This document shows, piece after piece, positions 1-64,000 of a stretch of DNA of 64,000 nucleotides; the stretch's first letter is position 1; every line of letters starts with the position of its first letter. The translations under genes and the position numbers were made by a program. The notes under the pieces are model-generated. The model was not told the origin of the DNA, made no database searches, and was given only the letters and a program-made list of their open reading frames with translations. The stretch spans positions 1-64,000 of the forward strand of contig CANFRV010000002.1 in NCBI GenBank assembly GCA_947449575.1. Direction: 5' to 3'. This DNA comes from Flavobacteriales bacterium. Lineage in GTDB: Bacteria > Bacteroidota > Bacteroidia > Flavobacteriales_D > Crocinitomicaceae.

Positions 1-54
1 AAATCTTTGCTAAATAAATCTTCTGTCTTCATATACTGTGTGTTAAAATTACTA

Positions 55-119
55 AAAAGTTATTTCCGAAAAAATTTCGACCTCTTTGGAGGGAGGTCAA
101 TATTTTCAGAATAACTTTT
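55..119 (-). terminator. Long imperfect stem-loop downstream of the OmpA/PD40 gene
   Basis: Positions 55-64 pair with 110-119 over ten bases. A second perfect 6-bp stem, GACCTC at 79-84 with GAGGTC at 93-98, closes an 8-nt loop. The A/T-rich segments between are also largely complementary. It follows the stop codon of the minus-strand OmpA/PD40 gene, so a terminator or mRNA-stabilising hairpin is the simplest reading. It lacks the short GC stem of a typical terminator, so a structured RNA or palindromic repeat is also possible. The rest of 1-177 shows nothing else. Confidence 0.4.
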
Positions 120-177
120 AGCTACTTACACACTTTATGAGATACTACCCCTATTTTTTTAAAGTTGAATCTTTTCT

Positions 178-2319
178 CTATTTTTTCGGGTCAATAGGCT
201 CACTCAATTTACCAGTTTTTTTACCAGTTGAAATTGGAGGAGCTGTTGCTGGATCAAAATCCATAGATAATATTTTTGCTTCGGTACGTCTATTTAATTG
301 GTGAAGTTTTTCAAATTTCACTTTATCAGTTGTTATAAATTGATTAATGTATGTCTCATTTAAACTGACAGTATCACCTGCAACAGGATCAATCCATTTT
401 GCAGGACTATGTTCACCTTTTCCAACAGGAATCAATCGTCTTGGATCAATTCCTTTTTCTGTTACTAAATATTTTACACATTCCTTCGCTCTATTTTCTG
501 AAAGTAATTGATTTGCGTCGTCTGTTCCTCGGGCATCTGTATGTGAGCTTAACTCCAATATTAATCCAGGGTACTCAGTCAACAGGTCATAAACGAATTT
601 TAATGAATCTTTTGAATTGATTGTTGAATCAACTAATAAAGTCCATTTATTAAAAGGATAACGAACTTCAGGTAAACGTATAACAGGTGGTATATTTGAT
701 AATAAAGCTAGTTCAACAACAAAACTTTGACTATTCGTAAGTCCAATTGTCGTAATTTTCGCTCCGTTTTTATCAGGGTGATACCCATCTTTACTTATTG
801 AAATTGAATAAGCCATTTCTTCTGAAAGATATCTGTCTCCATTAGGTCTTTTATCCCAACAAATTTTACCGTCTTTTTTAGTATAACCTTCCCATGAATT
901 AGCGCCATCTTTTCCAGTTATAATTACTTTGACATCTGCAATTTTTATGTTTTTCTGTCCAATTTCACTTACGATAACGCATAAGTCAAAAATATTAGGA
1001 GGTAAATCGTATGAATAAATATCAGCATCATACTTTCCATTTGTATTTTTTCTTTCTGATGTAAAATATCCTTTTTTGTCGGTATATTCAACCAAAGAAT
1101 AATCATTATTTTCTGAGTTAATCGGGTATCCTACGTTTTTTGGATTCTCCCATTTGAATTCTGCTCCCACTTTTTTGGCGCTGAAAATATCCAGACCGCC
1201 TAATCCAACAATACCGTCAGAAGCAAAGTATAAGTCTCCATTTTTAGCGAAAGTAGGAAACATTTCATTTCCTGCAGTATTGATTTCTGGTCCTAAGTTT
1301 AGCGGAAGAGACCAAGAATCAGTCTTTTTTTCATACGTAGAGTACCAAAGATCTCTACCACCATAACCACCTGGGAGGTCAGAAACAAAAAGTAAAAATT
1401 TCCCATCAGCAGACACACAAGGATGCCCCACTGTGATCGTATCATTTTGAGTTAATAACACCTTTTTAGGAGCTCCCCATTCTTCCTTAGATTTAGCTTC
1501 AGAAACCCATATTTCACAACCTAAGTTTTTCTTTTTTTCGTTTGGGCATCTTGTGAAGAACATCATCTTATATTTGCCGTCGAAACAAATTGTTCCTTCG
1601 CTATCAATTGTATTGATTTCTTCACCGAGCATTAGTTTCGGTTCTCCCCAGTTGCCTTTTGCATCTATCTGAGAAACCCAGATATCCATATACATATCTC
1701 CTGTTCTAGGGTCAGGCTTTGAGTCATCACCTCCAATAACTCCGGATCTACTAGAGCTAAAATATAATTTTGTTGTTTTAATATCACCAAATATTGGAGA
1801 CATGTCAAATCCAGTTTTATTTAACGCTGTTTGACTTTCTATTACATGCTTAGTTTTATCTGATTTAATCTCTTTTATTGCCTCACAAGAAGCGATTCCT
1901 ATATCAGCCTTGGTGTCGTTAGGCAAAGATTCTTTCACTAGATTTTTATAAAGCAAATAATTTTTTTTCGCTTTATCTAATTCCCCCATTGTTCTTAGCA
2001 TTTCTCCATTATAGAAATACACTAATGGTTGAACTTCAAAATATTCTAAATCTACTGCCCGATTATACCATTCATTAGCATCTTTAAAAGATTCAGTTAG
2101 TCTGTAGCTTTCAGCAATTTTATATGCAAGATCACCTTTTTTATCTTTCGCTTTTCCTCCTTTTTTGGCTAAATTATCATAGGCTTGCTTTAGTGTTTCA
2201 ACCCCAGTAGCATAATTTTGGCTATTATAGACGACCTCTGCTTTTTGTAGGATTTTTTGTGAAAATCCGATTAAAGAATTGCTAATAAAAGCCAGTAAAA
2301 AAAGAAATTTATAGTTCAT
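178..2319 (-). CDS. OmpA family protein with TPR-like and PD40 beta-propeller regions
   Basis: This 713-residue protein has a signal peptide (about residues 1-20, ending GFSQ). A TPR-like helical region follows to about 135, then PD40/WD40-like propeller repeats at about 165-440. A carboxypeptidase-regulatory-like beta domain spans about 445-540, and an OmpA peptidoglycan-binding domain about 560-690 contains LELSSHTDARG and ENRAKECVKYL. The order TPR-PD40-CarboxypepD-OmpA is common in Bacteroidota and resembles envelope proteins that tether outer-membrane machines, such as T9SS accessory proteins, to peptidoglycan. The exact role here is unknown. The ATG start gives a clean signal peptide and has a -7-like box just upstream. 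It is the last gene of the minus-strand group, 87 bp after the pseudouridine synthase. Confidence 0.9.
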   Translation of the reverse strand: MNYKFLFLLAFISNSLIGFSQKILQKAEVVYNSQNYATGVETLKQAYDNLAKKGGKAKDKKGDLAYKIAESYRLTESFKDANEWYNRAVDLEYFEVQPLVYFYNGEMLRTMGELDKAKKNYLLYKNLVKESLPNDTKADIGIASCEAIKEIKSDKTKHVIESQTALNKTGFDMSPIFGDIKTTKLYFSSSRSGVIGGDDSKPDPRTGDMYMDIWVSQIDAKGNWGEPKLMLGEEINTIDSEGTICFDGKYKMMFFTRCPNEKKKNLGCEIWVSEAKSKEEWGAPKKVLLTQNDTITVGHPCVSADGKFLLFVSDLPGGYGGRDLWYSTYEKKTDSWSLPLNLGPEINTAGNEMFPTFAKNGDLYFASDGIVGLGGLDIFSAKKVGAEFKWENPKNVGYPINSENNDYSLVEYTDKKGYFTSERKNTNGKYDADIYSYDLPPNIFDLCVIVSEIGQKNIKIADVKVIITGKDGANSWEGYTKKDGKICWDKRPNGDRYLSEEMAYSISISKDGYHPDKNGAKITTIGLTNSQSFVVELALLSNIPPVIRLPEVRYPFNKWTLLVDSTINSKDSLKFVYDLLTEYPGLILELSSHTDARGTDDANQLLSENRAKECVKYLVTEKGIDPRRLIPVGKGEHSPAKWIDPVAGDTVSLNETYINQFITTDKVKFEKLHQLNRRTEAKILSMDFDPATAPPISTGKKTGKLSEPIDPKK

Positions 2320-2335
2320 ATCAATTAAAATATTT

Positions 2336-2343
2336 CAAAATTA
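2336..2343 (-). promoter_or_regulatory. Candidate -7 box for the OmpA/PD40 gene
   Basis: On the minus strand this reads TAATTTTG, matching the Bacteroidota -7 consensus TAnnTTTG. It lies 16 nt upstream of the ATG at 2319. No TTG is found at the ideal 19-nt spacing, so the -33 part is weak. Confidence 0.45.
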
Positions 2344-2406
2344 TAGACGAAGTAACAAATAATATTTATCATAAGCAATAGTTAGGTTAATTTAAATACT
2401 TATTTC

Positions 2407-3450
2407 TTAGTCGCTTTCAGTTGTATAATTTCTCCATTTCTGAAGAATCTTTTCAAATCCATCAACTAGTTCAGAGTCAAATTGAAGATTCTCGCCAGAA
2501 ACAGGATGTGTAAAACCTAATGTTTTAGCATGAAGAGCTTGCCCTGGAATTAATGAAAAACAATTTTCAATAAATTTTTTATATTTTGTGTGCGTAGTTC
2601 CTCTCACTATTCGATCACCACCATATTCATTGTCATTAAATAGTGGATGCCCAATATGCTTTAAATGAGCTCTAATCTGATGAGTTCTGCCCGTTTCAAG
2701 TTTACATTCTATGAGCGTAACAAGTCCAAAGCGTTCAAGCACTTTGTAATGAGTTACAGCGTGTTTACCATAATCACCTTCAGGGAAAACAGTCATAACT
2801 TTTCTGTTTTTTAGTGATCGGCCAATATTTCCTGTTACGGTTCCGTCTTCAAGCACATCTCCCCAGACCAAAGCATTGTATCTTCGTTCAGTTGTTCGAT
2901 CTGCAAATTGTTTCGCTAAGTGAGAAAGAGCATGTTCTGTTTTCGCTATCACCATTAAACCTGTAGTATTTTTATCTAATCGATGAACAAGGCCTGGACG
3001 TCCGAAGTAGTCTTGAATACGATATGGCAAATTATCAAAATGATACACCATCGCATTTACTAAAGTACCAGTATAATTTCCGTAACCAGGATGAACAACC
3101 ATGTTAGATGGTTTATGCACAATTGCTAGGAAATCATCTTCAAATTCGATTTGAATAGGGATATTTTCGGCGATTAATTCTATTTCCCTTACAGGGTATG
3201 GCATAACTATTGAAATCTCATCTCCTGGTTTTACTCTGTAATTTGGTTTTATTGCTAGAGTATTTACCAATACATTGCCATTTTTAGCAGCGAATTGAAT
3301 TTTGTTTCGTGACGTATTTGGAAGCCGATCTAATAAAAATTTATCAATCCGCAATATTTCTTGACCAGGATCTACTTTAAAATGATAATGTTCAAATAAT
3401 TCATCTTCTTCATTTTCCTCATTCTCAATTTCTTCGAATTCTTCTTGCAT
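2407..3450 (-). CDS. RluA/RluD family 23S rRNA pseudouridine synthase
   Basis: This 347-residue enzyme should isomerise uridines in 23S rRNA. An S4 RNA-binding domain lies at about 32-90 (RIDKFLLDRLPNTSRNKIQ), followed by the catalytic domain. The catalytic motif HRLDKNTTGL carries the nucleophile Asp at residue 159, and GRTHQIRAHLKHIGHP is the conserved downstream motif. An acidic N-terminal stretch (residues 2-20, rich in Glu) is extra to the family core. Its ATG overlaps the TGA of the upstream T9SS-cargo gene by one base (TGATG), implying translational coupling. RluC- and RluD-type paralogues are not separable by eye, so no symbol is given. Confidence 0.93.
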   Translation of the reverse strand: MQEEFEEIENEENEEDELFEHYHFKVDPGQEILRIDKFLLDRLPNTSRNKIQFAAKNGNVLVNTLAIKPNYRVKPGDEISIVMPYPVREIELIAENIPIQIEFEDDFLAIVHKPSNMVVHPGYGNYTGTLVNAMVYHFDNLPYRIQDYFGRPGLVHRLDKNTTGLMVIAKTEHALSHLAKQFADRTTERRYNALVWGDVLEDGTVTGNIGRSLKNRKVMTVFPEGDYGKHAVTHYKVLERFGLVTLIECKLETGRTHQIRAHLKHIGHPLFNDNEYGGDRIVRGTTHTKYKKFIENCFSLIPGQALHAKTLGFTHPVSGENLQFDSELVDGFEKILQKWRNYTTESD

Positions 3451-5693
3451 CAGTTTTTTATCACTTTGTAAATTTTACCATTTGAATCTTTTGACCTAAA
3501 TAAGTAGACTCCATCAGGATAGGTACTTATGTCAATTTCTACGTCTGAAGTTGATATTAGCATTTTTCCTTGAATGTTATATATGTCCATTCCGTTGAAT
3601 ATGTTAGATATATTTTTTATTTGCACAATTCCTGTTGTAGGATTTGGATAAATAATCAAATTATCATTTTTTATTTTATTTTCCGATATGTTTAATTCTA
3701 GATCCATTGTCGTTGAAAAGATGGGGCGTAACATAACAGAACCTTCGAGGGATGAATTATTCCAACTTATTCCTGCGTTATTGCTATAAAATGTTTTATC
3801 ATTCGTAATGATGTTTTTATCAAAACCAATATTTAGGCTTTCTGAATCAAATTGTTTCCAACCGATGTAAAAAGCACCATTGACATTTACTTTTAGTGTA
3901 TCGGTAAAATAATAGGTGTAAAATTTATTAGTATTTGAACCATATTTTGGAGATCTCGGGAAGAATATATTATCTTGATAAAGAATGCTGCCAGGTTTAC
4001 CACCACCATCATCCCATACCGTTAGAAGAAATAACTTATTTGACACATCGGTAGCAGCTTCCACAAAGTTTGTCATCACGCCTATAATTGAATCAGATTC
4101 ATAGGGAATATATTTAATGGCCAGTTGAGATTCCGTGCCCGTCACGCCATAAGCGGCTTCAGCAGTACCATCATCGTAACTATAAAAGTTTCCAAAATAT
4201 TGTTCACTAAATGTTGAATCATTTTGAGGGTAGTTTTCAAATCCTACAGGTGCTGTTCCAACAATATTAAAGCTTTGGCTTGCACCTAATTTTGATTCAT
4301 CGTAATGATAACCGCCAGAAAGATCATGCAGAGTAGAATAGACTGTTCTTGGAGCATAATTTAATACACCACCGGAAAAGGAATTACCAGTAATAATAAA
4401 TGAACCTTCAGGTGAAGAATTATATTCAATCTCTATTTTTCCTGGCGTAGAGGTATTCTCGTATATATTACTTCCGTTTCTAACGACCAAATTAACAGTG
4501 GGGGACATTTTTCCTGAAAAATGATTTTTGTAATGATCCCACGGAACAGAAGTATAATCCTTCAAAAGCGTTGTTATTGGATAAACCCACGCAAAATCTT
4601 TAAATAAGGTATCTTGATGTCCTGAACTGGCGCGAAGATTTACATAATCTAAATTGAAAATATCAAAACTACCAGACATGCGGCCATAATTTTTAAATCT
4701 AAACTGAAAACCTTTCTTAAAATACTGAACATTTTTTATAGGAATGTGTCCTATTTTAAAGTCTAAATCAGCAGTACCTTTTGCACTCCAAATTCGATTC
4801 CATTGATCCAAATCTTTGGAGTAGAATTCTAATATCAGTGAATCTGTTGCATCTGGTTCTTCACCAAAACCTCCAGATTGATATAGAAAGCTTAAATAAA
4901 TTGAATCTGAAGCAGAGTTAATCGATAAATCTAGTGGTTTTGATGTCAAATAGTCTGCATAACTTGTTGAAATTGATCCAAGTGAATATGCCTTACCGTT
5001 CTCATTTAGGCCGTCAAAGGTCGCTACTCCTATAGACCATGGTTTGACAGCGAATCGATAATTGTGGTAAGCATAACTATCTAACCAGTAGGAGTTTGTA
5101 TCATTCAGATGTACAAAGAATTTTGTAGCAGAGTCTTGCTTTATTGGAAATGGAATCCAAATAGTGTCTGGAATATCCCCAGAAACTCCCAGGGAATCAT
5201 AGATGTAATAGGGAGGATATACATTTGTAGTAACGTAATTAACAGGGTAAGAAGTTAAATTTCCAATTTTAATGGGGTGCGGATTGAAATTTATATCGGT
5301 ATAAGTGATGTTATCAATATTTACGATCCGATGGTATGTAATATCACTCGAAAAAATTGAATCGAGGGATAATGGTAAAAGTGTAACATTATCTACTAGA
5401 TGATATTTCTTATCTGAAGTAACTCCTGGATCAGAGTAATTAGAGTTATATTGTTGAAATTTATTTTTACTAAATTCATCAAAAAACGGCAATTTTAAGG
5501 TGTCAGGAAAGTACAAAAATGTGCTATCAAAAGTAAAAGAACTTGCCTTTTGATAGTTCGAATTATGATTAAAAATAATTTCCGGATTAGATATCATCGG
5601 TGCGATTTCTTCCCCTTGCGAAAAGAGAATAGTACACTTTAGAATTACTATAGCACTGAAGAATATTAATTTCATAAATAATTTAATTGGCAT
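3450..5693 (-). CDS. Secreted protein with T9SS type A C-terminal sorting domain
   Basis: About 747 residues. The N-terminus is a signal peptide ending ILFSQ. The C-terminal 75 residues form a type A sorting domain (IIYPNPTTGIVQI, then YNIQGK, ending GVYLFRSKDSNGKIYKVIKN), which marks export by the type IX system and surface attachment. The middle is a large beta-rich region with no recognised catalytic motif, so the function is unknown. The reading frame opens with a TTG at 5729, but ATG at 5693 (or 5675) gives a better signal peptide; 5693 is chosen. It sits between a PASTA protein and a pseudouridine synthase in an apparent operon. Confidence 0.85.
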   Translation of the reverse strand: MPIKLFMKLIFFSAIVILKCTILFSQGEEIAPMISNPEIIFNHNSNYQKASSFTFDSTFLYFPDTLKLPFFDEFSKNKFQQYNSNYSDPGVTSDKKYHLVDNVTLLPLSLDSIFSSDITYHRIVNIDNITYTDINFNPHPIKIGNLTSYPVNYVTTNVYPPYYIYDSLGVSGDIPDTIWIPFPIKQDSATKFFVHLNDTNSYWLDSYAYHNYRFAVKPWSIGVATFDGLNENGKAYSLGSISTSYADYLTSKPLDLSINSASDSIYLSFLYQSGGFGEEPDATDSLILEFYSKDLDQWNRIWSAKGTADLDFKIGHIPIKNVQYFKKGFQFRFKNYGRMSGSFDIFNLDYVNLRASSGHQDTLFKDFAWVYPITTLLKDYTSVPWDHYKNHFSGKMSPTVNLVVRNGSNIYENTSTPGKIEIEYNSSPEGSFIITGNSFSGGVLNYAPRTVYSTLHDLSGGYHYDESKLGASQSFNIVGTAPVGFENYPQNDSTFSEQYFGNFYSYDDGTAEAAYGVTGTESQLAIKYIPYESDSIIGVMTNFVEAATDVSNKLFLLTVWDDGGGKPGSILYQDNIFFPRSPKYGSNTNKFYTYYFTDTLKVNVNGAFYIGWKQFDSESLNIGFDKNIITNDKTFYSNNAGISWNNSSLEGSVMLRPIFSTTMDLELNISENKIKNDNLIIYPNPTTGIVQIKNISNIFNGMDIYNIQGKMLISTSDVEIDISTYPDGVYLFRSKDSNGKIYKVIKN

Positions 5694-5730
5694 GATTACA
5701 CAATTGTAACCATGCTTTTTTACTTCCAAA

Positions 5731-6531
5731 TCATTCTACTTTGAAATTTGGTGTGGCAAAAACCGTAACTTTTGTTCCAGAAGGAGAAGGAACACCTTCA
5801 ATATATTCAGGTGTTTGTTCATTTATTTTTGCAGACAGAGTATCTTCGTGCGTCAGACACTCAGGGCAGATAAATAAGAAATCCAGAGTAGGAATTTTAT
5901 TAATACTGTCTCTAGCGGCAGAAATTGTTAACCCATATAAGTAAGGTATTTGCACGGGTTCCTTTTCTTCATTTCTACCTACAATTAATAATATTACCGA
6001 TCCTATTTGAATCTTTTCTCCTTCTTTGATAATATTTCCGTTATATTTTTGAAAAAGTACAGCTCCATCTTGTTCACTTGAAGGTTGATATTCCACTCTA
6101 TACTTCAATCCTCTATTTTTCAATACTTGCAGTGCAAATCTTTCAGACTTATTTATTAAACTAGGCATTTCCACTAAATCAGTTCTTTTAGAGATTCGAA
6201 GGCGAATAATACGACCTTCTTTTACAAAGACAGTTGAAATAGAAGTTGCAATTGGATCTTGCTCGAGAATGGTTCCTTCAGGTTTTTTTGGGTCATATAT
6301 TGATTCAATCACTTCAAATTTGAGATCATTTTCTTCAAGTAGCGCTTGTATGCTATTGATGTTTTTCCCCACTAAATTAGGGACTGATATTTTTTGCCCA
6401 TGATTTGTATAACTATCAAGATAAAAAATTACAAAACTTACAATAACAATATAAGTTAAAATTAATAATCCTAAGTGTTTTAGAAAATGTTTACTCCAAA
6501 CAAAATCCCTGATTTTTTTAATTAATTCCAT
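5731..6531 (-). CDS. Membrane-anchored PASTA-domain protein
   Basis: 266 residues: a short basic cytoplasmic N-terminus, one transmembrane helix (about residues 19-41), and three consecutive PASTA-like modules. The first begins ISVPNLVGKNINSIQALLEE, the second VEMPSLINKSERFALQVLK and the third VQIPYLYGLTISAARDSI. PASTA modules bind peptidoglycan or muropeptides, usually on Ser/Thr kinases or penicillin-binding proteins; no kinase or transpeptidase is attached here. The frame opens further upstream at 6585, but a TAnnTTTG box at 6552-6559 lies inside that extension, and the ATG at 6531 directly precedes a conventional anchor, so 6531 is preferred. It probably senses or binds the cell wall. Confidence 0.88.
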   Translation of the reverse strand: MELIKKIRDFVWSKHFLKHLGLLILTYIVIVSFVIFYLDSYTNHGQKISVPNLVGKNINSIQALLEENDLKFEVIESIYDPKKPEGTILEQDPIATSISTVFVKEGRIIRLRISKRTDLVEMPSLINKSERFALQVLKNRGLKYRVEYQPSSEQDGAVLFQKYNGNIIKEGEKIQIGSVILLIVGRNEEKEPVQIPYLYGLTISAARDSINKIPTLDFLFICPECLTHEDTLSAKINEQTPEYIEGVPSPSGTKVTVFATPNFKVE

Positions 6532-6551
6532 GTGTACACCATATCGAATAA

Positions 6552-6559
6552 CAAATATA
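6552..6559 (-). promoter_or_regulatory. Candidate -7 box for the PASTA gene
   Basis: The minus strand reads TATATTTG (consensus TAnnTTTG), 20 nt upstream of the ATG at 6531. The nearest upstream TTG (6583-6585) is 23 nt away, longer than the usual 19, so strength is uncertain. Its position argues against the longer start at 6585. Confidence 0.5.
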
Positions 6560-6622
6560 AGGAAATTAAGAAATGAGAAATACAAAAATGTAATTTCTCC
6601 CTTCTAAAAATAGTAAGTTTTT

Positions 6623-7306
6623 TTAAAAGTTAGGAGTTAATTGATGATTTTTATAAAAATCGTCGATATATTTCACTGCTTCTTCTGCTGTATCTACCAT
6701 TGCAAATAAGTTTAAATCACCAGGAGAAATATTTTGCTCTTCTTCCAACATCACTTTTTTAATCCAATCGACAAGACCTTCCCAATATGCTTTTCCAACT
6801 AGCACGATGGGTCTATGATTTATTTTTTTTGTTTGAATCAAAGTCATTGCTTCAAACATTTCGTCCATTGAACCAAAACCACCAGGCATAACTATGAATG
6901 CTTGAGAATACTTCACAAAAATAACTTTTCTAACAAAGAAATAATCAAATTCTAAATTATGTTCAGCATCAATATACGGATTATGATTTTGTTCAAATGG
7001 GAGATCAATGTTTAGTCCCACTGATTTTCCACCAGCTTCTTGAGCTCCTTTATTGGCAGCTTCCATAATTCCTGGACCACCACCTGTAATGACTCCATAT
7101 CCTGATTTTGCTAATTTTTCTGCAATATCAATGGCAAGTTGAAAGTATTTATTATCTGGTTTGGTTCTAGCTGATCCAAAAATAGAAACGCAGGGTCCAA
7201 TTTTTGACATTCTTTCATATCCTTCAACAAATTCAGACATTATTTTAAAAATAGCCCAACTATCATTTGTTTTAATTTCTGTCCAATCTCTTCTAGTAGT
7301 ATTCAT
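6623..7306 (-). CDS. LOG family (TIGR00730) Rossmann-fold protein
   Basis: 227 residues. The family signatures are visible: GPCVSIFGSART near the N-terminus, VITGGGPGIMEAANKGA, and the nucleotide-monophosphate-binding PGGFGSMDEMFE (PGGxGTxxE with Ser for Thr). Characterised members hydrolyse nucleoside 5'-monophosphates to free base and ribose-5-phosphate, and in plants and some bacteria this releases cytokinins. Members lacking this activity are often mis-named lysine decarboxylases. It is the first gene of the minus-strand group, before the PASTA protein. The physiological substrate cannot be told from sequence. Confidence 0.9.
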   Translation of the reverse strand: MNTTRRDWTEIKTNDSWAIFKIMSEFVEGYERMSKIGPCVSIFGSARTKPDNKYFQLAIDIAEKLAKSGYGVITGGGPGIMEAANKGAQEAGGKSVGLNIDLPFEQNHNPYIDAEHNLEFDYFFVRKVIFVKYSQAFIVMPGGFGSMDEMFEAMTLIQTKKINHRPIVLVGKAYWEGLVDWIKKVMLEEEQNISPGDLNLFAMVDTAEEAVKYIDDFYKNHQLTPNF

Positions 7307-7534
7307 AAATTTATTTAATGTTATTATTTTAAATATTTTTTTAGATTTTGTAATTGATAAATTAAAGCCTTTTAATTCCCCTTCTATTATTTTATTTGCG
7401 TTAAAACATTTTATAACAAATTGATTAACAATAGTTTTGTTAATTTCGGAACTAAATTTAAAACACGAAAGTCTAAATTTAGTATTTAATACGTTAAAAA
7501 TGAAGAATTCTGTTTTAAATTTATTTACTAATTA

Positions 7535-7563
7535 TTGTATTTGAATTTTTTCAATTACCTTCG
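7535..7563 (+). promoter_or_regulatory. Weak candidate promoter of the DUF2279 gene
   Basis: A TTG at 7535-7537 is followed after 18 nt by TACCTTCG at 7556-7563, one mismatch from TAnnTTTG, 5 nt before the ATG. The rest of the 262-bp divergent spacer 7307-7568 is very A/T rich with no other clear element. Confidence 0.3.
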
Positions 7564-7568
7564 AATTA

Positions 7569-8471
7569 ATGAAATTTTTCTCTTCATTTCTTTTTTCTTT
7601 TTTTTTAGCACAAATTAGTGTTAGTCAATCCTCTGTTTTTCAAAAATCTGATAGTATAAATTGCCAACGTGTAGCTTTTTCAGCTGTGAGTATAGGGACA
7701 ATTTGGACGATTGGAACGATTGGATTCTCAAAGGTGTGGTACGCAGATTATCCAAAATCAAAATTCCATGCGTATAATGATTTCTCCAATTGGCTTCAAA
7801 TGGATAAACTCGGTCATTTTTATACCGCCAACAAATTAAGTAAAGTAACGAGTGATGTATTTAAATGGTCAGGCTTGAATAAAAAACAAGCTATAATATT
7901 AGGAGCTGGAATTGGTCTCGGACTTCAAACTACGTTAGAGGTTTTGGATGGAAGTAGCGCCGAATGGGGTTTTTCATGGAGTGATATGACTGCAAATTCT
8001 TTAGGAGTAATTTCATTTGCTGCTCAGGAACTTCTGTGGAATGAAGAAAAGTTTATTTTTAAATTTTCATACCATCCAACAAATTATGCTAGTGTGCGAC
8101 CGAATGTTTTAGGCAATAATTTTTCTCAAAGTTTATTAAAAGACTACAATGGCCAGACATACTGGATGAGTTTTAGTCCTTCAAGTTTAATGAAATCTTC
8201 TAAAATCCCTGATTGGCTTTGTTTTTCAGTCGGTTATAGTGTAAATCAAAAATTGGTGGGAGATCAGGAGGTGTATCTTGACAATTCAACAAATATTACC
8301 TATCATTCACAAAGAGAATGGTTATTATCATTAGATATTGATTTTAGTCGATTGCCCATTAAGAGAAATTGGTTGAAAGCGCTTTGTAAGCAATTAAATT
8401 ATATAAAGATTCCTTTTCCAGCGTTGATTTATTCAAATCATAAATTGAGTGGATATGGAATTTATTTTTAA
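7569..8471 (+). CDS. DUF2279 family membrane-associated protein
   Basis: 300 residues with a signal peptide (residues 1-19, ending ISVSQS). The DUF2279 core contains a WYADYPKSKFHAYNDFSNW-like region and the family hallmark MDKLGHFYTANKLS, followed by hydrophobic stretches with LGAGIGLGLQTTLEVLDG and SWSDMTANSLG. These proteins are widespread in Bacteroidota, related to YfiM-type lipoproteins, and have no established function. The pattern suggests an outer-membrane or periplasmic protein with amphipathic C-terminal strands. It stands alone, convergent with the sugar operon on its right and divergent from the LOG gene. Confidence 0.8.
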   Translation: MKFFSSFLFSFFLAQISVSQSSVFQKSDSINCQRVAFSAVSIGTIWTIGTIGFSKVWYADYPKSKFHAYNDFSNWLQMDKLGHFYTANKLSKVTSDVFKWSGLNKKQAIILGAGIGLGLQTTLEVLDGSSAEWGFSWSDMTANSLGVISFAAQELLWNEEKFIFKFSYHPTNYASVRPNVLGNNFSQSLLKDYNGQTYWMSFSPSSLMKSSKIPDWLCFSVGYSVNQKLVGDQEVYLDNSTNITYHSQREWLLSLDIDFSRLPIKRNWLKALCKQLNYIKIPFPALIYSNHKLSGYGIYF

Positions 8472-8532
8472 AACTTAATTCAAAAAAAAATAGTATTCCT
8501 TTCTTTTTTGGTCGATATAATAATTACTCTTA

Positions 8533-9276
8533 TTAAAGATTGATATTGTGAAGCGGCAATTCTAGAACCTTTCTTAAATATTTATTCGATAAATTTTGTT
8601 CTAATAAATTTAGATGATCAATTCTGTGGCAATCAGTTGCAATTAAATCAATTTGGCCTGAATCAATTAGTTTTTCAGCCTGTTTTTTAACTCCTGGTCC
8701 ATAATGACCAAAGATAGAATTAATATTCATCTGAATCAGCATTCCTTTTTCTCTCCATTCCTGTGCTTTTTCTACAGAGCCATGAAAATAAATATATCTT
8801 TCAAAATGCGCAATTACGGGTTTATATCCTTTTATTCTCATGTCGTAAAATAATTTTTCATGTCCTTGCGGTTCTGAAGAAAATGAAAATTCTATTAAAA
8901 CATGATTTTTGTTAAATGTTAAAAATGAATCAGATTCTAAGGTATTAAAAAGAGTTTCATCAAAATAATATTCAGCAGCAGCTTCGATTTCAATATCCAA
9001 TTTGATTCTTTTTAATTCTTCTCTAACTTCTGCCAAACCACCAAGAATTATTTCAGGTGTATTTCGATAAAAGTCACTCATAACGTGTGGAGTAGTAATT
9101 ATCTTTTTATATCCAAGCTCCTTAAATTTAGCTAGCATTGCAATGGTTTCATCCATCGATTGGGATCCATCATCAATTCCTGGAATCAAATGGCTATGCA
9201 TATCTGTTTTCAAAACTGACAAGTCATTCGGAAGGAGCACTTCTTTTTTTGAAAACAAATTAGATAAAAAGCCCAT
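8533..9276 (-). CDS. CpsB/CapC-type PHP-domain tyrosine-protein phosphatase
   Basis: 247 residues of the PHP fold. Metal-ligand motifs are DMHSHLIPGIDDGSQSM near the N-terminus, TTPHVMSDFY, AAAEYYFDE, PVIAHFERY and ATDCHRID. Family members (CpsB, YwqE) are manganese-dependent phosphatases that dephosphorylate the capsule chain-length tyrosine kinase and so tune polymer export. No cognate BY-kinase is seen in the window. It is the last gene of the seven-gene nucleotide-sugar operon, 34 bp after rfbB, which fits a role in polysaccharide regulation. Confidence 0.9.
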   Translation of the reverse strand: MGFLSNLFSKKEVLLPNDLSVLKTDMHSHLIPGIDDGSQSMDETIAMLAKFKELGYKKIITTPHVMSDFYRNTPEIILGGLAEVREELKRIKLDIEIEAAAEYYFDETLFNTLESDSFLTFNKNHVLIEFSFSSEPQGHEKLFYDMRIKGYKPVIAHFERYIYFHGSVEKAQEWREKGMLIQMNINSIFGHYGPGVKKQAEKLIDSGQIDLIATDCHRIDHLNLLEQNLSNKYLRKVLELPLHNINL

Positions 9277-9310
9277 TTTTTGAATAGATTAATTACGTTA
9301 AATAAAGATC

Positions 9311-10360
9311 TTAATTATACATTTTATCATAGTAATCTTGGTATGCACCGTTTGTCACTTTTGAAACCCATTCTTGATTTGACAAGTACCAATCTACCGT
9401 TTTTTCAAGTCCTTGTTCAAATAATATAGAAGGTTTCCACCCAAGCTCTTTTTCTAATTTTGATGCGTCAATAGCGTATCTTGCATCATGTCCTGCACGA
9501 TCCTTCACATACGTAATTAATGTTTCATTTTCACCAGGAGTTCGATTTAGCTTTACATCTAAAATTTGGCATAAATAGCGAACAAGATCAATATTTGTCC
9601 ATTCATTTAGTCCTCCAACATTATAAGACTCGCCTAATTTTCCATTATGAAAAATGACATCAATAGCACTTGCATGATCTTCAACCCACAACCAATCACG
9701 AATATTTTCGCCTTTTCCATAAATTGGAATAGGAATTTTATTGACAATATTATGAATTACCAATGGTATTAATTTCTCAGGAAAATGGTGGCTTCCATAA
9801 TTATTAGAACAATTAGACATTTTAACGGGGAAATCGTAGGTATGAAAAAATGCACGTACAAAATGATCGGATGACGCTTTTGACGCAGAATAAGGGCTTC
9901 TTGGATCATAGGGTGTTATTTCTTCAAATAAACCCTCGGCTCCTAAACTTCCAAATACTTCATCTGTTGAAACATGATGAAAAACATGACCACCCTCTTT
10001 CCAAAATTCCTTTGATACTTGAAGCAAATTTACAGTTCCAACAACATTTGTTAAAACGAATTCCATTGGACCTTCGATTGAACGATCCACATGTGATTCT
10101 GCAGCGAGGTGAATAACATCAGAAATAGTATATTTTTCAAAAACTTCCGTTACGTCTTTTACTGAGCAAATATCACCTTTTACGAATGTGTAATTTTCTT
10201 TTTTTTCCACATCTACGAGGTTTGATAAATTCCCCGCATAGGTTAATTTATCAAAGTTAATGATACGATATTCGGGATATTTATTAACGAATAATCGCAC
10301 AACATGAGAGCCAATAAATCCTGCACCTCCAGTTACTAATATGCTTTTTTTGAAATCCAT
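9311..10360 (-). CDS. rfbB: dTDP-glucose 4,6-dehydratase
   Basis: 349 residues from the ATG at 10360. It converts dTDP-glucose to dTDP-4-keto-6-deoxyglucose, the precursor of rhamnose and other 6-deoxy sugars. Evidence is the NAD-binding TGGAGFIGSH, the active-site region VSTDEVFGSLG, and the catalytic YSASKASSDH with Tyr and Lys. Length and motifs are typical of RmlB. A TTG 15 nt upstream extends the frame but overlaps the preceding gene; the ATG, 2 nt after that gene's stop, is chosen. rmlA and rmlC are not nearby; an RmlD-like reductase lies at 19543-20433. Confidence 0.95.
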   Translation of the reverse strand: MDFKKSILVTGGAGFIGSHVVRLFVNKYPEYRIINFDKLTYAGNLSNLVDVEKKENYTFVKGDICSVKDVTEVFEKYTISDVIHLAAESHVDRSIEGPMEFVLTNVVGTVNLLQVSKEFWKEGGHVFHHVSTDEVFGSLGAEGLFEEITPYDPRSPYSASKASSDHFVRAFFHTYDFPVKMSNCSNNYGSHHFPEKLIPLVIHNIVNKIPIPIYGKGENIRDWLWVEDHASAIDVIFHNGKLGESYNVGGLNEWTNIDLVRYLCQILDVKLNRTPGENETLITYVKDRAGHDARYAIDASKLEKELGWKPSILFEQGLEKTVDWYLSNQEWVSKVTNGAYQDYYDKMYN

Positions 10361-10362
10361 TT

Positions 10363-11667
10363 TTATAAGCTCCAATACTCTAGGTCTTTTATTTTTCCTT
10401 TGAAAATCCCTTTAACATCTACAAAAATTCCTTCTTCATTTTTTAATAATGATTTAAAATTCATTTCTGTCATGTTATTATATTCTTTGTGATTAACAGC
10501 AACAATGATTGCGTCATAGTCATTATTCGCTTTCTCAATTAAAGAAACTCCATACTCTTTTTCCATTTCTGTAGAAGAAGCGTGTGGATCAACAATATCA
10601 ACATGAACAAGGAAAGATTTTAACTCATTAATAACATCAATGACTTTTGAATTTCTAATATCTGAAACATCTTCCTTGAAAGTCGCACCCATTACTAATA
10701 CTTTGGCATCCTGAATATGCTTTCCTTGCGCGATAATTCTTTTTACAGTCTGTTTAGCAATATAAAATCCCATTGAATCATTCACATATCGACCACTAGT
10801 AATCACTTTTGAATGATATCCAGCTTGAGCTGCTTTGTGTGTTAGGTAGTATGGATCCACTCCGATACAATGTCCTCCCACTAATCCTGGAGAAAACTTC
10901 AAAAAATTCCATTTTGTTCCTGCAGCTTCAAGAACATCAAAAGTGTTTATTTTTAGCTTATTAAAAATGATCGACAATTCGTTCATCAACGCTATGTTTA
11001 AGTCTCTTTGCGTATTCTCAATAATTTTTGCTGCCTCCGCAACTTTTATTGTAGTAGCTCTATGAACACCAGCATCAACAACTAATTCATAGGTCTTTGC
11101 AATTTCATCAAGAGAAACAGAACAACAGCCGGAAACGACTTTAATCACATTTTTAAGCGTATGTTCTTTATCACCAGGATTAATTCTTTCTGGAGAATAA
11201 CCGACCATAAAATCTTTTTTGAATATAAGACCAGATTCTTTTTCTAAGACAGGAATACAATCTTCTTCTGTACAACCAGGATAAACGGTTGACTCAAACA
11301 CCACATAATCTCCTTTTTTCAAAACTTTCCCAACAGTTGAACTAGCACCCAGCAATGGAGCAAGATTTGGTAAGTTTGAACCATCTATAGGTGTCGGTAC
11401 CGCTACAATAAAAAACTGAACATCTTTTAAATCATCCAAAGACGTAGTGAATTGAATGTCGCACCCTTCAAAATCTGAGGCGATTAACTCATTACTTGGA
11501 TCAATTTTATTTTTCATTAAATCTACGCGCTCTTGATTGATATCAAAACCGATTACTTTAATTTTTTTTGAGAATTCCAAAGCAATTGGCAAACCAACAT
11601 ACCCCAAACCTATTACAGCAAGAGTAGCTTCTTTTTGTATTAACTTATTGTAAATTGAGTTGCTCAT
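10363..11667 (-). CDS. Nucleotide-sugar 6-dehydrogenase (WbpA/TviB-like, UDP-GlcNAc to UDP-GlcNAcA)
   Basis: 434 residues of the UDP-glucose/GDP-mannose dehydrogenase family. The N-terminal NAD site is VIGLGYVGLPIALEF. The middle has ESTVYPGCTEE, and the catalytic cysteine lies in GLVGGHCIGVDPYYLTHKA. Family members oxidise the C6 hydroxyl of a UDP-sugar twice to the uronic acid. The neighbours (WbpB, WbpD and WbpE types) indicate UDP-GlcNAc as substrate, though the sequence alone does not exclude another hexosamine. It overlaps the 3-dehydrogenase gene upstream by 23 nt and is followed after 2 nt by rfbB. Confidence 0.9.
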   Translation of the reverse strand: MSNSIYNKLIQKEATLAVIGLGYVGLPIALEFSKKIKVIGFDINQERVDLMKNKIDPSNELIASDFEGCDIQFTTSLDDLKDVQFFIVAVPTPIDGSNLPNLAPLLGASSTVGKVLKKGDYVVFESTVYPGCTEEDCIPVLEKESGLIFKKDFMVGYSPERINPGDKEHTLKNVIKVVSGCCSVSLDEIAKTYELVVDAGVHRATTIKVAEAAKIIENTQRDLNIALMNELSIIFNKLKINTFDVLEAAGTKWNFLKFSPGLVGGHCIGVDPYYLTHKAAQAGYHSKVITSGRYVNDSMGFYIAKQTVKRIIAQGKHIQDAKVLVMGATFKEDVSDIRNSKVIDVINELKSFLVHVDIVDPHASSTEMEKEYGVSLIEKANNDYDAIIVAVNHKEYNNMTEMNFKSLLKNEEGIFVDVKGIFKGKIKDLEYWSL

Positions 11668-12676
11668 TTCTTATTTTGTATATTCGTTCTATAATTTCAA
11701 CAACTTTTAAACCTTCTAACGCATTTGTAGTTGCTGTTGTTCTTCCTTTTAATGTATTGATGACATTTTGAATGACATAATTATGGTTTGCCGCAGATCC
11801 TTTGTAAGGACCATAATCATTTGCAGGATTTGAAGCAGCTAAGACAGGCATTTCATAATCCTTAATATTGCAAACTTCTACTTCGTTCATATATTGACCA
11901 CCAATTTTCACACTTCCTTTACTACCAATAATAGTCAAAGAGCTTTCTAAATTTTGATCAGCAACGGAAGTTGAGTAGTTAATACATCCCATTCCACCAT
12001 TGATAAAGTCAAAACTTACTAAACCAGAATCTTCAAAAGTAGTTGATTCTTTGTGGTTAAAATCAGCGAAACGTCCTTGAATATTGTCAATATCACCAAA
12101 AAGCCAGTACATGATATCGATGAAATGAGAAAATTGAGTAAATAATGTCCCCCCATCCAAATCAGGTGTCCCTTTCCAACCTCCTTTTTTGTAATATCTA
12201 TCATCTCGATTCCAGTAGCAGTTTAACTGAACCATAAAAATATCGCCTAAAACTTTATCCTGAACAATTGATTTTATCCACTGAGAAGGTGGAGAATATC
12301 TATTTTGCATGACACAAAATACATTTTTTGACATTTGCAATGATTTGAAAATCACCTTCTCACAATTATCTTTTGATAATCCCATAGGTTTTTCACAAAC
12401 AACATGTTTTTTAGCCTCTAATGCAGCAAGACTTTGTTCGGCATGTAATCCATTAGGCGTGCAAATATTTACTACATCAATCACCAAATCAGATGCTAAA
12501 AGTTCTTCAATACTTTTAAAAAACGGAACATTAAAATGTTCAGCCCCACATTCTTCCTGCGAACGAACATCCACCATTGCTATTAATTCCGCTTCATGTT
12601 CTCTGGCAATCATTTCTGCGTGCCTTTTCCCGATATGGCCTGCTCCAACAACTGCAAATTTTATTTTATTATCCAT
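11645..12676 (-). CDS. Gfo/Idh/MocA oxidoreductase (WbpB/WlbA-like UDP-GlcNAcA 3-dehydrogenase)
   Basis: 343 residues. The N-terminal Rossmann domain starts VVGAGHIGKRHAEM, with the family EKP motif in VCEKPMGLSK. The C-terminal domain contains GGTLFTQFSHFIDIMYWLFGD, typical of the WlbA/WbpB subgroup, which oxidises the C3 hydroxyl of UDP-GlcNAcA to the 3-keto sugar before transamination. The order aminotransferase, decarboxylase, acetyltransferase, this gene and the 6-dehydrogenase supports the assignment. The ATG follows the acetyltransferase stop by 8 nt. Confidence 0.9.
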   Translation of the reverse strand: MDNKIKFAVVGAGHIGKRHAEMIAREHEAELIAMVDVRSQEECGAEHFNVPFFKSIEELLASDLVIDVVNICTPNGLHAEQSLAALEAKKHVVCEKPMGLSKDNCEKVIFKSLQMSKNVFCVMQNRYSPPSQWIKSIVQDKVLGDIFMVQLNCYWNRDDRYYKKGGWKGTPDLDGGTLFTQFSHFIDIMYWLFGDIDNIQGRFADFNHKESTTFEDSGLVSFDFINGGMGCINYSTSVADQNLESSLTIIGSKGSVKIGGQYMNEVEVCNIKDYEMPVLAASNPANDYGPYKGSAANHNYVIQNVINTLKGRTTATTNALEGLKVVEIIERIYKIRNEQLNLQ

Positions 12677-12684
12677 GTTATATA

Positions 12685-13260
12685 TTACTGAGCTATTTTT
12701 TTTACTTCACTATTTTCTAGACAATATCTTTCATTACTTTCTAAACAAATTGCTAGTCCATCAGAGTCAAATTCTAAACGTTGGCCAAATTCACTCATCC
12801 ATCCAATTTGTCTTGCAGGATTACCTACCACTAATGCATATGGTAAAACCGTTTTTGTAACCACTGCGCCTGCACCAATAAAGGCGTATTCACCAATATC
12901 GTGACCACAAACGATCGTGGCATTAGCGCCAATACTTGCACCTTTTCGAACGATTGTTTTAGCGTATTCATTTTTTCTGTTTACTGCACTCCTAGGATTA
13001 ATAACATTTGTAAATACCATCGATGGACCTAAGAAGACATCATCTTCACATTCAACACCCGTATAAATAGAGACATTATTTTGAATTTTCACATTCTTAC
13101 CTAAAATTACACCAGGAGAAACGACAACATTTTGACCAATATTACAACCTTCACCCATTTCACAGTTGGACATAATATGAGAGAAATGCCAAATTTTCGT
13201 TCCTTTCCCTATTATACAGCCTTGATCAACAATAGCTGTTTCATGTGCGAAATATTCCAT
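12685..13260 (-). CDS. Left-handed beta-helix N-acetyltransferase (WbpD/WlbB-like)
   Basis: 191 residues with hexapeptide repeats throughout (for example GCIIGKGTKIW, GCNIGQNVVV, GASIGANATIVCG, YAFIGAGAVVTKTV) and the VGNPARQIGWMSEFG tail of the WbpD/WlbB subgroup. It should acetylate the 3-amino group of UDP-2-acetamido-3-amino-glucuronate using acetyl-CoA, giving UDP-GlcNAc3NAcA. Its ATG overlaps the decarboxylase TAA by one base (TAATG), so the two are probably translationally coupled. Confidence 0.91.
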   Translation of the reverse strand: MEYFAHETAIVDQGCIIGKGTKIWHFSHIMSNCEMGEGCNIGQNVVVSPGVILGKNVKIQNNVSIYTGVECEDDVFLGPSMVFTNVINPRSAVNRKNEYAKTIVRKGASIGANATIVCGHDIGEYAFIGAGAVVTKTVLPYALVVGNPARQIGWMSEFGQRLEFDSDGLAICLESNERYCLENSEVKKIAQ

Positions 13261-14255
13261 TATCGAATTATATATTTTTCAAAATCATTATGTTCTTTCT
13301 TTGTAAGTTCTTCCTGAGATAAACTTTGAAAATATTCATACGTTATTTTCAAGCCTTCGGATCTTCCAATTTTCGGCTGCCAATCTAATAGTTCTCGTGC
13401 TTTTGTAATATCAGGTTGACGCTGCTTTGGGTCATCAACTGGAAGATCATGAAAGACTACTTTTTGATCTGTCCCTGTTAATTTTATTATTTCTTCGGCA
13501 AAGTCCTTAATAGATATTTCGTCAGGATTCCCAATATTTACCGGCATTGAATAATTACTGTGTAATAATCGGAAAATCCCTTCTACTAAATCGTCCACAT
13601 AGCAAAAAGCTCTAGTTTGTGAACCATCGCCAAAAATCGTAATATCTTCACCTCTTAGCGCTTGTCCGATGAAAGCAGGTAAAACACGCCCATCATTTAA
13701 TCTCATTTTAGGACCATACGTATTGAAAATTCGTACAATTCTTGTTTCTATGCCATGAAAAGTATGATAAGCCATTGTAATCGCCTCTTGAAAACGCTTC
13801 GCTTCATCATATACACCTCTTGGACCAACTGGATTTACATTTCCCCAATATTCCTCTGGCTGAGGATGAACACTTGGGTCACCGTAGACTTCAGAAGTAG
13901 AGGCGATAAGTACTCTTGCATTTTTTGCTTTCGCTAAACCAAGACAATTGTGAATCCCTAAGGAACCAACTTTAAGTGTTTGAATTGGAATTTTCAAATA
14001 GTCAATAGGGCTTGCAGGTGATGCGAAGTGAAGTATGTAATCTAATTTTCCCGGAACATGAATAAACTTTGAAACATCGTGGTTATAAAACTCGAAATTT
14101 TCAAGAGGAAATAAATGTTCTATATTTTTTAGTCTACCTGTAATTAAATTATCCATCGCAATGACATGATAATTTTCTTTTATAAAACGGTCACACAAAT
14201 GGGAACCTAAAAACCCTGCTGCACCTGTTATTAAAACCCTTTTCCTTTCCTCCAT
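13260..14255 (-). CDS. UDP-glucuronate decarboxylase (UXS-type SDR)
   Basis: 331 residues of the extended SDR family. The NAD site is [16 protein letters not shown]; the active site has [10 protein letters not shown] and the Tyr/Lys pair in YDEAKRFQE; substrate residues appear in [17 protein letters not shown]. These match UDP-xylose synthase, which converts UDP-glucuronate to UDP-xylose. In this operon it lies between the aminotransferase and acetyltransferase of the diacetamido-uronate pathway, so UDP-xylose is probably co-produced, unless the enzyme acts on a 2,3-diamino uronate instead (speculative). Confidence 0.92.
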
Positions 14256-14258
14256 TAG

Positions 14259-15425
14259 TTATAAAGTTTGACTATTTTTTTCAATAACATGCACTTTCAT
14301 ACTTATAAAATCAGCTACCGTTGAGCATATTTTATTTAATTGTTCTTCCGTCATTTCAGTGTGAATGGGTAGAGAAATAACTTTTTCAGTAAGCCAATCT
14401 GTAATAGGTAAAATAGTATTTGAACTATCAAAAACGTCAAACATTTTTTGACGATGTGCGGGAATAGGGTAATAAATCATCGCTGGAATATCTTTTTCAG
14501 CTAAGAAAGCTTTCATTTCATTTCTATCAAGACCTTCCAACTTTAATGTGTATTGATGAAAAACGTGTGTTGATCTATCTGCACGCGCAGGGGTAATGAT
14601 TTGCGGGAATTGACGAAAGAAATTATCATAATGTTCAGCAACTTTTTGACGAGCGTTGTTGTAGTTATCTAATTCTTTCAGTTTTATTCGTAAAACAGCT
14701 GCTTGAATATTATCTAATCTTGAATTACAGCCAACAACATCATGATGATATTGTTTACTTTGTCCGTGATTCGATATCATTTTTAATTTAACTGCTAATT
14801 CATCATCATTTGTAAAAATCGCACCTCCATCACCAAAGCATCCTAAATTTTTAGACGGAAAAAAAGAAGTACAACCAATTTGTCCAATTGTTCCAGTTTT
14901 TACAGTTTTCCCATCTGCCAGTTGATAATCACATCCAATTGCTTGCGCATTATCTTCAATTACAAAGAGATTATGACGTTTGGCAATTTCCATTATTTCA
15001 TTCATTGGCGCAGCTTGTCCATAAAGATGAACCGGCACGATTGCTTTGGTTTTTGATGAAATCGCAGCTTCTATTTTTGTTGCATCAATGCAAAAAGTAT
15101 CAGGATTTACTTCTATGAAAACAGGCTTTAAACCTAACAATGCCATCACTTCAGTCGTAGCTATATATGTAAAAGAAGGTGTTATTACCTCATCGCCAGC
15201 TTTTAACCCTAAGGCCATTAGGGCTATCTGTAAAGCATCGGTGCCATTTGCACATGGAATGACATGTTTCACATCCAGGTATTGTTCCAATTCAGCTTTA
15301 AAACCAGTAACTTCAGGACCATTGATGAATTGAGCATTTTCAATAACATTCAAAATTGCGGAATCAATAATAGGCTTTATCTTTTCATATTGCGAAACAA
15401 GATCAACCATTTGTATTTTTTTCAT
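14259..15425 (-). CDS. PLP-dependent sugar aminotransferase (WbpE/WlbC-like, DegT/DnrJ/EryC1 family)
   Basis: 388 residues. N-terminal MVDLVSQYEKIKP, cofactor region ANGTDALQIALMALGLKAGDEVITP, the Asp-containing FVIEDNAQAIG, and the PLP lysine in SFFPSKNLGCFGDGGA. Family members transaminate keto sugars; the neighbours indicate the 3-keto group of UDP-GlcNAcA, giving the 3-amino sugar. It is the first gene of the seven-gene minus-strand operon, 3 nt before the decarboxylase. The 130-bp leader 15426-15555 carries only a near-consensus -7 box. Confidence 0.91.
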   Translation of the reverse strand: MKKIQMVDLVSQYEKIKPIIDSAILNVIENAQFINGPEVTGFKAELEQYLDVKHVIPCANGTDALQIALMALGLKAGDEVITPSFTYIATTEVMALLGLKPVFIEVNPDTFCIDATKIEAAISSKTKAIVPVHLYGQAAPMNEIMEIAKRHNLFVIEDNAQAIGCDYQLADGKTVKTGTIGQIGCTSFFPSKNLGCFGDGGAIFTNDDELAVKLKMISNHGQSKQYHHDVVGCNSRLDNIQAAVLRIKLKELDNYNNARQKVAEHYDNFFRQFPQIITPARADRSTHVFHQYTLKLEGLDRNEMKAFLAEKDIPAMIYYPIPAHRQKMFDVFDSSNTILPITDWLTEKVISLPIHTEMTEEQLNKICSTVADFISMKVHVIEKNSQTL

Positions 15426-15470
15426 CTTTTTTTCTGTTATTAAAAATTCAAAAACATTCTATCAAGAGGG

Positions 15471-15478
15471 TAAAGATA
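15471..15478 (-). promoter_or_regulatory. Possible -7 box of the nucleotide-sugar operon
   Basis: Minus strand TATCTTTA followed by CCC, one mismatch from TAnnTTTG, 46 nt upstream of the first ATG. The same TATCTTTACCC string occurs on the plus strand at 20453-20463 before an amino-acid permease. No TTG at 19 nt. Confidence 0.35.
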
Positions 15479-15555
15479 TAGAATTCAAATTATATACGTA
15501 AATAATTTATAACTAGATTCTAAAATTATTTTTTTCTCTCCTGAAAAGTAAATGA

Positions 15556-15807
15556 TTATTTGATTTTCGCTTTTTTTTCTGGAACGGGATCGTGCCCATG
15601 CTTCCCCCAGGGATTGCAAGAAGCAATTCTTCTTATACCAAGGTAAAAACCTTTAAAAGGCCCCCAAATATTTATGGCTTCAATCATATACTGCGAGCAG
15701 GTTGGAGTGAATCTGCAATTTGCTGGAAAAATTGGGCTTATTAATAATTGGTATATTTTTACCAAGAGTATTATAGGGAACCCAATTATTTTTTTAATAA
15801 TACTCAT
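15556..15807 (-). CDS. yidD: Membrane protein insertion efficiency factor YidD
   Basis: 83 residues from the ATG at 15807. The family signature is clear: YQLLISPIFPANCRFTPTCSQYMIEA, with the two conserved cysteines, then GFYLGIRRIASCNPWGKHGHDPVP. YidD helps YidC insert inner-membrane proteins. The frame could start at a TTG at 15867, but that adds residues absent from the family and would lie upstream of a TACATTTG box, so the ATG is chosen. It is monocistronic and not next to rnpA or yidC here. Confidence 0.93.
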   Translation of the reverse strand: MSIIKKIIGFPIILLVKIYQLLISPIFPANCRFTPTCSQYMIEAINIWGPFKGFYLGIRRIASCNPWGKHGHDPVPEKKAKIK

Positions 15808-15810
15808 ACA

Positions 15811-15818
15811 CAAATGTA
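15811..15818 (-). promoter_or_regulatory. Candidate -7 box of yidD
   Basis: Minus strand TACATTTG, a full match to TAnnTTTG, only 3 nt before the ATG. No TTG lies at 19 nt. If active, the transcript would start at or next to the start codon. Confidence 0.45.
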
Positions 15819-15944
15819 CATAATAATTTATTTCACTATTGTCTTTCTTTTTTGTTTTCTGCAGCAAGTTTTTCGTGACTTTAATGAAAAGTGGCTTTAC
15901 TATAGTTAATCAACTATTGCCTGTTAATAAAATGTAATATAAAC

Positions 15945-15975
15945 TTGGTTTTTCCATAATTTTTCCTTAAATTTG
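15945..15975 (+). promoter_or_regulatory. Promoter of the lytic transglycosylase gene
   Basis: TTG at 15945-15947, a 20-nt spacer, then TAAATTTG at 15968-15975, matching the Bacteroidota pattern. The predicted start of transcription is about 10 nt before the ATG at 15992. Confidence 0.6.
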
Positions 15976-15991
15976 AGTAAATAATTTTTCT

Positions 15992-16942
15992 ATGCGTCTT
16001 CTCCTTTTTTCTCTAGTAGTATCAGTTTCTGTTTTCTCTCAATCTGCCAAATCATGGGATCATGAAAAAATAGAGGTAAAAGATAATTTGGGCAGTAATG
16101 TTATGATTGGACCAGATGCCATTTTTAAAGATCAATGGCAGGTTTTACCGCAGGCAATGTTTTGGAAACAAATCATGAAACTTTCTCCAGATTCATGCTT
16201 AATTAATGTTGCGGCAACAAGAGATGTATTATTGAAATTGGATTGTAAAAAATGGAATGAACAAACCGAAGTTCAAAAAGGCTTGTTTAAAGACAGTTTA
16301 CGAAAACTAAATAATCTTCTACAGGGCGAACAATTGTTTGTCACTAGCGGAAAAAGCGATTTCTATCTTTTTGATGACGTTTACCCAAGTATTTCCAGAG
16401 GAGTGTCTGCTTTTGAGTTACATGGTGTTGATCCTTGGTATGCACAAGCAATTTTATTAATTGAAAGTCCTGGTCAATTGAAGAAATCATGCGCTGGCGC
16501 CTATGGACCATTTCAATTAATGCCAGGAGTAGCGAGAGCGCAAGGTTTAGTTGTAACCAAAACACTTGACGAGCGCATGGATTTTGACCTTTCTGCTAAA
16601 GGTTCTGCACGGTTGATTAGCCGAATTTGTATTCCCGAAGCAAAAAAAATATTAAATGCACATCATCTTTCTTATAATGAGTCTGATTTATGGTTTAGAT
16701 TATTTGTTATGCATGTGTACCATGCTGGCGCCATGAATGTTCGAGCTGTAGTGGATAAGATTGACCCTAAGGTTGGAAGCCAGGAATTGATAATTAAAAT
16801 GTGGCAAACTTCGGCAGCAGCATTTGGAAATAGTTCTCAAAATTATTCACAATTGGTTTTAGCCTCTCAGCTAATATTAAATGACATGGTATCTGAAAAT
16901 AGTAGGAAATATATTGCTACTGCTTTTGTAGATAAGAAATAA
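15992..16942 (+). CDS. Exported lytic transglycosylase (SLT-like domain)
   Basis: 316 residues with a signal peptide (residues 1-17, ending VSVFSQS). An SLT-type catalytic core lies at about 140-280: the likely catalytic Glu158 in LLIESPGQ, then CAGAYGPFQLMPGVARAQG, the GxxQ/LMP signature of family 1 transglycosylases. The middle LFVMHVYHAGAMNVRAV corresponds to the conserved NAG/YHAG motif. It should cleave glycan strands to 1,6-anhydro-muropeptides in the periplasm. There are no LysM domains, unlike MltD. Confidence 0.87.
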   Translation: MRLLLFSLVVSVSVFSQSAKSWDHEKIEVKDNLGSNVMIGPDAIFKDQWQVLPQAMFWKQIMKLSPDSCLINVAATRDVLLKLDCKKWNEQTEVQKGLFKDSLRKLNNLLQGEQLFVTSGKSDFYLFDDVYPSISRGVSAFELHGVDPWYAQAILLIESPGQLKKSCAGAYGPFQLMPGVARAQGLVVTKTLDERMDFDLSAKGSARLISRICIPEAKKILNAHHLSYNESDLWFRLFVMHVYHAGAMNVRAVVDKIDPKVGSQELIIKMWQTSAAAFGNSSQNYSQLVLASQLILNDMVSENSRKYIATAFVDKK

Positions 16943-16997
16943 TGTTATCGCTTAAATCCTTCATTTTTTAAAAATAATTTCTGCCAATAGAATTTTA

Positions 16998-17036
16998 TAG
17001 GTTTCTTTTTTGTAAATTTATATAAAAACAAACCTA
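16998..17036 (+). terminator. Hairpin between the transglycosylase and DUF2851 genes
   Basis: TAGGTTTCTTTTT at 16998-17010 pairs with AAAAACAAACCTA at 17024-17036 with one mismatch, loop about 13 nt, followed by an A/T run. It could terminate the transglycosylase mRNA, or sit in the DUF2851 leader, as it ends 8 nt before that ATG. Confidence 0.4.
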
Positions 17037-17044
17037 AATTTTTA

Positions 17045-18280
17045 ATGAAAGAAGAATACCTTCACCTAATCTGGAAGCAAAAACGATTGCCTTTTCATCA
17101 AATGAAATTGACAAATGGACAAGAATTTATTTTAAAGAGTTCGGGGAGTCATAATTTAGAGAGTGGTCCCGATTTTTTTGATGGAGAAGTAATAATTGAT
17201 TCCATTCATTGGCGTGGTAATATTGAAATTCATGTAAAATCATCAGATTGGAATTTACACAAACATCAATATGATAATGCCTATGATAATGTTGTCTTAC
17301 ATGTTGTTTTTGAGCACGATATAGAAATAGTTGTGAATGGCAGAGAATTACCAACTTTGGAATTGAAAGGATTTCTACAAAAAGAACACCTTGATAATTA
17401 TCTAAAAAGATCTCCATATGGTTCAACATTTTTGTGTGCTCAAATTCTTCCTGAATTAGACGCAATCTATCTGGAGTCGATGAAGGAAAGAGCTATTTAT
17501 AATCGATTAGATAGAAAAATAAAACTTCTTAATCCCAACCTAGATACTGGAAGTGATTTCGGTCAAATCTTATATTGTCTTCTTGCACAAGCGTTTGGCA
17601 TGAAAGTAAATTCGATTCCTTTTCAAGAATTATCGAATCGAATTCCATTGAAAATTTTGAAACGTGAAAATGAAGAAAATTATTTTACGTTGATTTGTGG
17701 TACAAGCGGATTTTTAGAACAAACGGTCACAGATCAGAAGCACGTGCATAACTGGTATTTTCTTAAAAACAAATACGACCTAAATTCGATGGGGATTCAT
17801 GTTTGGAAAAAAAAAGGATTGAGGCCAAAAGGATTTCCTGAAGTAAGATTATTTCAGTTTTCAGAAGTAGTAAAAAACTTTGATTTTAACACCATTTTCA
17901 CTACTATGGATGTTCCTGAAATGATTGATTATTTTAAGAATATTTTGACGATTACTAGTAAAATTAGTTCAGTTCATGTTGACCCCGGAAAAATAGAGAT
18001 TTCAAATACGACAAAAGAGTCAATAATTTCAAATTCTTTTGTTCCTTTTTTGTGGTGGTTTGGAACCATGAAAAATGATGAAGAAATGAAAGAAAAAGCG
18101 ATCCATATTTTACTTCATTTACAACCTGAAAAAAATACAATTACAACAAAATGGATAAAAATGGGAGTAAAGATTAAAAAAGCGTTTGATAGCCAAGCTT
18201 TATTAGAAATTTATAACGATTTTTGTTCTAGAAAAAAATGTTTATCTTGTGTCGTAGGTGATAAAATAATTAATGGATGA
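17045..18280 (+). CDS. DUF2851 family protein
   Basis: 411 residues matching the Bacteroidota-specific DUF2851 family throughout. The N-terminal hallmark is EEYLHLIWKQKRLP; the middle has SGPDFFDGEVIIDSIHWRGN, GNIEIHVKSSDWNLHKH and DNVVLHVVFEHD; the C-terminus has paired cysteines (CSRKKCLSC). Function is unknown. The conserved W, H, D and E residues in the first 130 residues resemble a nuclease-like or binding domain, but I cannot name a reaction. It overlaps the PspC gene by four bases (ATGA). Confidence 0.88.
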   Translation: MKEEYLHLIWKQKRLPFHQMKLTNGQEFILKSSGSHNLESGPDFFDGEVIIDSIHWRGNIEIHVKSSDWNLHKHQYDNAYDNVVLHVVFEHDIEIVVNGRELPTLELKGFLQKEHLDNYLKRSPYGSTFLCAQILPELDAIYLESMKERAIYNRLDRKIKLLNPNLDTGSDFGQILYCLLAQAFGMKVNSIPFQELSNRIPLKILKRENEENYFTLICGTSGFLEQTVTDQKHVHNWYFLKNKYDLNSMGIHVWKKKGLRPKGFPEVRLFQFSEVVKNFDFNTIFTTMDVPEMIDYFKNILTITSKISSVHVDPGKIEISNTTKESIISNSFVPFLWWFGTMKNDEEMKEKAIHILLHLQPEKNTITTKWIKMGVKIKKAFDSQALLEIYNDFCSRKKCLSCVVGDKIING

Positions 18281-18513
18281 GAACAATTCAAAAAGTGCTA
18301 TTTTTCTTCGAAATGAGATCTTTTGGCGTATGTGAATGGTGGGCTAGAAAGTTGGGGATAAGTTCTTCGAAAGTTAGGATAGGTTTTATTTATGCATCTT
18401 TTATTGCTCTAGGTTCTCCCTTATTTATTTACCTTGGAATGGCTTGGATATTGGAACACAAGCATTATTTTAAATTTCAACGAAAAAGAAGGAAGTCAAT
18501 CTGGGAATTATAA
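18277..18513 (+). CDS. Small PspC-domain membrane protein
   Basis: 78 residues. The PspC pattern is visible: a short amphipathic N-terminus (FGVCEWWARKLGISSSKVRIGF), a single hydrophobic segment (about 35-60), and a basic C-terminal tail. PspC proteins sense inner-membrane stress in proteobacteria; in Bacteroidota many are stand-alone with unknown partners. Coupled by ATGA to DUF2851 and 6 nt before a potassium channel gene. Confidence 0.8.
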   Translation: MRTIQKVLFFFEMRSFGVCEWWARKLGISSSKVRIGFIYASFIALGSPLFIYLGMAWILEHKHYFKFQRKRRKSIWEL

Positions 18514-18519
18514 AGATAT

Positions 18520-19539
18520 ATGTTTAAATCGCGCTTATTTAGAAAGATTTACTTTTTCGTTGGATTACTGGTCTCAGTGATCATTATTGGAACTTTTGGT
18601 TTTATTTTAATTGAAGGTTGGGGAGTTGTTGATTCCTTGTACATGACTGTCATTACTATTTCAACAGTTGGTTTTGGAGAAGTGCATAATTTGTCACTTT
18701 ATGGTAAATTATTTACTTCTTTCTTAATAATTTCAAGTTTTAGTACCTTTGCCTTTGCTATAAATTCCATTACTAAATTTCTTGCAGGGGGAGAATATCG
18801 CGATTATATTAATGAAAAAAAAAGAAAAATGGAATTCGAGAAATTACATAATCATGTTATTATTTGTGGATTTGGACGCGTCGGCACTCAAGTTGCAGAA
18901 GATTTGAAGTTACATGGGACGGAATTCGTAGTTATTGAAACCAATGAAGAAAGCTGCAGCAGGCATGAAAGTATGGATGGATATCTTTTTTTAAAAGGAG
19001 ATTCAACATTGGATGAAAATTTAATTAAAGCGGGAATCTTAAAAGCAAAAGCATTAATTTGTTGTTTACCCAAGGATGCGGATAATTTATATATTGTGCT
19101 TTCTGCTCGGGAACTCAAAAAGAATTTATTTATCGTTTCAAGAGCCTCAAATCAATCCACTGTTGGTAAATTAAAAATAGCCGGAGCTCAGAATGTCATT
19201 ATGCCTGACGTAATTGGAGGGTCACACATGGCTTCGTTGATTTCAAATCCAGATGTCATGGAATTCTTGGATATAATTAGAGTGCAAGGGTATAACGGAG
19301 CGAATATTGAATCTATATCATTTAATGAATTACCAGATCAATTTAAAAATAAGACCATTGGACAATTGGAAGCAAAAAGACTTACAGGAGTTACTATCAT
19401 TGGGTTCAAGACTCCCGACGGCGAATACTTAATCAATCCAGATTTTGAAATTGAAGTAGTTCCGCAATCAAAATTATTTGTGCTAGGTAATCCAGCTCAA
19501 ATTGAAAAATTAAATCACTTATTTGGAATTTCACATTAA
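18520..19539 (+). CDS. Two-TM potassium channel with RCK (TrkA-N/TrkA-C) regulatory domains
   Basis: 339 residues. Two transmembrane helices (about 10-32 and 65-88) flank a pore loop with the selectivity filter TVGFGE at residues 49-54. A cytosolic RCK domain with the Rossmann motif ICGFGRVGTQVAEDL begins at about 113, and a TrkA-C domain lies at about 250-335. This is the MthK/Kch architecture, a ligand- or nucleotide-gated K+ channel. It follows pspC by 6 nt and precedes the reductase gene by 3 nt, so the four genes likely form one transcript. Confidence 0.93.
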   Translation: MFKSRLFRKIYFFVGLLVSVIIIGTFGFILIEGWGVVDSLYMTVITISTVGFGEVHNLSLYGKLFTSFLIISSFSTFAFAINSITKFLAGGEYRDYINEKKRKMEFEKLHNHVIICGFGRVGTQVAEDLKLHGTEFVVIETNEESCSRHESMDGYLFLKGDSTLDENLIKAGILKAKALICCLPKDADNLYIVLSARELKKNLFIVSRASNQSTVGKLKIAGAQNVIMPDVIGGSHMASLISNPDVMEFLDIIRVQGYNGANIESISFNELPDQFKNKTIGQLEAKRLTGVTIIGFKTPDGEYLINPDFEIEVVPQSKLFVLGNPAQIEKLNHLFGISH

Positions 19540-19542
19540 ATT

Positions 19543-20433
19543 ATGAGAATATTAATTACTGGTTCAAATGGATTGTTAGGACAAAAAATAGTAAAGCTTT
19601 GTCTGGAACGGGGGCTCAATTTTATCGCGACATCTAAAGGAGAAAATCGAAATCCTGACTGTCCAACGATGAACTATTTGAGTTTAGATATTTCAAATCC
19701 TTTAGAGATTAATAAGGTTTTTCAATTTTATTATCCAACAGATGTGATTCATACGGCAGCGATAACAAATGTGGATTATTGCGAAGATCATATGGATGAG
19801 TGTCAGCTAGTAAATGTGGATTCAACGCTTTTTTTATTTAATGCAGCTATCCAATTTAAATCACATTTTCAATTATTGTCGACAGATTTTGTATTTGATG
19901 GTGAAAAGGGTGATTATTCGGAAAATGATGAGGTAAATCCTTTGAGTGTATATGCAAAGTCAAAGGTGGATGGAGAAAATCTTTTAAAGAATTCAGCGTA
20001 TGAGAATTGGTCCATTGTGCGAACCATAATTGTGTATGGAGAAGGTCACAATCTTTCTAGATCTAACATTGTTTTATGGGCTTTGGACGCTCTGAAAACA
20101 GGGAAGGAATTAACAATTGTTGATGATCAATTCAGGGCTCCTACGTGGGCGGATGATTTAGCATGGGCATGTTTAGAAATTATTTTACACGATAAAAAAG
20201 GTATTTTTCACATTTCAGGACCAGAGACAATGTCAATTATTAATTTAGTATATCGAATTGCAGACTATTTTGATTTACCGAAAAGTCAAGTTACTCCTAT
20301 TCATTCTGACACTTTGAATCAAGCAGCAAAACGACCGCCAAAAACGGGGTTTAATTTGGAGTATTCGCTAAAGGAATTAAAATATAGCCCATTAACTTTA
20401 GAAAAAACATTGGCGCTACTAAAAAATAAGTGA
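19543..20433 (+). CDS. RmlD-like SDR (dTDP-4-dehydrorhamnose reductase family)
   Basis: 296 residues. NAD(P) site ITGSNGLLGQKIVKL; HTAAITNVDYCEDH and the catalytic Tyr/Lys in VYAKSKVDGE fit the RmlD substrate-binding SDR family, as does STDFVFDGEKGDY. RmlD makes dTDP-rhamnose, but RmlD-like members in Bacteroidota often stand outside sugar operons and some have unknown substrates. It lies downstream of a K+ channel, not with rfbB. The rhamnose role is therefore only possible. Confidence 0.82.
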   Translation: MRILITGSNGLLGQKIVKLCLERGLNFIATSKGENRNPDCPTMNYLSLDISNPLEINKVFQFYYPTDVIHTAAITNVDYCEDHMDECQLVNVDSTLFLFNAAIQFKSHFQLLSTDFVFDGEKGDYSENDEVNPLSVYAKSKVDGENLLKNSAYENWSIVRTIIVYGEGHNLSRSNIVLWALDALKTGKELTIVDDQFRAPTWADDLAWACLEIILHDKKGIFHISGPETMSIINLVYRIADYFDLPKSQVTPIHSDTLNQAAKRPPKTGFNLEYSLKELKYSPLTLEKTLALLKNK

Positions 20434-20488
20434 TCATATTCACTAAAAATTTTATCTTTACCCACATTAATTTTAAAATCTAAATACA

Positions 20489-21991
20489 ATGGCAGGAAGT
20501 CCATGGCGCAAAAAGCCAATAAGTTTGTTTGAGGCAGAAATGAAAAAAAGCCAGTTGAACCGCGTACTAGGACGATGGGGTTTGACTTCATTAGGAATAG
20601 GAGCAATAATTGGAGGAGGTATATTTACTCTTACAGGTGTGGCTGCGCACAACAATGCCGGTCCAGCTTTAGCATTAGCGTTTGTAATTGCAGGAATCGG
20701 ATGTATGTTTGCAGCTCTTTGTTATGCGGAATTTTCCTCTGTACTGCCTGTTGAAGGATCAGCTTATGCTTATTCATATGGGACAATGGGAGAAATTTTT
20801 GCTTGGATTATAGGATGGAATTTGATTTTAGAATACATGATGGGAGCAACTACGGTAGCCGTCGCGTGGAGTGGTTATTTTGAAAAGTTACTTCATCAAT
20901 GCAGTATAGATCCCCCCATGTGGCTGATGAACGACCCAATTACCGCAGCTGCCAAGTATTCTGCAATAGGAGAAGTTACTCCTACTATATGTTTTAATTT
21001 ACCAGCGTTTTTAATTACTTGGGTGGTCACTTCAATTTTGGTTAGAGGGATTAAAGAAGCTGCAAAAACAAATAATATTATTGTGATATTGAAAATAGCA
21101 GTAGTATTATTCGTAATATTTGTAGGTTTCTTTTTTATTGATACAAATAATTACCATCCATTTGTGCCTGAGCAAGTTTTTGATGCAGATGGGACTTCTC
21201 ATTTTGGTTGGAGTGGAGTTATGACAGCTGCTTCTATTGTCTTTTTTGCTTATATTGGTTTTGACGCTGTATCTACCCAAGCTGGCGAGGCAATTAATCC
21301 TAAAAAAGATGTTCCTTTTGCAATAATGGCATCTCTTATAATATGTACGGTTTTATATATCCTGGTTTCTTTGGTTTTAACTGGAATGGTGCCTTATAAT
21401 CAGTTAGATATTAAAGCTCCAGTCGCTTCCGCTTTTGAAGGGGTTAATATGCCATGGGCAACCATCTTAATAACCATTGCGGCTGTTGCTGGTTTGATTT
21501 CTGTGATGTTAGTAATGATGCTGGGACAAACTAGGATTTTCTTAGGAATGTCAAAAGATGGACTTTTACCGGCCATGTTTGGAAAAATTCACTCCAAATT
21601 TAAAACTCCTTTTCAGAGTACAATTTTGGTTGGATTGATTATTTCAATTGTTGCTTCATTAACACCAATAGATAAGGTTTCTGAGATGTGTTCTATGGGA
21701 ACATTATTAGCTTTTGCGATGATTGCACTTGCAGTATTGATTTTAAGATATAAGCAGCCTGATTTAGAAAGACCTTTTAGAGTTCCTTTTTTGCCAGTTA
21801 TTTCTGTTTTAGGTGTTTCATTTAATGTGTTTTTGATGTGTTTTGTTCGCAAGGAAACTTGGATCGCTTTCTTGATTTGGTCAGGAATAGGGATTGTCGT
21901 TTACTTTGCCTATTCCAAAAGAAATAGTAACTTGAATGCCTATGAGAAAGAGCAGGAAGAACTGACAAAAAAGAATTTAGAAAATAACTGA
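20489..21991 (+). CDS. APC-superfamily amino-acid permease (CAT-like)
   Basis: 500 residues with about 12 transmembrane helices. The first helix carries the substrate-contact motif GIGAIIGGGIFTLTG; AAALCYAEFSS follows, and the C-terminal part has LERPFRVPFLPVISVLGV, typical of bacterial CAT-type cationic or neutral amino-acid transporters (YfnA-like). It should be a proton-coupled amino-acid importer; the substrate is unknown. A -7-like TATCTTTA at 20453-20460 lies about 28 nt upstream. It is next to a second, divergent permease. Confidence 0.9.
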   Translation: MAGSPWRKKPISLFEAEMKKSQLNRVLGRWGLTSLGIGAIIGGGIFTLTGVAAHNNAGPALALAFVIAGIGCMFAALCYAEFSSVLPVEGSAYAYSYGTMGEIFAWIIGWNLILEYMMGATTVAVAWSGYFEKLLHQCSIDPPMWLMNDPITAAAKYSAIGEVTPTICFNLPAFLITWVVTSILVRGIKEAAKTNNIIVILKIAVVLFVIFVGFFFIDTNNYHPFVPEQVFDADGTSHFGWSGVMTAASIVFFAYIGFDAVSTQAGEAINPKKDVPFAIMASLIICTVLYILVSLVLTGMVPYNQLDIKAPVASAFEGVNMPWATILITIAAVAGLISVMLVMMLGQTRIFLGMSKDGLLPAMFGKIHSKFKTPFQSTILVGLIISIVASLTPIDKVSEMCSMGTLLAFAMIALAVLILRYKQPDLERPFRVPFLPVISVLGVSFNVFLMCFVRKETWIAFLIWSGIGIVVYFAYSKRNSNLNAYEKEQEELTKKNLENN

Positions 21992-22077
21992 TTTCTCTTT
22001 GTATTTGTTGCATAAAATAGTCACATATATCCATATGACTATTTAAGTACTAAATAGCGTAACTAAAAAGCGATAAA

Positions 22078-23544
22078 ATGTCTGAAAATAAAGAATTAAA
22101 GCGAACGCTAGGTTTGTTTGATGCTACAAGCATTGTTGCAGGATCAATGATAGGCTCAGGTATTTTTATCGTTACTGTTTCCATGATGAGAGATATTGGT
22201 TCAGTTGGTTGGATGCTTTTTTTATGGTTACTTACAGGCATCATAACCATTTTTGCAGCTTTGAGTTATGGTGAATTAGCTGGAATGATGCCCAATGCTG
22301 GCGGACAATACGTTTACATTCAACGTGCCTATGGACGAATGATTTCCTTTTTGTATGGTTGGACTGTTTTTACAGTTATTCAGACAGGAGTAATTGCTGC
22401 GGTTGCAGTCGCTTTTTCAAAATATACATCTGTGTTTTTCCCAGAGTTGAATAATGAATTGTATTCATACGGAAATGTAATTCAAATTACCTTTGCCCAA
22501 TTATTAGCTGTCATTAGTGTTGTTCTTCTAACATTTATTAATACGAGAGGAGTTCAAAATGGAAGAATTATTCAATTAGTTTTTACTTCTGCGAAGGTTT
22601 TTGCTTTGTTCGCTTTGATTGTTTTAGGTCTTGCTATCGGATTAAAAACGAATACACTTTCTCAAAATTTCACCGATATTTGGAGTGCAAGTAAAACAAC
22701 AATTTTACCGAATGGAAGTATAACGATTGTTCCTTTGGCAGGATTTGCATTAATGGGAGCAATGGGGGCTACAATAATTAATTCCTTGTTTTCGTCAGAT
22801 GCCTGGAATAATGTAACATTTATTTCTGGCGAGATTAAAGATCCTAAAAGAAACATTCCTAGAAGCCTTTTCTTAGGAACTTTGATTGTTACATTTATTT
22901 ATATACTAGCTAATATTGCTTATTTAGCGCTACTTCCAGTCAACGGGAGTGCTGAGGCAGCAGATGTAGCAGGAAGAGGAATAATGTTTGCAAGTGAAAA
23001 AAGAGTTGGAGCTGCTGCAGCATCTGTCATTTTTGGAGATATTGGAGTAAGTATAATGGCTGTTTTAATTATGATTTCCACTTTTGGCTGTAATAATGGA
23101 TTAGTTTTAGCTGGTTCCAGATTGTATTATGCGATGTCAAAAGATGGATTGTTTTTCAAAAAAGCACAAAAACTAAATAGTAAACAAGTACCGGGAATTG
23201 CACTTTGGATACAATGTATTTGGGCTTCAATTTTGTGTTTATCGGGCAAGTATGAGGATTTATTAGTTTTTTCAACTTTTGCCTCGTTGCTGTTTTATAT
23301 TTTAACCATTGGTGGATTATTCATATTGAGAAAGACAGAACCAGATGCGCTGCGTCCTTATAAGGCTTTTGGTTATCCGTATATTCCTATTATTTACATT
23401 TCGATTACACTTTTGATTTGTATTGATTTATTAATTTACGATACAAAAAACACCGGAGGAAGCTTATTGTTAATTGCACTTGGAATTCCTATTTATTACT
23501 TAACTAACAAAAAGACCAATATTTCGAATGAAATTATTGAGTAG
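22078..23544 (+). CDS. APC-superfamily amino-acid permease (LAT-like)
   Basis: 488 residues with about 12 transmembrane helices. SIVAGSMIGSGIFIV in TM1 is the unwound substrate site of APC transporters, and SYGELAGMMPNAGGQYVY is typical of LAT-type exchangers. It is distinct from the preceding permease and not a recent duplicate. The 86-nt spacer (21992-22077) holds a 9-bp hairpin at 22015-22044. It is probably an amino-acid exchanger or importer of unknown specificity. Confidence 0.9.
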   Translation: MSENKELKRTLGLFDATSIVAGSMIGSGIFIVTVSMMRDIGSVGWMLFLWLLTGIITIFAALSYGELAGMMPNAGGQYVYIQRAYGRMISFLYGWTVFTVIQTGVIAAVAVAFSKYTSVFFPELNNELYSYGNVIQITFAQLLAVISVVLLTFINTRGVQNGRIIQLVFTSAKVFALFALIVLGLAIGLKTNTLSQNFTDIWSASKTTILPNGSITIVPLAGFALMGAMGATIINSLFSSDAWNNVTFISGEIKDPKRNIPRSLFLGTLIVTFIYILANIAYLALLPVNGSAEAADVAGRGIMFASEKRVGAAAASVIFGDIGVSIMAVLIMISTFGCNNGLVLAGSRLYYAMSKDGLFFKKAQKLNSKQVPGIALWIQCIWASILCLSGKYEDLLVFSTFASLLFYILTIGGLFILRKTEPDALRPYKAFGYPYIPIIYISITLLICIDLLIYDTKNTGGSLLLIALGIPIYYLTNKKTNISNEIIE

Positions 23545-23567
23545 GAAAAATATATTCAGGCATTTCA

Positions 23568-24446
23568 ATGAAAAATAACGTAGATTTTAATTTATCTAAA
23601 AGAAATAAAAGAGGAATTGTCCTACTGAGTATTTTCACTTTTTGTTTTATTTACTACCCTAGATTATATTTTTATTGTCAACCGAAAATAGTAACTTCGA
23701 TTAATTCTTTTCCTAGCAAAAAGTGGGAAAAGGAGCATAAATCATATTCTAAATTTGACTATTCGAAAAGGGATTATTCAAAGAAAGACAGGTACAGTTG
23801 CCCAAAGCAAAAATTTGATCCAAATAAATACACAATCAAGGATTGGATGAATTTAGGTTTATCAGAAAAACAAGCGGCTGTAGTTTTGAAATTCACAAAG
23901 AGGGGTATTTATTCTAATGAAGACCTTAAGAGAGTCTTTGTTATTTCCGATGAATTGTTTTTATTAATTAAGGATTCCACTTTTTATATAGCCAAAGAAA
24001 ATCGCTATTTAACCTCTGAAAAGGAGAATTTTTTAACGGATAAGAAGAGTGTTTTAACAGAAATCAATCAGGCGACAGAAGAGGAATTGATTAATTTAAA
24101 AGGAGTTGGAGCTTTTTTCGCAAAACAAATCGTCAAGAAAAGAAATGAATTAGGCGGATTCATCTCAAAGAAGCAACTACTTGAAGTTTGGAAGATGGAT
24201 GAAGAGAAATACGAAATAATTCAAAGTCAAATTACAGTAAATCCCACTTTGATTAAAAGAGTAGAGTTAAATTCAATTACAATCGATCAGCTTAAAAGTC
24301 ACCCGTATATCAGGTGGAATATTGCTAATTCAATCATTAAAATGCGAGAGCAAAGAAAAGGATTTAGTAGCATTAACGACATAAAAGAGTCCGTGTTAAT
24401 AAATGAAGAATTATTCGAAAAGTTGAAGCCCTATTTAACATTGTAG
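23568..24446 (+). CDS. Helix-hairpin-helix (ComEA-like) protein
   Basis: 292 residues: one N-terminal transmembrane segment (about 17-35), a basic Ser/Lys/Tyr-rich linker, then repeated HhH modules. The clearest module begins INQATEEELINLKGVGAFFA and continues with RNELGGFISKKQLLEV, as in ComEA DNA-binding proteins. The first (DWMNLGLSEKQAAVVL) and third (VELNSITIDQLKSHPYIRW) are degenerate. It may bind DNA at the envelope, as in natural transformation, or act as a generic HhH scaffold. It starts 23 nt after the permease. Confidence 0.85.
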   Translation: MKNNVDFNLSKRNKRGIVLLSIFTFCFIYYPRLYFYCQPKIVTSINSFPSKKWEKEHKSYSKFDYSKRDYSKKDRYSCPKQKFDPNKYTIKDWMNLGLSEKQAAVVLKFTKRGIYSNEDLKRVFVISDELFLLIKDSTFYIAKENRYLTSEKENFLTDKKSVLTEINQATEEELINLKGVGAFFAKQIVKKRNELGGFISKKQLLEVWKMDEEKYEIIQSQITVNPTLIKRVELNSITIDQLKSHPYIRWNIANSIIKMREQRKGFSSINDIKESVLINEELFEKLKPYLTL

Positions 24447-24475
24447 AGAAAGATCAAAAATAAATATAAACGCGC

Positions 24476-25006
24476 ATGATTATAGAAGAGAGAATAAAAA
24501 ACACCATTCGAGATGTTCATAATTTTCCAAAAGAGGGTATTGTTTTTAAGGATATTACACCCATTATGTTGGACCCAATTTTATCAAAGGACATGTTGGA
24601 TAGTTTAGTTGAAAAGTACAAAAATGAAAAAATTGATGCCATTGCCGGAATTGAGAGTCGTGGGTTTTTATTCGGTTATCCGTTAGCTATTCAATTGGGT
24701 GTTCCGTTTATTTTAATTCGAAAGATTGGGAAATTACCTTATAATAAAATAAGTCATTCGTATGATTTGGAATATGGTAGCGCAACGATTGAAATGCATG
24801 TTGACGCAGTTTCAAAGGGTCAAAAAGTATTAATTCATGATGATTTATTAGCTACTGGAGGTTCAGCAGAAGCTGCAGCAAAATTACTTCAAAAGTGCGG
24901 AGCTGAAATTGCAGGATTTAATTTTTTAGTTTCTCTAGATTTTTTAGAAGGAAAAAATAAATTAACAAATTTTTCAGACAAAATTATTAGTTTTGTAAAC
25001 TATTAA
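24476..25006 (+). CDS. apt: Adenine phosphoribosyltransferase
   Basis: 176 residues, the normal length. It salvages adenine with PRPP to give AMP. Evidence: [14 protein letters not shown] near the N-terminus, [15 protein letters not shown], and the PRPP-binding [14 protein letters not shown] at 118-131. Cytosolic. It lies 29 nt after the HhH gene and before an acyl-CoA dehydrogenase. Confidence 0.96.
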
Positions 25007-25034
25007 AAAATACAAATACCCCAAAACTGGAAAA

Positions 25035-26174
25035 ATGAATTTTGATCAAAGCGAAAACCAAATAATGATCACGCAAATGATTCGTGATTTTGCTGAAAAA
25101 GAAATACGTCCCTATATTATGGAATGGGATGAATCTCAACAATTCCCTGTTCATGTGTTTAAAAAATTAGGTGAATTAGGTTTAATGGGTGTTTTTATAC
25201 CAGAAGAATATGGTGGATCAGGCTTCGGTTATTTAGAATATGTTACGGTTGTTGCTGAAATTGCTAAAGTTTGCGGTTCAATAGGATTATCCGTTGCTGC
25301 GCATAATTCACTTTGCACAGGGCATATTTATTATCATGGGAATGAAGCGCAGAAGAAAAAATATTTGCCAAAATTAGCATCTGCTGAGTGGATTGGTGCC
25401 TGGGGATTGACAGAGACAGGGACAGGTTCTGATGCTGGAGGAATGAATACTACAGCAGTAAAAGATGGTGATCATTGGGTAATTAATGGGTCAAAAAACT
25501 TTATTACACACGGAATCTCGGGTGATGTTGCAGTTGTGATCGTCCGAACTGGTGAAAAAGGAGATTCACATGGAATGTCAGCTTTCATCATTGAAAAAGG
25601 TACCCCTGGATTTTCTGCAGGAAAGAAAGAAAATAAAATGGGAATGCGTGCATCAGAAACAGCTGAATTGATTTTTGATAATTGTCGAGTGCCAGCAGAA
25701 AATTTGATAGGAAAAGAGGGTGAAGGATTTGTCCAGTCGATGCAAATATTAGATGGCGGACGTATTTCAATTGGTTCTTTAGCACTTGGGATAGCAAAAG
25801 GGGCATACGAAGCTGCTTTAAAATATTCAAAGGAAAGAGTTCAATTTGGAAAGCCTATTGCTCAATTTCAAGCGATTGGATTCAAGTTAGCAGATATGGC
25901 AACAAAAATTGAAGCGGCAGAACTATTGTTAAATCAAGCAGCATTCTTGAAAAATTCAGGTAAAAAATTAACGAGAGAATCTGCAATGGCCAAACTTTAT
26001 GCGTCTGAAGTTGCTTGTGAAATTGCCAATGAGGCTGTTCAGATATTTGGAGGATATGGCTACACAAAAGATTTTCCTGTTGAGAAATTCTACAGGGATG
26101 CTAAATTGTGCACAATAGGAGAAGGGACGTCAGAAATTCAAAAATTAGTTATTTCAAGAGAAATTTTAAAATAA
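25035..26174 (+). CDS. Acyl-CoA dehydrogenase
   Basis: 379 residues, the usual length of short- and branched-chain acyl-CoA dehydrogenases. FAD and substrate motifs: [38 protein letters not shown], and C-terminal [20 protein letters not shown]. The catalytic Glu is in [16 protein letters not shown]. It oxidises an acyl-CoA to the trans-2-enoyl-CoA, passing electrons to ETF. Chain-length specificity (for example isovaleryl or butyryl) cannot be assigned. It may be the last gene of a run starting at the permeases. Confidence 0.94.
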
Positions 26175-26198
26175 CTATTATAAATAAAAAAAAATACA

Positions 26199-26206
26199 TA
26201 TCTTTG
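26199..26206 (+). promoter_or_regulatory. -7 box of rpsU
   Basis: TATCTTTG matches TAnnTTTG; transcription would start about 35 nt before the rpsU ATG. The upstream 25 nt are almost pure A/T and hold no TTG at 19 nt, so this may be an A-tract-assisted strong promoter. Confidence 0.6.
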
Positions 26207-26248
26207 TCGTCCAAAGTTGAAAATACAAAATTTAATAAATAGAACAAT

Positions 26249-26440
26249 ATGTTAATTATTCCGGTAAAAGAAGGGGAAAACATCGAGAGAGCTCTTAAGA
26301 AATTCAAGAAAAAATTTGATAAAACTAAAGCGATGAAAGAATTGAGAAGACGTAAAGAATTCACAAAACCTTCTGTTGTTAAGCGTCAAGATAATATCCG
26401 TGCAGTTTATCGTGAAAAAATAATGTCTGTTGGACAATAA
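26249..26440 (+). CDS. rpsU: 30S ribosomal protein S21
   Basis: 63 residues, highly basic. The N-terminal MLIIPVKEGENIERALKKF and the RRRKEFTKPS region identify bS21, which binds near the 3' end of 16S rRNA and takes part in initiation. In Bacteroidota, bS21 helps to sequester the anti-Shine-Dalgarno, consistent with the lack of SD sequences here. It has its own promoter and a strong terminator 30 nt downstream that overlaps the next gene. Confidence 0.97.
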   Translation: MLIIPVKEGENIERALKKFKKKFDKTKAMKELRRRKEFTKPSVVKRQDNIRAVYREKIMSVGQ

Positions 26441-26470
26441 TTTTTAGAAACTTATTTTTAAAAAGATCGT

Positions 26471-26495
26471 AAAGGAGCCAATGGCTCCTTTTTTT
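26471..26495 (+). terminator. Intrinsic terminator of rpsU, overlapping the xer start codon
   Basis: A perfect 9-bp stem (AAAGGAGCC at 26471-26479 with GGCTCCTTT at 26483-26491), a 3-nt loop AAT, and a run of seven T to 26495. The A and T of the loop are the first two bases of the downstream xer ATG at 26481. Confidence 0.85.
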
Positions 26496-27371
26496 GTAAA
26501 TAAATTTTTATCGTATCTTCAGACGGAGAAGAGGTATTCTGTCCATACAAATTTGGCTTATCAAATGGATATTGAGCAATTCCTTGATTTTACGATTATA
26601 GTAAATGAAAAAGAATTAGCAGAAGTAACTCCCTTGGTCATTAGAGGCTGGATAGTTGACTTGATGGATAAGGAGTACACTAAGCGCACGGTTAATCGAA
26701 AATTATCTTCTTTACGTTCCTTTTTTAAGTGGTTAGCAAGAGAAGCGTTCATTCCACACAATCCAATGCAAAAAGTACAAGGTCCAAAGACCGAAAAGCG
26801 TTTACCTAGTTTTGCTCGTTCTTCAGATTTGACAGTTGAAAAATTGGAACACGTTTTTTCCTCGAGTTTTGAAGGTGTGCGCGACAGGCTTATCGTAGAA
26901 GTTTTTTATCAGACAGGCATTCGATTAAGTGAGTTGATAAATCTAAAAAATTCCGATATCGAAAAGGATAGAATCAAAGTGCTTGGAAAAAGGAACAAAG
27001 AAAGAATCATTCCAATATCTAGCTTATTATTTGAAATGATTGAAGAATACAGAAAACAGTTGAAGTTAAATGATTTAGAAAACGAATTTCTTTTTCTGTT
27101 AAATAATGGTAATAAAGTGTACGCAAAATTTGTTTATAGAATAATTAATTCCTATCTTGGTCAAGTAACAAATTTAGACAAGTGCAGTCCACATGTATTG
27201 CGTCACACATTTGCTACTCATATGTTGAACAATGGAGCTGGCTTGGAGACATTGAAAGATTTATTGGGGCATGCAAATTTATCAGCAACACAAGTGTATA
27301 CTCATAACTCGTTTAAACAGTTAACCAATATTTATTCACAAGCCCATCCTCGTGGGCATAAAAAGAAATAG
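26481..27371 (+). CDS. Tyrosine recombinase XerC/XerD-like
   Basis: 296 residues. An N-terminal SAM-like core-binding domain (about 1-95, with RYSVHTNLAYQMDIEQFL) is followed by the catalytic domain. The catalytic set is complete: Arg148 (TGIRLSEL), Lys170, His238 and Arg241 (PHVLRHTFATH), His264 (LLGHANLSATQ) and nucleophile Tyr273 (QVYTH). It should resolve chromosome dimers at dif. No upstream ATG, GTG or TTG is in frame, so the start must be the ATG at 26481 inside the rpsU terminator; codons 1-5 (MAPFF) are encoded by its right arm and T-tract. raiA follows after 2 nt. Whether it is XerC or XerD cannot be told. Confidence 0.94.
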   Translation: MAPFFVNKFLSYLQTEKRYSVHTNLAYQMDIEQFLDFTIIVNEKELAEVTPLVIRGWIVDLMDKEYTKRTVNRKLSSLRSFFKWLAREAFIPHNPMQKVQGPKTEKRLPSFARSSDLTVEKLEHVFSSSFEGVRDRLIVEVFYQTGIRLSELINLKNSDIEKDRIKVLGKRNKERIIPISSLLFEMIEEYRKQLKLNDLENEFLFLLNNGNKVYAKFVYRIINSYLGQVTNLDKCSPHVLRHTFATHMLNNGAGLETLKDLLGHANLSATQVYTHNSFKQLTNIYSQAHPRGHKKK

Positions 27372-27373
27372 TC

Positions 27374-27670
27374 ATGGATATTCAAGTGCACTCAGTACAT
27401 TTTACAGCTGACAAGAAATTAGTTGATTTCGTTAATGAAAAAGTGGGTAAATTGGAATTGTTTTTCGATAATATTATTGCGAGTGAAGTTTATTTAAGAT
27501 TAGATAAAAGTCAAGATGGAGAAAATAAAATTGCTGAGGTAAAGATATTAATTCCTGGAAAGGAGTTGTTTGCTAAAAAGCAGTGCAAAAGTTTTGAAGA
27601 AGCTGCTGATCTAGCGGTTGAAGCATTGAGGAAACAGGTGCATAAACATAAAGAAAAGAGCACATATTAA
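27374..27670 (+). CDS. raiA: Ribosome hibernation factor, HPF/RaiA family (short form)
   Basis: 98 residues: a single beta-alpha-beta S30AE domain, VHSVHFTADKKLVDFVNEK at the N-terminus and LRLDKSQDGENKIAEVKI in the middle. It lacks the C-terminal dimerisation domain of long HPF. It binds the 30S decoding site during stasis. It lies 2 nt after xer and just before a strong terminator, so it is probably co-transcribed with xer. Confidence 0.93.
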   Translation: MDIQVHSVHFTADKKLVDFVNEKVGKLELFFDNIIASEVYLRLDKSQDGENKIAEVKILIPGKELFAKKQCKSFEEAADLAVEALRKQVHKHKEKSTY

Positions 27671-27687
27671 TAATCATCAATAGCATG

Positions 27688-27723
27688 AAAAAGGTTTCTA
27701 ATTTAGTAGGAACCTTTTTTTTT
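27688..27723 (+). terminator. Intrinsic terminator after raiA
   Basis: AAGGTTTCTA at 27691-27700 pairs with TAGGAACCTT over ten bases with one G-U pair, followed by a run of about nine T. It separates the rpsU-xer-raiA unit from the tRNA operon. Confidence 0.85.
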
Positions 27724-27743
27724 GAAAAAAAATAAAAAAAATG

Positions 27744-27773
27744 TTGCAGGAAAGAATTTAATGCCTACATTTG
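27744..27773 (+). promoter_or_regulatory. Strong promoter of the tRNA-tuf operon
   Basis: TTG at 27744-27746, exactly 19 nt, then TACATTTG at 27766-27773: a full match to the Bacteroidota housekeeping promoter. It precedes tRNA-Thr by 58 nt. Confidence 0.85.
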
Positions 27774-27831
27774 CAAACCCAAACGGGAAACACGTTAAGC
27801 GTTCTTTTTATTACTGAAAATATCAATATGT

Positions 27832-27905
27832 GCCGATGTAGCTCAGCTGGCTAGAGCAGCTGATTTGTAATCAGCAGGTCGGGGGTTCGAGTCCCTCCAT
27901 CGGCT
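27832..27905 (+). tRNA. tRNA-Thr (anticodon TGT)
   Basis: 74 nt, full cloverleaf. Acceptor GCCGATG pairs with CATCGGC; anticodon loop TTTGTAA; T loop TTCGAGT. The 3' CCA is not encoded. Confidence 0.97.
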
Positions 27906-27915
27906 CTATTTTGTT

Positions 27916-27996
27916 GGGGAGATACTCAAGTGGCTAACGAGGGCAGACTGTAAATCTGTTGGGCAACCTTCGAAGGTTCGAATCCTTCTCTCCCCA
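27916..27996 (+). tRNA. tRNA-Tyr (anticodon GTA)
   Basis: 81 nt with a long variable arm typical of class II tRNA-Tyr. Acceptor GGGGAGA pairs with TCTCCCC; anticodon stem CAGA/TCTG around CTGTAAA. No encoded CCA. Confidence 0.96.
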
Positions 27997-28018
27997 CATT
28001 GGTAACATTAAAATATAA

Positions 28019-28091
28019 GCGGGAGTAGCTCAGTTGGTAGAGCGTCAGCCTTCCAAGCTGAGGGTCGCGAGTTCGAGTCTCGTCTCCCGCT
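28019..28091 (+). tRNA. tRNA-Gly (anticodon TCC)
   Basis: 73 nt. Acceptor GCGGGAG pairs with CTCCCGC; anticodon stem TCAGC/GCTGA around CTTCCAA. No encoded CCA. Confidence 0.97.
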
Positions 28092-28114
28092 CTTTTTTTT
28101 GTTCAGTTTTAAAG

Positions 28115-28186
28115 GCCGGTGTAGCTCAGGGGTAGAGTGCTTCCTTGGTAAGGAAGAGGTCACGAGTTCAATTCTCGTCATTGGCT
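28115..28186 (+). tRNA. tRNA-Thr (anticodon GGT)
   Basis: 72 nt. Acceptor GCCGGTG pairs with CATTGGC, with wobble at one pair; anticodon stem CTTCC/GGAAG around TTGGTAA. The T arm has TTCAATT. No encoded CCA. With the TGT tRNA it covers the threonine codons. Confidence 0.95.
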
Positions 28187-28201
28187 CTACAAGTGGATGT
28201 T

Positions 28202-28229
28202 GTTTCACCCAGTATTGGGTGAATTTTTT
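28202..28229 (+). terminator. Hairpin between the tRNA cluster and tuf
   Basis: TTCACCC at 28204-28210 pairs perfectly with GGGTGAA at 28217-28223, 6-nt loop, then TTTTTT. No separate promoter is visible before tuf (28230-28276), so it probably attenuates read-through from the tRNA operon and marks the processing boundary. Confidence 0.7.
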
Positions 28230-28276
28230 ACATTCTGATAGGTTGTTTTTTTATTAACTAAGTAACAAATATAATA

Positions 28277-29464
28277 ATGGCTAAGGAAAATTTTGATCGT
28301 TCTAAACCGCATTTAAACATCGGGACAATTGGTCACGTAGATCATGGTAAAACTACATTAACAGCAGCAATTACTTGTGTATTATCAGGTAGAGGATTGG
28401 CTGCTGTACGTGATTTCTCTTCTATTGATAATGCACCAGAAGAAAAAGAACGTGGTATTACTATTAATACATCACACGTAGAGTATGAAACTGCAAACCG
28501 TCACTATGCGCATATTGATTGCCCAGGTCACGCGGATTACGTTAAAAACATGGTAACTGGAGCTGCTCAGATGGACGGTGCAATTATCGTTGTTGCTGCA
28601 ACTGATGGACCAATGCCACAAACACGTGAGCACATCTTATTAGGACGCCAAGTAGGTATTCCTCGTTTAGTTGTTTTCATGAATAAAGTAGATTTAGTAG
28701 ATGATGCTGAATTACTTGAATTAGTTGAAATGGAAATCCGTGAGTTATTATCTTTCTATGATTATGATGGAGATAATGCACCAGTAATCCTTGGATCTGC
28801 TTTAGGTGGATTGAATGGAGAGCCGGAATGGGTTGCTAAAATTGACGAATTAATGGATGCTGTTGATTCTTATATCGAACTACCTCCACGTGATATGGAT
28901 AAACCATTCTTAATGTCTGTTGAAGATGTATTTACGATTCAAGGTCGTGGTACTGTAGCTACAGGTCGTATAGAAACAGGTGTTATCAATACAGGAGATC
29001 CAGTAGAGATTTTAGGAATGGGAACTGAGAAATTATCTTCTACAGTAACAGGAGTGGAGATGTTCCGTAAAATATTAGATAGAGGTGAAGCTGGAGATAA
29101 CGTAGGTCTTTTATTACGTGGTATTGATAAAGCGGATATTAAAAGAGGAATGGTTATCTGTAAACCAGGTTCTACTAAACCTCACGCTGATTTCAAAGCT
29201 GAAATTTATGTATTGAAAAAAGAAGAAGGTGGACGTCATACTCCATTTCATAACAAATACCGTCCACAGTTTTACTTCCGTACGACTGATGTTACAGGTG
29301 AAATTTTCTTAACAGATGGACGTGAAATGGTAATGCCAGGTGATAACGTTTCAATTACTGTTAAATTAATTGTACCAGTTGCTATGGATAAAGGTTTACG
29401 TTTTGCAATCCGTGAAGGAGGAAGAACTGTAGGTGCAGGTCAGGTTACTGAAATCATTGCTTAA
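28277..29464 (+). CDS. tuf: Elongation factor Tu
   Basis: 395 residues, full length. GTPase motifs: [26 protein letters not shown] and NKVDLVDD; domains 2 and 3 follow with the C-terminal [15 protein letters not shown]. It delivers aminoacyl-tRNA to the ribosome. The codon use looks more adapted than that of its neighbours. Position between tRNA genes and secE-nusG is classic for Bacteroidota. Confidence 0.99.
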
Positions 29465-29484
29465 TTAAGCATATTAATAATAAT

Positions 29485-29512
29485 TAAAAAGGGGAGCTTG
29501 CTCCCCTTTTTA
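29485..29512 (+). terminator. Terminator after tuf
   Basis: A perfect palindromic stem, AAAAAGGGGAGC with GCTCCCCTTTTT, loop of about 2 nt, ending 2 nt before tRNA-Trp. It may partially terminate or define tRNA-Trp processing. Confidence 0.8.
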
Positions 29513-29513
29513 T

Positions 29514-29586
29514 GCGGGCGTAGCTCAGTTGGTAGAGTGGCGGTCTCCAAAACCGTAGGTCGTAGGTTCGAGCCCTGCTGCCCGCG
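29514..29586 (+). tRNA. tRNA-Trp (anticodon CCA)
   Basis: 73 nt. Acceptor GCGGGCG pairs with TGCCCGC (one G-U); anticodon loop CTCCAAA gives CCA. It lies just before secE, as in many bacteria. The 3' CCA end is not encoded. Confidence 0.96.
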
Positions 29587-29603
29587 CATAAAAATATAAA
29601 GAG

Positions 29604-29825
29604 GTGTCTAAAATTAGAGAATATATTAACGAAACTGTGAACGAAATGGTTCACAATGTCACTTGGCCTACTTGGAAAGAACTTCAAAGTAATACAATAA
29701 TAGTTGTTATAGCTTCTGTTATAATTTCTCTGTTTATTTTTGTGATGGATTTTGGATTAGGTATCGTTGGAGATTCAAGTTCTTCTTGGAAAGGTGCTTT
29801 AGGTTTTATTTACGATATGTTTTAA
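29604..29825 (+). CDS. secE: Preprotein translocase subunit SecE
   Basis: 73 residues, the single-helix short form. The amphipathic N-terminal helix with NETVNEMVHNVTWPTWKEL is followed by one transmembrane segment (about 30-50). It clamps SecY in the translocon. The start is GTG at 29604; no ATG is available in frame before the conserved region. It lies 8 nt before nusG. Confidence 0.95.
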   Translation: MSKIREYINETVNEMVHNVTWPTWKELQSNTIIVVIASVIISLFIFVMDFGLGIVGDSSSSWKGALGFIYDMF

Positions 29826-29833
29826 TATAAGTA

Positions 29834-30385
29834 ATGGGAGATATTAAGAAACGTTGGTACGTAGTTAGAGCGGTAAGTGGTAAAGAAAAGAAAGTTAAAG
29901 AATATCTTGATCTTGAAATTTCTAGATTAAAATTAGAAGATTTTGTAGAGCAGGTTCTTATACCTACTGAAAAAGTTTTCCAAATTAGAAATGGAAAGAA
30001 AGTGATGAAGGAAAAATCTTACCTTCCTGGTTACGTCTTAATTGAAGCTGCACTTGTGGGTGAAGTAACACACGTAATAAAAAGCATACCAAATGTTATC
30101 GGATTTTTAGGAACTGAAAAAGGAGGTGAGGCTGTGCCAATGCGTTTAGCAGAAGTAAACAGAATCCTTGGGAAAGTGGATGAATTATCTGAAGCAGAAG
30201 AGGAAATGAAAATTCCATTTATAGTTGGAGAGTCTGTTAAGGTAATTGATGGTCCTTTCAATAATTTCAGCGGTGTTGTTGATGAAATCAACGAAGAGAA
30301 GAAAAAGCTGAAAGTAATGGTAAAAATATTCGGACGAAAAAACTTGCTAGAATTAAGTTACATGCAAGTGGCGAAAGAAGTTTAA
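29834..30385 (+). CDS. nusG: Transcription termination/antitermination factor NusG
   Basis: 183 residues. NGN domain: KKRWYVVRAVSGKEKKVKEYL, then SYLPGYVLIEA and IPNVIGFLGTEKGGEAVP. The C-terminal KOW domain has GESVKVIDGPFNNFSGVVDE. It binds RNA polymerase and couples to Rho or the ribosome. Standard order before the rplK operon. Confidence 0.97.
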   Translation: MGDIKKRWYVVRAVSGKEKKVKEYLDLEISRLKLEDFVEQVLIPTEKVFQIRNGKKVMKEKSYLPGYVLIEAALVGEVTHVIKSIPNVIGFLGTEKGGEAVPMRLAEVNRILGKVDELSEAEEEMKIPFIVGESVKVIDGPFNNFSGVVDEINEEKKKLKVMVKIFGRKNLLELSYMQVAKEV

Positions 30386-30403
30386 AATTGTTTATTAACC
30401 GTA

Positions 30404-30446
30404 GGAGTGAGGAAAAGCGAAAATTGAATGCTTCCCGTGAATACTC
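30404..30446 (+). promoter_or_regulatory. Candidate structured leader of rplK-rplA (possible L1 autoregulatory site)
   Basis: In the 88-nt nusG-rplK gap, GAGT at 30405-30408 pairs with ACTC at 30443-30446. An inner stem with GG plus AAGC pairs with GCTTCC, and an asymmetric internal loop (CGTGAAT on the 3' side) separates the helices. Position before rplK, two helices and an asymmetric loop resemble the L1-binding operator that mimics 23S rRNA. The identification is inference. Confidence 0.4.
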
Positions 30447-30473
30447 ATGTTTGACTACATAATTTTTATATAA

Positions 30474-30920
30474 ATGGCTAAAGTAGTAGCAGGATTGATC
30501 AAATTACAGATCAAAGGAGGTGCTGCCAATCCAGCTCCACCAGTAGGACCAGCTCTTGGTTCGAAAGGTGTGAACATTATGGAATTTTGCAAGCAATTTA
30601 ATGCTAGAACGCAAGATAAACCAGGAAAGGTATTACCGGTAGTTATCACTGTTTATGGTGATAAATCTTTTGATTTTATTATCAAAACTCCACCCGCAGC
30701 AATTCAAATTATGGAATTGACGAAACTTAAGAAAGGTTCATCAGAACCTAATCGTGCAAAGGTTGCATCGATGTCTTGGGATACAATTCGTACAATTGCA
30801 GAGGATAAATTGCCGGATATGAATTGTTTTACTGTTGACTCAGCAATGAGCATGATAGCAGGAACTGCAAGAAGTATGGGGGTTACAATTAAAGGTGGTA
30901 GTGCACCAAAAACCAAATAA
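30474..30920 (+). CDS. rplK: 50S ribosomal protein L11
   Basis: 148 residues. N-terminal [19 protein letters not shown] is the universally conserved L11 motif; the C-terminal RNA-binding domain includes [20 protein letters not shown]. Forms the GTPase-associated centre. Confidence 0.99.
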
Positions 30921-30931
30921 TAGTTTTTATA

Positions 30932-31627
30932 ATGGGAAGAATTTCTAAAAAAAGAAAAGAGGTTTTAGCTAAATTTGATATAGCTAAAGCATACTCCTTA
31001 GTAGAGGCATGTGATTTGGTTAAGGAAATTTCCACTACTAAATTTGATGCATCTGTTGATATCTGTGTAAGATTAGGAGTAGATCCAAGAAAAGCAAACC
31101 AAATGGTAAGAGGTACAGTTTCTCTTCCGCATGGTACTGGTAAAGACGTTCGCGTTCTTGTACTTTGTACTCCGGATAAGGAAGCTGAAGCAATTGCTGC
31201 GGGTGCTGATCATGTAGGTCTAGATGATTACATTGAAAAAATCAAAGGAGGATGGACTGACATTGACGTTATTATTACTATGCCTTCTGTAATGGGGAAA
31301 GTTGGAGCTCTTGGTCGTATTTTAGGACCACGTAGTTTAATGCCCAACCCAAAGACAGGCACGGTAACAATGGACGTTGCAAAAGCAGTTGAAGAAGTGA
31401 AAGCAGGTAAAATTGATTTCAAAGTTGATAAGTATGGTATCATTCATAGCTCAGTTGGAAAAGTGAGTTTTGATGGAGATAAAATTCGTGAGAATTCTAT
31501 GGAATTGATTCAAACACTTATCAAAATGAAACCTTCTTCTGCTAAAGGTACTTACATCAAAAGTGTTTACCTGAGTTCTACAATGAGTCCTGGTATTCAA
31601 ATTGATGCTAAAACTGTTGTAGCTTAA
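30932..31627 (+). CDS. rplA: 50S ribosomal protein L1
   Basis: 231 residues. Conserved [20 protein letters not shown] and [18 protein letters not shown]. Forms the L1 stalk and, in many bacteria, represses its own operon by binding the rplK leader. Starts 11 nt after rplK. Confidence 0.99.
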
Positions 31628-31641
31628 TAAACTGACGTAAA

Positions 31642-32163
31642 ATGACAAAAGAAGAAAAAGGTAAGTATATAGTTGATTTAGCGGCAGAATTGAAAGACGC
31701 GAATATCATCTATTTAACGGATACTGCTGAATTAACAGTAGAAGCAATCAATACTCTTCGTAGAAAATGTTTTCAATCTAATATTCGTTTAAAAGTGGTG
31801 AAAAATACACTACTTGAAAAAGCGATGGAGAGCGTTGAAGGTAAAGATTTTGGTAATTTGAAAGACACTCTTTCAGGTCCAACATCTATCATGTTCTCGG
31901 AAGTTGGAAATGTTCCTGCTAAATTGATTCAAGAATTCCGTAAAAAAGGTGCTAAACCAGTCCTTAAAGGTGCTTATATTAACGAAGCTGTGTTTATTGG
32001 TGATGATCAATTAACATTGTTAAGTTCAATTAAGAGCAAAGAAGAGATGATTGGTGAAATCATCGGATTATTACAAAGTCCAATGAAAAATGTTGTTTCT
32101 GGACTTACAGGTGCTGGTGGTAAAATTGCTGGTATCCTTAAAACGCTCGAAAGTAGAGCATAA
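31642..32163 (+). CDS. rplJ: 50S ribosomal protein L10
   Basis: 173 residues. IIYLTDTAELTVEAINTLRR, the VVKNTLLEKAM region and GPTSIMF are L10 signatures. Anchors the L7/L12 stalk. The 14-nt gap to rplA leaves no room for a long L10 leader. Confidence 0.98.
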   Translation: MTKEEKGKYIVDLAAELKDANIIYLTDTAELTVEAINTLRRKCFQSNIRLKVVKNTLLEKAMESVEGKDFGNLKDTLSGPTSIMFSEVGNVPAKLIQEFRKKGAKPVLKGAYINEAVFIGDDQLTLLSSIKSKEEMIGEIIGLLQSPMKNVVSGLTGAGGKIAGILKTLESRA

Positions 32164-32203
32164 TTAATAAATTGTACAACTTTAGATTTAAATAAAAAAC
32201 AAA

Positions 32204-32575
32204 ATGGCTGATTTGAAACAAATCGCGGAAACGCTAGTAAACCTTACAGTAAAAGAAGTTAATGAACTTGCAACTATCCTTAAGGATGAGTATGGTATTG
32301 AACCTGCTGCTGCTGCTGCCGTAATGGTATCAGGAGGTGGTGAAGCTGCTGTAGCAGAAGAAAAAACAGAATTCGATGTTATATTGAAAGCTGGTGGTCC
32401 TAACAAACTTGCAGTTGTTAAACTTGTAAAAGAATTAACAGGTAATGGTTTGAAAGAATCAAAAGACTTAGTTGATGGAGCTCCTACTGCTTTGAAAGAA
32501 GGAATTTCTAAAGACGAAGCTGCTGCTCTTAAAGCTGCTCTTGAAGAAGCAGGAGCTGAAGTTGAGATTAAATAA
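32204..32575 (+). CDS. rplL: 50S ribosomal protein L7/L12
   Basis: 123 residues. N-terminal dimerisation helices, a short Ala-rich hinge ([20 protein letters not shown]), and the conserved C-terminal domain with [20 protein letters not shown] and LKEAKD-like [12 protein letters not shown]. Flexible stalk recruiting GTPase factors. Confidence 0.99.
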
Positions 32576-32599
32576 CTATCATTCTTCATAATATGGAAA

Positions 32600-32623
32600 G
32601 GCACGGCTTAATAAGCTCGTGCC
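32600..32623 (+). promoter_or_regulatory. Hairpin in the rplL-rpoB spacer (attenuator or processing site)
   Basis: GGCACG at 32600-32605 pairs with CGTGCC at 32618-32623, extended by CTT/AAG with a small bulge, 3-nt loop. There is no T-run, so it is not a full terminator. The position matches the attenuator/RNase III site between rplL and rpoB in other bacteria. Confidence 0.5.
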
Positions 32624-32684
32624 TATTCCTGTTTATTTACATTGAATAGTTAAAATGCATTTTCATCAACAAATTATTTAAGCC

Positions 32685-35600
32685 TTGGCAACAACAAGTA
32701 ATTTATCGACAAGAATTAATTTTGCATCAAGCAAAAATCAATTTGAATATCCAGATTTTTTGGATATACAAATTAAGTCCTTTCAAGAATTTTTCCAGTT
32801 GGAAACAACACCGGAGAATAGAGATACGGAAGGATTATTTAAAGTATTTTCTGAAAATTTCCCAATAACTGATACTCGTAATCAGTTTGTATTGGAATTT
32901 TTAGATTATTTCGTTGATCCACCTCGCTATACGATTGAGGAATGTATCGATAGAGGTTTAACTTATAGCGTGCCGTTAAAAGCGAAATTGAAGCTATATT
33001 GTACTGACCCAGAACACGAAGATTTCGAAACAATCGTACAAGATGTTTATTTAGGAACTATTCCTTATATGACACCAAAAGGTTCGTTTGTTGTTAATGG
33101 AGCTCAACGTGTTATAGTTTCTCAATTGCATAGATCTCCAGGGGTTTTCTTTGGACAAAGTCGTCATGCAAATGGTACGAAATTGTATTCTGCTCGTGTG
33201 ATACCATTCAAGGGTTCTTGGATCGAATTCGCGACAGATATTAATAGTGTAATGTACGCTTACATTGATCGTAAGAAAAAATTACCTGTTACAACACTTT
33301 TCCGTGCGATTGGTTATGAAAGTGATAAAGATATCCTTGAGATATTTGGCTTAGCAGATGAGATTAAAGCGACAAAAGTTAATTTAAAGAAAATAGTTGG
33401 TCGTAAATTGGCGGCTCGTGTGTTAAAATCTTGGATAGAAGATTTTGTTGATGAAGACACAGGAGAAGTGGTTTCGATTGAAAGAAATGAAGTCCTTCTT
33501 GATCGTGAAACGATTATAGAGGATTCTCATGTTGATTTGATTGTAGATTCAGGTGTTAAAACAGTTATACTTCACAAAGAAGATGTGAATAGTGCTGATT
33601 TTACACTTATTTATAATACGCTTCAAAAAGATACATCAAACTCTCAAAAAGAGGCGGTAGAACATATTTATAGACAACTTCGTAATGCTGAACCACCAGA
33701 TTATGAAACAGCTAAGAATGTTTTTGAAAAATTATTCTTTTCTGATACTCGTTATGATTTAGGAGAGGTTGGAAGATTCCGTTTGAATAAAAAACTAGGG
33801 ATTGATCCTTCTGAAGATTCTAGAGTTTTAACTAAGAATGATATTATCTGTATTATCAAGTATTTGATTGAATTAGTTAATTCAAAAGCAGATGTTGATG
33901 ATATTGACCACCTTTCTAATCGTCGTGTTAGAACTGTTGGTGAGCAATTATATGCGCAATTTGGGGTTGGTTTAGCTAGAATGGCTAGAACTATCCGTGA
34001 GCGTATGAATGTTCGTGACAATGAGGTATTTACTCCAATCGATTTAATTAATGCGAAAACACTTTCGTCTGTAATTAATTCTTTTTTTGGTACAAATCAA
34101 TTATCTCAATTTATGGATCAAACCAATCCTTTATCGGAAGTAACGCACAAGCGTCGTCTTTCGGCACTAGGGCCAGGTGGTTTGTCTAGAGAAAGAGCTG
34201 GTTTTGAGGTGAGAGATGTTCATTATACGCACTACGGTCGTTTATGTACTATTGAAACTCCTGAAGGACCAAATATTGGTTTGATTTCATCTCTTTGTGT
34301 ATTTGCGAAAGTAAATAAACTTGGATTTATTGAAACACCTTACCGTGATGTTATTGCAGGAAAAGTTGCTATTGGTACTGAACCAATATACTTAACAGCG
34401 GAGGAAGAAGATGGTAAAATGATCGCTCAAGCGAATGCACAAGTGGATGAGAAAGGTAATTTCTTAACTGAATTTGTGAAAGCGCGTTTTGAAGGAGATT
34501 TCCCTGTTGTTCAGCCAAAAAACTTAACATTAATGGATGTTGGAGCAAATCAAATTGCTTCGATTGCTGCTTCGTCTATTCCTTTCTTGGAACATGATGA
34601 TGCCAATCGTGCTTTGATGGGATCTAACATGCAACGTCAAGCGGTTCCTTTATTGAAACCAAGTTCACCAATCGTTGGTACTGGTATTGAGCGATTAGTA
34701 GCAAGAGATTCACGTGTTTTAATTAATGCTGAAAATAATGGTGTCGTTGAATATGTTGATGCAAACGAGATTGTAATTCGTTATGATTGGACAAATGATG
34801 ATAAATTAGTTTCTTTTGATTCTGAAGTTACTCATTATACGTTGACTAAATTTGCTAAAACGAATCAAAGTACTTGTATGAATTTGAAGCCAATCGTTAA
34901 GAAAGGTGATAAAGTTGAAAAAGGACAAGTTCTTTGTGAGGGATACGCGACTCAACAAGGTGAATTAGCTTTAGGACAAAACTTGAAAGTGGCTTTCATG
35001 CCTTGGAAAGGGTATAATTTTGAGGATGCTATTGTTATTTCTGAGCGAGTTGTTCGTGATGATATTTTCACATCTATTCATATTGATGAGTATACAGTTG
35101 ACGTGCGTGACACGAAACGTGGAATGGAAGAATTAACTTCTGATATTCCTAATGTAAGTGAAGAAGCGACTAAGGACTTAGATGAGAATGGTATTATTCG
35201 AATTGGAGCTGAAATTAAAGAAGGTGATATAATTATTGGGAAAATCACACCAAAAGGTGAGACAGATCCTTCACCTGAAGAGAAGTTACTTCGTGCAATT
35301 TTTGGTGACAAAGCTGGAGATGTTAAGGATGCTTCTTTGAAAGCTGGTCCTTCATTAAGAGGTGTTGTTATTGAGAAGAAACTTTTCTCAAGAGCTGTTA
35401 AGGATAGAAAATCTAAAGCGCAAGATAAACCTTTATTAGAAGGATTAGATTCTGACTATGAAAGAGATTTTGTTTTGTTGAAAGATCGTTTAGTTGACAA
35501 ATTGATGAATGTTGTTGGTGAAACGAAAGCGAATGGAGTCTTTAATAATTTTAGAGAGGAAATTATCAAAAAAGGAACTAAATTCACTCAAAAGAATTTA

Positions 35601-36497
35601 ATTGCTATTGATTACACGATTGTTAATCCTACAAATTGGACTGCTGATGATAATTTAAATTCTTTAATTGGACGAGTTATTCATAACTTTAACATTAAAG
35701 CAAATGACTTATTAGGAACTTTCAAACGTAAAAAATTCCATATCTCAGTTGGTGATGAATTGCCAGCAGGTATTGTTAAAATGGCAAAAGTATACATCGC
35801 TAAAAAACGTAAGTTGAAAGTGGGTGACAAAATGGCTGGTCGTCATGGAAATAAAGGAATTGTTGCGAATATTGTTCGTGCTGAAGATATGCCATTCTTA
35901 GAAGATGGTACACCGGTAGACATCGTTTTAAATCCACTTGGGGTTCCTTCTCGTATGAACTTAGGTCAAGTTTATGAAACTGTTCTTGGTTGGGCGGGTG
36001 AAAAATTAGGCGTTAAGTTTGCTACTCCAATTTTTGATGGTGCTAAGCCATACGAAATTGATGAATGGACAGCTAAAGCAGGAGTGCCAAAATCAGGTAA
36101 GACATACTTATATGATGGAGGAACTGGAGAACGTTTTGATCAAACTGCAACGGTTGGAGTTATATACATGTTGAAATTAGCCCATATGGTTGATGACAAA
36201 ATGCATGCTCGTTCAATCGGACCATACTCATTAATCACGCAACAGCCACTTGGAGGTAAAGCTCAATTTGGAGGTCAACGTTTTGGAGAGATGGAAGTTT
36301 GGGCTCTTGAGGCATTTGGTGCTGCGCATTTATTACAAGAAATCTTGACTGTTAAGTCAGATGATGTAAATGGACGTGCAAAAGCATATGAAGCAATTGT
36401 GAAAGGTGATAATATTCCTGAACCTGGTATTCCAGAATCATTCAACGTATTATTGCATGAACTAAGAGGTTTATGTCTTAACATTTCATTAGATTAA
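32685..36497 (+). CDS. rpoB: RNA polymerase beta subunit
   Basis: 1270 residues, full length for Bacteroidota. Rifampicin-region [20 protein letters not shown] and [20 protein letters not shown] are intact, with no obvious resistance change there. [19 protein letters not shown] and [14 protein letters not shown] are catalytic-core motifs. The start is TTG at 32685: an in-frame TAA lies directly upstream at 32679-32681 and no ATG lies near, so translation begins with TTG GCA ACA. Preceded by a hairpin in the 109-nt spacer after rplL. Confidence 0.97.
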
Positions 36498-36535
36498 TTT
36501 TCCAAGTAGATAAATTATAGATATTAAGCAATACT

Positions 36536-39500
36536 ATGGCTTACAGAAAAGAAACACCAAAAACGCAAAGTAGCTTCGACAAAATAACTATATCTTTGGC
36601 ATCGCCAGAGTTGATACTTGAGCAATCAAGTGGAGAAGTACTTAAGCCTGAAACAATAAATTACCGTACTTATAAACCTGAAAGAGATGGTTTATTTTGT
36701 GAACGTATTTTTGGACCAGTAAAGGATTACGAATGCCATTGTGGAAAATACAAAAGAATCCGTTATAAAGGAATCGTTTGTGACCGTTGTGGTGTTGAGG
36801 TAACGGAGAAAAAAGTACGTCGTGAGCGTATGGGACACATTTCATTAGTGGTTCCTGTTGCTCATATTTGGTACTTCCGTTCACTTCCAAATAAAATTGG
36901 TTATTTGCTTGGCTTGCCAACCAAAAAATTAGATCAAATCATTTATTATGAAAGGTTTGTTGTAATTCAAGGAGGTATAGCAACAAATGCAGATGGTTCT
37001 GAATTGAAACGTCTTGACTTCTTAATGGAGGAGGAATATTTAGATATTCTTGATACTCTTCCAAAAGAAAATCAATATTTGGAAGATACAGATCCAAATA
37101 AATTCATCGCCAAAATGGGTGCTGAAGCTTTGTTTGATTTATTAAAAACGTTGAATTTAATTCAAACTTCTTACGATTTACGTCATCAAGCAAATACGGA
37201 AACGTCTATGCAACGTAAAAATGAAGCTTTGAAAAGACTTCAAGTTGTTGAGGCTATGCGTGAGTCTCAGGAAAGAATTGATAACCGCCCAGAATGGATG
37301 GTTGTTAAGGTTGTTCCAGTTATTCCGCCAGAATTACGTCCCTTAGTGCCATTGGATGGTGGTCGTTTTGCTACATCTGATTTAAATGATTTATACAGAC
37401 GTGTTATTATACGTAATAACCGTTTAAAAAGATTGATTGAGATTAAAGCTCCAGAAGTAATTTTACGTAATGAGAAACGTATGCTTCAGGAATCTGTTGA
37501 TTCATTATTTGATAATTCTCGTAAATCGAGTGCGGTTAAAACTGAATCTAACAGACCTTTAAAATCACTTTCAGATTCATTAAAAGGTAAACAAGGTCGA
37601 TTCCGTCAAAATTTATTAGGTAAACGTGTTGATTATTCAGCTCGTTCTGTAATTGTTGTTGGTCCTGATTTAAAATTGCATGAGTGCGGTTTACCGAAAA
37701 ATATGGCTGCTGAGTTATACAAACCATTCATCATTCGTAAGTTGATTGAAAGAGGGATTGTAAAAACAGTTAAATCTGCTAAAAAAATCGTTGACAAAAA
37801 AGAACCAGTTGTTTGGGATATTTTGGAAAGTATTTTGAAAGGGCACCCTGTTCTTTTAAATAGAGCTCCTACTCTTCACAGGCTAGGTATTCAAGCTTTC
37901 CAACCAAAATTAATTGAGGGAAAAGCAATTCGTTTGCATCCTTTGGTTACAACTGCATTTAACGCCGATTTTGATGGGGATCAAATGGCAGTTCACTTAC
38001 CTTTAGGTAACGCTGCAATTTTAGAGGCTCAGTTATTGATGCTTGCTTCTCACAATATTCTTAACCCTGCAAATGGTGCTCCAATTGCTGTTCCATCTCA
38101 GGATATGGTTTTGGGTCTATACTATATTACAAAAGGTAAAAGATCTACTCCAGAATACACAATGAAAGGGGAAGATTGCATTTATTATTCTCCGGAAGAA
38201 GTAAGAATTGCATATAATGAAAGAAAACTAGATTTACATGCTCATTTAAAAGTGAGATCATATGATTTAGATGAAAATGGCGTTCCTACGTTAATGATGA
38301 TTGATACTACTTGTGGAAGAGTGTTATTTAATGACATGGTTCCTAGAGAAGTTGGTTACATTAATGACGTCTTAACTAAAAAAGCGTTGAGAGATATTAT
38401 TGGAAATGTATTAAAAGTTTCTGGTACTTCTCGTACTGCTCAATTCCTTGATGATATTAAGGAAGTTGGTTTTGATATGGCGTTTAAAGGTGGTTTATCT
38501 TTCAACTTGGAAGATATTATTATCCCTAAAGAAAAAGAAATACTTGTTGGTAAAGCAGAAGTGGAAGCTAAAGAAGTATTGTCTAATTATAACATGGGAT
38601 TAATCACTAATAACGAACGTTACAACCAAATTATTGATATCTGGACGCATACAAATTCAAGATTGACTAACATTTTGATGGATCAATTGAAAAATGATAT
38701 GCAAGGGTTCAACTCTATCTATATGATGTATGATTCTGGCGCAAGGGGTTCTAAAGAACAAATCCGTCAGTTGTCAGGAATGAGGGGATTAATGGCTAAG
38801 CCACAAAAATCTGGAGCTTCTAGTCAAGATATTATTGAAAATCCAATTCTTTCTAACTTTAAAGAGGGATTATCAATTCTTGAATACTTTATCTCTACTC
38901 ACGGTGCTCGTAAAGGTTTAGCGGATACTGCATTAAAAACTGCAGATGCTGGTTACCTTACTCGTCGTTTGGTGGATGTTGCTCAAGATGTTGTTATTAA
39001 TATTGATGATTGTGGAACATTAAGAGGTTTAATGGCTACAGCATTGATGAAAAATGATGATGTTGTTGAACCGTTATATGACCGAATTTTAGGAAGAACA
39101 TCTGTTCATGATATTTTACACCCAGAAACGGAAGAAATTATTGTTTCTGCAGGTGAATTAATCATTGAAGATGTTGCTGAATTGATTGAAAAAGTAGGCA
39201 TTGACGAAGTAGAAATTAGATCAGTTTTAACATGCGAAATGCGAAGAGGTGTTTGTGCTAAATGTTATGGTCGAAATTTATCAAATCATAGATTAGCTCA
39301 AAGAGGAGATTCTGTTGGTGTTGTTGCTGCTCAATCTATCGGAGAGCCAGGAACACAGTTGACTTTACGTACATTCCACGTTGGGGGTACTGCTTCGAAC
39401 ACTGGACGTGAGTCTGATTTGAAAGCAAAAGCATCTGGAAGACTTGAAATTGAAGAACTTCGTACAATCGAAATGAAAAATTCTGATGGTACTCTTAAAG

Positions 39501-40822
39501 TTGTTGTGGTTGGTCGTTCTGCTGAATTAAAAATCATTGATGAAAAAACAGGAATTGTATTAATGAATACAAACATTCCTTATGGATCAGAAATGGTCTT
39601 CCAAGGAACTGGAAAAATCAAAAAAGGTGATGTTATTTGTAAATGGGATCAATATAACGCGGTAATTGTATCTGAGGTGAATGGTGTCGTTGTTTTCGAT
39701 AACATTACAGAAGGTATTACTTGTCGTGAAGAAGTGGATGAGCAAACTGGATTTACTGAAAAAGTTATTATTGAATCTAGAGATAAAAAGAAAAATCCAT
39801 CTATTCATGTGATTGATGCTAAGTCAAAAGAAATATTGCGTGAATACAGTTTACCTGTAAATGCACACGTTTCTGTAAAAGATGGTGATAAAATCGTAGC
39901 TGGAGAAATTTTAGTGAAAATACCTAGAACTTCAGGTAAAATTGGTGATATCACTGGAGGTTTACCACGTGTAACTGAATTATTTGAAGCTCGAAACCCT
40001 TCTAATCCTGCTGTCGTTTCTGAAATTGATGGAATCGCTGAATATGGAAAAATTAAACGTGGTAATCGTGAAATTCAAATAACTTCAAAAGCTGGTGATG
40101 TTCGTAAATACTTAGTTCCACTTTCAAAACACATTCTTGTGCAAGAAAATGACTTTGTACGTGCTGGTCAACCATTATCTGATGGAGCTATTACACCAAA
40201 TGATATATTAAATATTGAAGGACCTACAAAAGTACAAGAGTACATTGTAAATGAAATTCAAGAGGTATACCGTTTACAAGGTGTGAAAATTAATGATAAA
40301 CATTTCGAGGTTATCGTTCGTCAAATGATGTTAAAATCTGAGATTATTGATGCTGGAGATACTAAATTCCTTGAAGGACAGTCAGCTCGTAAGGTCGATA
40401 TCATGGAGGAAAATGATGCGATTTACGGAATGAAGGTTGTCGAAGATGCAGGTGATTCTACAGCATTGAAAGCAGGTCAAATCGTTTCAGCGCGTGGATT
40501 AAGAGATGAAAATTCTCAATTGAAACGTGTCGATAAAAAGTTGGTTGAGGCAAGAGATGCTATTCCAGCAACATCAACTCCTTTGTTGCAAGGAATTACT
40601 AGAGCTTCACTTCAAACGAAATCATTTATTTCTGCAGCTTCTTTCCAAGAAACTACAAAAGTGTTAAATGAAGCTGCTTTGGCCGGTAAAGTTGATAATT
40701 TGTTAGGTTTAAAAGAAAATGTAATTGTTGGTCATTTAATTCCTGCGGGAACTGGGGTAAGACAATTTCAAAACATGGTTGTCGCTTCAAAAGAAGATTA
40801 CGAAGCAATGACTGGAAAATAA
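36536..40822 (+). CDS. rpoC: RNA polymerase beta' subunit
   Basis: 1428 residues. Zinc ribbon [20 protein letters not shown], the Mg-binding [15 protein letters not shown], and a second zinc site with [14 protein letters not shown] are all present. [14 protein letters not shown] is also conserved. Follows rpoB by 38 nt and ends at a strong terminator. Confidence 0.99.
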
Positions 40823-40839
40823 TTTTCAATAAATTTGTG

Positions 40840-40870
40840 AAAGGGGCTATTTTATAGCCCCTTTTTTTTA
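40840..40870 (+). terminator. Intrinsic terminator of the rpoBC operon
   Basis: GGGGCTA at 40843-40849 pairs with TAGCCCC at 40855-40861, loop TTTTA, then eight T. It ends 11 nt before the next ATG. Confidence 0.88.
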
Positions 40871-40880
40871 TATTTGAACT

Positions 40881-41195
40881 ATGGAAAATAATAATGATGA
40901 AAACCAAGTTAATATTGAATTAACAGAAGAAATTGCGTTAGGAGTATATTCTAATTTAGCTATTATTACTCATTCACCTTCTGAAGTTGTCAGTGATTTT
41001 GTTCAAATGATGCCTGGAATGCCGAAAGGAAAGGTACGTTCACGTGTGATTATGACTCCACAAAATGCCAAGCGATTTATGCGAGCACTGATTGAGAATA
41101 TTCAAAAATATGAGCAATCATTCGGAATTATAGAGGAAAACGATAATCAAGGGATGTCGCCAATGAATTTTGGAACTCCTACGACACAGGCTTAA
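40881..41195 (+). CDS. DUF3467 family protein
   Basis: 104 residues. The DUF3467 pattern is clear: NVELTEE-like NIELTEEIALGVYSNLAII at the N-terminus, then HSPSEVVSDFVQMMPG and SRVIMTPQNAKRFMRALIEN. Function unknown; the family is commonly next to rpoC in Bacteroidota. It lies just after the rpoC terminator, so it is expressed by read-through or from an unseen promoter. Confidence 0.9.
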   Translation: MENNNDENQVNIELTEEIALGVYSNLAIITHSPSEVVSDFVQMMPGMPKGKVRSRVIMTPQNAKRFMRALIENIQKYEQSFGIIEENDNQGMSPMNFGTPTTQA

Positions 41196-41211
41196 TTTTA
41201 TACTGTTTTGT

Positions 41212-41250
41212 AATTTTTAGCGTTCAATAAAAAGTTGAGCGTTAAAAATT
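41212..41250. terminator. Bidirectional terminator between DUF3467 and the M23 peptidase
   Basis: A 16-bp stem (41212-41227 with 41235-41250, two G-U pairs), 7-nt loop, with A-rich left and T-rich right ends, so it works in both directions for the convergent genes. Its right end reaches the first base of the peptidase stop codon. Confidence 0.8.
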
Positions 41251-42923
41251 CAAAAGGACATATCCATTTCCCAAATAGATTCGTTCCCACAAACATCTTT
41301 AGTGATGATTTTTACAGTATGCTTATTTTTTAATCCTGTGGGAACTCGGAAGAAGACATAAGAACCTTTAGATTCAAACTCTAGAAGATACCATTTCCCA
41401 TCGATGTATAAATCGTAATCAGAGATAGCAGTTTTGTTTTCAGTGATTTTCCAACTCAACGTTTTCTTTGCAGAAATAGGCTCGTTTATAGTGAAATTAA
41501 GGGGACTTAGACTTGGGCCAACGGTATCAAGTTGAACAGAAAAAGCGCCTAAACTTTTTACTTCAGCACTTAACCATCCATCAGAAAATTTTGTAGGAAT
41601 ATATTTTGAGTTAGCTGCAATATAATATTTTTCTGTTGGTAAATTAGTAGACTTTAGTGGCAATTTTATTTGAATAGGGAGTTGAACAGGGGTTGCTGCA
41701 CTTCCTATGGAAACTAAACTTCCAATTTGTAAGTTCTTAGGGACAGGTTCATATAGGCATCCTTCTGGGATTTTGATTTCAAGCAGTTCATTTTTCTGAC
41801 TAAAAGTTTTATCGGGAAATAAGAAGTCATTTTTTTGTTGAATTACATTAAGAGGACCTGGCGAAATCTTTAATTTAAATTTTAATTGACTTTTATTATT
41901 TTTTGTATCATACGCAACATACGTTATTTCTGACGAGTCCTTTGGCGTCATATAAATTATGCCTAAACCAGATCGATTGTAAATAGACAAATTATTTTCT
42001 GCTGTTCGAAATGATTTTTGATATTTTCTTTTGTTAACACTATTTTCTTCATAATCTATGTGAGAATTAATATATCTTGTAGAGGGAAATGAAATACTGT
42101 CTACTTTATTTCCAAAAAGAGTGTCCTTATTTACTAATAAATAACTTCCGTAAATGCCGATAGGATTTGTTGCTTTACTGTGGTGGTCCAACACTTCGAA
42201 AGCGATACCTATCCCGCCATTTTCAGTGCAAAAGTCGGATGAAAGTATGGCTGTATTTCCACCAATAGTATAACCGTATTTTCCTTTTTTAACCGCTATA
42301 TTTTTTGATTTCCCTTTGATTCGATAGCCACGTTCTGTTAAACTATAGATTTTCAATCCCAATATTTCTGGCGGTATTTCGTCCACAATATCAAATCCAA
42401 ATTTTAATGGATTAAGAGCTGTTTCCGTTTTAGTATCTCTCAATTCAAAATGCAGATGAGGAGCAGTTGAATGGCCTGTGTTTCCGGATAGAGCAAAGTT
42501 TTCTCCCTTTGTTAATACAATGTCTGTAGAAGACGGGAATATTTCTACTTCGAAATTTTTGTTTTGTTCTTGTGTTAACTTTACTAAAGCATCTATTTTA
42601 CCTAAAAATGCACTGCAATGTGCATAAACACTTGTTATACCATTCGGATGATTGATATAAATTGCTTTTCCATATCCATTTGGTGAGACGCTTATTCTTG
42701 ATACGTACCCTCTTTCTATAGCTACCAATTTTTGTCCTTCAACACCATTTGTTTTGAAATCAACCCCCATGTGAAAGTGATTTGGTCTTAATTCTCCAAA
42801 GTTTGCCGATATAATTAATGGTATTTCAAGGGGAGCGCGATACTTAATGCTGTTATCAGTTTGCGCACTTAATAAATTTGAAAGAAATAGAATGCTGAAT
42901 AGGTATAAAATAAGTTGTTTCAT
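41250..42923 (-). CDS. Secreted M23 family (LytM) metallopeptidase
   Basis: 557 residues with a signal peptide (1-20, ending NLLSAQ). The M23 domain comes first: zinc ligands in HFHMGVDFKTNG (His51, Asp55) and the HxH motif HLHFELRD (His156, His158). The large C-terminal part is beta-rich, without recognised domains. The catalytic residues are complete, unlike EnvC/NlpD-type pseudo-enzymes, so it probably cleaves peptidoglycan cross-links. It has its own promoter almost abutting the ATG, and is divergent from the zapA operon. Confidence 0.9.
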   Translation of the reverse strand: MKQLILYLFSILFLSNLLSAQTDNSIKYRAPLEIPLIISANFGELRPNHFHMGVDFKTNGVEGQKLVAIERGYVSRISVSPNGYGKAIYINHPNGITSVYAHCSAFLGKIDALVKLTQEQNKNFEVEIFPSSTDIVLTKGENFALSGNTGHSTAPHLHFELRDTKTETALNPLKFGFDIVDEIPPEILGLKIYSLTERGYRIKGKSKNIAVKKGKYGYTIGGNTAILSSDFCTENGGIGIAFEVLDHHSKATNPIGIYGSYLLVNKDTLFGNKVDSISFPSTRYINSHIDYEENSVNKRKYQKSFRTAENNLSIYNRSGLGIIYMTPKDSSEITYVAYDTKNNKSQLKFKLKISPGPLNVIQQKNDFLFPDKTFSQKNELLEIKIPEGCLYEPVPKNLQIGSLVSIGSAATPVQLPIQIKLPLKSTNLPTEKYYIAANSKYIPTKFSDGWLSAEVKSLGAFSVQLDTVGPSLSPLNFTINEPISAKKTLSWKITENKTAISDYDLYIDGKWYLLEFESKGSYVFFRVPTGLKNKHTVKIITKDVCGNESIWEMDMSF

Positions 42924-42927
42924 TTGA

Positions 42928-42957
42928 CAAATATAGATTTTTTTTAAATTTACACAA
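42928..42957 (-). promoter_or_regulatory. Promoter of the M23 peptidase, abutting the start codon
   Basis: On the minus strand TTG (42955-42957), exactly 19 nt, then TATATTTG (42928-42935): a full consensus. The -7 box ends only 4 nt before the ATG at 42923, so the mRNA would have almost no leader. Confidence 0.75.
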
Positions 42958-42975
42958 AAAGAATGGTTTAAAATG

Positions 42976-43005
42976 TTGTTAATTTACCCCACAATGTTAA
43001 TTTTG
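42976..43005 (+). promoter_or_regulatory. Promoter of the coiled-coil/zapA/rny operon
   Basis: TTG at 42976-42978, exactly 19 nt, TAATTTTG at 42998-43005. It sits back to back with the M23 promoter (42928-42957), 18 nt apart, and ends 16 nt before the first ATG. Confidence 0.75.
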
Positions 43006-43021
43006 TACAAAGTCGAAAAGA

Positions 43022-43333
43022 ATGACCGAGAAAATTCAACATATAATTGAAAGTATCCATTTGAAATGCAAATCTTTGCATGAAAATTTGGTGTCTGAAC
43101 GTTCTTGTAGAATCGAAAAAGAAGCGGAAATAGAGACCTTAAAAAGCGAAATTTCATTTTTGAAACAACAAAATCATGAAGTTGAGCAAGAAAGAGGATC
43201 TTTAAAATTCGAATTGGAGACTATAATGCAAAAGGGAATCGATGACAAAGAATCTGTCCTGAATGACAGAAACGAAGAAATCGATGAATTAGTGAGGGAA
43301 ATAGAGCACTGCATAAAACAGTTAAAACAATAA
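43022..43333 (+). CDS. Small coiled-coil protein upstream of zapA
   Basis: 103 residues, predicted almost wholly helical coiled coil (ERSCRIEKEAEIETLKSEIS, QQNHEVEQERGSLKFELET). No signal peptide or domain was recognised. It is first in an operon with zapA (3 nt downstream) and rny. By context it may be a ZapB-like division partner, but ZapB homology is not established. Confidence 0.75.
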   Translation: MTEKIQHIIESIHLKCKSLHENLVSERSCRIEKEAEIETLKSEISFLKQQNHEVEQERGSLKFELETIMQKGIDDKESVLNDRNEEIDELVREIEHCIKQLKQ

Positions 43334-43336
43334 CGA

Positions 43337-43627
43337 ATGGAAAAATTATCCTTAAAAGTTGTAGTTGCTGGAAGAACATATCCGCTTACCTTAAATGAAG
43401 GTGAACAAGAAAAAGTTTTAAAAGCAGCAGAAGACATCAATAAAGCAATTAAAGTGCTTCAGGATAGTTATGCAGTTAAAGATATGCAAGATTTATTAGC
43501 TATGACAGCTTTACAATTAGCGACTAAACCAAAAAATCAAGTAAATAAGGTAGTTCAAGAGGCTGATTATTCAGCAATTGAAATTTTACTTGAAGGTTTG
43601 TCTAAAGATTTAGATGGTTTAAAATAG
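43337..43627 (+). CDS. zapA: Cell division protein ZapA
   Basis: 96 residues. N-terminal VVVAGRTYPLTLNEGEQEKV is the ZapA fold, and DLLAMTALQLA the start of the coiled-coil tail. Bundles FtsZ filaments at midcell. Starts 3 nt after the coiled-coil gene. Confidence 0.92.
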   Translation: MEKLSLKVVVAGRTYPLTLNEGEQEKVLKAAEDINKAIKVLQDSYAVKDMQDLLAMTALQLATKPKNQVNKVVQEADYSAIEILLEGLSKDLDGLK

Positions 43628-43646
43628 GTAATTTATTTTACTAAGT

Positions 43647-43691
43647 CCCCCATTTCTTCGCATTTATTTAATGTGTTGAGTGGGTTTTTTT
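43647..43691 (+). terminator. Weak terminator-like hairpin after zapA
   Basis: CCCA at 43650-43653 pairs with TGGG at 43681-43684, with an inner CATT/AATG stem, followed by a T-run. It is weak. The zapA-rny gap of 94 nt shows nothing else and no clear promoter. Confidence 0.35.
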
Positions 43692-43721
43692 ATGTTTAAT
43701 ATTGAAAAGATTTAAAGAGAG

Positions 43722-45254
43722 ATGGATATCATTATAGGATTATTAGCAGGCTTAATCGGCGGAGGATCGGTAGCTTATTACGTTCAAAACATTTTATTAA
43801 AGAAGAAAAAAGAGCAAATTGTTAACGATGCAGAAGCAGAAGCGGAGTCAATTAAAAAAGAAAAATTGTTGCAAGCGAAAGAGCAATTTTTCAAATTAAA
43901 AGAAGATCACGACGCATCCGTGAAAGAAAAAGACAGAAGACTTCAATCATTGGAAGATAAAGTGAAGAGTAAGGAAAATACCTTATCCCAAAAAATTGAA
44001 GAATTAGGAAGGAAGGAAAAAGAAACTGAAAAAATTGTTGCGGATTATGAATTAAAAAGTCAATCAATTGATTTGAAAGCGCAAGAATTGGATAAAATGC
44101 AGCAGAAAAGAGTACTTGAACTTACTAAAATTAGCGGTATGTCTTCTGAAGATGCAAAAAACCAGTTAATGGATGCACTAAAAGATGAGGCTAGAACAGG
44201 TGCCATGGTTCACATTAAAGAGATCATGGAAGAGGCTAAATTAAATGCAAATGTCGAAGCGAAAAAGATTGTAATTCAAGCAATTCAAAGAGTTGCAACA
44301 GAACAAGCGGTTGAAAATGCAGTTTCTGTTTTTAATATTGAATCCGATGAAGTAAAAGGAAGAATAATTGGTCGAGAGGGTAGAAATATTCGTGCTCTTG
44401 AAGCAGCAACTGGAGTGGAGATTATTGTTGACGACACCCCAGAAGCGATAATGTTATCTTGTTTTGATCCAGTTAGAAGAGAACTTGCACGTTTAGCGCT
44501 TCATCAATTAGTTTCTGATGGACGTATTCATCCAGCTAGAATTGAAGAAGTTGTTTCTAAAATTAAAAGACAATTAGAGGAAGAGATTGCGGAAACAGGT
44601 CGTAGAACCTGTATTGATTTAGGTATTCATGGTTTGCATCCTGAACTTACACGTATGGTAGGGCGAATGAAATACCGTTCTTCCTATGGACAAAATTTAT
44701 TACAACATTCAAGAGAAGTTGCTAATTTATGTGCTATAATGGCGGCAGAATTAGGATTGAACGTTAAATTAGCAAAAAGAGCAGGGCTTTTACATGATAT
44801 TGGTAAAGTTCCAGATGAAGATCCTGAATTACCGCATGCTATTTTAGGGATGAAATTAGCAGAAAAATATGGTGAAAAACCAGAAATTTGTAACGCTATA
44901 GGAGCTCACCATGACGAAATTGAAATGACTTCAATGATCTCTCCAATTGTGCAAGTGTGTGATGCTGTTTCTGGAGCAAGACCAGGGGCGAGACGTGAAG
45001 TTGTGGAGTCTTATATTAAACGATTGAAAGAATTGGAAGCTTTAGCTTTATCATATGAGGGTGTTTCAACAGCTTTTGCGATTCAAGCAGGACGCGAATT
45101 GAGAGTGATGGTGGAAAGTGAAAAAGTAACCGATTTAAAAGCGGATGAGTTATCTTTTACTATTTCTCAAAGAATACAAACAGAAATGACCTATCCAGGA
45201 CAAGTGAAAGTTACAGTGATTAGAGAGAAAAGATCAATAAGTTACGCGAAATAA
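43722..45254 (+). CDS. rny: Ribonuclease Y
   Basis: 510 residues. N-terminal transmembrane helix (about 3-24), long coiled coil (about 25-190), KH domain ([20 protein letters not shown]), HD domain with [17 protein letters not shown] and the preceding [11 protein letters not shown]. Membrane-bound endonuclease that initiates mRNA turnover. Full length with all key residues. Confidence 0.97.
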
Positions 45255-45281
45255 TTTTTTGTGTTATTAAATTCTGAATAG

Positions 45282-46247
45282 ATGTCATTTGAGGGAAAAC
45301 ATGTATTGGTAACAGGAGGTGCTGGGTTTATTGGATCTAATATTGTTGAAAAATTACTAACTAGTGATATTCGAGTAACCGTTTTAGATAATTTAGCTAC
45401 TGGGAAATTAGAAAATATTGAAGAATTTATCAGTAATTCAAATTTTAAATTTATCCAAGGCGATATTTGTGATTTTGAAACTTGTCTAGATGCCCTAAAT
45501 GGAGTAGATGTTGTTTGCCACCAAGCTGCTTTAGGCTCAGTTCCAAGATCTATTGAATTTCCTCACAATACGCATTCCGTAAATGCAACCGGTTTTTTAA
45601 ATATGTTGCATGCTGCCAAAGAGAAAGGTATCAAGCGATTTGTTTATGCAAGTTCTTCAAGTGTTTATGGTGATAGTCCTATTTCTCCAAAAGTTGAAGG
45701 ACAGGAAGGTAATTTATTGTCTCCCTACGCTGTGACGAAACAACTAAATGAAAAATACGCGAAAGTATATTCACAACTTCATGGAATGCAGACGATAGGT
45801 TTGCGTTATTTTAATATTTTTGGTCCAAAGCAGGATCCGAATGGAGTATACGCTGCGGCGATTCCTAAGTTTATCGCACGTTTACAAAGTGGCGAAGACG
45901 TCTTAATTCATGGAGATGGTTTGCAAACAAGAGATTTTACCTATGTGAAAAATGCTGTACACGCTAATTTCTTATCTTTATTTTCTGAGGTCACGAAAGA
46001 AAATGCGCATGTATTCAACGTTGCATGTAATGATTCGTTTACATTAATACATGTGGTCGATACATTAAAAGTAGGTTTGGAAAAAACTGGATTCATATCT
46101 ACTTCAAAAGTTGTTTATGGACCCGATCGACCAGGAGATATTAAACATTCATTAGCAAATATTGGCTCAATTGAGGCAAATTTAGGATACAAACCATTAT
46201 ATACTTTTCAGGAGGGAGTTGACGAGTATTTATCATCGATTAATTAA
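45282..46247 (+). CDS. NAD-dependent UDP-sugar 4-epimerase (WbpP/GalE-like SDR)
   Basis: 321 residues. LVTGGAGFIGSNIVEKL, ASSSSVYGDSP, catalytic YAVTKQLNEKYA, and RYFNIFGPKQDPNG are typical of WbpP/Gne-type UDP-GlcNAc(A) 4-epimerases rather than UXS or RmlB. The acidic sugar pool made at 8533-15425 could supply its substrate. It is the first gene of the polysaccharide cluster, 27 nt after rny. Confidence 0.88.
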   Translation: MSFEGKHVLVTGGAGFIGSNIVEKLLTSDIRVTVLDNLATGKLENIEEFISNSNFKFIQGDICDFETCLDALNGVDVVCHQAALGSVPRSIEFPHNTHSVNATGFLNMLHAAKEKGIKRFVYASSSSVYGDSPISPKVEGQEGNLLSPYAVTKQLNEKYAKVYSQLHGMQTIGLRYFNIFGPKQDPNGVYAAAIPKFIARLQSGEDVLIHGDGLQTRDFTYVKNAVHANFLSLFSEVTKENAHVFNVACNDSFTLIHVVDTLKVGLEKTGFISTSKVVYGPDRPGDIKHSLANIGSIEANLGYKPLYTFQEGVDEYLSSIN

Positions 46248-46296
46248 AGTATAGTATTCAATTTTCTTTTTATCAATAAAATGATCTTTTTTGAAA

Positions 46297-47700
46297 ATGA
46301 AAGAAATTATAAAGGAAAAAGTTCAAAAAATCTATTCAGATAAGAATCTGTTCATACTTCTATGTATTTGGTTAGTCAGTTATTTTTTTGGTTCTAAAAT
46401 AGGAAGTTTTTCCCTTGGTTTTTTTACTATTTATCCAAATTTCATCTTAAGTGTAGCTTTTGTACCGATTGTTTTTTATACGCTTAGAACGTATAATTCA
46501 ATCTTTACGTATTTCAGTTTTTTTTTATTTCTTTTTTTTATTTACAGCTTTATTTGGATTGGTTATAATGGCTCAAATAGTTCAAGTATTTTTGATTTAA
46601 GAAGTCATTTGTTTCTCTTGATAACCTTTTTGATTTTATCAAATTGCTATCTTTTTTTTAAAACCAAAAAAAAGTTTACTGACATAGTTGTGTCTACTTT
46701 ATGGATTTGGATCTCATGTTTAATTATTTTCGGATTTATTGAAGTTATCACTGGATTTCATTTCAGTGGAAATTACACAAAGTCGATTACGGATACATCC
46801 TTTAAATTAATTGATTTTTCCCCGATTTTTATATTTGACAATCCAAATGATTATATTTCAAATTGTATCATTACCTTATTAATTTTATTGTTTGTCGATG
46901 CTAAGATTTTCTTGCAGAAAGGGGTGCTGATATCCGTATTATTTTCACTATTTATTTTGTCTATTTATGCATCAGCAAGAATTGGTCAATTGATTATTTT
47001 AGTGATTTTTGCAATTGTTTTTATGAAGTTTTACATGAAAAATTTCCGAAATTTCTTCACTCAAAATAAAGGAATAATTATACTTTTCTTTTGTTGTGTT
47101 TGTCTATTAATAGGATCAAATAAAGTTTTTTTTGGTAAAAATCCTGCAAATGTAAATAGTCATCTTGATGGTGTGCTTATTATTCAGAAAAGTAAGGATG
47201 AATTTAGAATTGTTGAGCCAACGACAAAGTTGAGCCAGAAAGAAAAGGAGAAATTAACAGAACAAATTATAGTAATGAATAAAAGGCCCGGCTATAATTC
47301 ATCTGATGTTCGAATGAAATTATTCAAAAATGGCTGTTATTTAATTAAAAAAAATCCAATATTGGGTGTTGGACCAGGTCAGTTTTCAACCTTAAATTTG
47401 AGTAAAAAAGTACCATACAATACAGGGAGTAATGTGAGTCCTCATAATTACATTATTGAAATTGTTTCCCAATATGGGGTATTAGCGATTTGTTTTTTAG
47501 GTTATTTACTGATCTTGTTTGTGCGATTATTTAGATATAAAACGGAGACTTCGTTTTGGCTAATTATTTCAATGTTATTACTTTTTGCCATATCATTTAT
47601 GACTTCTGCATTTATATACCAACCAATGTATTGGTTATTTATTACGTTTTGGATTATTTATTTACATATTGAAAAAGAAAAATATAGTGTCAGAAAATAA
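46297..47700 (+). CDS. O-antigen ligase/polymerase family membrane protein (Wzy/WaaL-like)
   Basis: 467 residues, about ten or more transmembrane helices, with a large periplasmic loop (about 280-360) and the Wzy_C pattern NPILGVGPGQFSTLN and SPHNYIIEIVSQYGVLAI. Polymerises or ligates oligosaccharides on the periplasmic face. ATG at 46297 is chosen over a TTG two codons upstream. It overlaps the flippase gene. Confidence 0.85.
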   Translation: MKEIIKEKVQKIYSDKNLFILLCIWLVSYFFGSKIGSFSLGFFTIYPNFILSVAFVPIVFYTLRTYNSIFTYFSFFLFLFFIYSFIWIGYNGSNSSSIFDLRSHLFLLITFLILSNCYLFFKTKKKFTDIVVSTLWIWISCLIIFGFIEVITGFHFSGNYTKSITDTSFKLIDFSPIFIFDNPNDYISNCIITLLILLFVDAKIFLQKGVLISVLFSLFILSIYASARIGQLIILVIFAIVFMKFYMKNFRNFFTQNKGIIILFFCCVCLLIGSNKVFFGKNPANVNSHLDGVLIIQKSKDEFRIVEPTTKLSQKEKEKLTEQIIVMNKRPGYNSSDVRMKLFKNGCYLIKKNPILGVGPGQFSTLNLSKKVPYNTGSNVSPHNYIIEIVSQYGVLAICFLGYLLILFVRLFRYKTETSFWLIISMLLLFAISFMTSAFIYQPMYWLFITFWIIYLHIEKEKYSVRK

Positions 47701-48955
47701 ATTTGTAAAAAATTTCCTTACAATGTTGACTGGTAACACTATTAGTCAATTAATTCCTTTTGCCGTTGCTTCCTTTTTAACTAGAATTTATTTACCGGAA
47801 GAATTTGGATTATTTTCTAATGTTTTGGCGATTTCTACCCTGTTTGGGATTGTCTCATGTGGAAGATTGGAGTTGGCAATTCCCTTACCAAAAGAAAAAA
47901 ATAGTGCGCAAGATATTTTATTTACAGCCCTCGTATTTACTGCGGCAGTTACAATTATTAGTGTATTAGTATATGTTTTTTCTACTTCAATTGGGTATTT
48001 TTATAATGACAAGGAATTGCCAAACTATTTATTTTATGTTCCAATCTGTGTTTTAAGTTTTGGATTGTTGGGTGTTACTAATAATTGGATCTTAAGAAAT
48101 AAGGATTATAAAGTTCTATCTTCAATTAAAATTGTTCAATCCATTGTAAATAATTTTGGAGCTCTCTTGTTTGGCTATATTGGTTTCGGAATTCATGGTT
48201 TACTAATCGCTTGGTTGCTTTCTCAATTTATCCCTGTCGTTTTTATCTTATTTAAGGAGAAAGTAAAGTGGAGTAGAGATCGATTCAACAAGTCGGTGGT
48301 AATCGATGTCCTTAAGAATTACAAAGATTTTCCTTTAGTAAATTCTTTTCATGCTTTTACAGACATTTTTGCAACCCAAGTTATTTTATTTTGGATTATC
48401 TCTAATTATTATGGGGATGAAAATTTAGGACTTTTTACACAAATGAATAAATATGTCAAAGCACCGATTATTTTAATTACAAGTGCGGTTTCTCAAATGT
48501 TTTTTGTTGAGGTAAGTAAAGCTATTAACGATAGAAAGCCAGTGATGCCCTTTCTGAAACAAACATTGAAAACAACTGTTATTTTTGGTATTCCTTTTAC
48601 AATCGTGCTTTTTTTATTTGCTCCTCAAATGTTTTCATGGTATTTCGGCTCAAAATTTGTTGATTATAGGCTAGCAGGAGAAATGGTTAAATGTAATTTG
48701 CCTATTTTATTTTTAATGTTTATAGTTTCTCCCGTATCGAGTTTACCTATCCTATTTAAGAAACAGAAAAAAGCTTTTTTATTGAGCCTTTTTGGATATT
48801 CATTCGGATTGATTGGCTTGTATATTTCTGCACTATCTGAAGTAGATATTTATAGTTCATTAATTATTTACAGCAGTTTATTTAGCATCTATTATATAAT
48901 ATTGTTAACTTGGTATATTCAACTGATAAAGAAGCACGATGTTAGTATTGGTTAA
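47687..48955 (+). CDS. Wzx-type oligosaccharide flippase
   Basis: About 422 residues with 10-12 transmembrane helices; N-terminal NFLTMLTGNTISQLIPFAVA and LTRIYLPEEFGLF are typical of the polysaccharide flippase (MATE/MOP) family. It moves lipid-linked repeat units across the inner membrane. Start candidates are TTG 47669, GTG 47687 and ATG 47723; GTG is chosen, giving a 14-nt overlap with the upstream gene, but this is uncertain. Confidence 0.88.
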   Translation: MSENKFVKNFLTMLTGNTISQLIPFAVASFLTRIYLPEEFGLFSNVLAISTLFGIVSCGRLELAIPLPKEKNSAQDILFTALVFTAAVTIISVLVYVFSTSIGYFYNDKELPNYLFYVPICVLSFGLLGVTNNWILRNKDYKVLSSIKIVQSIVNNFGALLFGYIGFGIHGLLIAWLLSQFIPVVFILFKEKVKWSRDRFNKSVVIDVLKNYKDFPLVNSFHAFTDIFATQVILFWIISNYYGDENLGLFTQMNKYVKAPIILITSAVSQMFFVEVSKAINDRKPVMPFLKQTLKTTVIFGIPFTIVLFLFAPQMFSWYFGSKFVDYRLAGEMVKCNLPILFLMFIVSPVSSLPILFKKQKKAFLLSLFGYSFGLIGLYISALSEVDIYSSLIIYSSLFSIYYIILLTWYIQLIKKHDVSIG

Positions 48956-49853
48956 TGGTCTTCCTTTATTTTCAAAACGCTTAGTTAAAGATTTAAATTC
49001 TTTAGACAAGAAGAATACGTATGTGTTTGCAGACACCTATTACTCATCTTGGCAAAAAATTCGTTTTTTATTCTTATTACCATTTTGTAGAGTTGTCATT
49101 TCATTTAATGGTGTGTCAGACAATAGTGGTTCATTAAATTGGGTTTTGCGCTTAAAAAAGAAAATGATGATGCAGTGGCAAGGCACGGATGTTTTATTAG
49201 CGTTAGAGCGATTTGAAAATGGCACAATTCAAAAAAAATACATTGAAAATTCGACACATTTTACAGATGCTCCATGGTTAAAAGATGAATTAAAAGATAT
49301 TGTAAGTTCAGTTCGTATTTTGAATTTTAAACATTTAGAGTTTCAACAAAATAGTCAACCATACAAAGAAATTTCTGTTTTATCTTATATGGGACAGGGA
49401 CGCGAAAATTTTTATGGTTTTCAACAATTCAAGTCTGCAGCTGAAAAATTTCCAACTATCCGTTTTCATATTATCGGTTCAAACGGGAAAGGTCTAGAAT
49501 CTCTGCCAAACATTACTTTTCATGGTTGGGTTTCTGAAGGAGAAGTCAAAAAGATGATGATCGAAACTCCTATTTTTGTGCGCTTAGTGGATCATGATGG
49601 TAATTCGATTTCAGTAGTGGAAGCGCTAGGGAATGGGTGCGAAGTGATTTGGAGTTATCCGAATGAAAAATGTTTCTTAGCTAAAACTGGGGATGAATTA
49701 GCGCAATCAATAAGTGAAATAAGCGAGTTGATAACTAGTCGGAATAATTTTCCAAATGAAGAAAATTATTTATTTGTGAAGGAAAAGTATAGAAAAGATA
49801 TAGTAATTGGTAATTATATAAAAGAAATTAATGAGTTCGGAAAGCAAGAATAA
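48939..49853 (+). CDS. Glycosyltransferase (GT4-like)
   Basis: 304 residues. GT-B features: MQWQGTDVLLALERF in the N-terminal half, and a C-terminal GT4 pattern with FHIIGSNGKGLESLPNITFH, HGWVSEGEVKKMM and ISVVEALGNGCEV. Short for the family and without a strong EX7E motif, though GNSISVVEALGNG fits. Probably adds a sugar to the lipid-linked unit. Overlaps wzx by 17 nt and the next gene by 23 nt. Confidence 0.8.
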   Translation: MLVLVNGLPLFSKRLVKDLNSLDKKNTYVFADTYYSSWQKIRFLFLLPFCRVVISFNGVSDNSGSLNWVLRLKKKMMMQWQGTDVLLALERFENGTIQKKYIENSTHFTDAPWLKDELKDIVSSVRILNFKHLEFQQNSQPYKEISVLSYMGQGRENFYGFQQFKSAAEKFPTIRFHIIGSNGKGLESLPNITFHGWVSEGEVKKMMIETPIFVRLVDHDGNSISVVEALGNGCEVIWSYPNEKCFLAKTGDELAQSISEISELITSRNNFPNEENYLFVKEKYRKDIVIGNYIKEINEFGKQE

Positions 49854-51060
49854 AAAAATAGCTTTAATAACAACATGGTATCCTCCTATTAATGGCATTG
49901 CTGTTAATAGGATGAATGCTTTTGCCAATTATTTGTCTGAAAGATTTGAAGTTGAAGTTTTTTGTTTGGGAAAACAGAATGAAACAATCGTTGTTAATTC
50001 AAATTTACAAGTTCATTATGCTACTTCAAATAAGCTTTTTGAGAAATTAAAGAGTAATACGGCTGACAATAAAATGATTCATAATGGTAAAACATTAATT
50101 CGCGTTTTATTAAAAAGAATTATTTCTAAACCACTTAATAGGTGGAAACGTCAAACGTTAACAACGCTAAAAAAAAGGCACGCAGAAAATAAATTTGATG
50201 TACTAATCAGTTCCTTTTCACCTGAAGAATCACATTTAGTTGCAATTGAGTTTTGTAAAATACATAAGGATGTAAGTTGGATCGCGGATATGAGAGATGA
50301 AATGAGTGCAAATCCATATATTAATTCAACATTGAAAAATAGATTAATGGATATTGAAAGGGATGTTAATACCTATGCTTCAGCAATTCTTTCCGTTAGT
50401 AAACCAATATTGGATGATTTTAGAATAATTTGTCCAGAGGTTACTTTTTTTGAAGAAATTCGAAATGGGTATGATCATTCACTCGTTTTTAATACTCAGG
50501 AAAAGGTAGATAAATTCGTTTTTAATCTAGGGTATTTTGGAAGTTTTTATGGATTGAGGAAACCAGATATTGTATTGGAAAGTTTAGTTGCTTTAAAAAA
50601 GGAATATCCCAATTATATTTTCAATATACATGTGTATGGCGCTCATAATAATTATTCAATTCCGTCAAATTTAACCGATAATGTTTTTAAACACCAGGGC
50701 CTGCCTTATTTAGAAGCAATAGTAGAAATGAATAAAATGGATGCCAACTTGTTAATTAATCCTAGAAGTTTGCAAAAAGGTGTTTATTCAGGTAAAATAT
50801 TTGATTATATTTCGGCTAGAAAACCTGTTCTAGCTTTTGTTGATAAGGATGATGTTGCTGCAGAGTTGATTCGTGAATTTAAGTGTGGTTATGTTGCTGA
50901 ATTTGATGATTTAAAGGAGAACAAACAAATCTTATTGGATGCGTTTAAAGATCAATTAAAAGGGGATGTTAAAATAGCTTCTGAAGAACATATTCTTGAA
51001 CTGCATAGGAAGCATCAAATAAATTTACTTTCTAATTTAATTTTAAATTTGAAGAAATAA
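49831..51060 (+). CDS. Glycosyltransferase family 4-like protein
   Basis: 409 residues. N-terminal IALITTWYPPINGIAVNRMNA and the LGYFGSFYGLRKPDIVLESL sugar-donor region, with YSGKIFDYISARKPVLAFVD near the C-terminus, fit GT-B enzymes of the WcaC/GT4 type. Its acceptor cannot be assigned. The stop codon overlaps the start of the next gene by one base. Confidence 0.83.
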   Translation: MSSESKNKKIALITTWYPPINGIAVNRMNAFANYLSERFEVEVFCLGKQNETIVVNSNLQVHYATSNKLFEKLKSNTADNKMIHNGKTLIRVLLKRIISKPLNRWKRQTLTTLKKRHAENKFDVLISSFSPEESHLVAIEFCKIHKDVSWIADMRDEMSANPYINSTLKNRLMDIERDVNTYASAILSVSKPILDDFRIICPEVTFFEEIRNGYDHSLVFNTQEKVDKFVFNLGYFGSFYGLRKPDIVLESLVALKKEYPNYIFNIHVYGAHNNYSIPSNLTDNVFKHQGLPYLEAIVEMNKMDANLLINPRSLQKGVYSGKIFDYISARKPVLAFVDKDDVAAELIREFKCGYVAEFDDLKENKQILLDAFKDQLKGDVKIASEEHILELHRKHQINLLSNLILNLKK

Positions 51061-52091
51061 TGAAAGTCTTACTTATTGGTTCAAATTCTATTCATGTTTC
51101 TTCCTATATTGAAAGTTTAGCGAAGAAAGAATCCGACATTTTTCTATTGACAGAAGAAAACTGTTCATTTGATCATATTAAGGGTGAATTTATCGTCAAT
51201 TTTAGAGATTTAAATCCAATTTCACTCATTAAAAATTATTTTAAGCTTAAAAAATATTTACTTTTTTTACAGCCAGACGTTATCCATGTTCATCAATTAA
51301 ACCGTCTTGCATATTTTGTTACTCGAATTGCTTCAAAATTAAAAATACCAGTCGTTTCAACAGCTTGGGGGAGTGATGTTTTATTGATTCCGTTTAAAAA
51401 TAGGTTTTTTAGGTTTTTAACAAAAAAGGCTATTGAAAGATCGGTTACTGTGACAGCTGATGCTGAAATAATGATTGATAGTATGCAATTATTAGTTAAG
51501 TCGGCTGTAAAATATGAGTTGCTGCAATATGGAATTGAGATGGTCGATCCAGTAGAAAAAGAAGATGTCATTTTTTCTAATCGTTTGCATAAGGATCTAT
51601 ATAGAATTGATAAGGTCATTGATTATTTTTGTGAATTTTCGAAATTAAATTCAAGTTGGAAACTTGTGATTGGTGCGGAAGGAGAAAAAACTGAGATGTT
51701 GAAAGACAAAGTCAATACATTAAATATTAGCGATAAAGTGGAGTTTGTGGGTTGGCTTTTACCAGCAGATAACAAAAGTTGGTATGCTAAATCTAAAATA
51801 TATATATCCATTCCAGAATCTGATGGAACATCAGTTAGCGTGCTAGAAGCGATGTCTGCTGGATGTATCCCTATTTTGTCTGACATAGGGGTTTCTTATG
51901 AATTGATTGAGAATGGTGAAAATGGAATCATTGAAAAGAAAAATGAAAACCCTTTAGATAAAGCAATTCTATTGAACAGGGAAGAAGTTTATCCACGAAA
52001 CAGAGCATTGGTTGAATTAAAAGCATCGCGAAATAGGTGTACAGATAGATTTATTGAAATCTATTCTAACGCAATTAGACATGAAAATTAA
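51060..52091 (+). CDS. Glycosyltransferase family 4 (GT-B)
   Basis: 343 residues. VIHVHQLNRLAYFVTRIA and STAWGSDVLL in the N-terminal domain; LVIGAEGEKTEMLKDK and SIPESDGTSVSVLEAMSAGC (the EX7E-type donor motif) in the C-terminal domain. Third glycosyltransferase of the cluster. Overlaps the next gene by 11 nt. Confidence 0.87.
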   Translation: MKVLLIGSNSIHVSSYIESLAKKESDIFLLTEENCSFDHIKGEFIVNFRDLNPISLIKNYFKLKKYLLFLQPDVIHVHQLNRLAYFVTRIASKLKIPVVSTAWGSDVLLIPFKNRFFRFLTKKAIERSVTVTADAEIMIDSMQLLVKSAVKYELLQYGIEMVDPVEKEDVIFSNRLHKDLYRIDKVIDYFCEFSKLNSSWKLVIGAEGEKTEMLKDKVNTLNISDKVEFVGWLLPADNKSWYAKSKIYISIPESDGTSVSVLEAMSAGCIPILSDIGVSYELIENGENGIIEKKNENPLDKAILLNREEVYPRNRALVELKASRNRCTDRFIEIYSNAIRHEN

Positions 52092-53343
52092 AATCGAATT
52101 CAAAAAAGTATTTGAAGTTTATTTGGGCGTCATTGCGCTGGGACTTGTTGTGCTTCCAAAATTGATAACACTTTTAATTATTGGACTTGGATTAATTATT
52201 ATAACAGGATATGTTTTAAAAAAAATATCCTTTCAAGTAAATAAGATTGGAATTACATTAATACTCTTTTATGGTGCTTATTTAGTGGGTGTTTTTTTTA
52301 CAAATAATCCAGGTCAGGCTGCAATCTATGTAGAGAATAAACTTTCATTTCTTATTTTCCCCTTGCTTTTTTTCTTTAAAGGTAGAGAAAAAGTGGATGT
52401 AAAGTACAGTTATCTAGGATTAATACTAGGGGTTGTAATTATTTCATTTATCGGATTATTAAATAGTTATACTTGTTATTTCCAGCCAGAAGGTAGTTTT
52501 GGATGTTTTCTCGCATCAGTAATTTCTCCCGTGCACCATCCAACTTATTTTACGGTATTCGTTTTAATATCCATGTGTGTTGCGATTCATGGTTGGAAAC
52601 AAAAAATGCCCTATTTTTCACTTTATTGGATCATTCCATATATATTATTTTATACTGTTTTTCAAGGTTTACTGCTTAGTTTATCAGGGATTTTATTTCT
52701 ATTTATTTTAATTTCTTTCATTGTTATTATTTGGATAAAAAAGAAATTTGGAAATATTTATTTTTTAATATCAATAATTGTATTGCCGCTTTTATGCTTT
52801 AATATTATGGTTAGTATTCCTCAAGTGGAAGGAGAATGGGGAAATGCAAAATGGTACGCTGACGAATATTTGAAAAATCCGGATGATTTTGTTTCCAAAA
52901 GAGTATACCCTATGTCTGGAACTGAAACTAGAATTGTAATGTGGACTGCTGCGATCAATGGAATTTCACACCATCCTTTTGGAGTGGGGACTGGCAATGT
53001 GGATGAATTTTTAGCAAAAGAGTTAACATCCTTAAAGCAAGTAGAATTAATTAAATATCAATATAATCCTCACAATCAGTTTCTTCAAACAGCATTGGAA
53101 ATTGGAGTTTTTGGCCTATTAATTTTAGTATTATATATAGCTTTCACCATTGTGTTTGCTGTGAAACAAAAAAATTGGATTTTATTAATTGTGGTCACTA
53201 GTCTTTTATTTAATTCTCTATTTGAATCAATGTTACAAAGGCAAAGTGGAATTGTATTTTATAGTTTTTGGATTTGTTTATTGGTCTTTTTTACTCAAAA
53301 TGAGAAGCAAATCGTTTCTTCAAAAAATGATATTGTCGCATGA
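52081..53343 (+). CDS. Second O-antigen ligase/polymerase family membrane protein
   Basis: 420 residues, about ten transmembrane helices. Wzy_C signature region: GISHHPFGVGTGNVDEFL and YNPHNQFLQTALEIGVFG. It is different from the 46297-47700 protein, so the cluster encodes two such proteins, presumably a polymerase and a ligase. ATG at 52081 is preferred to a TTG at 52054. Confidence 0.85.
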   Translation: MKIKIEFKKVFEVYLGVIALGLVVLPKLITLLIIGLGLIIITGYVLKKISFQVNKIGITLILFYGAYLVGVFFTNNPGQAAIYVENKLSFLIFPLLFFFKGREKVDVKYSYLGLILGVVIISFIGLLNSYTCYFQPEGSFGCFLASVISPVHHPTYFTVFVLISMCVAIHGWKQKMPYFSLYWIIPYILFYTVFQGLLLSLSGILFLFILISFIVIIWIKKKFGNIYFLISIIVLPLLCFNIMVSIPQVEGEWGNAKWYADEYLKNPDDFVSKRVYPMSGTETRIVMWTAAINGISHHPFGVGTGNVDEFLAKELTSLKQVELIKYQYNPHNQFLQTALEIGVFGLLILVLYIAFTIVFAVKQKNWILLIVVTSLLFNSLFESMLQRQSGIVFYSFWICLLVFFTQNEKQIVSSKNDIVA

Positions 53344-54356
53344 AAATTTCTGTCATTATTCCTTGTCGAAATGAATACCTTTACATTGAAGAGTGTATAG
53401 AGGCAATTTATAAAAATATACTTCCTGAAGTATATGAGATTACTATTTATGTGGTCGATGGAATGAGTAATGATGGAACTCGTGAAATTGTCTTAAAATT
53501 AATGCAAAATTATTCTAATCTGCACCTAATTGATAATCATAAGAAGTTGACACCTTTTGCATTTAATCTTGGAATTCATCAAGAACTTGCAGATTATATT
53601 CAGATAATTGGGGCAAGACACATTATTTCATCTGATTATATTTTAAAAGGAATACAGATTTTAGAAAATGATACATCAATCTGGTGTGTGGGGGGTAGAT
53701 TGATTAATAAATACACAAATTCAACAAGTGAAATGATCTCGAATGCCATGGACACTTCCTTTGGAATGGGAATTGGGAATTTTCGTATTCTAGCAGAGTC
53801 TGGCTTCACTGATACGGTAACAAGTCCTTTGTACCCTTTTTGGGTGTTTAATAAAATTGGTTATTTTGACGAACAATTAGTTAGAAATCAGGATGATGAT
53901 TTTAATTTTAGGGTAACTAATGCAGGAGGGAAAATTTGGTTCGAGCATTCAATTTCATTAAAATATTATGTGAGAGCGGCATACAATAAGTTGTATAGGC
54001 AATTTTATCAATATGGTTATTGGAAAGTATTTGTCAATAAAAAGCACAATACTGTGACAACTATGAGACAATTAGTACCACCTATTTTTGTTTTGTATTT
54101 ATTTATTATTCTTCCTATATTCTTTTTAATTAACATGAATTTAGGGCTTTTAGCTTCTGCTGGTCTACTTGTTTATAAAGCTTTAGCTATTTATTTTGGT
54201 ATTAAAAAAGCAAATTCATTAAAAAAATTTCTAGGAATAATTCTTACCTTTCCAATCCTTCATATAAGTTATGGTTTAGGATACTTAGTGGGAATTCTTC
54301 ATTTTGTGATTTTAGGCAGGAGTCCTTCAGAAAAACAAATAAGATTATCAAGATGA
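53340..54356 (+). CDS. Glycosyltransferase family 2
   Basis: 338 residues. GT-A core: ISVIIPCRNEYLYIEECIEA, VVDGMSNDGTREIV, and RNQDDDFNFRVTNAGGKIW. Two or more C-terminal transmembrane helices (about 245-310), like ExoA/SuccA-type polymerising or lipid-linked enzymes. ATGA overlap with the upstream gene. Confidence 0.88.
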   Translation: MKISVIIPCRNEYLYIEECIEAIYKNILPEVYEITIYVVDGMSNDGTREIVLKLMQNYSNLHLIDNHKKLTPFAFNLGIHQELADYIQIIGARHIISSDYILKGIQILENDTSIWCVGGRLINKYTNSTSEMISNAMDTSFGMGIGNFRILAESGFTDTVTSPLYPFWVFNKIGYFDEQLVRNQDDDFNFRVTNAGGKIWFEHSISLKYYVRAAYNKLYRQFYQYGYWKVFVNKKHNTVTTMRQLVPPIFVLYLFIILPIFFLINMNLGLLASAGLLVYKALAIYFGIKKANSLKKFLGIILTFPILHISYGLGYLVGILHFVILGRSPSEKQIRLSR

Positions 54357-54419
54357 TATTTTTATATCGACAAATATTGTTCAAATTCGTTACTTTTATA
54401 TTTTATTAAAGACACATTT

Positions 54420-55634
54420 ATGATTCCATTTTCCCCCCCACGCATTGATCAAAAAATAATAGATGAAGTAACTGCTGCGCTAAAAAGTGGGTGGATTACA
54501 ACGGGGCCTCGTACCAAGCTTTTTGAGAAAAAAATCACGGAATATTGTGGCAATAAGTCTACTGTGGCACTAAATTCAGCTACTGCTGGTTTAGAATTGA
54601 TTTTACGCTGGTTTGGTGTGGGAGAAGGAGATGAGGTGATTCTTCCTGCATATACATATTGTGCAACAGCAAACGTGGTCATTCATTGCGGAGCAACTCC
54701 TGTTTTTGTGGATGTAAATGCATATGATTTTAATATTTCCACACGAGAAATTGAAAAAGCAATTACCAGCAGAACAAAAGTAATTATGCCAGTAGATTTT
54801 GCTGGATTCCCTTGTGATTATGATCAAATCAATGCGCTGGTTTCCCGAAAAGATATAGCTGATAGATTCATTTCTAAAACAGAAGAACAGCAAAAGTTAG
54901 GTAGAATCTTAGTTTTATCAGATGCAGCACATTCATTTGGTGCCAATTACAAAGGAAAAGCTACAGGAAGTCTTACCGATGTTTCTGTGTTTTCGTTTCA
55001 CGCAGTCAAGAACTTAACCACAGCTGAAGGCGGTGCTGTCGCATTCAATTTACCTGAACCTTTTGATAATGAAGAACTGTACACTAAGTTTTGCGTGACT
55101 TCTCTGCACGGTCAAAATAAAGATGCTTTGGCTAAGACTCAAAAAGGAAATTGGCGTTACGATGTTGTTGAAGCTGGATATAAGTGTAATATGACGGATC
55201 TTTCTGCAGCGATTGGATTGATTGAAATTGAAAGATACAAAAATGATACGCTTATCAAGAGAAAAGAAATATTTGATGCCTATCGAGATGCGTTTTCAGC
55301 TTATAGTTGGGCAGAAATTCCTATTTATGAAACAGAGGAAAAGATGACATCGTATCATTTATTTCCTTTGAGGATTAAAGGGGTTACGGAAGCACAAAGG
55401 GATGAGATTATTAAGAATATTTTTGACGAAGATGTTTCGGTTAATGTTCATTTTATCCCAGTTCCAATGCTTTCTTTTTATACTAATCTGGGGTATAACG
55501 TTAAAAAATACCCTGTCACTTGGGATAATTATTCGAGAGAAATTTCATTGCCCGTTTTTTATGAGTTAACAGATGAACAAGTAAAAAGAGTAATTATGGC
55601 AGTCATAAAATCAGTTAATTTAGTAATTGGGTGA
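54420..55634 (+). CDS. PLP-dependent sugar aminotransferase (DegT family, PglE-like)
   Basis: 404 residues. AGLELILRWFGVGEGDEVILP, the cofactor-binding SDAAHSFGANYKGKATG, and the PLP lysine in VFSFHAVKNLTTAEGGAV. This is a second, distinct member of the family: in the ArnB/PglE group it forms 4-amino sugars. The next gene encodes a PglC-size transferase, so it may make the 4-aminosugar (for example bacillosamine-type) that begins the chain. No PglF or PglD homologue is in the window. Confidence 0.87.
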   Translation: MIPFSPPRIDQKIIDEVTAALKSGWITTGPRTKLFEKKITEYCGNKSTVALNSATAGLELILRWFGVGEGDEVILPAYTYCATANVVIHCGATPVFVDVNAYDFNISTREIEKAITSRTKVIMPVDFAGFPCDYDQINALVSRKDIADRFISKTEEQQKLGRILVLSDAAHSFGANYKGKATGSLTDVSVFSFHAVKNLTTAEGGAVAFNLPEPFDNEELYTKFCVTSLHGQNKDALAKTQKGNWRYDVVEAGYKCNMTDLSAAIGLIEIERYKNDTLIKRKEIFDAYRDAFSAYSWAEIPIYETEEKMTSYHLFPLRIKGVTEAQRDEIIKNIFDEDVSVNVHFIPVPMLSFYTNLGYNVKKYPVTWDNYSREISLPVFYELTDEQVKRVIMAVIKSVNLVIG

Positions 55635-56218
55635 AAAGAATATTTGACATAGTCACTTCAAGTGTCATTTTGTTGATTTTTTTTCCTGTGGGAATCCTGA
55701 TTTCGTTGGCTATTACTATGGAAAGTAGAGGAGGCGTTTTCTATCGACAAGAAAGAATAGGTCGCTATGGAATTCCGTTTAAGGTTTTTAAATTCAGAAC
55801 AATGAAAGTTGATTCAGAGAAACTAGGCACGTTAACAGTAGGTATGAAAGATAATCGTATTACTGCTGTAGGTGTATTTCTTCGGAAACTTAAGTTGGAC
55901 GAATTTCCTCAGTTTTTAAATGTACTTGTCGGTCAGATGAGTATCGTTGGACCAAGACCTGAGGTCAAAGAATATGTTGATTTATATTCAGAGGAACAAC
56001 GAAAGGTACTTGATGTGAAACCAGGAATTACGGATTATGCTTCTTTGGAATATTTTAAAGAGAATGAATTATTGGGTAAATCGGATAATCCTCGGCAAAC
56101 CTATATCGATGAAATAATGCCTGCCAAATTAGAATTAAATAAAAAATATTTGACCAATCCAACGATTATGGAGGACATTAAAATTATGTGGAAAACGTTT
56201 TTGAAAATGGTTAAATAA
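55631..56218 (+). CDS. Initiating phosphoglycosyl transferase (PglC/WcaJ-type small form)
   Basis: 195 residues, the small monotopic form. One N-terminal re-entrant hydrophobic segment (about 7-28), KVFKFRTMKVDSEKLG, the catalytic Asp-Glu in LRKLKLDEFPQFLNVL and QMSIVGPRPE, and KPGITDYASLEYF. It transfers the first sugar-1-phosphate to undecaprenyl phosphate. GTG start at 55631, overlapping the aminotransferase stop by four bases. Last gene of the cluster. Confidence 0.92.
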   Translation: MKRIFDIVTSSVILLIFFPVGILISLAITMESRGGVFYRQERIGRYGIPFKVFKFRTMKVDSEKLGTLTVGMKDNRITAVGVFLRKLKLDEFPQFLNVLVGQMSIVGPRPEVKEYVDLYSEEQRKVLDVKPGITDYASLEYFKENELLGKSDNPRQTYIDEIMPAKLELNKKYLTNPTIMEDIKIMWKTFLKMVK

Positions 56219-56227
56219 TTTTTTATT

Positions 56228-56285
56228 TTTTTGTTTTTTTTTGTAGGTATAGGGCATGCCCTATACCTACAAAAAAAAACAAAAA
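56228..56285. terminator. 58-nt perfect palindrome, probable bidirectional terminator
   Basis: The 58 nt are perfectly self-complementary: a GC-containing core (GTAGGTATAGGGCATGCCC at the left of centre, 56243-56261) flanked by long T and A tracts. It lies 9 nt after the sugar-transferase stop and 9 nt before the ZIP stop, so it serves both convergent genes. Confidence 0.85.
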
Positions 56286-56293
56286 CAAAAACG

Positions 56294-57031
56294 TCAATTC
56301 ATAAAAAACGCCAAACTACAACCAATAATTATACTTGTCAGTTTTAAAATATTAAACTTATGATTCTCACTGGTTTCAAAGATAATGGTAGTAGAAATAT
56401 GTAAAAACATTCCGACTACGATGGCTAAAATCATATTAAAATCTAAAAAACTAGATATCCCAGTTGATGTTAGACCTAAAACCAATCCTGCAGGTGTCAT
56501 AATTGCAAATAAAAGGAGAATTGACCATGCTTTTATTTTAGAGATGTTGGTACTAATTAGAAGTGTCATTAATGCTACAGCTACTGGTAATTGATGGAAG
56601 AGTATACCAAATAAAAGGGAGTTTTCATGCGCTGCATGATGGTGGTTATTTTCAAGAATGTGTCCAGCAAATTGATTTCCCAAAGGAATACCTTCCAAGA
56701 AAGAATGCACAGAAAGAGATATGAATAAACCCCAAGGCATTGCTTGTCCTTTGTGAACGTGCACGTGACCATGCTCAATTCCGCCTGAGAAAAATTCTAG
56801 AGCAAGTTGAACTAGAAATCCGACCAGGATATAAACACCTATGTTTTTTGTTTCAGAAGCATACAATTCGGGAACAAAATGGATAAAAGCGATGGAGAGC
56901 AAAAAACCACCACTAAAGGAAAGCATTAATTTGATGAATTTTTGTTTATTGGAAGCGTGCAGATACGTAACAATTAATCCCCCTAGCACTACTGCGACTA
57001 TTAAACTTACAATTGCTAAAATATGTTCCAT
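56294..57031 (-). CDS. ZIP family divalent metal transporter
   Basis: 245 residues with about eight transmembrane helices. HSFLEGIPLG and HQLPVAVAL are the TM4/TM5 metal-binding motifs, and His-rich loops (GGIEHGHVHVHKG, ILENNHHHAAHENS) resemble Zn-binding loops. Imports zinc, iron or other divalent metals. The ATG overlaps the methyltransferase TAA (TAATG), so the pair is coupled. Confidence 0.9.
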   Translation of the reverse strand: MEHILAIVSLIVAVVLGGLIVTYLHASNKQKFIKLMLSFSGGFLLSIAFIHFVPELYASETKNIGVYILVGFLVQLALEFFSGGIEHGHVHVHKGQAMPWGLFISLSVHSFLEGIPLGNQFAGHILENNHHHAAHENSLLFGILFHQLPVAVALMTLLISTNISKIKAWSILLLFAIMTPAGLVLGLTSTGISSFLDFNMILAIVVGMFLHISTTIIFETSENHKFNILKLTSIIIGCSLAFFMN

Positions 57032-57765
57032 TATTTTTTTGTTGCAATTAGAATTAATCTATCGGATGTTTTTTCATCAAATGGATTTAAATTGAAGTCG
57101 CCAAAGGTATGAATAATTTGAAAATTATGGGAAATTAATATGTTCTCGAAATCAATTAATTTAAGTGCTTGAACTCGCTCCGTATACTGAAATGATTTCC
57201 CCGCATCAGAAAATTGAATATTTTTGTAAATATGTTTCCCATCGTAGTTTCTATTGATAGAAAATTCAATTCCGTCTTCGTTTTTTATTTCATTTAGCAC
57301 AAGAGTTGAAATTGCTTTTTCACTATTCATAAAATCCAGTACTAAAATCCCTTCTGCTTTGAGCATCTGATGAATGGAACGAATTACTTTTTCATTGTCT
57401 GAATAGTCGTCGAAATAGCCGAAACTAGTAAATAGGTTAAAAACGGCATCAAAATGATCAATAGAAAGGGGATCTCTCATGTCATGGACATCAAATTTTA
57501 GCGTTTCATTTTCATGTTTTTTTGCGCGTTCTATACTGTTTTTAGATAAGTCAACGCCCAAGACATCCATGCCCAATTCATTCAAGGTTATTGAGTGTCG
57601 TCCCTTCCCGCAAGCCAAATCTAGAATTTTTGTTCGCGCCTCAAGATTTAAAAATTGAACGAGCTTTGTAACAAATAATTTTGCCTCATCATCGTCTCTA
57701 TTTTTATAAAGCGCATGATAATATGTCGTGTCAAACCAAGATTCAAACCATTCTTTCGATTCCAT
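57031..57765 (-). CDS. Class I SAM-dependent methyltransferase
   Basis: 244 residues from the ATG at 57765. Motif I KILDLACGKGRHSITL, then VLGVDLSKNSIERAK and a post-I region ending LDFMNSEKA. Substrate unknown. The frame extends to 57870 without a plausible start except upstream of a TATATTTG box and in the repeat region, so 57765 is used. It is the first gene of a pair with the ZIP transporter. Confidence 0.88.
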   Translation of the reverse strand: MESKEWFESWFDTTYYHALYKNRDDDEAKLFVTKLVQFLNLEARTKILDLACGKGRHSITLNELGMDVLGVDLSKNSIERAKKHENETLKFDVHDMRDPLSIDHFDAVFNLFTSFGYFDDYSDNEKVIRSIHQMLKAEGILVLDFMNSEKAISTLVLNEIKNEDGIEFSINRNYDGKHIYKNIQFSDAGKSFQYTERVQALKLIDFENILISHNFQIIHTFGDFNLNPFDEKTSDRLILIATKK

Positions 57766-57769
57766 TTTA

Positions 57770-57777
57770 CAAATATA
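57770..57777 (-). promoter_or_regulatory. -7 box of the methyltransferase gene
   Basis: Minus strand TATATTTG ends 4 nt before the ATG at 57765, again a near-leaderless arrangement. No TTG at 19 nt. Confidence 0.5.
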
Positions 57778-57807
57778 GTGAGAAACTGTAGGACTAACGC
57801 ATTTAGA

Positions 57808-58010
57808 TTTTTTTAACCACAGAGTCAAAGAAGTTTTAACAGAGTTACACAAAGTTTTTAAAAAGAACACTGTGAGCCTCTGTGTTTAAAATAATTCCAC
57901 CATTTATTTTTTTTTTAACCACAGAGTCAAAGGAGTTTTAACAGAGTTCCACAGTTTTTAAAAAGAACACTGTGCACCTCTGTTTTTTAACTCTGTAAAC
58001 TCTGTGTTTA
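57808..58010. repeat. Tandem imperfect fold-back repeats (CCACAGAG family)
   Basis: Two direct copies about 83 nt long (57808-57890 and 57907-57990), nearly identical apart from a short indel and scattered changes. Each begins with a T-run and AACCACAGAGTCAAAG and ends with CTCTGTGTT-like sequence complementary to its start, so each can fold on itself. An extra arm (CTCTGTAAACTCTGTGTT, 57991-58008) follows. The 357-nt gene-free gap 57766-58122 consists of this repeat plus the flanking promoters. Confidence 0.85.
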
Positions 58011-58072
58011 AATAAACGACACAGTTTTCAATGATATTAAATGCGCTTACTTTGAAAAACAACATTCATTTC

Positions 58073-58102
58073 TTGTCTATTTCAAAGATTACGTTATATT
58101 TG
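58073..58102 (+). promoter_or_regulatory. Promoter of the SiaB-SiaC-coaE operon
   Basis: TTG at 58073-58075, exactly 19 nt, TATATTTG at 58095-58102: full consensus. Transcription would begin about 15 nt before the SiaB ATG. Confidence 0.8.
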
Positions 58103-58122
58103 TTGGTGTCATAATTTGCAGC

Positions 58123-58674
58123 ATGTCTTTAAAGAGAATATACAATCTATATCAAACAATGGAGCAGGAGAAAATAATCCTGTCCTTCAATGGTGTTGTT
58201 ACAGCGGATGTTCTCACTGCGGTTTTAGATATTATGGAAACCAAGATGACACAACTTGACGAATCTTCTAAAACAAAGAAAAAAGTTTTTAATGTGCTTG
58301 TTGAATGTCTGCAAAATTTATATCACCACATAGATGAACGTATTTTTGACATGAATGAATTACGACGACATAAGTCTGCCTTGGTGATGGTAGTTCGTAA
58401 TGAAAAAAGTTTTTTGATTCAAACCGGAAATTATATTGATAATGCGCTGGTGAAAGATTTAGATGCTAAATTACAGAAAATAAATAGTTTAGATAGAGAA
58501 CATTTACGTGAATATTATCGTGAAGTTTTAGGGAATGGCTTTATAACAGAGAAAGGAACAGCCGGTTTGGGAATGATTGACATCGCTCGTAAGTCGGGAA
58601 ATAAATTAGAATATGAGTTTCTAGAGATAGATAAACATTTTAGTTTTTTTAGTTTAAATGTAAAAATTGATTAA
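58123..58674 (+). CDS. SiaB family (GHKL-fold) protein kinase
   Basis: 183 residues. GHKL ATPase features: an N-box-like VLVECLQNLYHHI (Glu61, Asn65) and a glycine-rich ATP lid GTAGLGMIDIARKSG (145-159). This matches DUF6272/SiaB, which phosphorylates SiaC in the Pseudomonas SiaABCD switch. The SiaC-like partner follows 23 nt downstream. No SiaA phosphatase or SiaD cyclase is in the window. Confidence 0.87.
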   Translation: MSLKRIYNLYQTMEQEKIILSFNGVVTADVLTAVLDIMETKMTQLDESSKTKKKVFNVLVECLQNLYHHIDERIFDMNELRRHKSALVMVVRNEKSFLIQTGNYIDNALVKDLDAKLQKINSLDREHLREYYREVLGNGFITEKGTAGLGMIDIARKSGNKLEYEFLEIDKHFSFFSLNVKID

Positions 58675-58697
58675 TTAACTTTTTAAAATAGATAAAT

Positions 58698-59081
58698 ATG
58701 GAAAATATACTGCGTGAAGGCTCTGCAAAAACGCCCTCTGTTAGTTTTAATTCTGCTTCTGGTGTCCTAGAATTAAAAGGACGTTCAATTCCTGAGAATT
58801 CAGTTGAATTCTATAAACCATTGAATGAATGGATTGATTCGTATGGGGCAAAACCTTGTTCGGAAACAGTTGTTGATATAAAATTGGAGTATTTTAATAC
58901 TTCTTCCTCCAAATGTATTTTAGATTTATTTAAGAAATTGGAATACATAAGTAAACAGGGATCTGTTGTTTCTGTAAATTGGTATTTTGAGCAAGATGAT
59001 GAAGATATGGAAGAGGCTGGAGAAGATTATCAAGCCATTATTAAACTTCCCTTCAAAATGATTGAAGTAGAAGAAATTTAA
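58698..59081 (+). CDS. SiaC-like regulatory phosphoprotein (DUF1987)
   Basis: 127 residues. The DUF1987 core has TPSVSFNSASGVLELKGRSI and IKLEYFNTSSSKCILDL. Thr68, in YFNTSSSK, coincides in position and context with the Thr68 that SiaB phosphorylates in SiaC. It should be a switch protein whose phosphorylation controls a partner. Followed by coaE after 8 nt. Confidence 0.88.
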   Translation: MENILREGSAKTPSVSFNSASGVLELKGRSIPENSVEFYKPLNEWIDSYGAKPCSETVVDIKLEYFNTSSSKCILDLFKKLEYISKQGSVVSVNWYFEQDDEDMEEAGEDYQAIIKLPFKMIEVEEI

Positions 59082-59089
59082 ATTACCTC

Positions 59090-59698
59090 GTGATTAAAGT
59101 CGGTGTTACTGGAGGCATAGGATCTGGAAAATCGTATGTATGTTCAATCATTGAACATTTGGGTTTTCCTGTTTTTTACTCAGATAAAGTTGCTAAGGAT
59201 GTATTAATTTCAGATGAAGTAACCAAATCTAAATTGATAGATATTTTTGGGAAATCGATTTATCAAAATAATCAGTTAGACAAGGTCCAATTTTCTCAAT
59301 TGGTATTTAGTGACCCTGTTCTTTTAAAAAAAGTTAATGCAATTATTCATCCACGCGTGAGGGAATTATTTCATGCGTGGTCTTTGCAACAAAATTCTTC
59401 CATCTTATTTAATGAAGCGGCTATTTTGTTCGAAACGGACAGCTATAAAAATTTTGACGCTACTATTCTTGTAACATCACCTTTAGATCTAAGAATTCAA
59501 CGGATTATTGATCGAGATGGACTTTCAGAGAGCGATATAATAAAGCGGATGGAAAATCAATGGAATGATGATGATAAGAAGGTTTTAGCGACGTATTGCA
59601 TTGTTAATGATGATAAAACAGGTCTATTAAATCAAATCGAAGAAATAATTACCAATTTAACTATCTTGGAAAAAAAGACAACTGATTCGGTGTCGTAG
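59090..59698 (+). CDS. coaE: Dephospho-CoA kinase
   Basis: 202 residues, normal length. P-loop GVTGGIGSGKSYVCSI, IHPRVRELFHAW, and FDATILVTSPLDLRIQRI. Catalyses the last step of CoA synthesis. The start is GTG at 59090. It is probably co-transcribed with the SiaB/SiaC pair, although no functional link is known. Confidence 0.95.
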   Translation: MIKVGVTGGIGSGKSYVCSIIEHLGFPVFYSDKVAKDVLISDEVTKSKLIDIFGKSIYQNNQLDKVQFSQLVFSDPVLLKKVNAIIHPRVRELFHAWSLQQNSSILFNEAAILFETDSYKNFDATILVTSPLDLRIQRIIDRDGLSESDIIKRMENQWNDDDKKVLATYCIVNDDKTGLLNQIEEIITNLTILEKKTTDSVS

Positions 59699-59772
59699 GT
59701 TAATTTTATTTCAAACCATATAATTGGAAGAGATTGTTAATCTAAACGTTACCTTGTAAATTCTGCTACTGA

Positions 59773-60432
59773 TTATTCAAGTTCTTCAAAATCATCAAAT
59801 TTCGTATCGTCTTTTGTTTCCTCATTTGGTTTATCAAATGGATTCCTTCTCTGGGTCAATGGTTTGCCAGAAATTAGCAGAGAAAAAGCATTTAACATTT
59901 TCACTATCATATTTGAAAGGAAGATAAAACCTATGAATTTAAAGATAAAGCCAAAAATCGGAGTTTCATTTATTTTTTCAATACTGACGAGGAACCAATT
60001 TGATAGAGGATTTTTTGAAAATTCAGGAAAGAAAATAAATCCAGTAAAAATTAAGAGGGAAACGATAATTACGGCTATTTCCGCTTTTAAATTAAATTTA
60101 TTTTCAACTTGTGGCATTCCATTTGCTAACATTTGAAATAGTACCTTTTTTTTCTGCTGCGATTGAAGTTTTCCGATGAAATACATGAGCAGTATAAGCG
60201 CTGTGATAATGAGTTGGTTTAAATTAGACTCGTACGCATTGGTTTTTTCACTGAAGTTAAAAGTTACTTCAACTAGAAAAAAGTACTTTATTGTTTTGAT
60301 AAGGTAATCTTCCCCTTCAAACTTTGTTTTTCCAAGGCGAAGAAGTGTGTAACCAATCTGAATAAATCCCCAGATGAAGGAAAAAATAGCGAATACAACG
60401 CCTAACGTAAATGCAAAATAGATTAATTTCAA
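59773..60432 (-). CDS. Four-TM membrane protein, function unknown
   Basis: 219 residues with four predicted transmembrane segments (about 5-27, 72-88, 117-137, 160-185) and an acidic C-terminal tail (NPFDKPNEETKDDTKFDDFE). No recognised domain or motif; conserved only by topology here. It is divergent from the S46 peptidase and convergent with coaE. The 144-nt spacer to the peptidase gene holds the latter's promoter. Confidence 0.8.
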   Translation of the reverse strand: MKLIYFAFTLGVVFAIFSFIWGFIQIGYTLLRLGKTKFEGEDYLIKTIKYFFLVEVTFNFSEKTNAYESNLNQLIITALILLMYFIGKLQSQQKKKVLFQMLANGMPQVENKFNLKAEIAVIIVSLLIFTGFIFFPEFSKNPLSNWFLVSIEKINETPIFGFIFKFIGFIFLSNMIVKMLNAFSLLISGKPLTQRRNPFDKPNEETKDDTKFDDFEELE

Positions 60433-60551
60433 TTTCTTTTATTTTAAGCGAAATTAATAGAAAAAGTGATGTATTTGCTTAATAATTTTATTTTTCATTA
60501 AAACATCCTGCTTTAATAACGATAACAATTTCATTTTCAATGGAGGATTGG

Positions 60552-60559
60552 TATCTTTG
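60552..60559 (+). promoter_or_regulatory. -7 box of the S46 peptidase gene
   Basis: TATCTTTG matches TAnnTTTG, 17 nt before the ATG. The base triplet at the 19-nt position is TTC (60530-60532), so the -33 element is imperfect. Confidence 0.5.
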
Positions 60560-60576
60560 GAAAAAAATATAATACA

Positions 60577-62760
60577 ATGGTAAAAAAAATTATTTGTTCG
60601 TTTTTCATAATTAGTACTTTTTCGTTCGTAACCTTGGCTGAAGAAGGAATGTTGATCCCTTCCTTAATTACTGCTTTTGAATCAAATATGCAAGCGATGG
60701 GTATGAAGCTAAACGCAAATGATATCTACGATGTGAACCATTCAAGTATTAAAGATGCAATTATTCATTTCGGAGGAGGATGTACTGCAGAAATAGTTTC
60801 TAATCAAGGTTTATTATTAACGAATCATCATTGCGGTTATTATCAAATTCAATCGCATTCTTCCCTTGAAAATGATTATTTAAAAAATGGTTTTTGGGCT
60901 AAAACGTTCAAAGATGAATTACAAAACAGTGGACTTATTGCTGCTAGAATGGTTCGAATTGAGGATGTGACTGCAGCTGTTTTTTTTGGTATAAATCCAA
61001 CAGATGAAGCAAGTGTTCGCTATGCTGCAATGAAAAAAAATATTGATCAATTGATTAATGATGCGAAGATGGGCACCCATTATGAGGCTGAAATCAAGCC
61101 GTTTAATTATGGTAACGATTACTACATGATCGTAAAAGAAATTTTTAAAGATGTTCGTTTGGTTGGAACACCTCCTAATTCGATTGGAAAGTTTGGTGGA
61201 GATACGGATAATTGGGTATGGCCTCGACATACGGGTGATTTTTCTGTTTTTCGAATTTATGCGGGGAAAGACAACAAACCGGCAGAATATTCTCAAGACA
61301 ATATTCCTTATACTCCTCTTCATTTTTTGCCAATATCTTTTGTTGATAGAAAAATAGGCGATTTCACAATGGTTTATGGCTTTCCAGGAACAACAGAACA
61401 GCATTTAGTTTCGGCTCAAATTAAATATATTATTGAAAAGGAACGGCCAGCAAGAATTTTAATGCGTGAAAAATCGTTGTCTGTAATAAATGCTGCGATG
61501 CGCGCTTCAGATGAAGTGCGAATAAAATACTCGGCCAAGCAAGCAAGTATTGCGAATTCATACAAAAAGTGGATTGGACAAATTGGCGGGTTAAAAGAAT
61601 TGGACGCGGTCGCGGTTAAGAAACAATACGAGAAAAAATATTTCGATATGGCTAATTCTAAGCCTGAATGGAAAAGTAAATATGGTGCTATCATAGAATC
61701 AATGAATCTGTTAGTGGAACAAAATAGTAAGTATGATTTTCAATATCAAATGGGAGTTGAATACTTGTTTGTTGGGCCAGAGTTCTTTGACTTAACAGAA
61801 GCAGTAAATGATGTTTTGCTTAACTATCAGAAATATACAGACTCAAAGGAATTGGATGGTAAAATAGATAATTTGATCAAAGGGGCAGAATCTTTTTTCA
61901 AAAATTATGATGTCACTGTTGATCAAGGAATATTTGAGTTATTGACGGATGAATATATGAAACAAACAAAAGAAGCTGGTGCATACCCTGAAAAGTATTC
62001 TTCGAAAGATTTATCGAATCTAATTTTCACCACTTCTATTTTTACAAACAAAGAGCGCTATATTGCTTTTTTGAAATCAATCAATGGAGAGTCTATGACT
62101 GCGGCTATGAAAGACATTGGATTTTCACATTGGAAAACGATTTTCTCTAATTTTCAAGAGAATGTAATACCTAAAGCAAGATCTTTTAATTCAAAAATGA
62201 CTGAATTGCTAAAAGTGTATGTCGAAGGTAAATATACAATGTTTCCAAATGTGAAGCATTGGTCAGACGCTAATAGCACGTTAAGATTGACCTATGGTAA
62301 GTTAGAAGGATCTGCGCCAACGGATGGCATGGTTTATTTAGAACATACAACAACGGACGGAATACTTCAAAAATACAATACGGGAAATGCCGATTTTGAT
62401 TTATTACCAGGTTTATTGGATAAGTATAATAAAAAGGACTTTGGAGAATATGCGCAAGACGGCGAGTTGTGGGTTTGTTTTACGGGTTCTAATCATACCA
62501 CAGGTGGTAATTCGGGTTCTCCAGTATTAGATAAAAATGGACATTTAATGGGGCTTAATTTTGACAGAAGTTGGGAAAGTACCATGAGTGATTACATGTT
62601 TGACCCTTCTCGTTGTCGCAATATTGTTGTTGATATTCACTACGTTCTTTGGGTAATGGATAAATATGCAGGCGCAAAACATTTGGTGGATGAAATGAAG
62701 TTAATGAAGGAGAAAAAGTTTCTGTTTTTTAAAAGGAGCAAGGAATTTAAAATTCAATAG
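60577..62760 (+). CDS. S46 family exopeptidase, DPP11-like
   Basis: 727 residues with a signal peptide (1-21). Catalytic His85 in LLLTNHHCGYYQ and Ser648 in TTGGNSGSPVLDK; the intervening WVWPRHTGDFSVFRIY is a family landmark. The residue that follows the aspartate in NFDRSWESTMSD is Arg664; in this family an Arg at this position distinguishes Asp/Glu-specific DPP11 from DPP7, which has Gly. So release of acidic dipeptides from peptides in the periplasm is inferred. The sequence is full length. It converges with a glycosyltransferase gene 6 nt away. Confidence 0.92.
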   Translation: MVKKIICSFFIISTFSFVTLAEEGMLIPSLITAFESNMQAMGMKLNANDIYDVNHSSIKDAIIHFGGGCTAEIVSNQGLLLTNHHCGYYQIQSHSSLENDYLKNGFWAKTFKDELQNSGLIAARMVRIEDVTAAVFFGINPTDEASVRYAAMKKNIDQLINDAKMGTHYEAEIKPFNYGNDYYMIVKEIFKDVRLVGTPPNSIGKFGGDTDNWVWPRHTGDFSVFRIYAGKDNKPAEYSQDNIPYTPLHFLPISFVDRKIGDFTMVYGFPGTTEQHLVSAQIKYIIEKERPARILMREKSLSVINAAMRASDEVRIKYSAKQASIANSYKKWIGQIGGLKELDAVAVKKQYEKKYFDMANSKPEWKSKYGAIIESMNLLVEQNSKYDFQYQMGVEYLFVGPEFFDLTEAVNDVLLNYQKYTDSKELDGKIDNLIKGAESFFKNYDVTVDQGIFELLTDEYMKQTKEAGAYPEKYSSKDLSNLIFTTSIFTNKERYIAFLKSINGESMTAAMKDIGFSHWKTIFSNFQENVIPKARSFNSKMTELLKVYVEGKYTMFPNVKHWSDANSTLRLTYGKLEGSAPTDGMVYLEHTTTDGILQKYNTGNADFDLLPGLLDKYNKKDFGEYAQDGELWVCFTGSNHTTGGNSGSPVLDKNGHLMGLNFDRSWESTMSDYMFDPSRCRNIVVDIHYVLWVMDKYAGAKHLVDEMKLMKEKKFLFFKRSKEFKIQ

Positions 62761-62766
62761 AATTTT

Positions 62767-63699
62767 TTAGTTTTTGCTTTCTTGAAGCTTGAGTAAATAT
62801 TCCTGTTCTTTCTGTCCTTTTGTTGAAAATAATTCGTTTTCAACTTCTAAAACAGTTATATCCATAATCGTAGAATAACCAGATCTCGAAATAATTTTTT
62901 CAGCTTGCAGAATGATAGAATCTGTCTGTTTCCAATCGATTGAAGGGAATATTTCTATTTGCATAGAGTTAGATTTGGTCGGATAATTTTTGGGAACAAT
63001 AAAAACGGTTTTTTCTAATCTTTTAGTTGCTAATTCAAATTGTTCTTTAAAAAATTGTTTTGCATAGGGCTCGGGACCGCTAACAATTATTACCAATGGT
63101 AGCACTTTTTCTGTTTTCTCATAGAGCGAAAAGCGTGAGTAACAGCCAATATATTCTGCGTTTTTGAAATGGTCATTAACACTTAATTTTCCTGCAAATT
63201 TTGAATCTGGGGTATCTAGTATCCAAATCGAGCTAAATGATTTCAGTAGTTTTTTGTGGAGCTTGTCTATTAATTTTAAATAGGGGGACACCGGAAGATT
63301 GACTTGATGAGTGATGAATATTGAGTTGCATTTTTTAGAAAAAAAGCCATATCGATGATCGGAAAGGACTAGTTCTATTTTGTGTTTTTCGACTAACTTT
63401 TCAACTTCTTTTTTTTCACGATTGAACCGCCTGTATAATGGAAAGAATCTAAAAATTAGATCTTTTTCAAAGTTTCCTGATCCAGTAAATCTAAAAGGAT
63501 ACCCTTCCTGTTTTTCGTACAGAAGTTCGGGAAAATAATTTCTAAAAATTTCCTCTTGCTCTTTTGAACAAGCAATTATAACGGTATTTTTTTGCTCTAA
63601 AAGTTGATGAATTATGGCAATGCATCTAGTCACGTGCCCCATTCCCCAATTCAATGGAGAAAGTAAAATTGTCTGATTTTTTATCGCTTCAGGCCTCAT
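62767..63699 (-). CDS. MurG/UGT-like glycosyltransferase family protein
   Basis: 310 residues. LSPLNWGMGHVTRCIAII is the N-terminal GT-B motif, and AEKIISRSGYSTIMDITVLE the C-terminal donor site region. Relatives usually continue about 30 residues past the EQEYL segment; this protein ends soon after EQEYLLKLQESKN, so the last strand may be missing. The ATG overlaps the GT9 stop by 11 nt, forming an operon with it. Confidence 0.8.
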   Translation of the reverse strand: MRPEAIKNQTILLSPLNWGMGHVTRCIAIIHQLLEQKNTVIIACSKEQEEIFRNYFPELLYEKQEGYPFRFTGSGNFEKDLIFRFFPLYRRFNREKKEVEKLVEKHKIELVLSDHRYGFFSKKCNSIFITHQVNLPVSPYLKLIDKLHKKLLKSFSSIWILDTPDSKFAGKLSVNDHFKNAEYIGCYSRFSLYEKTEKVLPLVIIVSGPEPYAKQFFKEQFELATKRLEKTVFIVPKNYPTKSNSMQIEIFPSIDWKQTDSIILQAEKIISRSGYSTIMDITVLEVENELFSTKGQKEQEYLLKLQESKN

Positions 63700-64000
63700 T
63701 TGGATCGAGTGACAAATCTATTTCATTGCCACATTTAAAGTGTCCTTTTGGACAAGCTTTGTGACCGTGAAGACCACATGGGCGACAATCCAAGTTGTCA
63801 ACTTCTCGTACAATTTTATCATCAGAGAGTGGACCAAAACCAAAACTTGTTACAGTTGAACAGAAGAAAGCAGTGACAGGCGCATTCATTGCAGAGGCAA
63901 TATGTAACGGACCCGAATCATTGACAAAATTTCGTGTTGCTTTAGACATCAATGCTGCGGATTCTAATAAATTCAGTTGACCTGCTAAATTAATACTGGT
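63689..64000 (-). CDS. Glycosyltransferase family 9 (heptosyltransferase-like), N-terminus outside window
   Basis: The frame is open to the right edge; only the last 103 residues are in view. GT9 hallmarks are LNLLESAALMSKATRNFVND, SGPLHIASAMNAPVTAFFCS, and a Cys-rich LDCRPCGLHGHKACPKGHF. Adds heptose or another sugar to LPS core in related bacteria. Downstream partner is the MurG-like gene. Confidence 0.88.
   Translation of the reverse strand, partial: TSINLAGQLNLLESAALMSKATRNFVNDSGPLHIASAMNAPVTAFFCSTVTSFGFGPLSDDKIVREVDNLDCRPCGLHGHKACPKGHFKCGNEIDLSLDPNEA

Follow-up and report, generated by a model that had tools for sequence, protein, structure and literature searches.

A predicted ECF-type promoter for xer and raiA nested in the rpsU terminator of a Crocinitomicaceae bacterium

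How can a recombinase gene be expressed when its start codon lies within the terminator of the gene before it? The question is raised by a 64,000-nt stretch of a Flavobacteriales bacterium of the family Crocinitomicaceae (CANFRV010000002.1, positions 1 to 64,000; hereafter the window), in which the terminator of rpsU has the form AAAGGAGCC-AAT-GGCTCCTTT, a perfect 9-bp stem at 26471-26491 with a run of seven T at 26489-26495, three of them inside the stem. As a G+C-bearing hairpin with a T-tract directly after it, it has the makeup of an intrinsic (Rho-independent) terminator. The ATG of the following gene, xer, occupies 26481-26483 on the same strand, 40 nt after the rpsU stop codon; its A and T are loop bases, the right arm begins with its G, and xer codons 2-5 (GCT CCT TTT TTT) are encoded by the right arm and the T-tract. 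An in-frame TAG (26445-26447) closes the xer frame upstream, and ATG 26481 is the sole ATG, GTG or TTG between this stop and the conserved Xer start region; a canonical alternative start within the window was accordingly dismissed. These features bear out what a preliminary description of the locus had drawn from the letters alone, namely a perfect 9-bp rpsU hairpin with loop AAT and seven T, a single canonical xer ATG that begins in the loop, and early xer codons in the right arm and T-tract (codons 2-5, the ATG itself starting in the loop). The features of the locus are collected in Table 1.

Table 1. Positions in the window of the genes and signals around the rpsU-xer junction.
Feature	Position	Strand	Basis
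Candidate -7 box TATCTTTG (TAnnTTTG), housekeeping promoter of rpsU	26199..26206	+	by eye
rpsU, 30S ribosomal protein bS21, 63 aa	26249..26440	+	TIGR00030, 50.8 bits (cut-off 28.95)
GAAAC, -35-like box of the predicted ECF-type xer promoter; AAC core 26449-26451	26447..26451	+	conservation in family and class
CGTA, -10-like box of the predicted xer promoter, 16 nt after AAC	26468..26471	+	exact pattern match
rpsU terminator hairpin, 9 bp, loop AAT 26480-26482, across the xer start codon	26471..26491	+	family hairpins compared
Predicted xer transcription start, in the loop of the hairpin (12 nt from the C of CGT, about +/-2 nt)	26480	+	inferred from ECF promoter geometry
xer, XerC/D-type tyrosine recombinase, 296 aa	26481..27371	+	TIGR02224 and TIGR02225 matches
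T7 tract of the rpsU terminator; six bases are xer codons 4 and 5	26489..26495	+	
raiA/hpf, ribosome hibernation factor, 2 nt after xer	27374..27670	+	TIGR00741, 49.3 bits (cut-off 40.9)
Probable terminator of the xer-raiA unit, AAAAAGGTTTC-N10-GGAACCTTTTT plus T-tract	27688..27723	+	by eye; not among program-listed hairpins

The product of xer scored 296.8 bits against the XerC model TIGR02224, under its curated cut-off of 335.15, and 241 bits against the XerD model TIGR02225 (cut-off 329.6); given the score under the XerC cut-off, it is named here only as a XerC/D-type tyrosine recombinase. The raiA product scored above the TIGR00741 cut-off and belongs to the HPF/YfiA hibernation factors. 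The consensus TAnnTTTG, by which the candidate -7 box of rpsU was recognized, was taken from passages of PMC9723704 and PMC7366714. As a promoter for xer, the same box was rejected, being no more frequent outside the family (6/61) than in shuffled sequence (mean 5.8). An AAAGGAG in the left arm was likewise rejected as a Shine-Dalgarno sequence of general relevance, because stem sequences vary and the ATG of many relatives follows the T-tract.

The overlap of hairpin and start codon is rare within the part of the genome compared. Among 27 strict terminator-like hairpins in 464 kb (the window and further stretches), the rpsU-xer hairpin is the only one with the first ATG of the next ORF (at least 90 aa) within -40 to +10 of its T run, and at the next-closest terminator the start codon lies 11 nt after the T run. 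Orthologues of xer were detected, at the thresholds used, in 11 of 12 genomes of the genus, 181 of 200 of the family, 254 of 299 of the order and 278 of 295 of the class. The junctions compared are a subset picked by hand among the matches listed so as to spread genera and families, and the junction frequencies given here are therefore not unbiased estimates. Junctions of identical sequence were left out before counting, as were L113 (gap of 760 nt), L181 (463 nt) and L261 (464 nt), while loci for which the fetched 800-1500 nt or so did not show rpsU as the immediate upstream neighbour were counted separately.

On this basis, the hairpin or its T-tract overlaps the xer ATG, or ends no more than 8 nt from it, in 91 of 97 distinct family junctions; four others have the hairpin farther off, one has no hairpin and one has no ATG in range. 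Looking for the hairpin at the rpsU-xer junctions of relatives had been suggested in the preliminary description, and its position across or at the ATG proved to be conserved. The first in-frame xer ATG lies in the loop in 36 family junctions, in the right arm in 3 and after the T-tract in 54 (directly after it in 47); an upstream ATG comes first in two, and L061 has a second ATG in the loop. All seven distinct junctions of the window's genus are of the loop or right-arm form, and they no longer have an ATG as the codon that follows the T-tract (in some, GTG or TTG stands there). The 53 distinct arm pairs of the family are fully paired without exception, a figure biased by the choice of arms according to pairing; re-dealt right arms gave a mean of 63% and a maximum of 71%. 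Present in 91 of 97 distinct family junctions, the overlap or near contact of the hairpin with the xer start is, judged from these sequences, no accident.

Directly before the hairpin, the window carries GAAAC-N16-CGTA (26447-26471), and when the junctions are set side by side the same order recurs: AAC, then CGT at a fixed distance (16 nt, at times 17), and lastly the left arm. AAC-N16-CGT was present in 76 of 98 family junctions (a set that includes L012, whose family is not established), and the 17-nt spacing alone in 13 more. Counted with spacings of 15 to 17, the element occurred in 89 of 97 family junctions, with one AAC letter changed in 5 more and no such element in 3; the Crocinitomix catalasitica junction (L011) is among those that carry it. 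Outside the family, AAC-N16-CGT was found in 25 of 87 rpsU-bearing junctions of other Bacteroidia families, for which dinucleotide shuffling gave a mean of 0.69 and a maximum of 4 in 200 shuffles, and other AAC-CGT spacings between 12 and 20 occurred there at most 3 times. Control regions upstream of rpsU at the same loci held AAC-N16-CGT in 1 of 87 non-family and 0 of 81 family cases, other spacings reaching up to 5 (N20, non-family) and 6 (N18, family). At least one match was seen in 16 of the 48 non-family Bacteroidia families sampled, and none in the other 32. A second sample, drawn by a fixed rule (the second listed genome per family, with replacement at contig edges and some families omitted to fit 20), had the element in 3 of 16 junctions (shuffle mean 0.19, maximum 3 in 1000), and is a weak replicate because two of the three positives come from families that were already positive. 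A run of T after AAC, at positions not used for selection, fits ECF promoters (22 sequences, 19 of them non-family).

The element accompanies xer rather than rpsU. At 11 non-family loci where rpsU was absent from the sequence fetched, it was kept upstream of xer in 7, from 5 families (L180, L189, L196, L262, L265, L266 and L290; shuffle mean 0.42, maximum 3 in 500), in L196 at a distance of 152 nt. Within the family, it was present at 3 of 4 loci without an adjacent rpsU, the genome of L068 having rpsU about 760 nt upstream. L062, L065 and L067 have their terminator at a great distance from xer and, downstream of that terminator, the element close to xer; L064 and L066 lack the element. L157 has lost the hairpin and kept the element, and L177 and L200 seem to have a terminator distinct from the promoter. 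Its retention with xer where rpsU is not adjacent (7/11) assigns the element, on the evidence of gene neighbourhood, to xer. Since it also stands before the hairpin, xer most likely has a transcript of its own that starts inside the hairpin.

ECF-dependent transcription typically starts about 12 nt from the C of CGT. By this geometry, the xer transcript is predicted to begin at about 26480, the first base of the loop, and to carry a single base before its AUG. Predicted leaders (start at C+12) measure 1-5 nt at loop-type junctions, 5-8 nt at right-arm junctions and 14-32 nt where the ATG follows the T-tract. A start at C+12 keeps half of the left arm or less in 81 of 84 junctions, and a start at C+9 in 61 of 84. 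When folded in silico, the start region was more open in xer's own RNA than in read-through RNA at 34 of 34 loop-type, 3 of 3 right-arm and 33 of 44 after-T junctions, the effect being weak in this last group, where 11 of 44 were not more open. Folding thus suggests an insulating role of the hairpin that would be weak where the ATG follows the T-tract. Seven junctions of other families (L170, L173, L176, L190, L258, L274 and L298) have arms 29-36 nt apart with the -10 box in the loop, by sequence a different build with the same geometric result, although the hairpin of L170, being 126 nt upstream of the first ATG, does not hide the start.

We consider it probable that a predicted ECF-type promoter for xer and raiA is nested in the rpsU terminator, and that xer is insulated from read-through. 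Two overlapping signals would then share about 50 bp, the intrinsic terminator of rpsU and an ECF-sigma-type promoter of xer-raiA, whose -10 box touches the left arm of the terminator, so that xer transcription would begin in the loop or where the left arm ends. In the window's genus, the start codon would stand at or just after the transcription start, and the xer mRNA would consequently be nearly leaderless and unable to form the hairpin. RNA reading through from rpsU would carry both arms and keep the xer start in the hairpin. The hairpin may therefore have a double role, ending rpsU transcription and blocking translation of the recombinase from leaked RNA.

The preliminary description had instead proposed that xer might be made from read-through alone. 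In such an attenuated operon, xer and raiA would be expressed only from the rpsU promoter and the start hairpin would lower translation further, as might be gathered from the shared strand, the gap of 40 nt from the rpsU stop codon to the xer ATG and the hairpin that covers the start; a parallel exists in E. coli, where a terminator lies between rpsU and dnaG. We judge this very unlikely, since a conserved promoter-like element stands before the hairpin, follows xer even where rpsU is not its neighbour, and is nearly absent upstream of rpsU itself (1/87 and 0/81). The tie between xer and S21 expression that had been proposed along with it finds no support for the same reason, the element staying with xer where rpsU is elsewhere. 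RNA 5' ends at a separate xer promoter had been named as the finding that would overturn the proposal, and the predicted element comes close to providing such a promoter, the 5' end itself being predicted. Passages of PMC9976891 report that rpsU of F. johnsoniae is transcribed on its own, which argues against the attenuated operon and fits a separate promoter for xer.

A promoter of its own for xer could also coexist with an overlap that reflects genome compaction only, hiding the start having no role. We regard this as a possibility of some weight, albeit not the probable one: element and hairpin are separate in some lineages (L177, L157), no other such overlap was seen among the 27 terminators in 464 kb, and masking by the hairpin is weak in after-T junctions, but against it speak the 91 of 97 family junctions with the hairpin over or next to the start, and also the long-loop hairpins of other families with the -10 box in the loop, a second route to the same geometry. 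It is rather unlikely, in our estimate, that AAC-N16-CGT is a transcription factor site or the site of a non-ECF sigma factor instead of an ECF promoter. No genome-wide regulon was seen, and inverted repeats occur in the spacer in one genus (L057, L058, L060), both of which would suit such a site; the fixed 16(17)-nt spacing, the T-run after AAC, the A/T-rich spacer and the short distance to the xer start are, however, features of promoters. In these three loci of one related genus, the spacer between AAT and CGT reads as an inverted repeat (ATTCTTTGAAAGAAT or a similar sequence) that might be bound by a repressor.

For the predicted ECF-type promoter, the assignment of the sigma factor draws on layout. 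AAC at -35 and CGT at -10 are described as a hallmark of ECF promoters in passages of PMC3426412, where a spacer of 16+/-1 bp is reported for group ECF41, and the xer element has AAC, CGT and this spacing, exactly so in the window and with conserved spacing among relatives. A motif common to a regulon or to the sigma gene, which is usual but not required of every ECF promoter, was not found. GAAAC-N16-CGTA was not enriched genome-wide (15 matches vs 26 for the reversed pattern), nor was spacing 16 enriched in the 464 kb of the own genome, and no regulon is thus seen. The own genome has 14 Sigma70_r4_2 matches, all over the cut-off (one, L256, reads like a response regulator), and none of these sigma-like genes has an N16 element upstream, the frame taken for L245 being doubtful; near forms occur with N17 at L249 and L250 (136 nt before the ATG in the latter) and with N15 at L253. 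Lacking a shared motif, we place the claim of a defined regulon lower. At L249 (G000:C37), AAC-N17-CGT lies 44 nt before the first ATG, which makes this gene a candidate self-controlled ECF sigma factor.

A possible counterpart is the CGT -10 motif SM6 of F. psychrophilum, which the parts of PMC9723704 concerned with it attribute to an ECF sigma factor and whose genes are described there as induced at low nutrients. SM6 promoters and the xer element are alike in the CGT box at -10, and differ in that the own-genome porU and gldN (339-aa frame), homologues of two SM6 genes (T9SS), have no element upstream. The main text of PMC9723704 does not contain the terms xerC, rpsU, S21, hibernation or tyrosine recombinase.

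At 60 of 62 xer orthologue loci (L007 and L024 being one contig) raiA follows xer, and the other two loci end 27 and 50 nt after xer; in a second set of loci, raiA was on the strand of xer in 25 of 29 (the gap computed for L292 is not meaningful). Going by this arrangement, xer and raiA are a close-packed unit, and raiA probably shares the xer promoter, which, with the two genes packed so closely, may be there for the hibernation factor no less than for the recombinase. That raiA follows xer had been remarked upon in the preliminary description as a possible connection to ribosome state; the two genes do form one unit, and the likely link is their common promoter and not the S21 terminator. 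A growth switch can be imagined, doubtful as we hold it to be, in which RNA polymerase, on terminating rpsU transcription, pauses at the U-tract and occludes the xer-raiA promoter beneath, which an ECF sigma factor fires once rpsU is off. The promoter would be shut while S21 is made, and when growth and rpsU transcription stop, the leaderless transcript would give hibernation factor and recombinase.

Taken singly, the components are known: terminators, ECF promoters, and hairpins by which read-through RNA conceals a start. In E. coli, the terminator of the frd operon overlaps the leader of ampC, and the ampC transcript contains the whole hairpin; rpsU-xer is alike in that a terminator overlaps the leader of the next unit, whereas its predicted start lies inside the hairpin. 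IS10 and IS50 protect their transposase from outside transcription by fold-back inhibition, through a hairpin formed only in read-through RNA. They resemble xer as a recombinase shielded in this manner, and differ from it since xer is a chromosomal housekeeping recombinase whose hairpin doubles as a terminator. An analogy may also be drawn with phage genes. According to the sections of PMC2988022 devoted to them, the start regions of T4 I-TevI, I-TevII, I-TevIII, segB, e and soc and of Aeh1 mobE are concealed by a hairpin in long transcripts from upstream; I-TevI and genes like it also have a closer promoter, and the RNA initiated there is not long enough to fold into that hairpin. Like the T4 homing-endonuclease genes, xer would have its start hidden in long RNA and freed in a short RNA of its own, as was found in silico, where the hairpin hides the start in the long RNA and is absent from xer's own. 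The T4 hairpin hides the Shine-Dalgarno site and is not described as a terminator in those sections of PMC2988022, whereas that of xer is the terminator of its neighbour; further differences are the predicted ECF-type promoter and the position of the xer start codon, which lies in the loop.

Within the open-licence literature, we found no conserved ECF-type xer-raiA promoter nested in an rpsU terminator whose loop contains the start codon, nothing on rpsU-xerC in Bacteroidetes and nothing related under promoter-in-terminator phrasing, and in open-licence full text no paper joining hibernation promoting factor, Bacteroidetes, ECF and promoter. If the proposed arrangement holds, one widespread cis-element (16 of 48 non-family families plus the window's family) puts hibernation and a recombinase under one promoter of alternative-sigma type, and the control of hpf in Bacteroidia becomes directly testable at a named position. 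The rpsU-xer case would also mean that a terminator could double as a translational insulator, and that expression by read-through should not be taken for granted where a start codon lies within a terminator.

Some minor observations concern the genomes and genes surveyed. G010, of the same genus and 96% complete, gave no xer match at E <= 1e-60, through an assembly gap or loss. L007 (CAMDAO010000059.1) comes from a record titled as a Chryseobacterium gleum MAG, and its rpsU protein is 100% and its xer product 93% identical to those of the window; the record is probably mislabelled. By eye, rpsU has no visible Shine-Dalgarno sequence in the window at 26210-26248; an extended Shine-Dalgarno sequence is reported for rpsU of many Flavobacteriales in passages of PMC9976891. 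Small ORFs were listed on the - strand of the window at 28008-28208 and 29484-29687. Their translations are reminiscent of the spurious proteins frequently annotated opposite tRNA genes.
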